From Mesaphorura yosii (taxonomy: Eukaryota; Arthropoda; Collembola; Poduromorpha; Tullbergiidae), in NCBI GenBank assembly GCA_009869945.1, contig WIXG01000246.1, positions 1 to 64,000 on the forward strand: DNA of 64,000 nucleotides, given 5' to 3'. Position numbers and translations under genes: made by a program. Every line of letters begins with the position of its first letter. The stretch's first letter is position 1. Shown piece by piece: positions 1-64,000 of this stretch. A model generated the notes under the pieces. That model saw only the letters and a list, made by a program, of their open reading frames with translations, was not told the origin of the DNA and searched no databases.

Positions 1-515
1 ATGAAACCTTGCACAAATATGCAGTTTTACACTAGCTATCCAATGGTGTATGACACCTAACCCCAACGCCTCCAGTTTTGGCTGCAGGGTACCCCACGGT
101 TATTCTTTGGCACCCTGTAGAATCTCTCCCATTTCGCAAAAATAATAATAGCCCGGCGAGCGAAACTCCAAAGTTTGCGACTTCGTAAACCGACATTCCA
201 GTCTCGGGATGGAACATTTGTCTCTACATTTGTCGAAAATACGAGTGCATTGACACCGTAATGTCAACGTCAACGGCTGGGACTTGGACTTGGGATGTCA
301 AGTGCTTCTGGCTCAGCTGTTGTCTCATTACCGTAAGAAAGTTTTAGAAAGGCAATACAAAAATATTCTAATTTGGCAACTTAAAGCTAGGTAATAGACA
401 GAGAGTCTCGAAGGTGGATTCTTGATTAGAGATTCCAATAATTTGCAAGGAGGGAAAAAATTACAGGCAGCTTGGGCTGGTCGACGGCCGGTCCCAGCAC
501 GGAAAGGTTAACAGT
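1..515. other. Flanking region with no supported gene
   Basis: I see only short open frames here and none has coding character or splice support. It probably holds the 3' end and downstream flank of the cysteine-rich gene on the minus strand. Confidence 0.4.
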
Positions 516-1043
516 TTAGAAGGCACTCACTCCCCGCAGTACAACTAAGGTACCCAGCAGCGCCAGCTGCAAGACTCCTTGTGCCATCAGTCCTTTGTCG
601 GCGCTACTCCAGTAGCATCCACTCCCGTCCCTGTACCTCGTGAAGCCTAACCGACACTTGCAGTATCCGTTGTCTGCTTTGCATGTGTACCACCTTCTCT
701 TATCTGCTAAATGCGTCCCGCAGGTACATTCCGCGTTGTCCACGCAAATATTCTTCCACTCTACACCGGACACGGCACAAAAGTTGTCCACTGGCAACTC
801 GCACCTTCTGTAATCCCAGTTGTAGATTGCTCCCGAGCTGGGATGGCACCGACAGCGACGGCTGTACTCGTTGCAATGCAGCCCCTGCTCTGATTTGCAT
901 TTCTTGGCCTCGTCCGCGTAGTTAAAGTACTTGCCCTCGTCAGGATCACAGTCCTCTTCGTACTCACGAAGCCCATAGGAAGAGCACAGAGTGATTAGTG
1001 AAACGAGAAGGACAGTGACAGGAAGAAGAAGGGAGCGCGTCAT
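516..1043 (-). CDS. Secreted or surface-anchored cysteine-rich protein
   Basis: This is a 175-residue open frame. It begins with a clear signal peptide (about residues 1-23, MTRSLLLPVTVLLVSLITLC) behind a strong start context (gccaccATG). The mature part carries many cysteines in spaced pairs (CRCHP, CTCGTH, CKCRLG), which suggests disulphide-rich EB/EGF-like repeats. The last 25 residues are hydrophobic (VLQLALLGTLVVLRG), fitting a GPI-attachment signal or a membrane anchor. A donor-like GTGAGT lies just before the stop, so a longer spliced C-terminus is possible. A likely 5' UTR acceptor (cttgcag) sits just upstream of the start on the minus strand. I do not recognise the family. Membrane or secreted location is inferred from sequence only. 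Confidence 0.6.
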   Translation of the reverse strand: MTRSLLLPVTVLLVSLITLCSSYGLREYEEDCDPDEGKYFNYADEAKKCKSEQGLHCNEYSRRCRCHPSSGAIYNWDYRRCELPVDNFCAVSGVEWKNICVDNAECTCGTHLADKRRWYTCKADNGYCKCRLGFTRYRDGSGCYWSSADKGLMAQGVLQLALLGTLVVLRGVSAF

Positions 1044-1383
1044 GGTGGCGCTGAGGCTCAGGCTTGGAGTAACTGCAAGTCGCTTCTTTTTAGTCGTTCG
1101 AGTTGAGTGTATGATCTGAAAGGCACAAGTTCAAAATAAGATTAAGTCACCGATGGCCGACCAGGGAGGTCAATATCTGCATTGCAGGCCAATTAAGAGA
1201 ATAATTAACCACAAATGAGCCTTGCTTACCAGAGGTTATTTAACAGGAACGAATGAATCAATTGCTCGCACGGCGCACTTCACGGCAAATGAGCTTTACT
1301 CGTTCCAGTTCCGGTATTGAAGGATACAATTATGGATTACGTGATACGTGATTGATTAGATTAAGCAAACTCTAAATTTAAAC

Positions 1384-1480
1384 TACCTGCCTTGGTTTGA
1401 GTCTGAGTCATTCGATTCGAATTCGAGTATCGTATTCGTATTCGCGATTCGTGTTCGTGATTCGTGCGTGAGTCAGAATT
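1384..1480. repeat. Degenerate ATTCG-rich simple repeat in an intergenic stretch
   Basis: Between the first gene and the first small membrane gene (about 1044-1990) I see no supported coding sequence. It does contain a run of imperfect attcg/gattcg/attcgt units, and a short tgcattgcattgcat run near 1787-1801. Both look like simple-sequence slippage. Confidence 0.5.
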
Positions 1481-1991
1481 AAGAATGTGTGCATACTAAG
1501 GCATTTATTTTATTGTTGTGATTTTCCATCCATTCCATTTCAAAGAGCAGTGAGGTAACATACACAGGTGCAATGTAATAGGCAGAAGTGAGCAAATACT
1601 AACCAAACCACAAACTCACCTCATTCATTGAGACCACTGGTCCTCAAGGCCAGCGGCATGGCAGACGGCAGGAATTCAGAGTTGTGCATTCAACTCCCAA
1701 CTTCACTCGTCGTCAATTTCAGTGTGTAAACTTATTATAGCGTGACTTTTGTCTGTTTGCAAACTGACTCATTCCCTTCCCACCCTACATTGCATTGCAT
1801 TACATAATCATCTTGCCATGCCCTGCACGTTGAAATGCGCATGCGTCGAGAAGCTCAGAGATCAGGGCAACAATGGAAATGGAAATGAGCGTCAGTAGTT
1901 TGTATTGCGGGCGTTGCTTTTACTCGTCCAAACCGGGCTTAATGATTTACAAGAGCGTAACCTCAAATCCGGCCTTTGTTTTTGTCCGCAG

Positions 1992-2704
1992 TGTCACGTC
2001 GCCAGCCAGTTCGGACTCGTGGGCTTCGTAATTGTGCAGGTAGCACGTGAAAATGCGAAGCACGCGGCTCGGGAGCGGTATGACTCCAGCCACATTTGGG
2101 GTAAGGTGCTGCATTTTTGTCGATTGCACTTTTGCCGAAACATGCCCCAGAGAACTGAATGCAAAATATTCCCATATTCCGTTTTTCTTTACTACCTTGC
2201 ACATTGCAGAAGTGATAATGATTCTGATTGGAGCTGTTCTCTCGCTCTGGATTCTTCTCTTACTTATCGAATCCATCGCAAGCATCTTTTTCCTCGTTGG
2301 GATCAAGCAGGTTGGTGTTGTTGTTATTGTCTTATTCGCAAATAAGAATTGCCAACTTCTCATTAAACTACAGCAATTTCCGCTGTGCTATGTAATGATG
2401 CTTTGATGATCACAACAAATTACAGGGAAGCGTGAAGAAATGCAAGGTGTACTTCATAACGACCATTGTAATCTTGGTGCTGGAGCTTGGCGCACTTATT
2501 TGTGCAGCCTGTTTGGTTGACTTGTCTCGCGGAAGTGTGGAGTGGATCTTCATCGTAATTTTCGCCTTCACACTGTACGTGGTGCTGCACCACGTGCTGA
2601 TGAGTGTCGTTTCTTGGAAATGCATGAAGAAGTTTCAAGAAATGGACTCGGAAAAGTTGGAACTTGAATCTCTACAGCAGTTGCAGAGAGATTACCAGAC
2701 ATGA
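1992..2704 (+). CDS. Small multi-pass membrane protein (first of two), 5' end unresolved
   Basis: Two introns are well supported: exons end at 2100 and 2310 and resume at 2210 and 2426, with matching phases 1 and 0. The spliced product has at least three strong membrane segments: one starting at VIMILIGAV, one at VYFITTIVILVLELGALI, and one at WIFIVIFAFTLYVVL. A short charged tail ends in QRDYQT. The layout resembles small arthropod tetraspan proteins of unknown function. The first exon is not settled. The in-frame segment from about 1992 follows a good acceptor (gtccgcag), but no convincing ATG lies in that frame, and an ATG at 1873 is in another frame. A polyadenylation signal AATAAA at 2817-2822 lies inside the opposite-strand EcKinase coding region. 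A second gene of the same kind lies at about 4974-5413. Confidence 0.5.
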
Positions 2705-2774
2705 AACTTCTGTATGGACAAGAATGCTACGACACGGGCAAATGGTGCTTAATTTGTAACTGGATACTCATTTA

Positions 2775-4210
2775 CTACTTAACATGTGCATTTTTCTGCT
2801 TTTCGACCATATCTACAATAAAAGGAATTTTAAGAGCATGTTTGTTGATAAGATTCAGCAGCTTTGTTAGGAGCGTGTCTCCCTTCATTGCGCTGCCCAG
2901 GATCTGATCAAACCGATCCGCCGTGTACTGCGTTGCGTCGGGCAAATGCTCCATGTCAGGAAGATCCTCTTTTGAAGCCGAAATGGCTGGACATAACAGA
3001 ATTCCCATTACGACCCCGTACAGTTTGTATTCCATGAATTCCTCCAGCAGTTTCTCGTAAGTTAACTCCGGATCGCCATATCCAAGCCTGGTGGCGTGCA
3101 CGGTAAACTCTTCATGGTAAGTCTTCAGCAACTCCTCCCACTGTTCATTCATGACCTGCATTTGAGGGCTCGAGTACAGAAAGTAGACGAAATCAACCAT
3201 TCGTGAGGATACTCGCGAGTTTTGAAAGTCGACAAACTTGAGTTCCAACGGAAACTTACGCTTGACATAATTTTCATTGTACTTGAATAAAATGTTGTTG
3301 GTCCAGACGTCTCCGTGACCAATCACGGCATTCGGTACGGGACTCGCGACAAGTCGATGCTGCTCGTTGTAGTAATCTTCGCTTCCAAGGGCCTCAATGA
3401 CTTGAGCCTCATTTTCGTACCCGTTTATCCGCAGCATGTTGGATTCATGATTCAACGATTCTTGGAAAAATGTGCGCATTGCTGCTGGCATTTGGGCAAG
3501 TGGGAGGGCGAATTTCTCCTCCAAGAAGGGGAATGTACGATGAATTGCTGCGTGGTCACCTCGAAACATGGAATGGGAAATGGCGTGCATTCTGGCCATA
3601 TTCTTCACTACAAGTGAGCAGTGGGCGAAGTCCAGTCCTTTTTGACGACTCACCATTTTGAACCTACAGATAATCATGCGATTTTTGTGTTCTCAATTTT
3701 AATTACAAAAACAAAGTCGTACCCCTGCCGCTTCAAATCCTCCATTGCGATGTAATCGGATTTGCCATCACAAAACGTTACATAGCATTTTGGAAATTGG
3801 TTGATTATTTCACAGCTGTCGCATTTGCCGGAAGACTTCTGGAATGCAACCATTGCAGGAAAAACTTCATCGTACATTTTGGCTTCCCGGACGAATGACT
3901 TTAATTCAGCCAACAGCTGCTGACGAATGGCTTGTCGTGACATTGTCTTCAGCATGACGTGCAGCGTTTGATTGCTGGGTCTTCCCTTGTCTTTCAAGTC
4001 TTGCTTGGTTCGAGCGTGAATCTCTACCGCGTACATGACTGACATGTAATTGTCGCCAGCAGCCGTTCCTGGTTTCAAGCTGTAATCAATGAGCTCTAGA
4101 TTGGGTGACACATGATGAAGAATGTTTTGTATCACTTCCACTTTCACCTTTGTGATCGGCATTTCGTCACGGACTTCGGCCAAATAGTTACTTGAAGAGC
4201 AATCAGCCAT
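2775..4210 (-). CDS. Ecdysteroid kinase-like (EcKinase/CHK) protein
   Basis: Two exons, 3723-4210 and 2775-3663, are joined across a 59-bp intron (phase 2) and give 458 residues. The join restores the family text LKRQGFKMVSRQKGLDFAHC. Other EcKinase marks are a glycine-rich nucleotide loop near residues 50-60 (GTAAGDNYMSVMYAVEI), the lysine strand LHVMLKTM, the catalytic HGDVWTNNILFKY and the metal-binding FVDFQNSR. The family is expanded in arthropods and includes enzymes that phosphorylate ecdysteroids, with proposed roles in detoxification. The substrate of this copy cannot be read. I chose the ATG at 4210 because the longer upstream frame adds a poor leader. The length is usual for the family and no lesion is seen. 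It is flanked by two small membrane genes on the opposite strand. Confidence 0.88.
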
Positions 4211-4973
4211 TCTTTCGTGTAATCGGAAGATAGCAGAGGTCAAACATAAATAAACTAACAAGGACTGCACTTACCCAGTGAATGAAATTACTACGATGAA
4301 TTTAAACCTTTTAAACGGTGCGGTGATTCAGGTGTTGTAAACCAGCACGCAATCATTGCAATCCCAGTTTGGTATCGTGCGTACATTTATTCAGCTTTAA
4401 AATGTGTTACAAGTTGTAGAAAAAAGCAAAGTCCAATTTGGAACATATTCCAAGGTCAGCAAACTGCTGTCTATTTTATTATTGACACAGAATTTGCTGA
4501 GGAACGCGTAGGATCTCAACCAAGTTTTAGTTCAAGTCAAATTGCATGCTGTGCATGTCGCATGTATGATTTGCCCAATTAATCCTGAATTTTGTTTTTA
4601 TTCCATGTTAAGATTCAGACAACGCAATTAAGCGGACACGAAAATTGATAAAAGTCACGGCTATACTTCATTTGTTGTAAGTTTGCATGAGCTCTGAATT
4701 TGATTGGTCAAGCAAGGCATCGGTTGGATTGTTCCACAACTATTATCCGCTTTTATTTTTGTAGTATTCTGAACTGATGGAACGATTTGATGCCAGACTC
4801 TTTTTCATTTTCGAGTGAGTCCAAAATTGTTCGGTGACTTGTGACAAGTCCTCGCCAGAACGCCTGCCAAAGACCATCAAGGTCAGTGTCACTAAATCAC
4901 GGGTCAAACTCTGCATAACTTGTGCATGGATCTTGACATCATGCTGGTGTTCTGGCTTCGGCCTGCTGTTCAG

Positions 4974-5413
4974 TGGTTGGCGTACTCGGTGTTCTTCGGT
5001 TCAATGGCGCGGTGTGGGGTTCCGGCTGGGGTACATCCTGGAATTAACTCTGCTGCTGGTGGCGATTCATATTTTATCCTTCGTAGCAATTGCGTACCCT
5101 TTCTACTTGGGAGCGGCATTTTGGCTGAAAAAGATCTGGTATACATTGAAATATTTGCTATCTTGAGTTCAGCCATGATTTATTTCTGTCTTATTTCAGC
5201 ATTGAGTGGCCTCATGAACGAAACCTCGAAAAGCGATCACTCCACTTCAACGTCATTTTCGGCATCGTGTGCTTATACGGCACAGTTCGAATTGCCGGCC
5301 ATGTTTCAATTGTGACCACCTTCTCGCTTACCGTTTGCTGGATCCATTTTGTGGGTTATATGGTTTTTCCCCCTGCAAATAAATTATATGACAAGAGATA
5401 TTATTGCCTGTGA
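4974..5413 (+). CDS. Small multi-pass membrane protein (second of two), 5' end unresolved
   Basis: An exon ending at 5138 splices in phase 2 across a 61-bp intron to 5200-5413, where TGA closes the frame. The product reads through one membrane segment (ILELTLLLVAIHILSFVAIA), then YLGAAFWLKKIC, and then two more segments (FNVIFGIVCLYGTVRI and HVSIVTTFSLTVCWIHFVG), ending RYYCL. Spacing and topology match the gene at 1992-2704, so I infer a paralogous pair. The acceptor at about 4973 (gttcag) is plausible but the initiating exon is not found. A short exon candidate with an ATG near 4777 does not match in phase. Confidence 0.45.
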
Positions 5414-5634
5414 GAATCAGCTTTTTCTAAGCTACAAAGCTGTGAAAACAGCTCGCCATTTCAACCCATCATAAATGAGCTATGAGCGTTTTATGTATAC
5501 ATACATACTCTTCACGAATACATATTTGATATACTGTACTCAAAAAGAGCACAAAGAGAGTATCCCTTTGTTTCATATTCAATACTGCAGTGGACCTCCT
5601 GCTTGCGTTTTAGAATAAGAAATGATGTGCTGAT

Positions 5635-6180
5635 TTACTTAAACTTAACTTTGACCGAAGTGTCCCCATGAACGGTACTCTTTAAGCCAAGAATATTTTG
5701 TAGGTCTATGCTTCTCATTAAAACTTGTCTGATTCGTTTAACATTACCTGAGAACTTCTCATGCATTCTGAAGCAGCAGAATACCGACTTAATTTTAATC
5801 ACGGGTAAGGAGCACGCAATGCAATACACGTATTGAACTTCACACGAGAATTCCCACGAGTGTGGGTAGAAATTGTTTACCATATCATGATTACTGATCA
5901 CATTATCACGACACGACCAACCTATATGTGACAATCAGGAAGCAGTTGAAACACAATAGAAAGAATATTCTTCACACGTTGGAGCGACGTCGTTAACTTT
6001 TCTCCTATTTTGCAGTTCAATAACGTACTCCAACAAAGTTTCGTTGTTGCTCGGAGGCAAGATGAACTTCCGATTCCTATTGAGGCAGTCGCACAATTTC
6101 CGTGCGTCGACAGTCCGCCCGAATTTCGCAGCCAGTATTTCGAAACGGTAACTTGACTCTTTACACGAGCACAAGCCCAT
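5635..6180 (-). CDS. Unrecognised cysteine-containing protein, two exons
   Basis: Exon 5976-6180 ends in phase 1 (donor GTGAAG) and joins 5635-5921 after acceptor atatag. The 54-bp intron gives an unbroken 163-residue frame. The joined text has clustered cysteines (LCSCKES, KLCDCLN, APTCWSCRDN, FSCEVQYVYCIACS) and a basic C-terminal third. A second possible donor (ctcag/gtaatg) near 5749 could add a further exon in place of the C-terminal part. There is no obvious signal peptide at the ATG, so an upstream exon may be missing. I do not recognise the family. It lies head to head with the open frame starting near 6212. Confidence 0.35.
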
Positions 6181-6211
6181 GCACAGGACGGCAATGTCTT
6201 TGAAAATTACA

Positions 6212-7395
6212 GATTCGTGTCAAACAGCAGCAGCAACCCAGCTGAGCCCAGCAACGGTTTCGCTTCTTTTAACCTCGGCCCGATAAGCCATCCAGTTTAT
6301 GGAACAGCCAAAAACCTCGCCGGTCGTCTTCCCTTGACGCTACCATGTGGAACCTACAAAATTCCAGAGATTCTGGAGGAGAATAATCCAGAGTTTGATC
6401 AACTCGTGAACAGAATTGTGCCCTTATGCGAGGGGTTATGGCCCAATCGCGACAAGACTGCTGCATTCGTGAAGGACATCGTAGTCATCGTGGCCTGCAC
6501 AAATCCTCCAAAATTCTCAATGAGTGCACCTCAAATAATGACTCAAATCTACGCCTGGTGCTGGGGCCTGAGCCTTGACGACCTTGGGGACTTCGTCGAT
6601 CCGGACACAAACGAACACTCGAATATTCTGGAGGGCATGGACACAAAGACGTTTGTGGAAATCTGGAACTATTGGCACAGTTCGCTGCCGAAGGAGCCAA
6701 GCGTACAGCCTGGATTTGATATTACTGCCGGCTTCCCTCATCCGTTCAAATCAGCGAAGTACGACGCGGTTCAGCGCTTGGTAAGGCTCGGGTACAACGT
6801 ACTGAACAATCCGCACCCAGACTACATTTTCGAGCAACTTCATGGAGCAACTCTGGAGGAATGGTTCAATGCTTTGTGTGCTGCAAGTTTGCAAAATGAC
6901 TTTCGTAAATCTGGAATGAAATTTTCAAGCAAAGCAAGCCAGATTGAGCTTAGGCGGCGAGTCAACGCCATGGTTACCATCCTGGAGTACAACGCAGTGT
7001 GTCACGGGATCAAATTTCCAGCCAGCATTCGGAAGACTATCTTCTTCCAGTTGACTATGATGAATTTCATGGACATTTGCTGGCTTCAGAACGGGGTGCT
7101 GGGGCTCCTGAAAGACATCGCTACGAACAACGTGGAGGACAGTCCAGTGTTGACTTTGTGCAAGGTAGGCACGCACGACCTTCAGTCAGCGTTTGATGAA
7201 CTTCACACTCAAATGCAGGATTCGCACGCGGACTTTCAACTTATCTCCTCACAACTGCTCTACATTTATGGAGATGAAGACGACAACGTCGAAAAATATG
7301 TGGAATTACTCAAGTACACGATAGACGGGTTTCTTCACGCTATGAATCGAATATCCCGATACGGCCTGCAAGGTAAACTGACATTCCATGATTAG
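6212..7395 (+). CDS. Unrecognised protein, one long exon without its own ATG
   Basis: This frame is open for 393 codons, counting the stop, from a GTG at 6217. No ATG lies between the upstream in-frame stop at 6154-6156 and that point, so translation must start in an unseen upstream exon. The acceptor-like ttacag at 6206-6211 is in place for that. Alternatively the N-terminus is missing. The product is well mixed in composition and mostly helical-looking (for example KTIFFQLTMMNFMDICWLQN), with no signal peptide or membrane segment. An intronless frame this long is unusual in a window where coding exons are usually broken up. That, and the missing start, raise the possibility of a captured viral structural gene such as a nucleoprotein. 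I recognise no viral motif, so this stays a guess. If viral, it is a fossil with an open core. Confidence 0.4.
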
Positions 7396-7560
7396 TTGCT
7401 GGTGTTAAGGTTCCTAAAAGAGAGTTTTAGCGTGCGCATTTAGTTAAAGTTCATTTGCATGATCATTACACGTGTAAAAATTTGTTTGGGATGTAATTGA
7501 ATAAAATAGACGAATACTACTTATTGAAATTCTATACAAATTATTTAACGAGGAACTGTT

Positions 7561-8901
7561 TCACAGGAGGAGTGCGTTAACAGTGTAATCCATGATCAAA
7601 CTTCCAATAAAGATATACAGCGATTGGTCGAGAAAACCAGCCACACCAAAATTATATCTGATTGGTAGGGAAGCCCGAAGAATGAGTTGATACACTTTTC
7701 TTTCATTCACTGTCATTTCCGTTGGGAGAGATTGCTGCATATGTTGAATGAAGTTTCTCGATCTCTCATTGACATACCAGGGCCAGGAGAATGGGTACAA
7801 ATAGAAGAAGGTCATTACTATGACGTACCAACCACAGAATATTGCAGTCATTCGGCCGCCTGTTTGCTGAACGGCTGTCTTCACAAAGCAAACGTACACC
7901 AAATATAAAAGCGTGAACAACCCAGGCGTCACATTTGCCAGGCTACTTCCGTTTTAGATGCCTAGCATGATTTGAGCTTGCCGATATGAAGCGAGAAGAT
8001 TCAGACTCTGCCGCGATGACTCAACATTCAACATTCTGCAATCATGCAACGATTAAATTGATAGGCATAAATTTGCGCTCACAAAATCTGAATCTATGGG
8101 TGTTTACATCAATTCTAGGAAGAGAAAGCGTCCAAACGACATGGAAGTGTACAGGAAGCAAGCCATGACTGCGATGCCTGCACAGTAGTGAGCAACCGCA
8201 CCGCTCTGGACCGCCATGAGAAAGACCAGCTGCAGAAGACCCCAAACGTACCTGTGACTGAAGTCGACTCCTGCAGACAGGACCTTCTCATAGGCGCACG
8301 TGGCCTCAGGTAACAGCAGATTGAGAAAGTGAAACCTGCAGTCTTCCATCAAAACGAGTCCTATGAACAGGGGAATTTGGAGCGTCAACAGGGAAATCGA
8401 CACAAAGAAGACGTTGATAACACGCGCACGTTTCTGGTCTCTAGCTACGGCCGCCAAAGAGAGGATTCCTAAAATTGGTTTTACCAATTATTTTCCAGAA
8501 ATGATTAGCGAAAGTTCTATACGCGATAGCACACCTTCGTAATTCCGATGGCATTGAAGAAGCACATTTACCACTTCTTGGAAGGTCGCAACCTCAGTAT
8601 GAGCTCCACACACGGAAACGACGGATAGAAACCCAACAAACACGAAGCAAATCCGCGTAAAACCCTCGACATTGGAAAGCTCAAATCCATGTCGTCGAAT
8701 ATGAAGAAAGCCAGATCCTGTGGTGATGGTGGCAAAGATGACACTGGTCAGCACTGAAATGCAACGTCGAGCTTTAGCCCAACGACCGTGTACAGCTTCC
8801 AGCTTGAGATCTTGATGGTTCCATTTGAATGGAGTGCCGGCAGCATAGTACCCATATGCGAAACAAAGATCCATCAGTTTGTAGGTGACGCTATTAAACA
8901 T
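7561..8901 (-). pseudogene. Gustatory receptor-like gene with a nonsense codon
   Basis: Three exons, 8535-8901, 8108-8468 and 7561-8035, have introns of phase 1 and 2 and would encode 400 residues with about seven membrane segments. Conserved-looking stretches are NVEGFTRICFVFVG, MEDCRFHFLNLLLPE and GFLDQSLYIFIGSLIMDYTV near the end. An in-frame TAA at 7954-7956 interrupts exon 3, after QAQIMLGI. The neighbouring paralog has a tyrosine codon at that place, so a single base change explains it. All splice sites are canonical and I see no other lesion. It is a recent null or a segregating allele. The family call rests on the seven-segment layout and on similarity to the other receptor genes in the window. 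Confidence 0.65.
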
Positions 8902-9527
8902 TTTTAGTGTTCGGATTTTGAGCTATCTCAAAGCCGTAGTAGTAAGTAGTAGCCGTCAAGGAGTAGTCGAAAAGGTCCACAAGTTCTCGATTTCTATTGG
9001 AATGTGAAGTCTTTACAGAGATCGGTGTAGGTGACATGTCAGCTCTGATGAGAACATGAATTTTCAATACAATTTAAATATTTTTATTGAACTTTTGTTA
9101 AATAATCGGAGCATCTAAATAACTCCACTTGAAAGCTACTCAGGAAAAGTAAAAGCGGAAAATGCCCTACTTCAACTTAATTGGGTAGTAGTAGGTACTT
9201 CTCTTACGTGAACATAAAAAGGGTAGGTTCCACAAAAAGTGGATACATCAAAAACTCCGTGACCACAAAATAGTAATACTTTTGTCCATTAATATTTTAA
9301 TTCTATTCTATTTTATATTTTAGGATTGTATACTTCACTTTAGGTCGATGAGTTGGAAATAAATTATGAGGAAGAACTTTTATTTCCCTGCCTGTACTTC
9401 ACTTTTAAGCTGGTACATACACCCAACCTCTATATAACGAATATGACCATGACGTATGACCGAATTTTTCCATTATTCTCTGCTTTATGGTGACATTAGT
9501 TTATGTAATCTGCAAATGCCGCATAAT

Positions 9528-10900
9528 TTACATGAGCAACACATTCATTGTGAAGTCTGTAATCAATGCCCCGAAGAAAAAGTACAGCGACTTGTCAAAG
9601 TAACCCGCAGCGCCAAAATGGTACTTGATGGGAGGAGAACCACGAAGAATGAGCCTCTGCCACAGATCCTCCTCATTTAGCGAATTGGCCCGAGCCACTG
9701 ACCTGTTCAGGTACTGTATTAAATTCTCTGATTCGTCACTCAAATGCCAGATCGAAGACAATGCGATTAAATATACGAGTGTCATAAGCACGACGAACCA
9801 CACACAACACACGGCTGGTCCCACATCAAAAGCTCTTTGGACAACTGCTTTTACAATATGATGTATATAACGTAGAGCACAAACAACAAGGCAGGCCCGA
9901 CGTAATTTGCCAGGGCGCTTGCGTTGTAGAACGCAATCATAATTCTAAATTGAGTGTAGATTCGGTGGAGGTGTCGGTATTGAGCTGAGTGCGCGGAGGC
10001 GGTAATGCTCAATTCTCTGGAAACATGCAATTACGAAAGTAACTACTTTCAAGATCAAAGTGGAGTTTAAAAAATAGCGAGGCTTAATTCATCTCCTCAA
10101 AAATGGCGAATCCAAACTGGATACACCCGTAGAAGTAACAGAAAATGACCATCAAGTCTGCGAGGAAGTGAGCAACCATGTAAGATTGCAGGAGGATCGG
10201 AAGGATTTGTATAGAGGCTGATGAAATGGACTGATGATTTACAAGGTGGGCCAGACCACTTGACTCCGACTCAGTAGAGTGGGGACACGTGAACTCCGGG
10301 ATGTAAGCATGAAGAAAGTGGAATCTGCAGTCTACGAGAAGAATTAGGCCAACGCAGGCGGAACTTTGAACGACGAGAAAGCAAATGGCCATGAACAAGG
10401 CGTCGAAGTACGACTGGTTCCTTGGCTCGTACCACTTTCAAGATCTCCAGTTGGCGGGCTGAGAAGGAAGGAGCACGTGAAATTAAAGAGGCCACTGATG
10501 GCATGACTGGCGGAATTTTATAAAGGCACTTACTTTCATATCGGTGGTCAATTTCGAGCATCATGTTCACGAATATTCGAAGTGTTGTCACTCCTGAGTT
10601 TGCTCCCCCCACACACACGAAGGACTGGAGGCCCACAATCATGAACGGAATGCGCGTAAAGCCTTCGACTGTGGAAATGTTTAACCCAGCATGCGAAATG
10701 TAGGCGACTCCAGAAATGGATGTGAGAATCTGGAAGAGAGCGCTCAGCAGCATCGAGGCAAGGCGTCGAATCGTCGCCCAACGGCCCTGGACAATTGTCA
10801 GCTGGAGGAGCTTTTTGTCCCACCTAAGTGGAGTTCCACTCAAGTAGTATGCTCAAGAAAAGCACACTTGCATAATCTTGTAAGTCGTATTAGTGAACAT
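9528..10900 (-). pseudogene. Gustatory receptor-like pseudogene with several lesions
   Basis: This is a tandem paralog of the gene at 7561-8901. It has the same exon plan (10534-10900, 10091-10458, 9528-10016), and its first exon is exactly as long (367 bases). Shared text includes NISTVEGFTRIPFMIVG and LLVDCRFHFLHAYIPE. Four lesions are visible. An in-frame TGA lies at 10853-10855 (codon 16). There is one extra base near 10421. The exon-2 donor reads GA where the paralog has GT (10089-10090). One base is missing near 9852-9858, within the last exon. It cannot make a full receptor. Confidence 0.75.
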
Positions 10901-11827
10901 TTTAACTCGGGATTCGATCAACTATTTCTTCTGATCAAGAGTGCAATATCGGACTTGGATTTGACTGGCTAAAATTTTATACGACCGTGAGAGACGACAG
11001 CAGTCAGCTTGGACGCCTTTGCCCTTTCCATTATTTCACATCCTTCAAAAATACCTCAACATGACTTGCGTGACAAATCTACTGATGGAAAAGACGTCAT
11101 AAAGGCAGAGCTGTAAATAATGAAGTGCCCCGCTATGGACTCTTCCGCCTGACCTAACTGCTTTTAAACGGAAGCACGAAGGAAAGTTGTATTATTTTAA
11201 GTTCGACGCAATCCTCTTGAATAAATGATTAAATTAATGCAATGGTCGTTTATAGTAGCCAGAATCCTTACTTTGATTGCGAGTCGCAAAGAAAACAGTT
11301 CAACAATTTAGTGATAGTGCACGAATTGCGGTATTAATGGCTGCTGTATTCATGAAAATTGTGCTGCCGTGGAGCCGGCTAAGTAAGGATGTCGACTGTC
11401 TATTATTCAAACACCTTACAGTTTGCTGCGTCCTGAGCGCTAGTCACAAAGCACTTAACGGACTGACTGAGGCTTGCATCTACAGCCCACTTAAAGTGAT
11501 GAGGAGACATAAAATGCCACAACAGAATCGGTTGTATCTGAGCAAGCAAGAATTTGCAAGTCCAAATAGCAGCCAGCGCTGAAGCAATTTGAACATGTTA
11601 CACAAGAGCTCAAGTTTGAGCACTGCACACCGCACAAATCTGTCTAATCCATATATGGTCATAAAATTCACACGCTTATCGCTGAATCATAAAACTGCGA
11701 CCAACTGCTACCGTCGTAAATGCAATAAATAAAATTATTTAATTTATTCGTTCATCCTAACGTTCATGTGCATAATTAACTGCAACTGGAATCAAAGCTG
11801 ATGTAAATCAGTTTTTTTGTATCAAAT

Positions 11828-11909
11828 GGTAGCGTGGCCGAGCGGTCTAAGGCGCTGGTTTAAGGCACCAGTCTCTTCGGAGGCGCGAGTTCGAATCTCG
11901 CCGCTGCCA
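11828..11909 (+). tRNA. tRNA-Leu (anticodon AAG)
   Basis: The 82-nt sequence folds as a class II tRNA. The acceptor strands ggtagcg and cgctgcc pair with one G-U. The anticodon stem ctggt/accag encloses the loop ttaaggc, which places AAG at positions 34-36. There is a long variable arm around tctcttcggaggc, and the T-loop contains gttcgaatc. The D-arm text tggccgagcggtctaaggc carries the Pol III internal A-box. AAG reads CTT leucine codons, and A34 is usually modified to inosine. Confidence 0.95.
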
Positions 11910-11913
11910 GCAG

Positions 11914-11919
11914 TTTTTT
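11914..11919 (+). terminator. Pol III T-run terminator of the tRNA-Leu gene
   Basis: Six consecutive T begin four bases after the discriminator base of the tRNA. This is the usual RNA polymerase III stop signal. Confidence 0.85.
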
Positions 11920-12757
11920 GCAATTTCTTTTTGCAGGATCCGTCGAAGGCAGCATGTCCCTTCTGTCTCTACAACTTATCGTGTTCTCGATGCATCGCAT
12001 TAATTTTTAGCATTACGCATAAAACGGAATAAGAGACCAGTGTTTTATTTTCCGCATTCCGTGTGCATGAGAATACCTGCATGAACATTGCACAGTATTT
12101 TATTAGCATACAGCCCACAATCAATTACTGTACACCATGACACGCAGGAGATGAGACTGAAACGAGCATGATGGCTTGATGCTTTGTACGCTAGTCGAGC
12201 CCGAGCCTTATAAAATGGTACGAAATCAGTTCCGCAAGCAAATTGAGTTGCTGTTGTCGCTGGTGTTGGTTTTCTCGTTTGCTGTTCGTCCGGCGGTGGC
12301 TGGTACACACTGGGACGGAGCAGCAATGATTTTTCTGGCTTGGCATCGTGTCTATCAAATCCTCATCACGGCACGCGTACGGGTGCGGACACGGGCACGG
12401 ACTCCCCCTCACACTTTCTCCCGCATTGCCATTACACCTGTACTCTCTCACCTGCATTGTGTGATGACAATGTGATGATAATACGATGACTTCCAGATTA
12501 CATGTACACCAGGCATGGGGTAAGGTGCTGCACAATGTCCGTACAAATTGTCTTGCGGAGATTGTACAATGTACAGAGCACAAGGGTTTTGATTTCCTCA
12601 CAAGAAAACGTACTTCGCATGATGTTGTCTCTCTGTTCTCTGTTGCTGTCCTGGCTTGGCTTGGCCTACCCTGGCTTCTTTCACTTACGGCGTCATTTTC
12701 CATCGCACTGCTCCGAGAACGATTAAGACACCGTTTTGATTTGGATTTGTGAAAGTG

Positions 12758-14324
12758 ATGAAAGAAGCCGTCGAAATTAATTGCAATTACGACTCCCTAC
12801 AATGGCTTCTGGAGTTTAACGTGAACGAATTGTTTACTGAAGACGACACGACAGCACAAGAAAAAGGAAGCGAGTCAATTATGAGTGCAAGTACGGCGAT
12901 AAGGAAAAGCACGCGAGTTCGCACCTGCAAGAAGCATTCGTACTCCGAGGAGGAAGAACTCATGTACCCTTCCCCTCCTCCTCCTGCCGTCGCCAGATTT
13001 GAGGAGTGTTCGTCCTCATCTTCCTCAGAAACTGCGTCCGATGGAAGTGAAATGACGCAGTCACAGAAAAAGCGACGGACGGCCAAAAACCCAGGGAAAA
13101 CTTACACCATGAACGTGGCGTCAGCAAATGGTGTTGTTGATGAGAGCAACAAACCACGCTGCACGTACACGGAACTCATCGAGAGAGCGCTGCACGAGAA
13201 TCCGGAAGGGCTCACCGTCTCACAAATCTACTCGTGGATTGCGTAAGCTCATGATTGCACCCATTTTATCCAGCAAGTTGATTGTGTCTTTTCTTTACGC
13301 ATTTCAGAAAAAATCACGCATTCTTTCGCTTGGACGACGATCGCTGGAAGAATTCTGTCCGCCACAATTTGAGCATCAATCCCTACTTTGAGAAAAGGGG
13401 CAAATGCAAGAATGGAGCCGGGCACGTGTGGACGATTGCGGAAAGTTGTCGACGAAATTCTGTGCATGAGTCTGGAATTGAAGAGTACGAAATGGAAGCA
13501 CATGTGAGACAATTCACAATTTCAGTCTCTGGTGTCGTCCTCCTGCTAAATTACTTTGCCCATATATTTTACAGGAAACGAGAGCTCAGAGCACAAAACA
13601 CGGCCAAAGCAACGGCTCACTTCAGTACAAAACAGAAACCGAGCGCATTGTGGGTGGAATTCTGCAGCAGTACAAGATCGAGTTGAACAACAACAGAACT
13701 CAGCAAAGAGGCAACGGCAGGGAGAACGAAGAGAAGGGTGGAGGAAGTGCAGATGCAGAGGACGAGATCGCCGAGGCGGGCGGAGGGGAAGTTGAGACCC
13801 ACGCTCATGAGAATGCGGCTCAAGAAGTGCATTCCCAGTCCCACTCGCCCATTGTGAACGAGCATGAAGACTTGCTCATAACGACCGGAATTCCGTCGCT
13901 CCGCCAGAACGAACATCATTTCGACGGCGGCGTGGATGGCGAGTTCGGGCCAGACTCCCATAATTTCATTGACTACTCGGAACTCTTCGCCCCACAGCCA
14001 CAAGCGGCAACGGTCGTCAATCAACACGGCCACGAGCACGGGTTTAACGAGTTCGAGCTGCTGACCCTGGAAGCGCTGGAGGCAAACAACAATCAGGACA
14101 ATTTCATCATAATCGCGACCAACGCGAGTATGACGAATGGACATGGGCACGAAGGGCATGGCCATGAGCATGGATCGGCTGTGGTCGCAATGGACACGGA
14201 CTCCAACTCGTATTACAGCGAACACCAAGAGCTCATCGAAATCCAAGCCGATCATTTGTTCCACACGAAGGAGTTGCTGCTGGCCGATGAGGACGACTCT
14301 CAAATCACGACGATGCAACTGTAA
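12758..14324 (+). CDS. Forkhead-domain transcription factor, divergent
   Basis: Three exons, 12758-13242, 13308-13503 and 13575-14324, join with phases 2 and 0 to give 476 residues. The DNA-binding forkhead domain covers about residues 143-222. It begins with KPRCTYTELIERALHENPEG, spans the first intron at YSWIAKNHAFFRL, and has the recognition helix WKNSVRHNLSINPYFEK and the wing GAGHVWTIAE. An N-terminal motif DSLQWLLEFNV recalls the short activation-type motif near the start of some Fox proteins. A basic patch (KKRRTAKNP) precedes the domain. The C-terminal half is acidic, glutamine- and histidine-rich (HGHEGHGHEHG). The domain lacks the common KPPYSY start and a typical second wing, so I do not assign a Fox class. 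It acts in the nucleus on transcription. Confidence 0.88.
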
Positions 14325-14582
14325 ATTGTAATTTCACCGTTTGGAAAGAGAAAATGGAATTCTTGCTTGTATTTTGTCAATTTGTCTCTTCGTACTTGTC
14401 CGTTGACGCAAATAATGTGCAATTGTATTTATTCTCTACATTGTACGTGCTTAATTGCTTAATTTTTTATAAATACTAAAATGCTAAACGCTAAGAACAA
14501 TTCACATAGTAGCTGTAGCTTAGATTTAGCTTTTGGAACGACGTACAACACGCATTGGCAAATAAAACAGTGTCTTGTCGAA

Positions 14583-15737
14583 TTACCGATCCAGTGTCAA
14601 GAAGAAGATGACCATATTGACTCCGATATTTCCGATATGCATGATTTGAGCTTTTTTGTAAATGAAGAGGCCAGAGAAGTCCATGCCTTGTGGCCGTATG
14701 GAGTTCAGTATTCGAACTTCTTTCTTGTTGTGTGTAAAGCGCTTCCACTTCGCCAGAAATCGCGTGGTGGTCGCAGGCAACATGCCCATCGTCTGATATG
14801 CCTGGACGGTGTACATAATAATCTGCACCAGTATCACATAGTAAAGGCAGCAAGTTATGAGAGAAAGCTGACTGCGAAGGCGAATGATTGTGAACGAGAC
14901 GAGTGAAAGTCCAGCCAGGTGCAGGATGGTGGACATGAGCAGCGAAGGGCCAATCGACTCGTTGAGAATCAACATGAGAATGGAGAAGCGACGGTACCAC
15001 GCCATTGCCTGCGAGAATTTGCACGGTCGATGTGCCTGTGGGCTTAGCAATTCGGACCCCTTCAAAAGCGAGACCGAGCAAATTCGAAGATAATGACCAA
15101 AAAAAGAAATCGTTGCAATGTAGAAACCTGCGTTCATAAGGTTCAAGGTCAAGAACGGAATCCAGGCGAAATAGGAGATAACTCCGTCGAAATTGGTGAC
15201 GGAGTAAAGAAACATTTGGTTCTTCGGATCGATGCGGTAAAGTTCGAGGATTCCGAAAACATAGACTGTAAGCAGGGCCCAGTACCAGTCGCCATAGTGG
15301 ACCAGACGAGCGCGAATCGGATCGTTCTTTTCTGTGACTCCGACCAACGTTTGCAATTTGGCTAAGCTTTTCACCGCGCTCGTCGACACAATTTTAACTA
15401 GCCCGCCTCCTTTCCAAAGCGTGGTGATCCCAAACCACGACCCGTGGACAATGATTGTCCACGTAATGAGCAGCACCATCTCGTTCAGCTCCTGCTGAGC
15501 CATCGGAGTCAGAAGCACGTAAATGCCTGCACGAATTGTCGTGTAAAGCATTTCCACGAAAATACTCAGTGAAAGAAATGCGTTCAAGAAAAGGTCGCGC
15601 CAGCTGCCGGTGACAAACTTGTTTTGGGGCTCGGACCACCGCATAGGAAACAGACCCACGCCGCTGAAGAATTCTAGGCGGTTGATGTAAAACGCCACGA
15701 ACTGGCGATTTTGGCGTTTCATTGTGAAACTCGACAA
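14583..15737 (-). CDS. Gustatory receptor-like protein, intronless copy
   Basis: A single exon of 384 codons encodes a seven-segment membrane protein. It has RLEFFSGVGLFPMRW near the start, YAFGILELYR-type text (VYVFGILELYRI) in the middle, NAGFYIATISFFGHYLRIC, and an end of GVNMVIFFLTLDR. It is closely related along its whole length to the gene at 18413-19698. That copy is interrupted by two introns; here the flanking codons are joined without a scar (AKLQTLVGVTE and ELLSPQAHRPC). The first ATG (MSS) and the later one (MKRQ) are both possible starts; the paralog starts MKAGSRQF, which favours the later one. No lesion is seen, so it may be functional. The likely role is contact chemosensation at the dendrite membrane of sensory neurons. 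Confidence 0.7.
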   Translation of the reverse strand: MSSFTMKRQNRQFVAFYINRLEFFSGVGLFPMRWSEPQNKFVTGSWRDLFLNAFLSLSIFVEMLYTTIRAGIYVLLTPMAQQELNEMVLLITWTIIVHGSWFGITTLWKGGGLVKIVSTSAVKSLAKLQTLVGVTEKNDPIRARLVHYGDWYWALLTVYVFGILELYRIDPKNQMFLYSVTNFDGVISYFAWIPFLTLNLMNAGFYIATISFFGHYLRICSVSLLKGSELLSPQAHRPCKFSQAMAWYRRFSILMLILNESIGPSLLMSTILHLAGLSLVSFTIIRLRSQLSLITCCLYYVILVQIIMYTVQAYQTMGMLPATTTRFLAKWKRFTHNKKEVRILNSIRPQGMDFSGLFIYKKAQIMHIGNIGVNMVIFFLTLDR

Positions 15738-16675
15738 TGAAATGCGATGCGGACTTTAGTCCAACCTTCGGTAGAAGGAAATACGACCAAATTAATCATT
15801 CAGGGAGCAAGTTTCTTGAGTAATTGCACAAAACAACTTGCGTGTCCAGGCTGATTGCTCAATGACGTAAAGTTAAATGGGCAAGCGAAACAAACGACCA
15901 GCACAGAAAAGCATGCGTTTCAAATAACTCCGGTACGGAAAAAACCAAATTGTTGCAAATTGATTTTTAAATTTGCAAAGAGCCTGTCCTCTCTCCTTAA
16001 CGCGAGACAAGTTCCTTAATTAAACCAGTTGCAAAACCAGCCAAACGAACCAAAATAAGCGAAAACAATCAGTCTACATGAAGAGTTTTCCCGAAGCGAT
16101 GATTGGATGAACGTGTGCTGTGACTGTACGATGCTTGTTCTTGTACTGTGAGGTCGTTTGCACTCTTTTCTATTCCTCTGACTAATGACTGCCCTCTTTA
16201 ATCTTCCAACTCCATCGTTTGAACGAATTGGATTAAAATACTTACATTTAATTATGTAAGGAAAATGTACCCGAAACCTGAGCTAAATTATTAGACTAAC
16301 AACTCTTTCAATCTACGTATGATTAACTTTAAATTCCGAACCTTTGCACATATCATTGACTTTTACATAAAGATTCATCACCATCATGTTTGTATATATA
16401 CTTTCAATCTATTTAACTCGCACTCATCTTTGCTCTCAACTCTCAATTCGCATAGGTTTAGCCATTAGCGATTTTATGTCCACACCAATCCAGCGTGGTG
16501 TGGTGTGGCACCTTTAGATAACACTTGCCGGATTAGTTGAACTCCCATCTTCATCTTACAAAGTTCAATCTCTCGTCCTCCTCTAGCTCTGCGTCTGCCT
16601 TTAATGACTCATCTTACATAACATTTAAGTCGTTTTCTGAAGGTCCGGTTGATCGACTAGAAATACTGAGTGGAC
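15738..16675. other. Divergent intergenic region between receptor and transporter
   Basis: The two genes point away from each other, so this stretch should carry both promoters. I see no coding sequence with splice or domain support and no clear TATA box. Confidence 0.35.
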
Positions 16676-18385
16676 ATGGAACGAGTGCCGTTGTTGCTGC
16701 ACAGCTCTCGAGCTGCCCTGAAATTGGTAGGAATGGGAGAGAAAATGGACATGGAACATGGGAACGGTGGTTCGGTGACAGTGGCGATTGTGGACGGCAA
16801 GAAGCCTTCAATTGACGACACTGCCTCGAGCACGGAGAGTGGCAGAATGGAGCTCCTGCGGAAGGCACTGCTGTACGGTCCGATTGCGCTCCTGTACTCG
16901 TGGTCGACCGCAGCCACATTTGTGTCCATGCAACCACTTCTCCTGCAGATCACATGCAAACGACATCTTGGACTCTCGGATGAAGTTTGCCGCGTCCTTA
17001 CTTCGGGGTAGATCCCATTATCATTGTGTTGTATTATGTGACCTCTGGTCAATTAACAATTTAGTGCATTTTTTTTATAGGAACAGCTCCGCCAAACAGG
17101 CATACTCCGCCGCAGAAACTGATCTGCAAGTAGAGATCGCGAATCTGATGTTTTGGAGTCTCGTCATCACGTACGCCTTTCCTCTGGTGCTCGTGCTGAG
17201 CATCGGGTCGTGGAGCGATCGTCATGGTCGTCGGCTGCCGCTGCTGATCTTCCTGGTCTCCTTGGTCGTACAGAACGCGTGTTTAATCCTCTGTGGACTG
17301 TATCCAGACTCTACTCTGACTGGCCCGTGGACCATCGTCGTTGCCAGTTTTCTTCCAAGTGCACTCGTTGGAGGCAAGCCTGCCTTCATGATGTCCTTCT
17401 TCAGCCACATTGCAGACACTTCCACGCAGCAGGAGCGGACCTTTCTGAACGGATGCGCCATGGGCTTCATGTTCGCCGGAATTGCGCTGGGCTACAACGT
17501 CGGTGGTATGCTGGACACTACTATCCTCACGCACACTCAACACTTCGCTCTCATGCTTGTGATGGAGTTGGCCACGTTGCTATACGCTGGTTTCGTGCTG
17601 AAGGAAGATAAGCAAAGGCAGAACTTTGAAGGAATCGGCCAGACACTCGCCTCCTTCTTCGACATGAGTCTGCTGCGCGACGCGTTCGGAGCAATTTGCA
17701 AGCAGAGAGATAGAAATCTGCGAATGGTGCTAGGGCTTCTGGTACTTACACACATGTGTGGGCAGGCGCCCTGGATGGGCGAGCTGATGGTCGTGTACAT
17801 TTTTGGCAAGATCAAGTTTGGCTGGACTACGGCGGAGTATGGCTCCTTTACGTCCAGTCGGTACGTGATGGGTTTCATCGGCAATTGGGTTGTGGGCACA
17901 GTGCTGAATAAAACGCTGGGAGTGAGCGACGCGTGGATTGGAATCTTTACTTGCCTATCGGGCTTCGTGGCGTACACGATCTTCGTACTGGCCCCAACTC
18001 TCTTTTACATGTACATTGGTAAGAGGCTCAACCTTAACCTATTAAGTCTTAATCCATTAAGTTTACTAAAATGACTAAAATCGTATGTTTAGGAGCCCTG
18101 TTTACATTTGGAATCAGTACAATGCAGGTCATTCCGCGCTGTATAATGTCCAAACTTGTGCCCAGCACCGAAATTGGGAGTGTGACAGCCTTCTTGGCCG
18201 TCTTCGACTGCGTCATCGGAATCTCTGCAGGTCCCTTCTACTCGTTTCTCTACGCTCGCACACTGCGCCTCCTGCCCAGCACTTTCTTCGCAGCGTCGGG
18301 CGCTCTTATGCTACCACCGATCCTCGTTTACGTATACCTCTTACGCAAGAAGCCACAACAGCACGTTGACATGATACATGAATAA
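16676..18385 (+). CDS. SLC46-like major facilitator transporter
   Basis: Exons 16676-17007, 17081-18018 and 18093-18385 join with phases 2 and 1 into 520 residues with about 12 membrane segments. A cytoplasmic N-terminus of some 60 residues precedes the first segment (LLYGPIALLYSWSTAATFV). The MFS loop 2-3 signature SIGSWSDRHGRRLPLL is intact. SLC46-type features are the extracellular loop after the first segment and the text FLPSALVGGKPAFMMSFFSH. Relatives include the proton-coupled folate transporter and lysosomal exporters; the substrate here cannot be read. AATAAA overlaps the stop codon (18381-18386). The next gene on the opposite strand ends only 27 bases away, so the 3' UTR must be tiny or overlap it. 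Confidence 0.85.
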
Positions 18386-18402
18386 ATTGCGTACTTTTTA
18401 TT
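18381..18402. promoter_or_regulatory. Two opposed polyadenylation signals in the convergent gap
   Basis: AATAAA on the plus strand (18381-18386) overlaps the transporter stop codon. AATAAA on the minus strand (TTTATT at 18397-18402) follows the receptor stop at 18413. Each transcript must therefore be cleaved close to or within the other gene's end. Confidence 0.65.
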
Positions 18403-18412
18403 GCTCTCGCAG

Positions 18413-19698
18413 TTACTTGTCTAATGTGAGGAAAAATATGACAAGATTCGTGCCAATATTCGAAATGTGCATGAATTGCGACTTTTTATACACGAAAAGG
18501 TCGGAGAAGTTCATGCCTTGCGGGCGCAACGAAGCAAGAATCCTCGACTGTTTCTTCATTGTCGCAAAGTGCTTCCATTTGGTCAGGAATTCCGACGTGC
18601 TTGCTGGAATCAGGCCCATTGTCTCGTACGCCGCGAGGGTGTACATGATCACTTGGACAAAGATTACATGATAGAGGCAGTACGTGATTATCGACAGCTC
18701 TAGTCTTAGGCGAAAAATTGTGAATACTGCGAGGGAAAGACCGGCTAAATGTGCCGTCGTTGACGTGAGCAGGATGTGCTCGACGGATTCATTCAGAATC
18801 AGCATCATGATAGTGGATTGGCGATACCAGCTCATCGCTTGAATAAACCGACACGGTCGACTTGTTTGAGGACTGAAATACACAGAGAACTTAATCATTA
18901 ATCTGAAAAATTGCACGCATTTAAACGTTGCCGCGATATATTGGATATTATTACCTGAGGAGTTTTGTCCCTTCTACAAGTGACAAGGAACAAATGCGTA
19001 GATAATGCCCGAAGAAGCAAATCATTCCAATGTAGAAGCCCGCGTTGATCATCGTTAAGAGTAAGAAGGGCACCCATGCAACGTATGAGAGCGTGACTCC
19101 GAAATTGGTGAGGGAGCATAAGAATATCGGGTGTTTGGGTGTAACGTGGTAGAGTTCGAGTATTCCGAGCACGTAAACAAAGAGAAGAATCCAGAACCAA
19201 TGCCCGTAGTGGACAATGCGGGTTCGTATCGGGTCAGTTTCTTCCGTGACTCCTACCAAAACTGAAAGAAGAGCATCAGGTTAAGACTCAGGCCAACAGA
19301 ACATTAACGAAAAGACATACGCTACCTCGTAACTTGGCGACATTTTTTACAACGCTCGACGTTGCAATTCTGACTAGAGTGGCTCCTTTCCAAAGAGTAG
19401 CGATTCCAATCAGAGACGCATTAGCTGTGATTGTCCATGTTATTAGTAGCACCTTCTCGTTAAATTCCTGTTCCTCTTTCGGAGTCAAAAACAAATAAAT
19501 TCCAGTGCGGAGTGTTAGGTATAAGACGTCGACTAGGACACTCAGGGAGAGAATCGCGTTCAAAAGTGTGTCCCGAAGAGGTCCAACCACAAATTTCTGT
19601 TGCTGTTCGGACCATTGCATCGGAAACAAGCCAATCTTGCTGAAGAACTCCAGGCGGGTGATGTAAAAGTCGACAAATTGGCGACTTCCGGCTTTCAT
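18413..19698 (-). CDS. Gustatory receptor-like protein, intron-bearing copy
   Basis: Exons 19326-19698, 18955-19261 and 18413-18872 are separated by introns of 64 bp (phase 1) and 82 bp (phase 2) and encode 379 residues. The protein has about seven membrane segments and matches the intronless gene at 14583-15737 closely (for example RLEFFSKIGLFPMQW, NAGFYIGMICFFGHYLRIC and FLTLDK at the end). Intron phases 1 and 2 are the same as in the receptor pseudogenes at 7.5-10.9 kb, so all four share an ancestral exon plan. No lesion is seen. The likely role is ligand-gated chemosensation. The C-terminus lacks the classic TYxxxxxQF motif present in the receptors at 27-30 kb. Confidence 0.72.
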
Positions 19699-20244
19699 GA
19701 TGGGATTTGGAACAAAAATGTCTCATTGCGTGAACTCAAGTAAAATATTCTAGAGATTATTCATAGATAGGAGCAAGTCAAGTCCTTAGCATTGAGAGGC
19801 GTATAGAAGTAATGAAATGTACGAATGCATATTTTATATGTATTGAACAAGGCCAAATTTAGAAAATGAAGATAGGGTATGAAATACATAGCCTTAATTT
19901 AAAGTTATAGGAGGATTTTTCAAAAATGAGTGAAGAGAAATTGGAAAATAATTATGAAACAGGACAGTGCGGTAAAATATAATAAATTCCACTTTGTAGA
20001 TTGCTACACGTTTTGGCTTAAAGACGTAAAGTTTAAAAAGTATCTTAAGATAAATTATTACGATCATTAAAATATCATAAAACATTCCAAGATTGTAATT
20101 TCACTTGAACTGAAATGCAATTTGCTAAAAAGACGACTAATGCCTCATTTCTAATGCAAAACTACTCTCAACTACTACTTCAGTTTGATTGCAAACTCAT
20201 AAAATTCTTTTCTTCCACTGAAGAATCATCTGATCATCGAACAA

Positions 20245-20984
20245 TTAGTTTCTGTATGTGATGGATGCAATGATATCCGGCGGGTCGTTTTCGTCATCTC
20301 CCTCGACAAACTCGGGCGGTGCTATTCCCATATGGAAGGCTTCATGCATCTGCTTGAAGGAGTTCTTGGCGGCGATGACTTTCTTAAGGGCTTTGATCAC
20401 GAGCGTCCTGCAAACACATAAAGACACACGTGCCTCACGTTAGAATGAATGAATCAAGGCCAAGATTTGGGCATAATAATATTGATGGAATGAGTCACCT
20501 GTCTGATTTCAGACACTCGATCCTGCCGAAGAGAGCTTTGAGACGGTTGAACACTTCATCTCGCCTCCACTCAACTTGTCCGGTATCTCCCATTCGGCTG
20601 TTCAGGATTCGCTGGTTGATTTTCTCCAGCTTGAAAACTTTGTCCCGCTTGAAAACTTTGTCCCGCTTGATGTCCTCAAATTTCGTCAAACGGTCGCGGA
20701 GCAAACCCAGGTCAGTAATATCTGAACACATTGAAATTGAAGTGCGTAATGCAAAGATGCTATTTCTGAATTTTTGTCGCAAATTGCCCATCAGAAGCTT
20801 CAGAAACAAGATTGTTGTACTTACGCTGTGACTCGACTTGACGAAGCGCCCGGATGTAGTACCTGTACCGATTGATAAGCGCGTACTTGTGCTTGGAGTC
20901 TTCAGTGTAGTACAAGCTCACCTCGAAGGGCAGCTCATTGAGGTTGGACATGAGCTCGTCGATGTTGACGCCAGTAGGATCCAT
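20245..20984 (-). CDS. Small charged, probably coiled-coil protein (A)
   Basis: Exons 20825-20984, 20499-20721 and 20245-20407 join with phases 1 and 2 to give 181 residues. The N-terminus MDPTGVNIDELMSNLNELPF is followed by a long helical, Lys/Arg/Glu-rich middle that looks like a coiled coil (LLRDRLTKFEDIKRD and KLEKINQRILNSRMGD) and an acidic tail (VEGDDENDPPDI). There is no signal peptide or membrane segment. An exact 18-base tandem duplication in exon 2 repeats the residues KVFKRD near 20630-20665. Exon number and intron phases match the gene at 23555-24208, so they look like members of one tandem family. I do not recognise a function. Confidence 0.6.
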
Positions 20985-22435
20985 TATTTCCTTTCTGATG
21001 TCACTGATTTCACCGAAAACTGAAAACTAGAGGTTTCGTGTGGCCCAGCAAGAATTCAATATGGAGACTTCTCGAAGTAGCTTCAAGGGCTTTGACTAAC
21101 CACAACAGTCACAAGTTCACGACAACAAGTCACGAGCACGCTGCTCTGTACCAGCTAGACACAATTCAAGTTCAAGATGGTGGCTTTCTCTTTCATTACA
21201 ATGCCAATGTGTGTATTCGCATGGATTATGCACACTTACAATAAAGAGTAATGCCAGCGTGAGTGATCTAGCACATTGTGAATTAATATGCACAAATAAA
21301 GTGCTGCATAAATGCCTAAATACACCAGTACACCGCAACATAGCGAAGGACTGGCACTGGGAGGCTGCGCTGCTAAGAAGAATCACAACCACAAACTAAG
21401 AATTCTTCCCACAGCCTCACCTCACATGAAGCAGACGCAGACGGGGCGAGGGTGAGAGTGAGAAATTCGCATCACTTCACATCAGCCACCAGCCGAGACT
21501 CGGAGAACTACCAATGTCAATATGGACCGGAGCGAGTGATGAGCGATTGAATGGATGGAGGAGAGGGCTTGGATCTGTAATTTGGCGATCGGGGGTTCTT
21601 TGTCATTGCTATGCTAGAAAAATCTTCAGTGACTGGTCGAAATGACCTGATTACGATTACAGTGATGGTGACGTAAAATATACTTTACTACTACTCCGAT
21701 CACTGTTCTACAGCGAATGTTGAATGAGTCAACAAGAAGCCAACAAGAAGAAGGGAGGCAGACCGACGACCATAGAAAACATGTCAACAAGGCGATTAAG
21801 CTAGCATGACACTTAACCTCGATCTCGATTACAAAGACAAAGGCAGTAGCAGCCAACTCGTTATTATGTAAATGCTTAGTTTTCCTGATTTCCACAGAGC
21901 AGATTTTAAAGATGTATACTCGTGCTTTTCATGGTTTTAAGTTTCAAGCGCAAATTTTGTGCATACGCATGACATAGCCATGAAATTTCAAGATTTATGC
22001 CTGTAGAATTTATGTCAGGACTCATGAGCCATGCCATACAAGATGAAGCGATGGACTGGAGCAATGCAATTTAGAAATCGTCACGCCGTGCCTATTTTAA
22101 GATGTAATTTATTGCTGAATAATTTTGAACCATAAAATTGTGTCGTAAATCCAAGCATCGCGTGGAGATGCTTTTGCTTGAATGAAGAAGGTTAAATAAA
22201 TCAGACATATCAAGAAATCTGTTACAAACCAAAAATGTAAACAAATATTAAAGGACAAATGTGCATTTTGATTAATAAAGTAAACAAGATCTTGCCTTGA
22301 ACTAGAAATTGCAGACGCACGATAAGTTGCTTTTATGGTTCAGGAGAAGTTAAATTGAATCGGAAATTGGGGAGTGAACTGCTTCTATGTCTGAAGTGGT
22401 AGGTATATTTTCATTGTTGTCGTCCAAATTGTGGC
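20985..22435. other. Intergenic region without supported genes
   Basis: Only short open frames occur. The stretch 21400-21560 lies just upstream of gene A and is probably its promoter side. I see no recognisable element. Confidence 0.35.
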
Positions 22436-22852
22436 TCACGTAATTGTTTTGATGAGGCGAAGTTCGTGCTGGATGACCATTATGCGCTGGAGCACTTCTT
22501 CTAAATAAACTTTGCCGTACTCTACGGCAGGGACGTCGGTTGGGTCAAAATCCAGTGAATCAGGGCCCCGAAGCGCAATATACATGAAAACGTCAAGCCT
22601 TTCCTCTTCATTACGCTGAGCCTTCACGAGCTGAGCGGAACGCTGAATCAGCGTCGTACAACTGTACAGAAAATCAAATAAAGGGCAAAAGCGCTCAGAA
22701 TTGTACCAGTGAATTTGACTGACTTAATTTCAGGTGTCTGTACTAGATAAAAAGAAAATCGAGCTTACCGTGGTACTCCAGTAAACAAGTATAGAACAAT
22801 AAAATCCTGTACGCTCGTCCAAAGAAATAGGAAGTCTTGATAAGGGTTTCCG
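22436..22852 (-). CDS. Partial or decayed member of the small coiled-coil family (B)
   Basis: Exon 22436-22661 has a clean acceptor (ctgtacag) and an open frame of 74 codons. It reads TTLIQRSAQLVKAQRNEEER and ends VIQHELRLIKTIT, with a charged helical character like genes A and C. A preceding exon 22769-22852 fits in phase 2, but no first exon in the right phase is found. An ATG-led stretch near 22947 (MNSSTFRYYCARL) does not connect. It may be a remnant or have a different start. Confidence 0.35.
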
Positions 22853-23554
22853 CTGGATTTTCAGAACGAAGCATCATCTTAACAAAATTTGTTGTCACGT
22901 ACCACATTTAATCGTGCACAATAATAACGGAACGTCGACGAATTCATGTTTGCTGAATTCTCTAGTCTCTCTCGAAGTTGTCAATGCAGCGACAGCGGCA
23001 GTGGCAAGTAGCAAATAAAAATAACACTTGTTGCTCCCCTCCGAGACATATGCAGCAAAGTAGAGTCAGTATCATGTACCTCGCACTCGTCTCCCGGGCT
23101 CACACACGACACAAGGCAACCCGCGTCCACGTCTTATGCCTAAATGACAATACCAGTTATTATATTATTATAAGAAATTTCATTCTTAAAGTCGCCTTTT
23201 TGCAGCATCACAGCTTCCGCAATTTTGATAAAAGAAAACACCTTGTGTGCACGGCACACGGTGCATTAATACCCAATGATAATGTGTCACCACTACCAAG
23301 AAGCCACAGTCCAGTCAATAAATGTCACAAAAATCAAAATGTACAAAACAAGCCGCAAATTTTATTAGATGTAGTCAGCCAATCAATTCAAGTTTTAAAT
23401 CTCAATCTCTCCTTTGGCATCTGTCCTGTCCACTACAAGCTAAAATTGTTCCTACTTTTTGTTTTCTTCTAAAATTTTAAACACAAACCTTTGGAATTGA
23501 AAAATCAGCTCTCGTGGGTCAAATATTTCGAAATCGACACACTTCTTGAAGATT

Positions 23555-24208
23555 TTACTCTCGTGGCTCGCGGAAGTAGCAGAAAACTTTCTCAATTGGC
23601 TGTCCAGGACACGTACACAGAGAGCGTCTTGCTCGATCGATGATGCGCAGAAAGGTCAGGCTGAAATCAGACACAGCAAGTCACTTCAATTCTACATTCT
23701 GCTCTCTTTTCAATAAGTAGAAAATTAGTGAGCGTGAGCAGTAGCAGTAACTTGCCATTGTCTGAGTCTGTGTTTGGCGCGACGCTCCAATCCTGACAAG
23801 TAGTTGAGCGTAGAAATTGCACTCTTTCGATGGTATTTTAAAACCCTAAGCTTCCACATTTTTGCATTGGCAGCACGGGAAGTGCACTTCATCAGACCCG
23901 CTGGTTGAATCTCTTGAGCCAAGATTCTGGCTTCCAGTCGTCGGATGAGTGTTCGTAGTCCTTCTCGCGACTGATGAGAGTCTCGCAGAATTCCACGCAA
24001 GCGAGCTTGCGTGCGAAGCACTATTTGGAAATGCAAACGAGGTGCATTTAAAAAAAAAGCCGTGACTTTGACCACCACAGGCTGCCGAATTTTCGATTTA
24101 CTTACCATCGGATTCAATCACCTCGTATTCCGCCAGCTGCGCCCGGGTTTCCCGATCGATACCGTCTTGAATGTTGTTTGTTGATGATCTTTCGTCTTGA
24201 TTTGCCAT
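23555..24208 (-). CDS. Small basic, probably coiled-coil protein (C) with a GC-AG intron
   Basis: Exons 24106-24208, 23756-24020 and 23555-23660 give 157 residues with intron phases 1 and 2, as in gene A. The protein starts MANQDERSSTNNIQDGIDRE, and the middle exon is helical and strongly basic (QARLRGILRDSHQSREGL and LIRRLEARILAQEI). The last exon reads LTFLRIIDRARRSLCTC. The second intron uses donor GCAAGT, the standard GC-AG form, which keeps phase 2. A GT donor five bases downstream would give phase 0 and a shorter, different tail. No signal peptide or domain is recognised. Confidence 0.55.
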
Positions 24209-25059
24209 TTTCCCAGGGACGCACAAATCAATCAAGAAATTGACACAGTAAATTCACTCCAGATGCAAAATCAGGGTAGGATGGCAGCAGGTCAGCAAGC
24301 AAATCTCAAATGCAAATGAAAACGAGGCGATGGCGAATTCTGCATCGACACCCAACGAAGAATCAACAACATAAAGACAACAAAAATGGAGCTTGATGCC
24401 TCAATGCATAATTACTTAAACAGGCAAGAAAACACCCATTTCCATTGTAAGGAAACTGAGCATAAGCAACAGCTGATATGTGTGTAGGAAATGGGACGAG
24501 AGACCGTGAATTGTTACCACCCCCTTTGCTTCAGCCACTCACAGGCACGGGCACGGGTGCTGCGGCTGCAGTCGCAGCAGCAGCCGTGGTGTTTTGCCAG
24601 TGCCAGACATTTTGGCTTCTTGGTTTCTTGGTGAGCATGGTTTCGTGTTGAGAGTTTGCTCAGCAGCAGGAACAAGAATTGCCTGTAAGTGTAATAAGAA
24701 TGCCCAATACCGTAGCGTTTTGGCAAGCAGACATCACGCGTGACACATTCACAGAGTTTTAATTGCAGTTGTGTTGACACGCTTTATACGAGCTAGCTGC
24801 TGATTTGAGAACCTGAAGCACAGAAAGAATATGCTCAGACTGTTGGTTAGGCCAGACCTGAAAAGTAGTCCAAGTGTGAGTCATCTGCTAATGAAATGTA
24901 AATAATCATTTATCATTCACAATATTCTTGTATGATTTGACCCTGCTTAATGTAAGACAAAACCGTAATGTCTTATCTCTCGAACGTGACTTCCTTCGAA
25001 TGATTTCCAGTAATCAAACAACTTTGGATTTAGTATTAAAAAGCCCGTATTTTTATTTC

Positions 25060-25535
25060 GCTAGTCTCGCATTCGCTTTCAACGCCACACTGAAAAATAC
25101 AAGCATGTACTATAAGCGCAGTGAGTGGACACAGCAGATGTGGTGCAAGTCGAACCCTGAGCTGGTCCAATATTCGACAAATTTACTCACTGGGCTTACA
25201 GGATATGCTTGTATTTTTCGTGGACAAAGACGAAGTCTCCAAAATCAATGTGGGCAAACACGCCGGAGAAAATGTACCCATTTGAACTCATGAGGATTTG
25301 TAGTGCGCGTTTGTCGTCGTCCGAAAGAAGTACGATCTCCACAACCCAAGTCCATAAGAAAAAGAACCATAAGTTTTGTTTTCGGAGCGACAAGTAATAT
25401 TAATTCTTAGTATGATTACCTTAGCGTGGATCACATCGAAAGGAAAGGCTTGAAGCTTGTCTAAGAAGTATGATGCTTATATCACGAAGACCATGATACA
25501 AAGAATGCTAGCATGCAAACACCAATAATGTTCAT
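25060..25535 (-). CDS. Possible small secreted or membrane protein, structure unresolved
   Basis: On the minus strand a signal-like start (MNIIGVCMLAFFVSWSS) lies near 25530. An open exon ending at about 25198 reads EIVLLSDDDKRALQILMSSN and FSGVFAHIDFGDFVFVHEKY. A donor (gtaagc) there can join a short last exon near 25090 ending in ARLAK. The first join is uncertain because the middle exon has no clear acceptor. The family is unknown and the model is weak. Confidence 0.22.
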
Positions 25536-26098
25536 CACCAGTGGCATTCTTAACCTGAATACCAAAACCATTATTATATGCCATGCCACCTTGCATTCAG
25601 TTTCATTCATCCTCTAAATCCAGAGCACCAGAGTATCATTTTTCATTATGTCAATGCAAAACGAGACGCTTCTTCTTACTAAGTAAAAATTGCGACTCTA
25701 CGATTAGGTTTCTTTGGAATACATGCCCGTTTATGAATCTGACTCGAATGCATCAACTCAACTTTAAAACTTGCAGCACGAGTTAATACCCAAATCCAGC
25801 GTGCGTATACAACTACTCGTATGCCTGTGCTAATTGTTTATGAGCATGATTTTTACAATTACTGCGAAAAATATGATGCGATGCGATGGCTGGTAACGAA
25901 AGAGGTATTAGAGATTGGGCCAACAAATGGGCGCTGATAAGCTTTATCATGCACCAAACCTGAGGGTCAATTCCACCTTTCATGCTGCTTCGTTCTGTTC
26001 TGCCCCTATCTACTCCCTCTGCTATATCTGCGCATTCTACTTTAGGCTTTCGAACCGTAGAATATTCCGACTCACCTTCCTTTAAATTGAGCTTTATC

Positions 26099-26966
26099 AT
26101 GAATTTTAAGAGGCAAGCAGTTTTTCTTCTGGTCATTACCCTGAATTTGGGTATGATAAATTCATCTCCGCTGCCACAAATATTCGGTAGCACGGACATA
26201 CGCTTTGAAATTGATTATTCAGTCAACGATCCCGAATCGAACCCCGACGAACAAGTCGTGGAAGAACAAGAGCCAATTCTCATATACCAATTGTACTCTG
26301 ACGAAAATGGCCCTCCATCGGACATTGATGACCCGAAATTGGAAACCGAGTTTTCCCTGAATTTCGGAAGTGTGCCAGAAGACAACAGCGACAACGCTGA
26401 AGGACCCGCATTGATTTTGGTGAATGAAAGCGAGAGCGAAAGGCAAGGCTCTGTATTTTGTCATTACATTATTTTAAGATCCTAATTGCATGTGTATTTA
26501 TCGCAGCAGTATAACAAGAATGAGATACATATCAATTAATCTGATTCGGATATTTTTGGTCCTTGGGTTGATTGCATTCCTGATTTCCTTCGTGAGTGTG
26601 CTGTCTTGCTGCGTGTTCTGCCTCATCTTCAGACCAAATGGGAATTTGGGATCGACATACATTTGGTACGATGAATCGCCCAACAGCGGAGAGATAGGTC
26701 AACGGGATTTGGTGCACAACTACACTTACAATGAAGCACTACTGCAGAGTTTCGTTCAACCAATGTATGATTTACGTAAGTCGGGTACAAGATATGACCA
26801 AACTACCATATTGAATATGTTCACTGCTTACTAATTAAATTCTATCGCAGCACCAAAATATGCGGACTTGACCTTCAGCCAGAACCAGAAGGTTCCTTTT
26901 GCTGCAGATGCGCCGCCGCCATCGTATACACCCATTGTTGGTTCAACGAATACACAAGGACAATGA
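26099..26966 (+). CDS. Single-pass type I membrane protein with acidic ectodomain
   Basis: Exons 26099-26442, 26507-26775 and 26851-26966 give 242 residues. A signal peptide (FKRQAVFLLVITLNLGMINS) leads an acidic ectodomain (DPESNPDEQVVEEQEP). A membrane segment follows (LIRIFLVLGLIAFLISFVSV, continuing into SCCVFCLIF). The cytoplasmic tail ends with a proline-rich PPPSY motif, of the PPxY type that WW domains bind. The first intron has the donor GCAAGG (GC-AG), the only choice I found that keeps the frame. It resembles the four minus-strand genes at 30.7-36.4 kb in plan and I group them. The function is unknown; adaptor or ubiquitin-ligase recruitment through PPxY is inference. Confidence 0.6.
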
Positions 26967-27309
26967 AAATTGAGTGACTCGACATTGTGCTCGTTGCAAT
27001 AACGCCTTTCGATTACAACAATAGATTGGACAACTCACGAGTGGAAACGTACCCTAACAAACATCCTCGAAAATCAACAAATACTAATATTCGATATAAA
27101 GTCAATAAATTAATAAGGTGTGAATTAAGCTATTGTTAAATTGAAATGGAGCGGCGGTCATTTATATAGAAATGTCAACATTATCATATTTTGAGAAGTT
27201 TGTAAGCTATCGTTTCAGTTTCGGGCGTGCCCAACCTATCGCACTTAAAATTATTAATTTGAGTTTGATATCGAGTAAATCCTCAGCCTTCCCGTACGAC
27301 ACACGAATC

Positions 27310-28738
27310 ATGGCAACTCTGAAGCAAAGAACAAATATGTGTGCCAACATCAATCGTTATTCAACTTTCACCAAGCTGGTAAATCTTTTTCATTACGCCG
27401 GACTCCTGCCCTTCCGATTTACTCGGAATAGAAATCGTGGCGAAGATTGTGCAATTTTCGCAAGTAGTACAAGAGTTAAATTCCTTCTTTTCGTGCTGCA
27501 CGTGATCACCATTTTCGACACAATTTTCAAAACAGTTCAAGACCTGGCGCGATGGAAAGATATAGTGGGAAGCCAGATAGGTACAAAGTGGGTGTTTGGA
27601 GTGGGCAATGCATTATTGCCTGGATTCGTTCTTGCGTACATCATTTTTTGCTGGAACTGTCAGTCGGCATTCGAGGAGATCTTTACTTGTCCATTGCCCG
27701 AGGAGCAGAAGGCCGGCTGGACAATTGTTCTCAAGCCCTTCCTTCTAATTGGATTGACCACATTTGGCTTAACATGCCATCTTATGATTTCGCTGTCTGA
27801 ATCAATAAAAAGTGGGACATCCAGCCCGCTTGAGAATTTCTACACAGACTCCCTCAACATCTTCTGGGTGAACAGGATGGCTGCCTCGGCTGGAATTAAG
27901 ACGGTGGCTGTATTTCTTCATGTCATCGGTTACTTCCAACAGCTAATCATAATGTATGGAATGGGACCACTGGGATTGGGAATCGGTTTCTTCTTAAATC
28001 AGATGTTGGATGACTTCAGACGCTTTTACACGACGAACCAAGATTTTTCACGAATCGTTAATGCCTACGAAAACGTGAAGCGGGTGACGCATCTTACGAA
28101 TCGGGTATTGGGATTCATTTACGTCACCCTCCTGCTGGATGCGCTCTTATTCTGTCCAGCATACATGGCTACGTCGTTTGAGCTGGATTTTGCAAATAAG
28201 CGCTTTTGGAGTGTTGCGTTTTGCCTTTTTACGACCAATACATTCTTTATTTACGGACTGTTGCTGTACCTCGGGGCAAGTATGAATGGGAAGGTAAAAT
28301 GCTTGTGGTTATTGTGGCTTGAGTTCTCAAGATAGCTAATCAAAATTAGTCTACCAGGCGCATGAGTTTTATGAATGGGTTGCAACCGAGTTCAACAGGA
28401 ACTTCGCCGATTCCACATGCGGTGCTTACACATTGCGTTCAGTCAAGATGTTTGATCTCTCGCCAGCCGATGTGCTGGCACCACTCCGTGTAGATATGAG
28501 CACTCATCAGGTTGCGATGAAGGGACGAGGATTCTTCACTTTCACCACAAGCTTTTCTGCAACGGTTAGTTTTCTTTTCTGCAAAACAAAACACTCAAAT
28601 CAATTTCGTCAAGCGTCTGATGAATCATCATTATATCGTGTTTCGTGTGAATTGCAGGTGATTGGTTTTGCCTTGAGCTACAGCATTGTCATACTGCAAT
28701 TCCAGCTCACCATGAACCCGACAGCCAAGTGCAACTAG
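27310..28738 (+). CDS. Gustatory receptor, TYxxxxxQF class
   Basis: Exons 27310-28293, 28358-28564 and 28658-28738, both introns phase 0, encode 423 residues. The N-terminal text KLVNLFHYAGLLPFRF and about six to seven membrane segments fit the insect gustatory receptor fold. The last exon reads VIGFALSYSIVILQFQL, a good match to the family-defining TYxxxxxQF end. The start at 27310 (MATLKQRT) is chosen over an upstream ATG at 27172 because the paralog next door begins at the equivalent place. The gene looks intact. The likely role is taste or contact chemosensation in sensory neurons. It stands in tandem with the gene at 28993-30444. Confidence 0.8.
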
Positions 28739-28992
28739 ATGATCGAATGCGTTGCGTTCTATCTCATCATAGCTCCAATTAGTTAATTACAGTTTATAAT
28801 CTTGAGGACGAAGTGCCGTCTATAATGAATTTAATCGCATATCTTTTTCACTGTACAGCAAAGCAAATAAAGTATGAATTTTGGTATAACAGAAGCTTTT
28901 TCACTAATTAAGTGCTCTGTTAGTGCTCTATGGCAGATCCTCCTTAAATTCATTACTCCATCACTCATTGTGTAAAATCGAACATTAGGAAA

Positions 28993-30444
28993 ATGGCGTG
29001 GCTTTCGCAGCACTCCGTTCAACATCGGCATTTTTCGAACTTCACAAATTTGTTGAACTTTCTCAATTTCAGCGGATTGGTGCCGTTTCGTTTCGTGTTG
29101 AACGAAACCACGAAAACGTACCGAGTCGTACATAACCACAAAGCGCTGAAGCTGGTTAATATGATTCTCCATTTGCTCATCGTGTATGAAAGCGTGTACA
29201 AGGCGGTGAAAACTCTTGGGAATTGGAAGGACACGGTGGGTAGTCAGCTGTCGACGCAATGGGTGTTTCAGGTAGATACGGTAATTTCGCCGACGTTCTG
29301 CCTGATCTATTTGCACTTTTCTTGGGTGTGCCATTCTACATTCGAGCAGATTTTGAGTCTGCAGCTACCGTCGCCACCGGCAAATTTTGAAATCAAGGGC
29401 AGGCTGATAGGCGGGTTAAAGTGGTGTCTGCCTTTTGGAATACTGATATCAAGTGCAACCGGTTTTCTTCTGAACGCGTTGGGGCAAGTCGGTGTCGGAG
29501 AAGTTGAATCTTCGGGCATGTCTGGCTTTCAAGTTGAAGCACTTGAAATTTACTGGGTGTCGGGCCAAAAGCCAGACTTGACAACCAAAATTATGGAATT
29601 CTTGGCTCTCTGTCTGCATTCTTTGTTCTCAATTCTGTTCTTGATCTTAGGCTTTGGAATTTTGCCTCTGGAAGTTGGAATCGGAATATTTCTAAACCAT
29701 GTCATGGACGATTTTAAGAGCGTCTACTCTGAGAGCCGAGATTTCCGAGTAACAATCCAGGCTTACGAGAGTGTGAAATGTTTAACGAAACTGCTGAACA
29801 ACGCCTTTGGATTAGTGCACGTGACTTCAATTTTGGGGTCGTTGATTTTCTTTCCGGGATTCCTCGGAGTCGCCTTCTTCGAGGTCGATTTTGAAAACAA
29901 ACGTTTTTGGAGCATGGCATTTCTTGTAAACGTGGTCAACTATTGTGTGGGTTTCGTGGTTCTGCTCTACTTCGCAGGGAATATCAACTCCAAGGTATTG
30001 ACAATATTGGAGTTTCAAGAATTTAAACAAATGTAGAGAATTGACAGTAAGCATCTAAAATTTCTCAGGCGCAGGAGTTCTATGAGTGGATTGCGACCGA
30101 AGTAAATACAAACTATGCCATTGGAAATGACACAATTACATCGAAGAAAATAACGGCGCCCACTGAAGTACTGGCATCTCTCCGAATTGACATGGTCACA
30201 CACCAACTTGCGATGAAGGGGAAAGGATTCTTCACATTTTCAACTAGCTTCGCTACAACTGTAAATCAAATCCCTTCCGTTCTTGTTTGAGCATCAATCA
30301 ATCGAATGTATGCCTAAATTCGTTAAATTATAGGTGCTCGGTTTCTCACTGACGTACAGCATTGTCATCCTCCAATTTCGCCTGGCAAGCACGCAACAAA
30401 CAAGCACGGTTTTGCTGTCTACATGTGAAAATCACACTTCATGA
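28993..30444 (+). CDS. Gustatory receptor, TYxxxxxQF class, tandem paralog
   Basis: Exons 28993-29994, 30069-30260 and 30334-30444 encode 434 residues with both introns phase 0, exactly the plan of the upstream copy. Shared text includes FSGLVPFRFVLNET, QAYESVKCLTKLLN, GKGFFTFSTSFATT and the final VLGFSLTYSIVILQF. The C-terminal tail after QFRL is longer than in the neighbour and unrelated. It starts 254 bases after the upstream stop. No lesion is seen. Tandem duplication explains the pair. Confidence 0.82.
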
Positions 30445-30665
30445 TTGATTACAGCGGATTAGACTAGAATTTTCCAGGACAAATTGATCCCAGGGAAAAT
30501 GTTCCCAAAGAAACTGCTCCCGATTACATTTTATCACTCGCCTTCTATCGAAGGTCAAAATAATAGTTACTTGATAACTGAGCACATATTTTATTGAAAC
30601 ACATGCTTTAAAGTTCACATGCAAAACAAGAATAAACTGGCATTTATGTGTGTAGGAGACAAAAA

Positions 30666-31429
30666 TTAGGCATAATCAGGCGGTGGAATATACTTCTTTG
30701 GTTTGGGAGGTGGCACTGGTTTGTAACTCGTGCCTGAAGGCGCGTTGGGCGTTGTCGGTGATGTCATAGACGATACTGGGTCAACCGGTTTGGTCACGTC
30801 TTCATCATAGTAGTAGTCTGGTTTCGGAATCGGAACGCCGGAGACGTTTGTGTAAGGTGCACCGTAGCCAGAATACGGAGGAGCGGATGCATAGACTGGC
30901 TGTGGTTGCCTGGAGTAGTTGCTTCGTGGTGGTGGAGGTTGTTGGCTCTGATATTGGCTGTACTGCTGGCGCGGTTGTGCCTGTTCCTGCTCAACGGTCC
31001 ATGGATCCACTCCTGATGCGGGCCCGTCATATCCGCCAGCGTATTCTTTCGAAAAGACGGAACATTGATTTTACAGTTCGCTTCCTCATGAAACTGATTA
31101 ATGATTATACGTATTTACCTTTTTGTGCCACGCCGTTCGTTCTGCCCTTTTTACTTCGATTGCTGAAGCACATGCACTCCAAACAAAAGCATAAAAGAAT
31201 CCAGAGTAGGATTAAGAGAACCAGTCCCCCAACACCGACGCCAATGATTACTTTGTAATTGCTGCATTGAGAGGGTACACAGGAATAAGATACTGTACCT
31301 TACACTGTTCGCATTGTTTTGTACAGAGTTGACTTACTCTTCATTGTCTTCTGCGACAACCACGCTCGGCAAACTGACCAAAATGCAAATTCCAATTTTT
31401 CCAAGCAGAAGAGCATTGGCCCAACTCAT
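30666..31429 (-). CDS. Single-pass membrane protein with Pro/Tyr-rich tail (D)
   Basis: Exons 31338-31429, 31119-31261 and 30666-31045, with introns of phase 2 and 1, encode 204 residues. A signal peptide (LLLGKIGICILVSLPSVVVA) leaves an ectodomain of only a few residues. One membrane segment (VIIGVGVGG, continuing LVLLILLWILLCFC) is followed by a juxtamembrane basic cysteine-rich stretch (CMCFSNRSKKGR). The long tail is rich in Pro, Tyr and Gln (QQPPPPRSNYSRQPQPVY), and the C-terminus is KYIPPPDYA, a PPxY motif. The layout recalls Shisa-like adaptor proteins, but the usual cysteine-rich ectodomain is absent, so I do not use that name. Confidence 0.65.
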
Positions 31430-32439
31430 CTTGACTTGACGGTCTGATAAGTTTGAGCAGTCAGTGCGGTGGCGGAGCCAGGAATCGTTTGTTACAAACT
31501 TAAATTGAAATCACTTCACAGCGAATTAGATCACTGATCTTGTCTACATTTTACTCGCACGCTGCTGCAGTGATGTGCAGTTGCGTAGGTAGATAGATGC
31601 CAAAGCAATGAGTCGTGTAACCTGCACGCTGACAAAAATTCCATAAATTCATCACTGAACACCGAAAACGCAAACACTCACCTTAATAATACACTGATTT
31701 AGTGAAGCGAAAGCAAAGCACTTTACTCGCTAACTAATGCAGTGGATTAAACGAGTAATGAGCGCACCAGCACTGCCATTGTAGTTGAATTGTACGACAG
31801 TATCGATTTCCAGATAGCTGGCATGACATACATACAAATTGGCAAGGTAAGCACCAGCAAGCACCAAAGTGATAACGCGTTCTCTCTCCGGTAGTGACAC
31901 CTTAATTACGTTCGCAGGTAAGTATGAAGCATCGCACTTCGCACATAGCAGCGGTTATGAATAATTCAAAAGGTTGCAAAGTGTGCACGTATGAGAGCAC
32001 GGAAAAGATAAGGCGAGGCAGGCGGGCAGGGAAGGGCTGTGGCAACATTTTAATGTCACATTTGTATCCAGCAATTACAAAGTGATTTTCTCGATTCGAT
32101 GATGTTGTGACCTATGAGCTAACCTCTGACGACATTGACGTGAAACGCATTCTTCCGTGCAATTGCAATGGTAATTCCAAAAACAATGTATCAACAATCG
32201 GCAAGTTAGTATCAGCAGTAATATTCATTTTTACAGTATGACACATAAAACAGCATTGAGTCAGCCCAGGCCGTCAGCTCTGACGTTAATAAACTAGACT
32301 AAATCATGAATCATAATCATAATTTTAATTACCAGATACGTACGATTCCTTGAGGCTAAAAATAAAATATGCATTGGACCCGCATGAACTGCTTGTCACA
32401 CACCACAACGTAACGCTGACTTGTGTTGATGACTAACAA
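31430..32439. other. Intergenic region without supported genes
   Basis: This is the upstream flank of gene D and downstream flank of gene E, both on the minus strand. No open frame with coding character was seen. Confidence 0.4.
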
Positions 32440-33627
32440 CTAATAATGATCGGACGCATAATCGCTTTGTACTTGATTCGAGTGCCCTTGAACTTGTGCG
32501 CGTGGCAAAGACGGTGAATACGATCCGGGTGGAGGTGGTGATCTCATCCTATCATCCTGGTGCCAGCTCGCCGGGTCGGAATTCACTGCATGGATATAAG
32601 AGCTTTATTTTTCGTGTCCTCCAGCTGGGTTTGGTGTCATAATTACGTTACCTGAATAGTTTTGTCCCAGGTAAGGCTGCTTTGGAGGCAGCTTCGTTTT
32701 CAGTTCCACAATGAGCAAGTCCTCAAAGTTATCCTCAGGAAATCCAAACGGATTCTTGTAAATATTCTTTGGAAGTCTTCCTGATGCCCTGTCTTGATTG
32801 CGCTCCAAGAGTGAATTCGGGCGGTACATCGGCGGGCCTGCTGTGTCGGTCGTTCTCGGGGATTGTGCCATTGAACTCGGAACTGGAGTTGTCTCGCGTT
32901 GACTCGAGTAGCTCATTGCGCTCAGCCGGTTCTGCTGTTGTGGAGACATTGGCGATGTCGGCAATTGCTGTTGGGGTTGTGGAGTGACCGGCATTGGAGT
33001 TGGTGGCTGCTGCTGTTGGACCACGGTTGCAGGTGGATGTACCACGGCCAGTGGTTGTAGTTGCGTCGTTCGTGTTGGCACAGCCGACTGTTGCACAGGA
33101 GGCGATCCGGCTCGTTCAAGTCTTTGGGAGGGCGGGTTTGACAGTTGAGTTCCATTGTTATTGTTGTAAGCGGCTTGAGACACAAATTGTGCTGGAAAGT
33201 AAAGAGAAATTCCGAACGTCTTAATTGATACCTCAACCTCATAGGTCAACAGCAACACAACAATAAACAGAGCTCGTCTCAACTTACTCGACGCAATGAC
33301 ATGGCCTTTGTCACTGCTTGCGACTGGTGCTGGTGTCGGACGCTTCTTGTTACTCTTTGAACAGTAGCAACAGCAGGCAATCAGAATGATTAGTATCACC
33401 AGTCCGCCAGCCGCAATTCCAACAATGGTCCATCTGGGAACGAAAGATGACAGTGAATTAAGCCACAGCACCAAACAATAAATTCTGTAGGCAGTATCAA
33501 CACCAAGTCATGAAACTTACGTTCCTTCTTTAGTGTCGAAGTTTAACTCCAACGCTTCCGTGAAATCAAAGTGACAAAAACTCAGCAAAAGCACGACTGC
33601 CGCTAACTCGGTCAAGGAGGTCGCCAT
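32440..33627 (-). CDS. Single-pass membrane protein with Gln/Pro-rich tail (E)
   Basis: Four exons, 33521-33627, 33288-33433, 32652-33191 and 32440-32585, join with phases 2, 1 and 1 into 312 residues. A signal peptide (TELAAVVLLLSFCHFDFTEA) leads a very short ectodomain. The membrane segment starts IVGIAAGGLVILIILIA and ends in CCCYCSKSNKK. The tail of about 230 residues is rich in Gln, Pro and Ser (VVQQQQPPTPMPVTPQPQQQ), includes KNPFGFPEDNFEDLL, and ends SDYASDHY. The open frame runs past the real last donor at 32652, so the terminal exon is easily missed. The function is unknown. It belongs with genes D, F and G. Confidence 0.62.
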
Positions 33628-34590
33628 GATTATTCCTACTGCGACCTAAAACGACTATCGATCAGTGTGTAAGTGTGCACTAATTTGCGCACTTGTGGCT
33701 AAGAGGATGCGCGAAATTATCAAAACATATTTCAATAAAAATTGTCAAGATATTCGGTCACAGTCACAACTCAGAAGCACATAGGCAGAGTTTGTAAATC
33801 ACTCATGCCTCCCTGCATAACCGTGTCAAATGCGATGATGTTAAGTCACCGTCGATTTTATTAGCAGCGAAATACAGCTCTCATTCTGCAAGCCACACTA
33901 TTTCGAGCACTACAAAGGAAGATAAGACCAGCAACTAAATTAAATGCTACAAGATAACATTCCCAGATAAGGACAGCCGAAATTGCACAATACCGTCAAT
34001 GTTCCAAGTAAAACAAATCGAAAGTGCAAAAATGAAAAGCAAAGATAAGTACATCGCTAAAGTGAGGCCCTCCGAAAACTTTCGAGTCCCATCGCCAAAT
34101 GGTTGGTCGTATCATCGCTAATATAAACTCTTCTTTCCATCTTTACAGAAAGAAGTCTCAAAATTTCACACAATTCATCATAATCGCCATTTTCCTTAAT
34201 ATTGGGGTTAACTTCTTATTCTTATTCTGCACACACTTCGCATAGATCGTAAGCGCGCATGACACCTTTCTCGTTACAAAAGGCCACAAAGATCTTCGAA
34301 GAATTCCAAATCGACCAAACCAAAGGCTACAAAATCGGAGTTTGGATTGAATTCGTAAATGATTCCAAAAAAGGAGCTTGAAATTATTAAATCGCTCTTG
34401 TGTTGTCTCAAAGCAAAGAAGTATGTGACGTCAATAAAAATAACTACAGCTTTCTAAAATATGTCGACGAAGAGTGCGAAGTTTAGATTTTTTTATTGCT
34501 GCATTTGGCGAGTGGTCGGTAAATTACTTTACATGGCGCTCTGTTAAAATACTATATGTTAAAATTAATCACTGCCACGACACTGCATTC
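33628..34590. other. Intergenic region without supported genes
   Basis: AT-rich, with stops in all frames. I see nothing beyond the probable promoter of gene E. Confidence 0.4.
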
Positions 34591-35458
34591 TCATGAGACC
34601 TCGGTATATGGCGGTGGTGGCGATTCAGGTTCACTATTAAGCTGCTCTGTCTCAGGATTCAGATGAGCGCATTCGTGCTGGTGTTTGTAAGTATCACAGT
34701 ACAGATCTGAATAGGCAGGAGCTACAAATTCCAGCAAAGAAATCACATTAATGTACTGAGTCAATCCCAGTCAGCCAGTTTTAGTAATTGCTCAACTTAC
34801 GGTTATCAAACTCTGGATAATAATCAAGGAGACCCTCGTTGTTGTTGTTCAGTTCTGGATCCGGGTCTAGATTGGAACCCCGAGATCGACGGAAGCAAAA
34901 TCTGTCCAGTTTGCCACAACAAGCTAGCATTCCGAATATAAATGTGATCACGCAGGTTAGGACGAAGATGGCAAAACCAGCAACACTAATTATTTTATGA
35001 AGTTTCTTCTTGGAATGCTGCTTCAGCTGCCTAAAGTACATACGAAAGGTTAATTTTAACTCTCGCGTTCGTCCAACGACTGTATGAGTTGCGCATCTAA
35101 ATATCTAAACATACTTTTCCACATTCTTGCTCTTGGAAGCGCGATTCCAAGAATCGAGCATCTTCTGAATCAATTCAGTCCGCGCCTGGTATCTTTCCAA
35201 TTCCAGTGTCCGTTTGAACTCGTAGTCACCGTTGCCAAACCTTTCTGAGTTTTGTTTATCGTTGTGGCGCTGCACTTCGTCCATGAAATCCAGGAATTCC
35301 TCGTCGCTTAATGCCACGTACGGTCCGAAAGGTTCCTGCGTGGATTCATCGTTTGCTCTGTCTCGCCACACTTTTTCCAGACCCACCGGAGATGATTGAA
35401 CGTTAAGAAAGTTTGCGAAGACAATGAGAAGAATTGGCGCGGTCTGTTCAGTCTTCAT
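34591..35458 (-). CDS. Single-pass membrane protein with PPPPY tail (F)
   Basis: Exons 35115-35458, 34801-35030 and 34591-34721, with introns of phase 2 and 1, encode 234 residues. A signal peptide (EQTAPILLIVFANFLNVQSS) is followed by an acidic helical ectodomain of about 95 residues (EEFLDFMDEVQRHNDKQN). Then come a basic patch, one membrane segment (ISVAGFAIFVLTCVITFIFG) and a cysteine pair (MLACCGKL). The tail has DYYPEFDN and ends SPPPPYTEVS, a PPxY motif. This is the group member with the largest ectodomain after the plus-strand gene. I do not recognise a family. Confidence 0.62.
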
Positions 35459-36076
35459 TATCAAGATAGAAGAAGGCAAGGTCGTTGAATTGAATAGAAG
35501 GATTTAATTAGGAGAGGTCTCTACTCTCATTCATAATTATTAAAACTCAAACGCAGGAGCGTAAGTCAAGTCAAGTCTGGAGTACCAGGAAAAATTGGCA
35601 AGACGAAGGAAGAGGTACACTCCGCCGATGAAGGTCGAAACGAGTAATGAAATGATGAGTAATTCCTAATTCGGAAACTGCACGACCATGAAATTGATAC
35701 GAAATGTGTTTGTTAGAAAATGAGGAGAGAGCCAGCGATCAGCATTATAATTCATATCTACAGTTTATTACGCAGCGAGCTGTGAACTTGTTTGGTTTGG
35801 TTTGCATAGGAGAAATAACTGATAAGCACCGGGCAGTGGCTTCTATCATCCAACGGAAAATTCGTGTCGCGTAAAACGCTAAATGCTTTTGCAGTGGCAC
35901 GATATCGTCGATGTGGATATGTTTTAAAACGTTGACGTCACTTATTCGACTCGATTATTTGATTCACTGCTACTCAACGAACTCCAGAAATCGGACCGTT
36001 GGAGACATTGGCGATACTGCAATACAAATACGCATTAACAATTATGACTCATAATCAAAATTCATACTCATACTGG

Positions 36077-36378
36077 TCAGGAATGCTCACTGCCGTAGAA
36101 GGAAAGGTGTTCAGATCTTCGTTGATTTCGCCGGACGTTCTTGTTGCACTGGGGGTAGCAAATGCAAATGAAAAAGGCCACCACAAGCACGAAAATAGTA
36201 ATTGAAGTTCCAATGCCAACCTTTCTGAATTGAGATACCACTTCTAATTAGTATTTGTATCAATAGTCATGCTCGCTGTGAAGTGCTTTACGTACAGAAT
36301 CCAGGATTCCCGGAGCTGATGGACTTCCGACGGATCCACGACGTTTCCGTGAGGCTTCATGGCAGTGGTAGCAACCAT
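36077..36378 (-). CDS. Short single-pass membrane protein (G), possibly incomplete
   Basis: Exons 36296-36378 and 36077-36224 join in phase 2 across a 71-bp intron to give 76 residues. The joined text is HQLRESWILKVGIGTSITIF, followed by the membrane segment and CICYPQCNKNVRRNQRR. The tail is short, basic and without PPxY. No signal peptide is seen at the ATG, so an upstream exon may be missing. Position, strand and topology place it with genes D-F. Confidence 0.4.
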
Positions 36379-36908
36379 GCAGAAGCACCGAAGATAACTT
36401 GCGATTAAAGGCTTTAGCGCGCAATACCATTAATTCATATCCATGCGTGGGCATCAGAATTTGAAATTACATGAAATGATGGTGTTCACTGAGTGGACCG
36501 CCGCAATGCAATGGGAAAATGGGAAGCTGGCCACATGTGACATGCAATGTCAACCGATTGAAAGTTATCGTCGCTGATTATATTTTAAAATGACATTCAA
36601 CTCTTTACCGTTGGTTGGACAAGGCAAATTCTTTATGAAAGAGGCAGAATGAGACCACGGGTTGGCGTGGGCCACAAAACAGGCTTCGGAGAACTTGACA
36701 TCTTCCTTTTGGCTTTGGTTTTAATTCAAGCACCTGTCGTGAAATGGGCTGATAAGGTTGAAGCCTTTGGAAATTCACAAGTATGCTGAATACTGGATAG
36801 AGTAACGCTCTCGCCCTAACTTTGATTCAATTTTTGTTGCTGCGACTGATCACTGATCAAAGATTCGGATTTCAGTGACAAAGTTGAATTTGAAACATAG
36901 CGAAAAAT

Positions 36909-37991
36909 ATGTCGAGCGTGGGGCTTTTTCTGAAAATCAGTCTTGGCGTTGTGTTATTCGTTGACGTAAGTTAAATTAAAACATTCCTCTTTGTAGAGCA
37001 GTCAACCATTTGATTACATAACCCAACGCAGGACTTCGCCGGGGCGCAGAATGCCACGTCTGGGAATCCTGTCTTCCCAGGTTGGTACGCTGATCCTGAG
37101 GGGATCGTTTTCGGCAACAAATATTGGATATATCCAACGTACTCAGCCCCGTACGATCAGCAAACTCATTTCGACGCGTTCTCATCCACAAACTTGATCG
37201 ACTGGGTAAAGCATGAACGAATTCTGGACAGTGTAGAAGTCAGTTGGGCACGTCGAGCGATGTGGGCGCCTTCCATCATTGAGAAGGATGGGAAATATTA
37301 CTTTTTCTTCGGGGCCAACGATATTCAGTCCGACAACGAGCTCGGTGGTATCGGAGTCGCCGTGGCTGATCAACCGGAGGGACCGTACAGGGACCTTCTC
37401 CAGAGGCCGCTCATCGATAAAATTATTAACGGTGCTCAGCCCATCGACCAGTTCGTATTCCGAGATCAGGACGGGAAACATTACCTATTCTATGGAGGCT
37501 GGGGACACTGCAACGTTGCCGCGCTCAATGACGATTTCACTGGATTCGTGCTATTTAACGACGGCACACACGATTACGCGGTGAAGGAGGTCACACCACA
37601 AGGCTATGTGGAAGGACCCTTCATGTTCATTCGAAATGGGCTGTACTACTTCATGTGGTCGGAGGGTGGATGGACCGGCCCTGACTACTCCGTCGCTTAC
37701 GCCATTTCCACGTCTCCATTTGGTCCATTCAATCGCATTGACAAAATACTTCAGCAAGACCCCCAGATTGCGACCGGTGCGGGACATCACTCTGTGATTC
37801 AAGTTCCGGGCAAGGACCAGTACTACATTGTGTACCACAGAAGACCACTGAACGAGACAGATGCCAATCATCGGGTCACATGCATTGACAGGATGGAATT
37901 CGATGAAAATGGACTCATCAGACAAGTCAAAATCACAAACGAAGGAGTCGAAGCTGAGGAGCTAGGAAAAATACTGCAAAACTTACAATGA
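36909..37991 (+). CDS. Secreted glycoside hydrolase family 43 enzyme
   Basis: Exon 36909-36965 encodes a signal-type start (LFLKISLGVVLFVD) and joins 37032-37991 in phase 0, giving 338 residues. The catalytic part is a GH43 five-bladed propeller. The general base aspartate is D40 in WYADPEG, the pKa-modulating aspartate is D158 in QPIDQFVFRD, and the general acid glutamate is E213 in GYVEGPFMF. GH43 enzymes cleave alpha-L-arabinofuranosyl or beta-xylosyl bonds in plant cell wall polysaccharides. Which of these it prefers cannot be read. In animals this family is rare and usually of microbial origin. The spliced leader, host-like neighbours and AATAAA downstream (about 38024) show it is settled in the host genome and not a contaminant. 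Confidence 0.9.
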
Positions 37992-38158
37992 AAAGTGTCT
38001 GGTCGGACATATGAAATATATGAAAAATAAAATTTATTGCTTATTTTTCTGGTTCAAGAATTTTGCTGTCTAAGAATTCATTCTCAGAATTGCGCACATA
38101 AAGCTACCAGCTAACACGTAGGAATGCAATGGTAGGAATTTAAGCACACCATGTCGGA

Positions 38159-38416
38159 CTAGACTGGTAATGGAAGGCACGGCGTCTTGGAAACATTAGA
38201 CTGTGTGGATGTGCCCAAGACATGTATCGAGCTCTGGAATGCATTTGTGTGGGCCGAGTAAGGAGAAATGCGACCACCACCACATCGCTTGGTGTCACAG
38301 CCAATTTTGCTACGTCCTTTCATTGAGGTGAAGACAGGATTGTGCAGAAGGCGAACGCCGGCAATGCGAGCGCCAAAGCCAGGGCCTCCAGGACCACGAC
38401 AATCTTTACAGGCCAT
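38159..38416 (-). CDS. Possible small basic protein, unsupported family
   Basis: An 85-codon frame from an ATG at 38416 reads MACKDCRGPGGPGFGARIAG and continues with basic, Ser-rich text. No domain, signal peptide or splice evidence was found. It lies between GH43 and the uridine kinase and could be a chance frame. Confidence 0.2.
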   Translation of the reverse strand: MACKDCRGPGGPGFGARIAGVRLLHNPVFTSMKGRSKIGCDTKRCGGGRISPYSAHTNAFQSSIHVLGTSTQSNVSKTPCLPLPV

Positions 38417-38950
38417 CTTGATTCCAAGTGGAGAAAGCAGGAAAGGAAGGAATTTGTGTTCGTAATGTGTGAACAAAACTTTGTTCAATTTAATGAAAGT
38501 CCATCAAATCGCAAGCATATTCAATTTCTACTGCAAATCCACCGATTTGTGATGTGCTCGTACTGATTTCCCAGGCATTTCGAACAATATGGAGGATCAT
38601 CAGTGTCGTTTCTGTTGTCGGCAACATAATTACCGGCCATGTCCAATCGTTTCCATGTACATCAGGTTTTATTTGAGTCATGTGTGCATTCACTTGAGAC
38701 TTATCATCGCTGAGTGCTCAAGTTGAATAACTGCACATTTTTAACAGTCACAATTTAAAATTATTGTCGTTACAACATATTTAACTCGTGTAAAATCGCA
38801 CAATGTAAAAATGAATAAAAAAACTCTGAGTTTCATACAGTACCTTCAATTCTTAAAATCTCATGAAATGAGTAATTAAACAAGAATGGAATTTATCAAT
38901 GGACGCCGCACTCGTCGGGCACCAAGCACGCCACGTCACCGTCAAGAAGT

Positions 38951-40151
38951 TTAGTGCAAACCGCCGTAGCGATGAACGTGCCCATCTCTGTCGCCGTGTC
39001 CATGGCCATTGATACCATTCTGCAAGCCATTCAGGTGGATGCCACTGCGACTGGCTAAAAGTTCTCGTGCGTGATGAACCAACAAGTCAACGGCGACTAC
39101 AGCTAAATAAGCCAGGAACAGGTGTTTGTTAAACAATGACTGCACACATTGAAGGCGCACTTTAAACACATTTTAAGCGCAATCTTAACCAACCTCGATT
39201 TTCAGAAGAGTTAGGAACGATCAGATCTGCATATTTCTTTGTCTAAACACAAAACACGTGAAACATGTGTTACACAACGTTCTGCTTGGGCTTAATAATT
39301 ATAAGTTTAACAAGCACTTACTGGAAGACAAAAATCTTCGAAAGCTGGCTTGACCGAGCCCATGTACTGTTTCAAAATTGTGTCCAAATCGCGCCCGCGA
39401 ACTTCGACATCACGCAGAACTGTGACATATGCGATTAGTGAAAGCTGAAGGTAGGTATGAAGTATGAAGCTTTCACTGTGTTAGTGACTCACCGCGTCTC
39501 ATCAAGCGACTGTCGCTGTCCGTATCAACAAAAATCTTCAACTGGAAGACATCACGAATCTCCTTGTCGTAAAACACCAAAATTCCCTCGACAATTACCA
39601 CGTCAGCCGGGTAAATGATTTCAAAATCATCTTCTTCGGGTTGGTGAGTGACGAAGTTGTACTTTGGAACGCGTGTGATTCGTGAATGCAATATGTCATT
39701 CAAAACCGACTTCATCATTGCGAAATCAATCGCAGCTAATGGAAAGGAAAAAAAGGATACGAGATAGATTGAGATTGTGGCATTAATTACTCTAGCACTA
39801 AAGTATATGATTGTATTTGTAAGCTCACAAGGATGGTCAAAGTTGAATTGCCCAAGCGTGGCTTCCTCGTGCTCTTCCTCATTCAGCTTGCGGTAGAAAT
39901 TGTCCTGAACAATGCTAACAACTCGCCTCATTTCGGGGTTGATGTTGGCTTGGCCCAAATCAGCAATGATCTTCTCGCAGACGGATGTCTACGAAATGTA
40001 GGAGATTAGGAGATAAAGAGGCAGATTTGTCTTAGACCTGCCTGTCATGAATCCCAGCGAATCTGAAAGTGTGAATTCAGCTTACCTTGCCCGAAGCAGT
40101 TCCGCCAGCGATGCCAATCATGCATGGGCTGGTTGCTGCGCGTTGAAGCAT
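38951..40151 (-). CDS. Uridine-cytidine kinase
   Basis: Six exons, 40086-40151, 39829-39988, 39493-39735, 39322-39419, 39194-39242 and 38951-39102, join cleanly into 255 residues. The P-loop GGTASGKT is at residues 16-23. Family text follows: [56 protein letters not shown] and [20 protein letters not shown]. The enzyme phosphorylates uridine and cytidine in the pyrimidine salvage pathway, in the cytoplasm or nucleus. The length is usual for the short UCK form. All introns are GT-AG. The residues after the kinase core are Gly/His-rich ([17 protein letters not shown]), which is not typical. Confidence 0.93.
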
Positions 40152-42475
40152 CTTTTTGGCAGTTGTAGTTGTTCCTGAAGACCACCGAACTTTGAACAAT
40201 AGATTACGCAAATGGACTGCCGGCACTTTAGGATACAGATAAAGAGCCGTTCTGAGTTGGTTGGCAACTGATTGCTTGGAATAAACTCAACCTGACTGTC
40301 AGCGAACTCACGAATCAGCTGAATTACTACTTCACAACACCACAACCTTCTCAGCTCTTCAAACAAAGAAAGACTGCAACTGAATTCAGACTCGTGCTAT
40401 GGCTTATCCCGGTCACGAACACTACTCGACGATGCACCGCACCGCTCTAAACACAGCACAGCTCAGCTAACTACCGTTGACTTGCAGGGATGAAATGAAT
40501 GGGCTTTTCGTAAACATGTGTCGTAATTTTGTAATCGACACAAGAACACTGTGCAAGGAGCGCGAGTCTACTTTGTTCAGTGATAGGGGTTGGTTCTGTC
40601 GTCTGTATACTGGGTGTTGACCGAGTCGAGATACCTCGTGTCTTTCAACCGCTGCTGTCTGAGAAGAGAGACAATGGGTTTATGGAGAAAACTGCAACTT
40701 GTGATTCCTTCCAGACTCAACACCACTTTCACGTTACACCACAGCTAAATGTCTTGAAGTGAGCCCGGCTTTGAGGCTGATGGGCCTCTAAAACTAAGAC
40801 TAAGAATGATTTCGTCATCATTCCATGAATTTTAGGTACTTTAACCTTTTACGTAGTACGATTACGAGGTTAAGATTAAGATTGAGCTTCCACACTTTGA
40901 TTTTTGACAAGTTTATTTATGACCGGGTTCACACGACCAAAAAGGGAACGAGATTGACACAAAACCCGATAGTTGAAGCTGAAAATAAAGACACTCATGG
41001 CACAAAAAAGGTTCGTGACCACGACCAAATAGACACAGAAGGTTAGAAGGGGAAAATGACATGCAATGCAGTTAATGTTGGAGCAAATTAATACGTACGA
41101 CAAGAAATATCGTTTCTGTACTGTAAGCAATATGAATCTTGGCAATAATCTGGTCTTGACCACTGACATCACGTGGCAGTTCACATTGGCTGCACTGAAC
41201 CACGGTTAGTTTGTCTGTCCATTTTTAGCATGCTGGAAAAAATAAGTGGTCTTAGTTGTCTGTAGCTTCGACGAAAAGCCAGACGCCTTTAAGTCCACGG
41301 TTGCAAAGAAATACTGAAGTAATAAACTCGTGCATACTTTAATGTCTGGTGAAGTGATGGTGATTCATAATTTTTAGGTTCGGAGTCAGAGGTATCATTG
41401 CCAGACTTTGAACAAATATAAAATTGCTTTGCTTTTTGCTTTGCGTAGTTTTGACAGTTGCAGTTTTGAAAACCTTGACTGAACAATCGACAACCGTGGC
41501 TAAGCCCGACGCTGGTGCTGCAGATTTTGCATTGAATGGTGATTTCGTACGTAGAAAAGTTTCCGCTCGACAGGAAATCGCCTGTCTGATTTTGATTCCG
41601 CGGATATCAGACAGCTTTTCGATAAGCACTTGAACAGGTTTCCTGGAAAGATCGAAAGCTGTGAACTTAGTTGCAGGTTCCATCAAATCAACGGCGACAA
41701 TTTGACTTCAGCTATGGCTTTCATGAAGGCAGTATGAATGAACTCAAATTCATTGTCACGTGCTGATAAATTAAACCGATCAAGACTCTATTTAGTTCCT
41801 TTGATAGCAATTACATTGTTCATTAACTATAATTGATTATTGCATGATTTCAATAAGCATTACGCACTTGACCGAAACCTTGGTCATTATCTTTGCGGAG
41901 ATGAATGGGTAGGGACAGGAAATTAGTTCATAGATCGAATTTTTTCAGATTCGTTGGAATGACACCGCTGTAGCTTTAGTCTCGAATAAAACTGCATCAT
42001 CAGGCCGAGATTCTCATGTTGCAAGCCTTATCGGCTTACTGAGCTTACGCTTTTGTCAAGGTCCTGTGCAAATGCATAGATGATGTATGCAATTTACTGC
42101 TACACTTTCCTATCGTGATCAAATGTCAATAGCAAACGGTGAGAGCGAAGTGCCGATATTACAATTCATAAGAGATGAATTACGTGGTGGGGTCGATGTG
42201 TTAACTTTTATTTTCAGTACAAATCGCAAAAAAGGCGACGACACAAAGCAAGACAAAGGCGATAACGATGTTATTTTCGCAACAAACGCTCCTTTCATGT
42301 ATTGCGAATTTGATTTCGCTCAAGTGCTTAATTATATAATTGAAAACAGGTTCAAGAGCAGCGGCGCCGACTGTTGAGGTGTGCCACGGCCATTCTCGAT
42401 GCGGCATTTATTTGTGCTGGCACGTTAGGCAAACGTTGTGGTTGGGGTGCGCGATTTGCTCCACAAAAATTAAGC
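40152..42475. other. Intergenic region between two enzyme genes
   Basis: The genes on either side are divergent, so both promoters lie here. Open frames at 41339-41686 (minus) and 42087-42377 (plus) have no recognisable domain or signal peptide, and I leave them out. A short gattaagattaag-type run near 40868 is simple sequence. Confidence 0.35.
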
Positions 42476-44781
42476 ATGGGCCTAAGTTCTCAATTTGTGT
42501 TAATTTGCTTCATCTGCATACAGGCAAACCGCTTCTTTCCACAATGCGCGGGCCAGCCCTCCATCGACGAGTACATGCAGCAACGAAATGCGGCTCTGAA
42601 CGTAAGAACTTCTTGTTTAGGAGCAGTGAAAAAAAGCGTCTTACTGTTATGTCATAATACTTGACTGATTTCAGGCGGAATCGGACTTGATGCTTGGAAG
42701 CAATATTGGCCTGGACTCTCTGGAGTCTCAAGTCAACGAAATCCTCATGCGATTCAAAGTTCAAGAGTTTAAAGACGGACTGGACACGAATGGAGACTAT
42801 TTTGGGGCCACGCGACATTTCTTCCATTCCAAACCGTACATCGAGGCTTCGGATGTGTTCAAGATCATTAAAATGCTGCCAAAAGGTAAAATTTTCTATC
42901 ACAATGAATTCTGGACTGGAACTCTTAATGCAAATGTGAATTCCAGGTGCTGCGCTGCACATGCACGATTGGACCACGGGCTCCAGCGATTACGTCGCGT
43001 ACAATCTGACGTACTGGGATAATTTGTACTCATGTGTCGGTGAAGATGATCATCTCCTCTTCCGTTTCTTTGCCACGCAGCCCGTCGCAGCTTGCTACGG
43101 AGACCAACGCTGGCGTCTGGTCCGAGAGCAAAGACGTGCGTCCAGCGAACACTTGATCAATGAATGGTTTGCACGATCCATGTCGATGGTCACACAAACC
43201 CCGCAGATTGACTACCCAACCACCGACCGGGCATGGTACTGGTTCGAGAAGAAAATCACGACGATTTCCGGAATTACGAGTTATGAACCGGCGGCAAGAG
43301 AATATTACCACAGACTCATGCAAGACTTTCTGGATGACAATGTGCAGTACATCGAAATGAGAAGTTTGCTTTCAGGGGTAAGGCGAGAGAAATCAAGCGA
43401 TTCATTTTACAGTTTTACGTGAATTGTCCATGTGATCCAGCTCTACAGACTGAGCCAGCAGGAGCTCACGCCTTTGGAAGCGCTCACAGTATTCATACAG
43501 GTTACCGAACAGTTTGTGGCAGCCAATCCCAGGTTCTGGGGCGCTAAGATGATTTTCGCTCCTCATCGATTCAGGACAAACGCTGAAATACAGAATTTGT
43601 AAGTGCTAGTACGAGAACGAGTGTGCATCGACGATTACTCATTTCTCATGCTACTTACTTGTCCTGGCTTGCGACAGAGTTGATCAAGCGACGCTGATGA
43701 AAGCAACGTACCCTGAATATTTTGCTGGATTCGGTAAGCAATCGTAAAAGTCTTGAGTACCAGCTTCTCTAGAATAAATGTCGCAATGTGTGTGACCGTC
43801 TTTGTGTAGATTTGGTTGGACAAGAGGATAAAGGCTCACCACTCATCGAATTTATCCCAGAGTTATTGGACGCTGCTTCCAAAGGAGTGAAATTCTTCTT
43901 TCACTCTGGCGAAACAGGTAAAAATCTAATTAAAATGTAGGCACTTCACAATCATGTTCAACATATTTTCTGAAATTTCCATTTAGACTGGCGTGGAACG
44001 AAAATCGACGAGAATATTTTGGATGCGATTTTGCTAAACACAACTCGATTTGGGCACGGATACGCAATCTCCGCACATCCTCACTTGACTGAGCTTGCGA
44101 AACAAAAGGGCATGGCTGTCGAATCATGTCCGATATCCAACCAAGTACGCACGCAATTTGTGCCATGAATCTTGGACTGCTTTTTAATTTTCCTTCACCG
44201 CTCATTACTGCTCAGGTTTTGAGACTGGTTGAAGATTTTCGAAACCATCCAGCCAGTATGCTGCTTCGCAAAGATTTTCCTTTAGTCGTGGCCTCAGATG
44301 GTCCTGGCATCTGGGGCTCCACTGGACTTTCACATGATTGGTACGTCATGTTCATGGCGATCGCTGGGCAGCGAGGCGACCTTCGAATGCTGAAACAACT
44401 TGCAATCAACTCCATTGAGTAAGACAGAAGCAAGCAGTCTCCGAAATCCAGCTAATTTCCTATTTTCAAAACAGGTACAGCGCCATGTCCGAAATCGAAA
44501 AGAGTGACGTCCGGGCCAAATGGGAAATTGAATGGACGCGATTTTTAGAAAATGTGATGGCGACATATGGCCCAAACGAAGGTATATGAAAATACACCAA
44601 TACGTATTAAAAACCTGCAATTATGCCAAACGTATTAGAAATAAAATGACACCGTTAACTTTTATCACGGCAATGTGGTTTGTCTTTATTAGGCGAAAAT
44701 AGCACTGCTGACATGTTGGGCTTGTCCGCCCTCACATTCCTTCTCGCGGCGTTACTCATTTGGGCAATAAGAACGAATTGA
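42476..44781 (+). CDS. Adenosine deaminase growth factor (ADGF/ADA2-like), membrane-anchored form
   Basis: Ten exons (42476-42601, 42675-42885, 42947-43377, 43441-43598, 43678-43733, 43810-43917, 43987-44144, 44216-44418, 44475-44581, 44693-44781) give 548 residues. A signal peptide (SSQFVLICFICIQANRF) shows export. Active-site elements are MLPKGAALHMHDW (zinc HxH), FFFHSGETDW (zinc His and catalytic Glu), RFGHGYA and ESCPISNQ. The last site reads VVASDGPGIWG where ADA and ADGF proteins normally have Asp-Asp, so the second aspartate is glycine. The C-terminus is hydrophobic (LGLSALTFLLAALLIWAI), suggesting a membrane or GPI anchor. ADGFs convert extracellular adenosine to inosine and act as growth factors. 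Whether this copy keeps catalysis is open. Confidence 0.88.
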
Positions 44782-44880
44782 TTCTGTTTTATTTATTGTC
44801 ATTCATTTTTTATTGCTGTACAGAAAAATAATATTTGAATTGATAAAAGTCTGAGCAAGCAACTACTTCTTCTTGGACGG

Positions 44881-47250
44881 TCAACTTGATGATTTCATCT
44901 TGGAGTCAGTGGCTTTCACAGTCTTTGTCATCTGAGCAATCTTTCGTTTAACTCCACTTTTATCAGCCTCGTCCTAAAGAATAACATCCAACAAATAATC
45001 TTTGAACTCATGGTTTTTAATTTGTTGCCATTTTATCCTGCTCTTACCGCTAGCTGCGCCTTTAAGCTAGCCAAAGCCTCTTTGAATTTTCCCTCCAGAG
45101 GTTTGAGATCAGAATTCTTAATTGCAGTTCTTTCTATATCTGCTTTTCCGACAGTCTTCATGATCTTCTTGAACGATCCAATCTAAGTTATGGGAAGAAA
45201 TGCCCGATTTAGAAAATACCCACGACTGACGAATGCTAACGGAGAACCCACCTGATGCTTCTCAATCAAACTCACTGCATTTCCAAGCCTGCCAGCTCTG
45301 GCAGTTCGTCCAATTCGATGGATATACGTTTTAGCCTGTGCTGGTAGGTCGTACGATATTACATAGTCTACAGAAGGAATGTCAATTCCTCTCGACATTT
45401 GATCCGACGTGACCAATCTGGAAAAAAGGAATCATTGCTTGTATGATTAATCACCTTATAGACAGATTACAGCGCATAGATAGAAGCAAAGAGTAACTTA
45501 CACTTCAATCGCTCCACTTGCAAACTTCTTGAGCGTAAGATCTCTTGTGTACGGAGTCCATTTGGAAGAAATTTCTCTAACATTTACATTGCCCATCGAC
45601 TTCAGGAGAATACAAAGTCTGTGGGTATTCTCTTTAGTGTTTACGAAGCATAGCACACGCTGCCACTTGAATTTTGATATCAGACACGCTAATATTAAAG
45701 GCTTTAGCTCCTTTTGACACAACACAAACGACTCCTTTAATTCCAAAGGTGTAGTGTATTTTCCTATGAAGTTGTCGGAAATATCCGCTCCGGGTGCAGC
45801 TGCAATTTGTGTCTCTACGTCTTCAGATGATACTTTACTTTCTTTCTTCTCCACAATTGAAGTAAATAGCTTCGGTTGAAACAAATGTAGTGCTTCCAAA
45901 GTTTCCGAATTTTGTGATAATGTTGCAGAAAACAGGAGTTTGTGGAAACTTTTCAGGTGTAAATCTACTGTCCGTAAGTTCAATGGCATCCATGGCTGGG
46001 ATTGCTCTGCAATCAAATAATTGTTATCAATATTCATTCAGGAATATAGCTGAAATAGATTTAGTAAACGTATTTACCTGAACTATGATGAGACCAGAAT
46101 TTCACTTCTAATCGGTGCAGCCAATCCCCTTGTTGATCATCCAAAGTTCGGTCAGCCTCTTTAAAGTGAAAAATGAGATCAATTCTAGGTCAGGCTGGAT
46201 AAATTTAATGGTCAAGTTTCGAGAGTTTCATATTTTAGTTTACCATCAACAACGAGGAATTCCAGGTTCGAGATATCGAAGCCCTCCGTGTGCTCGATGT
46301 GATCAATTAATCGACCGGGTGTAGTAACAATTATGTTGTAAGGTATTCGAGATTTCCCGTTCAATGCAACTTTTAGAAGAGACCGTTTCTCAGATGTCAG
46401 AGAAACTTTCTTCGAAAGAAGGAATACTCTTAAGCTTGTGCCGGCACAGTAGCTTGTAAAAACGTCGAAGATTTGCGAGGCAAGCATGTCAGTAGGCAGA
46501 ACGATGAGTGCTTGTATTTTCGGCGTGAGGGACTTGTTCATTAAAATCTGCGAAAGCACAGTGAACGCTTAGGTACCGCTCTACTAATTCGTATTATTAC
46601 AATTACTATTTCTAAAAAGCTTACATGTACGAGGGGCAACACGTACGCCAACGTCTTCCCACTACCGGTTGGGGCTGAGACGCAAATATCCGACGGACGA
46701 AGCAGCTTAGGTGAATGCGCCTGAATTACCCATGGAATCACTTGCTTCTGAACTGAAAGTAAAAGTAACACATAATAGACACACAGGCACTGATCAGCGA
46801 AACGCGGGACAGGAGTGCCTCAACACAGGAAGGAATCTTACCGGGAAAGAAGTAGTTGATAAAATTCTGCTGCAATAGCGAAGTCAAATGAGGACAAAGA
46901 CCAAGTGACACGATGGAACTTTGGTCGTCATTTAGGTTTGAGCTAACTACGTAAGGATGAGATAGCCAATATGGCAGCGTTGATTTAACCTGCAAATCAA
47001 ATAGGACACTGATTAAGAACTTAATAAACCAACAAACGACCAATGAGGCCATCCTTAGAATTTTTCTCACCGCTTGTTTATTATGCTGTCCAACGTTTCC
47101 TATCACCGTGAAGCCTCCAACTTCCATTCCCTTGATATCAGTCGCACGCTTCTTTCTTTTTGCTTTCTTTGGCGGTGGAGGTTTTGAATCAGCCTGAGCT
47201 GCTTCTTCTGCACTCATTAAGACGGAGGCGGAGGACACTTCTGCGGTCAT
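44881..47250 (-). CDS. DDX51: DEAD-box RNA helicase DDX51 (yeast Dbp6)
   Basis: Nine exons (47071-47250, 46842-46989, 46625-46752, 46244-46547, 46078-46158, 45502-46006, 45252-45417, 45048-45182, 44881-44973) encode 579 residues. Motifs in order are APTGSGKT (about 136-143), IIVTTPGRLIDHIEHTEGFD, VVDEAD (about 251-256, across an intron), LLFSATLSQN, LCFVNTKENTHRL, SRGIDIPSVD and HRIGRTARAG. The text around LPYWLSHP near the N-terminus and GRLIDHI is typical of DDX51 among helicases. Its known role is in the nucleolus in assembly of the large ribosomal subunit. The N-terminus has a Lys-rich nuclear-type signal (PPPPKKAKRKKR). The gene is convergent with the ADGF gene, with 99 bases between stops. 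Confidence 0.93.
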
Positions 47251-48488
47251 TTTTATATTTTAAATCTTCGGAAACGTTATCTCTTAATCCGATCATTAAA
47301 TTCAGAATGCGAATAATTAGTGTATCAACTTCCAAAATGTTCAATGAAAGTTGAGTTGAGTCTGTCGTAACGTAAACTGCGAGTCCCTGTCCACATGTTA
47401 GCTTGAACTTGGCTTCACGTGATGAATGCAAGGATTTGCTCGGATTGGAGATGATCTTTGTTGAGAAACAAGCTAAGCATAAGCTTCTCGAAGCTGATAA
47501 ATTGGATAAGTGTGTGCAAAGTTGTGATGTGACGCGTTATCATATGCGCAATGCGAAGATGCAATGAATTCTTTATTTCCGGCTTAATGAAATGCCTTTT
47601 GCTTTCAATGTTTTCTTGATTTCCATTATATCAATCCATTTATTTGACTAGTTTCGCATTAAGTTTATTTTATAAGAACCCACAACTTAATAATCCATAT
47701 TCGAATTGTATGGGCTTAAAAGACAAGACGCACAACTTAAAAGTTTCCATTACAAAGTTCCCTTGCAAACAAAGATTACAATTCAATCCTCCGAATCTAT
47801 TCGAAATTCTCAAGTCGCAAACTTTTGCAATAGAATTTTAACTAGATTTTCACAGCTTAGTTATGTCATTTGTAAATATTCCAACGTCTAATTTTTAATT
47901 TCTCTTAAGTAAGTACTTATCAGTAGTAGCACAAGATAGAAGCTCTTCTTTTTGTTACATGAATTAAGATTACTTGGGTTGACTAGGACATACGTTTAAG
48001 TTAAGCTGTAAATGATTCGAGTTATTAAAGCTTATTAAACAAACAGCCATTTTTCATGGTTTAAAATACAGTTATTGTTGTAAAAGCATGTTAAATTAAA
48101 ATATCAGTTAGAGAGATTACATTACATTAAGCTTACGTTGTTAGATAATTGTGAAATGAATGATAATAACCGCCATTGACCAGCAATGGAGTCTCTGCGC
48201 TCTACACTTGAAATAATATTTCTTTCATTCCACAGCTCAAGTACACGATTGAATCTTACAGGTTTAAGTTCCTTAAGTAATCCTTAAGTTTCACAATATT
48301 AAATGCGGGGCGGTGGCGCGGCGGCGATAGAATTAATAAGTCTCTAAGTTGTCTGTACAAAAGTTAAAGGTCATCAGGTCATTAGTTCTCTTTTGTAAAG
48401 GTTCCCATTATTTCTTGAATTTTTTTGCGCACATGAAAAGAGATACAAGAATAATTCCAATTGAAAACGGCAACAGGATCATCATCTG
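47251..48488. other. Region between DDX51 and PDE4
   Basis: The right part is the 3' UTR of the PDE4 gene. A GC-rich patch (gcggggcggtggcgcggcggcg) sits at 48305-48326. Open frames near 47644-47891 are AT-rich and not supported. Confidence 0.4.
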
Positions 48489-49055
48489 TCACCTTTTTAA
48501 TACATTCCTCATCTTACTCATAAGTCTTCGGTACACGGAAGGTGAAACAGAAGACGCGGATTTGTCTTTAGCCTCACCCTGGACATGAAGCGTTCCACTA
48601 GCACTATTACTACCGCTACTCGTGGAAGGTTTACAGGCTTCTTCGATATCACTTTGATCACTTGATGCAGATGCTGATAAGGATGCTAACAAATACTTTT
48701 TGCTCTTGTTTAAAATTCCACCTGCTCCAGAACTGACAGAACCAGCTGCCGCTGCTGGAGTTGCATTCTCAGTACATTTTGCGGAACTATCCACTTTGGC
48801 TTTGGTTTCAGGTTTTGCACTACCTTTAGTTCCTTGACAGCCTCCTTGCGCCTTGTAACTAAAATATGATCCTCCACCTCCAAGAGACTCTTTGTCAGGT
48901 GAAAGCATTGACTCCTCTGCCACAACTAACGGAGCTCTATGACTACTGTTACCACTACTGCTTCTACTGACTTGCTGCTGCGTAACACGGTCATCTATTA
49001 ACAGGATACTACGGTCTGCAGCGATGCTACTGCGATGACCAAGTCTGGGTAGATG
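48489..49055 (-). other. In-frame open extension after the PDE4 stop codon
   Basis: Directly after the TGA at 49056-49058 the same frame stays open for 188 codons to a TAA at 48489-48491. It begins HLPRLGHRSSIAADRSILLI, continues with Ser/Ala/Gly-rich text (TPAAAAGSVSSGAGGILNKS), and ends with a basic helix RRLMSKMRNVLKR. The stop is followed by C (TGA-C), a leaky context. A phase-matched alternative intron also exists, with donor gtaata in the last PDE4 exon and acceptor ctgcag downstream. It would skip about 81 bases including the stop. Either route would give a longer C-terminus. Confidence 0.5.
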
Positions 49056-52000
49056 TCATTTGTCGATATCGTCTTCGTCTTCTTCAATGATATTACTATG
49101 AGTTGCTGGCGACGACTCGTCAGCAGCAAGGGTGAAAATTGGACGTTTGCTCTCTTCCGTCGGCGCTGGTGGTGGGGACGGCGGTATGGTCGACAAATAC
49201 CAATCTCGATTATCTTCTAGTGTGTCTAAGATCTCCTGCGCATCTGGATGAACGAGGTCGGCCCATGTTTCCCAGAGTGGATGGACAATGTAATCGATAA
49301 ATCCAACCTATCTCGATAAGGAAAGAGAACATGTGACTAACACAATTCAAGCTTAGTGTCTACACCAGACAATGTCTGTCGTACCTGTGTTTTCTCCACT
49401 GTCGAGTTATATCGATCGCACATCGGGGACATCGGAAGCCCTTGCTCTCGTTCTTTATCACCCTGTTTATAAAATTCTTCCATGACTCGGCCAACCCATT
49501 TTCTGTATACAGCAAGTGGTTTGGTTGGGTTGCTTAAGTCAGCGCAATGAACCATGTTTTGTAGAACCTATAGCATAAATTAAATCAGTAAAGTAATTTG
49601 ATTTCGCCTCTGGCATGCATGAAATGTATTCACAAACCTGTATCCTGTCAGTATAATTATCCAGCAACAATACTCCAGAACCAGCCACCTTCTTAGTCTC
49701 AACCATAGTTTTCAAATCAGCCAATAAACTCATATGTTTTGACATGTCCTGTGAAATAGGTGCAACAGAAGTCAGAAACATTGAAGTAAATTGTTAAGGC
49801 AAAATCGAACGACTTTCCGCTTTTTCGATTGTCAGATTCGTTTGAATATTCACTTGTATGAACAAAGTCTTCCGCAAATTGTTGGGTTGGTTGAAGTTGA
49901 AGTGCTACTTTGTTTCTCATTTTACTCCTTCGAAATATTGGCAAATATTGCGGAAAATAAGAATTTCTTTAAAACCTAAGATATCCCCTCCTTACTTAGT
50001 GGACGAGTACAAAAAGATTATCAGCACTGGTTTGTATGAGCGCCAAGTTTTGGACGAATACGGTGTCAAGTGTACAAACCAAATCAAAAATCAAAGTGGG
50101 ATGGTGAAACACGTGAAAAGACATGATAAGGAACTTGGGAACGCACAATCACGGAAACTATCGTCACTATCCCTGCCTTCACCTGACTCAAAAGCCTGAA
50201 CTTCTCAAAATTGGACTACCGGGACAGCAAGAATCTTCAAGGCCAATCATCAAAGCAACACTGACAAGAAAAGTTTTTTCTTACCGTCGCAAGAACCATG
50301 TCGATGACCATTTTTCTAAGAGTCAATCTTTGTTTCTTGGTTAAGTTCTCAAAAATATCACATCCTTCACTTTGTAGTAACTTGAATCCAACAGCTAAGT
50401 GATGATTTTCAAGCACCGATTCGTCATTGTACATTAAAGCAAGCTCGGAAGCTGAGTTGACAAGAAATTGATTTGTTAACCCGGGATGATCGACGTCGTG
50501 AATTGCTGCTGCGAAAAGAGCGGCCACTGTTTCTAAGCTTGTGAAGACATTCTGAAATTAATATCAAAAACATTTAGTTGGCTGAATTTTGAAACGATTT
50601 TCTTCGTAATTGGGCTGAAATTACATACCTCAAGTGCTGGAGAACTCAGCAAGCAGTGCACCGATTGCACAACGTCAGCAGCATGCACGCTGTTATGATA
50701 AGGTACCTCCTGTATGTAATGATCTTCCAATGTCGTCAGAAATGACACCAAATTCTTCGCTGGAATTTTCAACGTCTTCAGCAGATCTCGTGACTAAAAT
50801 TCAAAGAACAAAAAGAAATGATGATGGATTTCGCAAAGATGAAAGCAAGTCACCACTTGAGCGAACAGCAGCTTCAGCACTTACTTGAAATATGTGATAC
50901 ACAACACAGGTGAGTGGTTTTTGGTGTGTTAAGTCGGCAATTAGGAACACATCGATTCCCCAATTATCAATTTGATCCAGAATCTAAATATTTTGATTTT
51001 AGAATTTTTAGAAACCAATGAAGTAAAGTCATGCTCAAGTTTTCCTTAAAGTTGTCCAACTTACCTCTTCAAGCTCGTCTTCTTTATCAACAGAACAACC
51101 AAATTTTGGCAAAATATCCTCGGTTATGCTATTGGATGGTTTTAAACCTGCGACATAAATAAAAGAGATGATTTGGTTATCCGACTACCAAAGACTACCT
51201 AGGATTAAGAAAAACTGACCAGAAATGTGGCTCATGATTGCTGCTTTGTTGCTCCCTTTGCTCTTGTAATTTTCGTCCTGTGTTCCTCGCTGCTGGTCTG
51301 CTGCATCGTTAACTTCATCGATTCTTAGCGATGGGAGATCAAGTTCCTGTTGCTTGTCTGCGCAGAATCAGAATGAATACGAAATTAATTTTGTGACTAA
51401 TTCCCATGAAGAAGTAATTTAGGTCTTTCATCAAATGGCACGTACCGAGAAATGTAGTGCAAATGTATTCGGAGATTTGGTTGCCAGATTTTGAAGATTC
51501 TGAAAAGTGACTCAGTTCTTTGTTCAGCATTCGTTTGAACTGAAATTTTCAAAGGAAGGGAATGAATGAAATGAATTAGCTCAACTTAACCGTAAAAGAC
51601 GTGCAACGCGCTTGCCAAGTTGCAAATTCTGAGTAGTCTGACAGCGTATATTCTCTGGTTAATGTACCTTAGAAGATGCCATATCTGAAACACTTCGATG
51701 TGTCTGTATTGTCTCAAGTTGATCCAAACACCAGTCCAACTCGTCCAGCGTCTCCATCGCCATTTTTTGAAATGACTCGTCTGCAAGAGACAATGTGATT
51801 GATTTTATACTTGCAAAAAACTGTTGGGATAAGAAACTGGAATTTGTATTGCGTCGACATTGACAAACTAATTAACTGTAATTAAACGTTAAACCGAACG
51901 GATTCTGTCGCCAGCCCAAAGTGAGGTGAGATTCCTCAGAAAGTCAAAAGGATAAAAACAATTTTAGTGAGAAAGGTAAGGGTACGTCTATCGCAGTCGG

Positions 52001-55000
52001 TTTACAGAGACAAACTGCGTAATTCCGATTCGGAGGTTAACCAGTGAGATTATGCAACCAGATATCACCAACAGAAGTATGGGACATGATGACAAATTAA
52101 CCACATTGCTAATTAGAGTTCGACGAGTTCGAATGGAGAAATGGTTAACAAACCGGTTTCGATATTCAGGGACACTACAAGTCGTACAAGTGTCATTTAA
52201 GTCAAAGTTAACTGACGTGATCGATGTACAGTATTTACTTCTTTATGCCGACGGACAGACTACTTCTATACGTAATCGTCTAATCGTTAAGTGCAGCAGT
52301 GCAACGTAGCAACTCGCACGTAGACGCTGCTCTGAGCGTCCTACAAGACTTCACGTACACACCTGTTAAATCTTATTCTTTTGAGGCCTGTGACAAGAAC
52401 ATGCCGTCTAGTCTGGCTAGCGAGTTTTGACACTAACATGCATGAGGCATGACGGTGACGGTCCAGGCGCCAGTGTCAGTATAGCCACGAATCGTTTTGG
52501 AGTTTTTGCTTACCTCCTAAGTTGCTTCCCACCGAGATGTTGGTTGCAGGCGCAGGTTTTGTTTCGGCTGTAGTTGAACTCGATGAAGATCTTCTCGACC
52601 TTTACACGCAAAAGAAAAAAGATTAATTAACTGCATGCAAAGCAATTTAACAATTAAAAAGAGCGATCATGCACGACGTACCGATGTGATGATAAATTTG
52701 TCAATGAAATGTAGTTGTTTCGAACTGATCTTAAGCTGGCCAATATTTGAGCGAATGGTGTTACAATTAAATCCGCGTTTTCCGCATTGAATCCAATGGC
52801 CGCAGATGAACCTGTTTGCCTACAGCGCAGGTGAAGGAAAATAAACATCAAATTAGTATAACACGGATCACGGGGTTAATTAGCGCAGTGCGTCTTCCGT
52901 TGCGTGCCGCCTCCTTAATTAAACATTTACTACTAGTTAGAATTATAGCTTCGCTCCGGTTCTTTCCGTGTGATTTCATTCCGGCCATTAACTCTGTCGC
53001 AGCTCAACAATGGTAATTACTGGTGGGAACTTACAAGTGCTGCAGGTTCTCAATGGCGCTAGGATCCCCAGTGGTGATGGCAGCAGCACTGGCGGCAGCC
53101 GCGTTATGAATGAACTGTATTCGGTTCTTAAACAGGTTATTCTCATTTTCGAGCTTATCCCAGAACGAACTTCGATGCTTAATCCGTAACACTGAAGTGC
53201 TTAATGTTCGTGGCAATTTACCGCCAGTGCTATTCTGCTTAATCAGACTCAACCCTCCTGACTTCAACTGGGCTTTAGCTGTCGTTGCTGTCGCCATTGT
53301 CACTCCATCACTTTGGCTTATCGTGGCTGCCGTGGTTGACGTGCTCTCCGATACTGCAGTCACTGTCACGGTCGCAATCTGTACATCTTGGTCGGCGCCT
53401 GGACAGGCCGGATCAGCAAAATCGGTGCAGCCTGAACTCGTATTAATTGCGGACGAAGACAGCGATTGTTGCACAACTCTGGTAGACTTCACAGATGATG
53501 ATGAGGAGGACGAGGATGTTGATCCCACTTTGGTGATTACCTTGTTTTTGTTGCCAATCATTTTGAAGCTCGATGCAGGACGCGTTATTGTTGCTTGATT
53601 CGTTGCCTTTGTTTCTCAGTCGACTGTATTGTCGTTGCTTGCAGGACCGTACGCAGAATCAATGGATTTCGAGATTACAGCATAATTCTTCAGGAACTGA
53701 ATGAATCACATTCACGAGACACGACTCACGACGGAGTTACAACTGATTACATCGACTTAAGAATGTTCTACACGACGAATGAGTGTGTAAGACGTAGCAT
53801 TGGCAGAAGTGCACTAAATTAAAATCGGAGGAACGGATCGATGACTGTGATGCGTGATAGCGACTAGTGATGACGATGGCCACGATGATGGAGGACACAG
53901 ATAAATCATGATGGGCCGAGAAAAGAGCCACTACCACCACCACTATCACTCTACACCGCAAAATGCAGCACAATAAAACAGTGCAGCATTTTTAAGAAGC
54001 CAGGAGGAAGCTCAGACATGGGCACGAGCAAGAGGAGCAGTTGTTACGTAATTCCAGTCTCTTGGTGTGAGTACAAAAATCCCTTTTTATAGACCACGAC
54101 CACGAAAAATGCTCTTACTACTTGGCTACCGTATTCCAATTCCCACTTACGGCTCCGCCGTCGGTAAATACATACATGGGTAAGTAAACAGTGCAAAAGT
54201 GGTCTGTATTGCAAATATTGCGTTTGCGAAAAGAATTGTCTTTTCCCAGGTGTACTCTTGGCTGCGACGATACAAAACCCAGCACGCAGCATGCCGAGAG
54301 CGGAGCAGATGATGATACACGAAGGGTGTAAATATGTACACAGAAATAATACAGAGTAAAGTGGAGCACAAGTACAGAGGAGACTATGGAGAGGAGCGAA
54401 TGCGAATGGAACGAACCCCAGAAGCCAGTAGCAGCAGTAGGAGAGAAGGAGCTTTTACTTTAATAGTACATCAAATTATCATATCATGAAGTTGTGTAAT
54501 GAGAAGCCACTTCAGCATTCAGCATTCAGCTCCGGCCTGCCTGCTTCTGTGCACTACGCTGCTGCGTATTTCTATCGTTCGTGGTATGCAGGTAGGACGA
54601 ACGGAAACGGAATTCTGGAGGAGTGCGGTGCAGCAGCAGTGAATTTGAGGGGCTTATGTCTTAATAGAAAGCTAGAGGCGAAGAGTGACTACACCAAAGT
54701 TTGCGCTTGGCTTTTTTGATACTCCTAATAATAATGCTCGTGCTAGTTCTTGTGCCACCGTGCTTTTACTTATGCATGTAATACCACCAGCGACTGCTCA
54801 TTGTTCACAGCGCACGAGAACGTGCCTGGATTGCTTGTGAAAGTCGACACAGCACGGTGATGCGATGCGGCAGCGTTCGAGTTCGGGTCGGAAACGAATA
54901 CGAAAATCCGTTTGGAGTTCTGGGAAAATTCCTAGCCGAACGAAGCACGATACTCGATACACGTACGATGTACGCGACTATCAGTTGCTCCTGAATCGTG

Positions 55001-58000
55001 AATAATGATGAAAGCCGAGCGAGAGAAAGCATATTTGATATTTGATTTGATTCCTTTCTCCAGTATTATCACTGCTTGAACTTTGCTCTGCTTTGTGCGG
55101 AGAAAGAGGCAAGATTCGAATGCGCACAATACAAGAATTCGAATTCGTGCACACTCAATCAATCGTGCATGTTATTGCTATCAATATCCGGGAACATGGA
55201 GCATGGAAATGCGAACTAAAGGAGTGGCGTGGCACAGCCATGGCGATGTTATGCTTGAATGGTCTTTTGTCTTGTCCTTTCTCTGGCTTTTCTCATCTTC
55301 TTCGTTCAATTCCAGGAAAGTGTTTCTAATAAAATTTCAAGAGCCTGAGCACCGAAAGCTTGAGCACGTACGCAGCAGACACAGAAACAGAAGGAGCATT
55401 CATGGACCGCGCGGCGCTCACGACTAAAGTGTTTTTAACCCGCAAGGGAATTATGAACATGTGCCAAAAAAATAGAAAAAGATGTACTGCGAGATTGGGA
55501 ATTGTGAATCTAATCAAAAATCTGCTTCAAACATACTGTATCGCTGTCTGCATCAAATTGGAAACATGAAGGCGTACAAATCCATGTCTCGTCTCGCCTC
55601 GTGCGCTCAAACATTCTCTCACGCACAACTTTTACAATCAGCACTGAGCTTCCGCCTGTCAGTGGATTTGCACTAATTAAAGTCTTGGAGTTGTAAAGCC
55701 CTCTGTCAACGAGTTGCGGACAAGATTCAGGAAGTGAGACAAAGATCTTCGTCTCTGGTCTCCCATCTTCGAGGAATTTGTTATTCTTTCGCGATACGCT
55801 CGTGCGTCGCAGTCGTCCTGATTTCATCAGCACCAGTTTCTCATTTCTGCGGAATTACATCACAGTCACATTACTTGCGTAGGTGATCAGTGCCAAATAA
55901 ATTTTGTACTCATGTCTCGTACATCGCATGATTCGTCACTTGCTCGTCGCTCCTTCGTTCGCAGTCATCGAAGTGGCGTGACGTGTGCAGTAATTTGGCG
56001 TAGTCCACTCGCAGCACATGGCTTGGCTCGTGGCGACTGACTAATGCTCTGCTCTATTTCGTTTTTCTTGGGCCGGTTGCATGACTCGAGTATGACATAT
56101 TTTGTTGTGACATGTCATGTGTGTAGCGTGTAATATGTAAGGCATTCTCATACAATGTGAATGATGAAAGACGTACCGACTCACAGAACAGCAAAATGTA
56201 CAAAGGCAAGGCTTCCTCGCCAAGATTACATCATGGTTCTCATCAACCGTCATCCATCAGCTCAAGTTGAATGAATTAGGGAATGATTAATTGCGCACTT
56301 GTTTTCGTTTTAGCATTTTGTCAATCGGAAGAGGACAAAGACACGGACGCGGAGAACACGGAGCGAAGCGTAATGAAAATTAATGGCACGCGGCGGCGGC
56401 TCTCGAGCGCGTGCACTGGAAGAGAAGTGCTGCTGGAAATTTACAATTGACGTAATGGTCGTTACATACCCGGCCAGCATGGCGAAGGGTTGTCCTTCAT
56501 CCGTCGAGATGATGCTCGAATTCCGCGACATGTTGCTTCCAGTGGCCACTCCACCGGAACCCGAAGGTACTTTGTTATCATTAATGTAATCAATGTCAGC
56601 TTTGTATAAAAATGATTCTCGACGACCACCAGCTCGTCCTGCAGGAGGCTGGCCAGCGCTCGGGTCGAACAGTCTTGCGTTTGTAGATCCATTATTATCA
56701 ACGTCAAAGCTGTGCGGCGAACGACGGTCGTGATAGGCATGTCACGTAGAAAATTGATTTCGGGAATTGATTCGAGGCCAAGCCAAATGCGGTTCCAAGA
56801 AGCAGGTTGCAGGTAGGATGAAGAAGAGTACCGAGAATTGAGAAAATACGAATGCGAGATTAGATTTTGTCAACCGTGGCGTGATTTGAGTTCGGGCTTT
56901 GTCTCGGACTCTGTGTCCGTCTCCCAAAAAAATAAAATGAACTCCTGAGCCTTTTCTCATTTAATATACGACCTTGGAGTTGAGGCTTAAAGGAAAATCG
57001 CTGACCACGAAACACCAATTTGACAAACATTTTAAAATACAAATAAACAGCGCAGTGTGTGGTAAATAAATAGCAATGGCATGTTACCAGTAGAACGGCA
57101 AGACGGATAAATCCGGATTGCAGTTCAGCGCAGTTAAAACAGCTTTAAACTTTGATTACCAGATTACCCAACAAAACAACATAAAAACTGGTTTCATTTC
57201 AGAGTACAAGCAGCACTTTACGCGCGCGTAGTCGTAAAATCCTTAATTTCCATAATTAAATGAGTTTTTGCACCTCAAACCGCGCAATTATTGGCTAATG
57301 CGTACTTTCGAGTCTCATTAAATTGTTTATAGCTAAAAGCACACCTTTTATGAGCATTCTTCGATGTTGTTCTCCGTGGAACCGGCCTGCTGCCGCTGCC
57401 AGTGCCAGAATAGTGATTCTCTTTGTTTGCGCTATGATTATGGTTATGATTAGAGCGACTATGCCTAAATATGGACTTAAAACTGTCAAAATGACTTATG
57501 TTAATTTGCCGTGGACTTCTTCTTGTGCTCGTGCCACTGCCACCTCCGCCCGACTCCCTGACCCATGAAATTGTGCCTGGCGATTTTCGGTAGCTTTGAA
57601 GTCTAATGTTGTGATTGTCAAACTCGAATCGAGAACTCGCACTGTAATTTCTCGGCATGCTGTAGCTGCTGCAAGCCAATGCAATGGAATGAGAAAATCG
57701 TGTGGATGTGAACTTTGGTTCTGGAATTTGCTCTAGCACTACGAATCAATGATTGGTGCTAATCCTGTAATCCGCTAGAACAACACTTCAAACTGGGTGC
57801 GGTGCGGGCACAAATATAAATAGCAAATGCCGGATGTCACGAGTAAGTCAGCAGAACGCAAGACAGGACGCAGGCGAATGAGTGCGAGATCACAATTCAT
57901 TAGTCCCACTAACAAAACATTGCAAGTCCTTGTCCATAGTATTGATTTTTGGAACAGGACGCGGGGCGGACTCAACCCAACCTCAGCCAGCTCGTGCCGC

Positions 58001-61000
58001 GCCATGTCGTGCCTCAGGGATGAGCGCAAAGGACAGCATTAAGATAAGCGACAGCGTTTAGCTCGCGTTATCTAATCGAATTATGCTCAGCCGAATAAAT
58101 AAATTAAAGTAAAGAAAGTATTCGCCTAGCCCTCGTCCTGGCCTGGCACTATCGTATCGCATATCCATTTACATTTCCATTAATTTTATTATTTTGTGCA
58201 TGACGTAGTTTTCTCATTTCGTATTTGTCCTTCTTTTGTGTTGCGTAACAGCAATCTAGCAATAGCAATCACAATAGCAGCGCATTATTTTCATCCTTCC
58301 ACGTTCTATTGCGCAGGTAAAAGCAGTAAAGCTAAGAAGTCTGGCCTGGAATTGGGGACATAATTTTATTGTTTACAATTATTACGGCTCTTGCTTTTGC
58401 GTTTTATGCTTTCTCGCATCGATTGCTGCCTGTGCAAAGACACACCGAGCACTCATGAAATGAAACATCAAATTGTAAATCAGGTGTGGTGGCCCACGTC
58501 AGCGCTGCGACTCATTTCCCGAGTAATAAATGATATTCACACATCGCACTTGCACTTTCGCGTAACTGTAAAGTTTAAATGCACATTTAAGTGCCGATGC
58601 CGAGATCATCACAGGATCCGTGCCGCTAATAGCTGTCATCTGTCATTGCGCCACTCAAACTCAAATGCGCAGCGCAGGTATTTGTGATGTGAGTGCAATG
58701 CGTATGCGTCGTAGCTCAATTAATTCATTTAATGTACATATTTACGGCGCGCGAATGAGAAACAAGTGTTGACGACTCTGAAGCTGACGATCACATGGTT
58801 CATGATTCACTTTCATTCGCATGTCGTCTGATTGCGAAAACGACGCTAATTGCACTGCAATGCAGCATGGACTGGACGCGACTCGCGTTCTCGTGACTGA
58901 GATATCTCCCTTGTAAAAAAAATGAGTACAAAGTAATTAAACGGACAATTTCCAATAGGTAATGGCATGATGCTGGGAAAATGTGACGGCGCGGCAGCAC
59001 GCTGCACGCAAAATCTATTAAAGCAGCATAAAACAGGGCAGAGATAGGATGCAATAGTCCATAAAGTAATTAAAGGCACAGGACAGAGCGTAGCAGTGTC
59101 ATACGATCAAAAACACAGTCGTAAGCACTTAATTAAAATCTCGGCGTAACTTTCCATCGCATCACCAAGCACTCATGGAATTTTTGCGGAAAAACTTGAG
59201 ACCACAACGAATAACGAATGGCAGGCAGGCACGCGCAGCGGCGCGGTGAGTGAAAAGTCATCGTAAAATGGGATTACGTTCCAGCAGAGGAGAGCACCAC
59301 AAAGGTTAAAGGGTAGAAAGAAGATTCACTCTTCACTATTCAAAGAGCACTCGACTCGGTCGCATAATAATGTCACCGCATTCACGACCATGTGGCATGT
59401 TATCATCAATCAACACACTATTTACATTGTGTATTAAGTCAATCGTCACAGTCACGGCCCGACGACGACACAAAAGCGAAAAGCCAAAAGTTCAAAAGAT
59501 ACGATGCGGCACGGCATGGTGCGGTGCGGCAGCACAAAAGGAGAAGCAGAAGCCACTCCAACAAGCAGCATCCACTTCCAAAGTGCAAACACTATTTCAT
59601 TATTCACTATCCACTATCATCAAATGAAGTGCTTTAGCTCTAGCTCCGGCTCGTCCAACCTGTGCTTTACTGGAGACAGATGCATATGAATTATGAATAC
59701 AAAGGCGGTACCGGCATTGCCGTAGTGTAGTGGAAGGCAGAGATCATCACAACTTTTGATCTACTCCTCTATTCATCATCCTAATCACAATTCATGGATA
59801 AATTAACAAGCTTGTTCAACATGTGGCGTGCAACAGGCAGGCAATGCCAGTGCCAGTTGAATAGCATGCAAAGCAGCAACTTGAACCTGTCGACCCGTCA
59901 AGTCATTACAAAATCATGTTTGCTACGCTAATGCCAAGTGAATTAGTGTCCGCCGCATCCATCCGTCCGTCCATCACAGCCGTCAAGCAGTCAAATGGTT
60001 CCATTGATTGCTTTGCGTTCGCATTTCATTCACATGCAACCACCATTTAACAGTAACAGCAAGCGAGTCCACGAAGTCCAAGACCACACAGACAGAAACA
60101 TCTCGCAGGAATTCAAAGCACGTTCGGTGGTGGGCAGAAACATGATCTAATTTTAACAAGAATAACGTCGAGTCGCCAACATTCTTGATATATTTGGCGC
60201 ACTTAATCCGTAGTCGTAGTCACTCATCTTGATCCACTTTTCGTCACGATCATTAATCTCGCTCATACTCCTACTTTATGAGTGTTTTTATTCACAACAT
60301 CCTGAATTGACTGCTGCTGCGTTTTGACAGGCATTTGCCAATAATAACAGCAATAGCAATAAAATGAAATTGCTGACCCACTCTGCTCGAACTCTCGAAC
60401 TGGTGATAATCTTAATCTCCGTTCTTTAAAGGTCACGTCTCCGTTCGTCTCATGCCTGCTGCGTATTAGCATGCAGTACAAGTAGGACCGAGATTACGTC
60501 AAGGCAAGCATTGCCTGTCATGCCATAAAGCGTGTACGATATGTTACGATTATTTTATTACAGTAATTAATTTAATCTCACTCACAAAAATACTGCCAAG
60601 GCCAAAGTAAACATTTACCACGCGTACAAGCGTGGGGCGGCCGGCCTGGAGTGCGGTTATGCAATCCGAACATGAGTTTTTTCAATACGAGTGGCAGTTC
60701 AAAAGTCGTCATTACAAGATTTACGACGGAATGAGGCAGTTAAGAGTCAAGAATATGTAAATGTAAAATGGGAAGAAAAATCATAAACGTAATATATTCC
60801 ATCAAATAAATCTCAAACTCAAGTATGAAAAGCCAGTCGACTGAAATCAAAGGTCATGATCACGACGATGACGAGCAAATAAATCCTTAGAATTGGCAAA
60901 GGCGGATTTTATTGCATTGGAATTTCGAAATCCCAAATCGAGCAAAAAAGCAAACCACGCGCTCAATCATACGCCCAAGCCAAGATCATAAAATACCGTC

Positions 61001-63305
61001 GCGTTAATCTGACTGGCGCCAGGACTGTTCTTATTAATATTAATTTCGATGGGAAGGAAAAGGTTTACTCGCGACAGGGCTTGGCTGCGCAGTGAAGTTT
61101 GTAAAAATTCCGAGCTGAGCTCCGTTCTCACTTCGCTTATGAATATGAATATTTACTGAAAAATGTAAACTCGATCCGGATCATGTACTCGTGCTCGTGC
61201 TGCTGGAGCGTTTTGCGTTTGCTCGAATTGGCATGCTCTCGTTTTCCGCTGTACGACGACTGCAATTCGCATTTCACTTCTCACATCCTATTTATAAATC
61301 CTCGTATTATTGTTGATATAATTATTATTTTGGCAGACGAGTATGCGTAGGCACATTCGTCGTCGACGACGGTGAGTCGGTGTCGTCTTCGCCTTCTGCG
61401 CTGTGCTATTATAATTGAACGTATTTCGCATTTGGGCCGACGGCCGAGTCACAGCCAAAATACTAAACCTGCTTGAACGTGCGAATGTGAATTGCGGTTC
61501 GTGTTTCCCATTCGTAATTTGCAACTCGAGAATTTCCCTCCTACACTACGCTCGTACGATTCGTATAAGATTTCATTATAGCCCACAGTCTCCACGCGAA
61601 GCGTGTATTTAAAGGTTTCACGAAACCACCGCACCTGTTTTGGAGCCGTCTAGAGTAAATATTGCACACTTCATGGTCCATAATGCGCACCTTCTCTCCC
61701 GATCGCGACTCGCACCACTTAATCGCCCATTACGTATAAATCATATCCGATGCCAAAAAAGACTGTGACTGTGACGCTTGGAATGTGGAATTACAATTTT
61801 TAAAATGTGCCACGCGTAACGCGAAATTTTATAAAGGGATCCATTATTCATATTTTTATGCTGTCAGCCACCGTACGTCCGTACCTCTTATGCAATAAAT
61901 ATGTCAGAGGAAAGTGCCTGCAGATGTGTCGTCTTCTGCCTGCCTGCCTCATAAATGGGCCACATGTGTAATTTAATTTCTTTATCATTACTGAATTTTG
62001 AGTTTAAGGCTCATGCATTATGTTTGATGTCTCATGCGCATCCAACCCGTGAGTCGTGCGTCGTGCAGCAGCAGCGGTGACGGCATGCCATGAAAAATTT
62101 CGGGGCCAAAAATAATACGTAGGTTTAAATAATACATGGAGGATTTTGTTGTGACTGCGGCGGAATTTGCAAATTCACTTTAGGGCGTTTTGCACAATTT
62201 ATGGGCATCAAATGGTGGAAATCTCCTAATGCACGGCAGCAGGGCAATGGCGCAATCCGTCTATTTTTGAATCTGGTCGTGTACGCGTTTGAGTCGTTAC
62301 CCGAAATGGAGTCGGGCCACCAAATAGTGAGTCACATTGCGACAGAGTTGCATGAACCGAATTAACATGTCACTACGTAAAAGTGTAAAAGATATAGTCA
62401 AAGGAATCTACCTTGATTCCATGAGCGAGTGACGAATGAAGATTTTGCAAGACGTGTTAATTGCTAAGATTTGGACTTGGTGTCCGTAAACAATGAAGTG
62501 CACATGGTATTATGGCACGGAATTTTGCTTGTAGGCATGCCGCCACTTTCTTGCACTTGGCTTTGTGATTTTTTGAGCTAATTAGCCAGCGTGATGCGTG
62601 CATAGTAAATTTTTCCATAATTACCATTACATTATCTCCGAGGCAGGTGGTCGACGGCCGTCAGCTAATTGGTACCTGCGACGCGATGCGACGTGCACGT
62701 TTCTCCCTGCGTGGCTGAGATTAATTATGCAGCAGTTTCATATTTGCAGCGGAAAAGGCTTCGACCACAATGTTAACCAGATACTAATTATCACTAGCCA
62801 CAAAAGATAGACTCAAGTCTAAAAACCAGTCTCATGAATATGAATGAGGTCATCCTGAGCACATTCTCGTTAGAAAAAGCGGGAGCGAGCCGTCATACGT
62901 CATCGGCTTAATTAAGACGCATAGCAGCGGACGCTTTATGTCTGCCTGTGGCGACTGTGAGTTAATTAAAATGTCATACCCGTAAACCCACGAATGTCGT
63001 CGGTTGCCCGAGCCTCCGCCACCAGGCTTGACACTGAGGTACTTATTGCTCGCAGAAGGGGCGCCAGCGCCGCCCAGCAATTGGGGGTTCAGGAGCAGAC
63101 TGCCGCCTGCGTAGTTTATTGCACGTGGATTGCGACCTCCGCCGCCGCAGCTGTTGCCACTGCCGTCGTACTGCGTCAGGTCTTCGGTGGACTCCTCCAG
63201 CACATTCAGCACAATCGGGACCTTACCCGCACTGCTGCTCGGACTGAGACTGTTTCCAATCATCGTCCCACCCGCAGCCGGAGTCTCAAACATTGTCTCA
63301 GGCAT
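49056..63305 (-). CDS. dnc: cAMP-specific 3',5'-phosphodiesterase, PDE4/dunce type
   Basis: The long form joins 62980-63305, 56470-56709, 52682-52819, 52514-52599, 51668-51780, 51446-51539, 51220-51357, 51065-51147, 50885-50983, 50629-50793, 50285-50551, 49638-49748, 49385-49567 and 49056-49307, giving 764 residues. UCR1 is visible as [37 protein letters not shown] and [23 protein letters not shown]2 has [20 protein letters not shown] and [19 protein letters not shown]. Catalytic metal motifs are [39 protein letters not shown] and [13 protein letters not shown]. The enzyme hydrolyses cAMP; the fly gene is known for learning defects. UCR1 carries an RRESF site, the known protein kinase A control site. 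Introns in the 5' part are 3.6 to 6.3 kb, in contrast to the short ones elsewhere. Confidence 0.94.
53035..53561 (-). CDS. dnc: PDE4 alternative first exon 3 (form lacking the first part of UCR1)
   Basis: This exon starts [20 protein letters not shown] and is Ser/Thr/Ala-rich. It contains [20 protein letters not shown] and ends AIENLQHL in phase 2 with donor gtaagt. It joins 52682-52819 to read [20 protein letters not shown] and gives a 751-residue protein. The product would lack the RRESF kinase site. It is consistent with the multiple promoters known for PDE4 genes. Confidence 0.75.
53562..56469. other. PDE4 intron
   Basis: I searched both strands for nested genes because the fly dunce gene hosts some. 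Only short frames without domains or signal peptides occur, and none is supported. Confidence 0.5.
57345..57658 (-). CDS. dnc: PDE4 candidate alternative first exon 2
   Basis: From an ATG at 57658 the frame reads [20 protein letters not shown], then Gly/Ser- and His/Asn-rich text ([17 protein letters not shown]). It ends KNAHK before donor gtgtgc in phase 2. That phase fits the exon at 56470-56709 and would give [10 protein letters not shown] at the join. It has no homology I know, so the link to PDE4 is inferred from position, strand and phase. Confidence 0.5.
57659..62979. other. PDE4 large first intron
   Basis: Open frames here are short and overlap on both strands. Simple runs such as tattattgttgatataattattatt near 61313 and cgtcgtcgacgacgg near 61357 are visible. 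No nested gene, transposon end or tRNA was recognised. Confidence 0.5.
62980..63305 (-). CDS. dnc: PDE4 alternative first coding exon 1 (long form)
   Basis: This exon starts [20 protein letters not shown], is Gly/Ser-rich, and ends RRHSWVYG in phase 2. Joined to the exon at 56470-56709 it restores the UCR1 start [13 protein letters not shown], which matches the PDE4 consensus. The nearest upstream element is a possible TATA box about 300 bases away. Confidence 0.85.
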
Positions 63306-63607
63306 TCACCCAGTTTGTGTAAGCGTTATGGACGAAATCGATAATTCAGGAACTTGACACTTGATTAATGCCTAATGCGCGAATGGACGTAACTTTGTGA
63401 TCGATACTTCACGGGGAGCTGCTGATCTTGTCTCGAGATTCACGTCTCCAGGGTGCAGTCCAGCAGCAACCGAGGGAGACGAAGAAGCACGCTGATCTGA
63501 GCGTAACTGCAATGTTTACATGACTGAACGCGGCTGCTGCGCTGATCGCGACTGCGAAGCACGGACGCTAAATGTTATTTAACAAAACTCGCTTGGAGTC
63601 TCACGCC

Positions 63608-63614
63608 TTTTATA
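63608..63614 (-). promoter_or_regulatory. Possible TATA box of the PDE4 long form
   Basis: The minus strand reads taaatataaaaggcg here, a good TATA match about 300 bases upstream of the long-form ATG. No transcript start is known from the sequence. Confidence 0.3.
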
Positions 63615-64000
63615 TTTAACATTTACTACTGAAGCTCTGCAGGAGCAGTGCTGTACTTGAAATCACGATTCGAACAATAACACGCTCTCATGCTATGCCA
63701 GCACGAACGAGCATAGAGAGCGTAGTAGCCAGCCGCTTTACAGTTGGCCCTGCTCACCACTGCAATGCTGATTATGTAAGCGAGACGGAGACGACAAAGA
63801 GAGAATAATAAAACCTAAGTAGCAGAGCTCTTTACTACCGCTAGCTGCTGCTTTCCTGCTGGTTTCTACAAAGCTAACGCCAAAGCTCCAGCACAGTGCG
63901 CTAGTTAATGTAATTAGAGGTGCGTGTTCCCATCTAATAAACTGTACGCCTTCATTACCAAGAAAGCCTCGACCTTCGAGCGAGAGCCAACAAACGAACT

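What the first reader, a model, noticed from the sequence alone, without database searches (positions are those of the whole stretch)
48489..49058. PDE4 stop codon followed by a 188-codon open frame: readthrough or hidden alternative splice
Seen: the TGA closing the PDE4 frame is followed by C, and the same frame stays open for 188 codons, ending in a basic helix (RRLMSKMRNVLKR). A chance frame this long in this base composition is unlikely. Known: TGA-C is a leaky context and arthropods have many readthrough genes. Competing explanation seen: an in-phase donor (gtaata) before the stop and acceptor (ctgcag) after it would remove about 81 bases including the TGA. Either way an extended PDE4 with a new C-terminal tail is predicted.
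Basis: partly seen in the sequence, partly recalled or inferred. Interest (0 to 1): 0.72.

Follow-up and report, generated by a model that had tools for sequence, protein, structure and literature searches.

The report
Possible stop-codon readthrough in PDE4 gene
In this arthropod-like genome the gene for the cAMP-degrading enzyme PDE4 ends in a leaky-type stop codon followed by 188 more stop-free codons, so ribosomes may sometimes read on and make a longer enzyme; this is a known kind of event, and it is unproven here because no relatives or RNA data could be compared.

Summary
Confirmed: on the minus strand a PDE4 gene (12 introns, 751 codons from the ATG used, UCR and catalytic domains) ends in TGA-C at 49058-49056. 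The same frame then stays open for 188 codons to TGA at 48491-48489, with 0 stops against 8 and 26 in the other sense frames. None of 20,000 dinucleotide shuffles and none of 20,000 Markov simulations is open. So the tail is probably translated, or was until recently. It has no match in Pfam, in PDB sequences or elsewhere in this genome. Against it: its codon usage is not gene-like, and its three-base periodicity rests largely on Ser/Gly/Ala-rich patches.

Mechanism: stop-codon readthrough is best supported (about 0.5): TGA-C context, a moderate predicted stem-loop 11-72 nt after the stop, one CAGCAGCA; each clue is weak. A recent nonsense change or a chance frame is not excluded. The likely effect is a second PDE4 isoform with a Ser-rich, positively charged tail ending in a basic amphipathic helix, just after a CR3-like segment. 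New member of a known kind; moderate interest.

The parts
49056..49307 (-). Last exon of the PDE4 first reading frame: end of the catalytic domain, a CR3-like IFTLAADE segment, an acidic cluster, then TGA at 49058-49056
   Evidence: best PDB match PDE4D, 1.1e-26, over residues 1-52; CR3-like is my alignment by eye
49056..49058 (-). First stop codon TGA, followed by C (AAA TGA CAT)
48489..49055 (-). In-frame second reading frame: 188 codons (48492-49055) plus TGA (48489-48491); Ser/Ala/Gly-rich, net charge +9 (K+R minus D+E), basic amphipathic C-terminal stretch
48492..48545 (-). Last 18 codons, SPSVYRRLMSKMRNVLKR, the largest helical hydrophobic moment of any 18-residue stretch in the tail
   Evidence: moment 0.60; 2.6% of 10,000 shuffles of the peptide reach it
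48984..49045 (-). Predicted RNA stem-loop, nucleotides 11 to 72 after the stop (best fold of the first 80 nt)
   Evidence: -22.0 kcal/mol, z -1.92; 120 of 2000 random 80-nt windows are as stable; the best fold of the first 60 nt alone is a different hairpin
48973..48980 (-). 8-mer CAGCAGCA, the commonest 8-mer in published fly and mosquito readthrough regions
   Evidence: one of 20 in the window, both strands; for the motif
49016..49096 (-).
49385..53561 (-). Upstream PDE4 exons 1-12 from the ATG used here (53561), with 11 introns; the 12th intron is 49308-49384

Best explanation
A PDE4 gene whose stop codon is read through by a fraction of ribosomes. Shown: a continuous PDE4 frame, TGA followed by C, and a 188-codon in-frame extension with a non-random lack of stops. 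Inferred: near-cognate decoding of the TGA, helped by the C after it and perhaps by the stem-loop that starts about 11 nt later, yields a minor isoform of about 940 residues. Its extra tail is Ser/Ala/Gly-rich (probably disordered), positively charged and ends in a basic amphipathic stretch. It starts about 20 residues after a CR3-like segment, the C-terminal piece that in mammalian PDE4 can lie across the catalytic pocket. The tail would therefore be well placed to alter autoinhibitory capping or, through the basic stretch, to tether the enzyme to membranes or partners. The ordinary isoform stops at the TGA.
For: Open frame against 8 and 26 stops in the other sense frames; 0 of 20,000 shuffles open and 0 of 20,000 Markov simulations open. 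Three-base periodicity in the tail reached by 0.38% of 5000 windows outside the 20 training ORFs and gone after the second stop: chi 6.3 for the next 142 codons. GC falls from 0.45 in the tail to 0.37 in the 300 nt and 0.32 in the 900 nt after the second stop. In 47260-49307 AATAAA occurs only beyond the second stop, at 47669, 47644 and 47577; ATTAAA occurs at 47899 and once inside the tail near its end, at 48501, so one mRNA would carry the tail. TGA in 61-76% and C after it in 49-63% of published conservation-based candidates, by group. Stem-loop, z -1.9 in the first 80 nt; best folds of the first 60 and 100 nt z -2.3 and -2.2. CAGCAGCA in the tail. No in-phase pair of good splice sites removes the stop. 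No SECIS family at Rfam gathering score in the window.
Against: Codon usage of the tail is at the median of non-coding windows (44% of 5000 reach it) and below all 38 coding chunks; GC at codon position 3 is 0.31 against 0.55 in the training ORFs. With Ser/Gly/Ala-rich patches masked (52 of 188 codons, chosen after the fact) the periodicity is reached by 513 of 5000 windows. The first 28 codons do not fit the phase pattern of the rest, although that pattern also ranks the right frame first in only 2 of 20 training ORFs. The stem-loop is not rare (120 of 2000 windows; 48 of 914 at similar GC), the best fold changes with window length, and the signal fades at 120 nt (z -1.13; z -1.33 with 14 of 200 shuffles on a slightly different stretch). 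By ribosome profiling in flies UGA is only 25% of events. No match for the tail in Pfam at E 0.1, PDB sequences at E 10 or elsewhere in the genome. The arachnid and the centipede tested in print lack abundant readthrough.
Confidence: 0.5

Rival explanations
1. Recent nonsense change, polymorphic stop or base error: the long PDE4 is the normal protein, and this genome carries a single-base change that made a TGA. The tail is then ordinary coding sequence, newly cut off or wrongly called.
For: A single base would explain an otherwise continuous frame; the frame is the same before and after. Such cases are known: PMC5100048 uses an estimate of 17 recent nonsense mutations in D. melanogaster, and PMC3840789 excluded two extensions where polymorphisms turned the stop into a sense codon. 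Loss of a low-complexity tail would be tolerated (inference).
Against: TGA-C is the expected readthrough context rather than a random stop; estimated readthrough stops (900) far outnumber recent nonsense changes in the fly, though perhaps not in this lineage. The locus is single in the assembly, so no second allele could be compared.
Confidence: 0.17
2. Hidden alternative splicing: an intron across the stop joins the PDE4 frame to the tail, and the TGA isoform is the unspliced form.
For: In-phase GT..AG pairs exist: 81 nt (49096-49016), 180 nt (49096-48917, acceptor score 5.54), 171 nt (49200-49030). Eight of the 12 real introns are 70-91 nt. The first 28 codons after the stop look less like the rest of the tail and, like the 180-nt stretch, are slightly intron-like (+0.04).
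Against: The donor ATA|GTAATA scores -0.58 and the best donor in the exon (TTG|GTATTT) 3.4, against 5.1 to 11.1 for 12 real donors. The 81-nt stretch has GC 0.44, at the top of the 0.27-0.44 of the 12 introns, and intron-vs-exon score -0.053, while all 12 introns are above 0. The 171-nt choice would remove the conserved residues after about residue 36 of the last exon and the CR3-like segment. The site model rests on only 12 introns of this one gene.
Confidence: 0.16
3. Chance: the stretch is untranslated 3' sequence whose frame is open by luck and by triplet-rich low-complexity patches.
For: Codon usage not gene-like; periodicity weak once patches are masked; no homologue in Pfam, PDB or this genome. 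A genome of many thousand genes could hold about one such frame (estimate).
Against: 0 of 20,000 shuffles and 0 of 20,000 Markov simulations open, with 8 and 26 stops in the other sense frames; GC falls at the second stop, not the first.
Confidence: 0.14
4. The tail is translated separately, from an internal ATG or as part of another transcript.
For: An in-frame ATG lies about 50 codons into the tail (...EESMLSPDK...).
Against: The frame is open well before that ATG; low prior. Promoters or other transcripts of an animal gene could not be tested here.
Confidence: 0.03

Closest known systems
Programmed stop-codon readthrough genes of Drosophila and Anopheles (PMC5100048, PMC3840789)
   Same: TGA-C stop; in-frame second reading frame; one CAGCAGCA; predicted stem-loop within 100 nt; signal ends after the second stop
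   Different: Those were called by conservation across about 20 species or by ribosome footprints, neither available here; lineage unknown. 'dnc' and 'phosphodiesterase' do not occur in the main text of either paper ('dunce' was looked for in PMC3840789 only), and their supplementary gene lists were not read
Stem-loop-assisted readthrough of Drosophila drifter/vvl (PMC13170385; PMC8417969)
   Same: Stem-loop that begins close behind the stop: +9 to +59 in drifter, here +14 to +75 if the stop is counted as +1 to +3, as that paper's '+4 to +9' suggests
   Different: drifter uses UAG; its stem-loop sequence is conserved in 29 Drosophila species and was tested by mutation; the loop here is only moderately stable (PMC13170385 passages read; PMC8417969 search listing only)
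Mammalian PDE4 C-terminal region (CR3 / FQF docking site; PMC5290487)
   Same: Catalytic end followed by a short hydrophobic-acidic segment (here IFTLAADE, by eye), which lies before the TGA
   Different: The 188-residue tail has no relative there: no PDB match; recalled PDE4B and PDE4D C-termini align no better than shuffled tails (109 and 503 of 1000 reach the score)

Membership tests
PDE4 cAMP phosphodiesterase (first reading frame) | PDEase_I catalytic domain plus PDE4 UCR region | tested here: met
   PF00233 3.9e-94 and PF18100 8.8e-51 on the spliced 751-residue frame
Functional stop-codon readthrough gene | Codon-level conservation of the second reading frame and of the stop across related species | not testable with these tools
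   No eukaryotic relatives held. With the last exon as query, (viral contigs; plasmids) found none, and (prokaryote genomes) found 3 archaeal stretches, matching residues 1-32 (two) and 7-76 (one) at 31-44% identity, of no use for the tail
Functional stop-codon readthrough gene | Ribosome footprints or peptides after the stop | not testable with these tools
Functional stop-codon readthrough gene | Second reading frame coding-like in a single genome | tested here: inconclusive
   Stop avoidance strong; codon usage not gene-like; periodicity partly from low complexity
Functional stop-codon readthrough gene | Leaky stop context (TGA, then C) | tested here: met
   group percentages from PMC5100048; not a requirement, UGA is 25% of events in PMC3840789
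Functional stop-codon readthrough gene | RNA structure within 100 nt of the stop (9% of Anopheles candidates) | tested here: inconclusive
   z -1.1 to -2.3; 120 of 2000 random 80-nt windows as stable
Alternative splicing across the stop | Donor and acceptor like those of the same gene | tested here: not met
   the nine GTs between exon start and stop score 3.4 and below, real donors 5.1 and above; acceptors within the real range
Selenoprotein (TGA as Sec) | SECIS element in the 3' sequence | tested here: not met
   the only Rfam match in the window at gathering score is a tRNA; this can miss divergent elements

The most novel reading that the evidence does not exclude
PDE4 in this animal makes two C-terminal isoforms by programmed readthrough, and the longer one carries a charged tail and a basic helix just after CR3 that changes capping or the place of the enzyme. 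If the animal is not an insect or crustacean, this would be readthrough of a long extension in a lineage thought to use it rarely.
Probability: 0.35. Interest if true: 0.6.

Novelty: new member of a known kind. Interest (0 to 1): 0.4.

Why it matters
PDE4 sets local cAMP levels in neurons and other cells (general knowledge). A translation-level switch that adds a tail next to its autoinhibitory CR3 segment would be a new way to tune or relocate the enzyme, and would add a signalling enzyme to the catalogue of readthrough genes. It would also warn that annotation of this gene in related genomes may be truncated.

Tried and rejected
Codon-usage scoring: it does not support coding; the tail's third positions are AT-rich. 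A periodic Markov score put the tail with the long ORFs (0.23% of 3483 windows reach it), but most of that gain probably comes from the absence of stops, so I do not count it separately. A phase profile trained on codons 47-188 put the right frame first in only 2 of 20 training ORFs and was set aside. Homology of the tail to PDE4B/PDE4D C-termini (shared SYFS and IDDR look-alikes): 109 and 503 of 1000 shuffled tails reach the score; to the fly dunce C-terminus, 9 of 1000, but over a Gly/Ser/Thr-rich stretch. All three reference peptides were recalled, not fetched. Selenocysteine: no SECIS hit. A second copy or allele of the region: none found in the assembly. Relatives of the last exon in viral, prokaryote and plasmid collections: none of use; the tail itself was not sought there. 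Taxon: no COX1 match; no insect odorant-receptor match, but the control of that search was silent. One arginine kinase exon scores best against 7re6 (organism not known to me) and 8yx0, 4bg4 (I recall crayfish and shrimp), then Limulus and a spider, then Daphnia (recalled), so crustacean chains lie both above and below the chelicerate ones; the other exon scores highest against two-domain chains 4rf6 and 4wo8, then the shrimp-like ones. I leave the taxon open: arthropod-like.

Full report
What was checked. The gene is real. Twelve introns with GT..AG ends were placed by eye from protein continuity and located by script; they give one frame of 751 codons from the ATG at 53561 to the TGA, carrying PDE4_UCR and PDEase_I at 8.8e-51 and 3.9e-94. 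Exons upstream of that ATG were not sought. The genome held is 93.0 Mb in 1127 contigs and has no relatives in the collection. No second copy of the locus was found there.

Is the open frame more than chance? The tail has 0 stops in its frame, 8 and 26 in the other sense frames and 13, 6 and 8 on the other strand. Dinucleotide shuffles average 11.7 stops, none of 20,000 is open; order-2 Markov simulations average 11.3, none of 20,000 is open. In 264 kb (window plus 20 regions of 10 kb) 36 of 24,370 stops are followed by an open run of at least 188 codons, genes included, and this run is the shortest of the 36. The base-by-codon-position chi is 46.8, reached by 0.38% of 5000 windows outside the 20 training ORFs; those windows still contain shorter exons, so this is conservative. 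The training ORFs are simply open frames of 250 codons or more and are assumed, not shown, to be genes. After the second stop the signal ends (chi 6.3 for 142 codons), and GC falls from 0.45 to 0.37 in the next 300 nt and 0.32 in the next 900 nt.

Results that go the other way. Scored by codon usage of the 20 training ORFs, the tail lies at the level of non-coding windows (44% of 5000 reach it) and below all 38 coding chunks. GC3 is 0.31 against 0.55 in the training ORFs and 0.45 in PDE4. When 52 of 188 codons in Ser/Gly/Ala-rich patches are left out, 513 of 5000 windows reach the remaining periodicity; the patches were chosen after seeing the sequence, so this is a harsh test, whereas leaving out one AGT-rich patch alone hardly lowers it (41.5). 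The first 28 codons do not share the phase pattern of the rest. The tail has no Pfam match at E 0.1, no PDB sequence match at E 10 and no second copy in the genome. My reading is that the tail is translated, or was so until recently, with probability about 0.85.

How would it be translated? Splicing was tested against the gene's own 12 introns (70-733 nt; ten of them 70-215 nt). Its acceptor (2.74) is within the real range (0.1-10.3). The best-scoring in-phase pair uses TTG|GTATTT (3.4) and an acceptor at 49030; it would delete the conserved residues after about residue 36 of the last exon and the CR3-like segment. By composition the 81 nt look like exon (-0.053; 12 introns 0.013 to 0.181; 13 exon pieces -0.162 to 0.022), whereas a 180-nt alternative with a good acceptor (48917) is slightly intron-like (+0.04) but shares the poor donor. 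The tail as a whole scores 0.015, between the classes. Splicing is therefore unlikely but not excluded; the models rest on 12 sites of one gene.

Readthrough is favoured by context. In PMC5100048 (abstract, section 5 part 1 of 2, sections 12 and 28, and passages read) TGA is the first stop in 61-76% and C follows in 49-63% of fly and mosquito candidates, by group; predicted structures in the 100 nt after the stop occur in 9% against fewer than 1%; CAGCAGCA occurs in 35.3% of fly and 23.5% of mosquito regions. In PMC3840789 (passages read), however, UGA is only 25% of the events seen by ribosome profiling. Here the stop is TGA-C. The best fold of the first 80 nt is a stem-loop over nucleotides 11-72 after the stop (z -1.92, 3.6% of 500 shuffles); the first 60 nt fold into a different hairpin (z -2.34, 2.6%), the first 100 nt keep the stem with an outer helix (z -2.17, 3.4%), and at 120 nt z is -1.13 (12.4%); a slightly different stretch gave z -1.33, 14 of 200 shuffles. 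120 of 2000 random 80-nt windows are as stable. A CAGCAGCA lies in the tail; the window holds 20 on both strands, so about 0.1 would be expected in such a stretch (my estimate). A stem-loop at +9 to +59 drives readthrough of drifter in flies (PMC13170385, passages read); in that numbering the one here is at +14 to +75. Each clue is weak alone.

Priors matter. PMC5100048 estimates about 900 readthrough stops in D. melanogaster (abstract) and uses 17 recent nonsense changes, but finds no abundant readthrough in the arachnid and the centipede tested, nor in two of the insects. The taxon of this window is not settled: an ecdysteroid-kinase-like gene, a GH43 gene and a below-cut-off terpene-synthase-like match would suit a soil arthropod (inference); odorant-receptor models found nothing, with a silent control; arginine kinase gives a mixed answer (organisms of the chains recalled). 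If it is a springtail or crustacean, readthrough gains; if a mite, recent nonsense gains.

What it would do. In mammalian PDE4 the CR3 segment with its FQF motif can lie across the catalytic pocket and serves as a docking site (PMC5290487, passages read). The comparable segment here, IFTLAADE, is before the TGA (alignment by eye). The extension would follow about 20 residues later. It is 21% Ser, 11% Ala, 9% Gly, net charge +9, and its last 18 residues have the largest hydrophobic moment (0.60; 2.6% of 10,000 shuffles). Membrane or calmodulin binding by such helices is general knowledge, not tested here. No structure was predicted.

Verdict. Readthrough 0.5; recent nonsense, polymorphism or base error 0.17; hidden splice 0.16; chance 0.14; separate translation 0.03. 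Searches for PDE4, dunce or phosphodiesterase together with readthrough gave no relevant paper (listings), in a library limited to open licences; supplementary gene lists were not read, so I do not claim it is unreported.

Noticed in passing
37014-37988 (+): 325-codon open frame matching glycosyl hydrolase family 43 (6.9e-52), without introns over that length; possibly a horizontally acquired gene in an animal genome.
   Followed up: no
6157-7392 (+): 412-codon open frame with a weak, below-cutoff match to terpene synthase family 2 (4.5e-4), of the kind reported as horizontally acquired in some mites (recalled).
   Followed up: no
2778-3692 (-): 305-codon frame of the ecdysteroid-kinase-like family (4.9e-39).
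   Followed up: no
27145-28332 (+) and 28948-30033 (+): Two long neighbouring open frames (396 and 362 codons) with no convincing Pfam match.
   Followed up: no
about 45500-47260 (-): The gene directly downstream on the same strand looks like a DEAD-box RNA helicase (PTGSGKT motif seen by eye, not searched); its open frame starts about 1.2 kb after the second PDE4 stop.
   Followed up: no
11828-11909 (+): One tRNA gene, the only Rfam match in the window at gathering score.
   Followed up: no
window, 20 places: CAGCAGCA occurs 20 times in the window against 2.75 expected from dinucleotide shuffles, so the motif is common here in general.
   Followed up: partly
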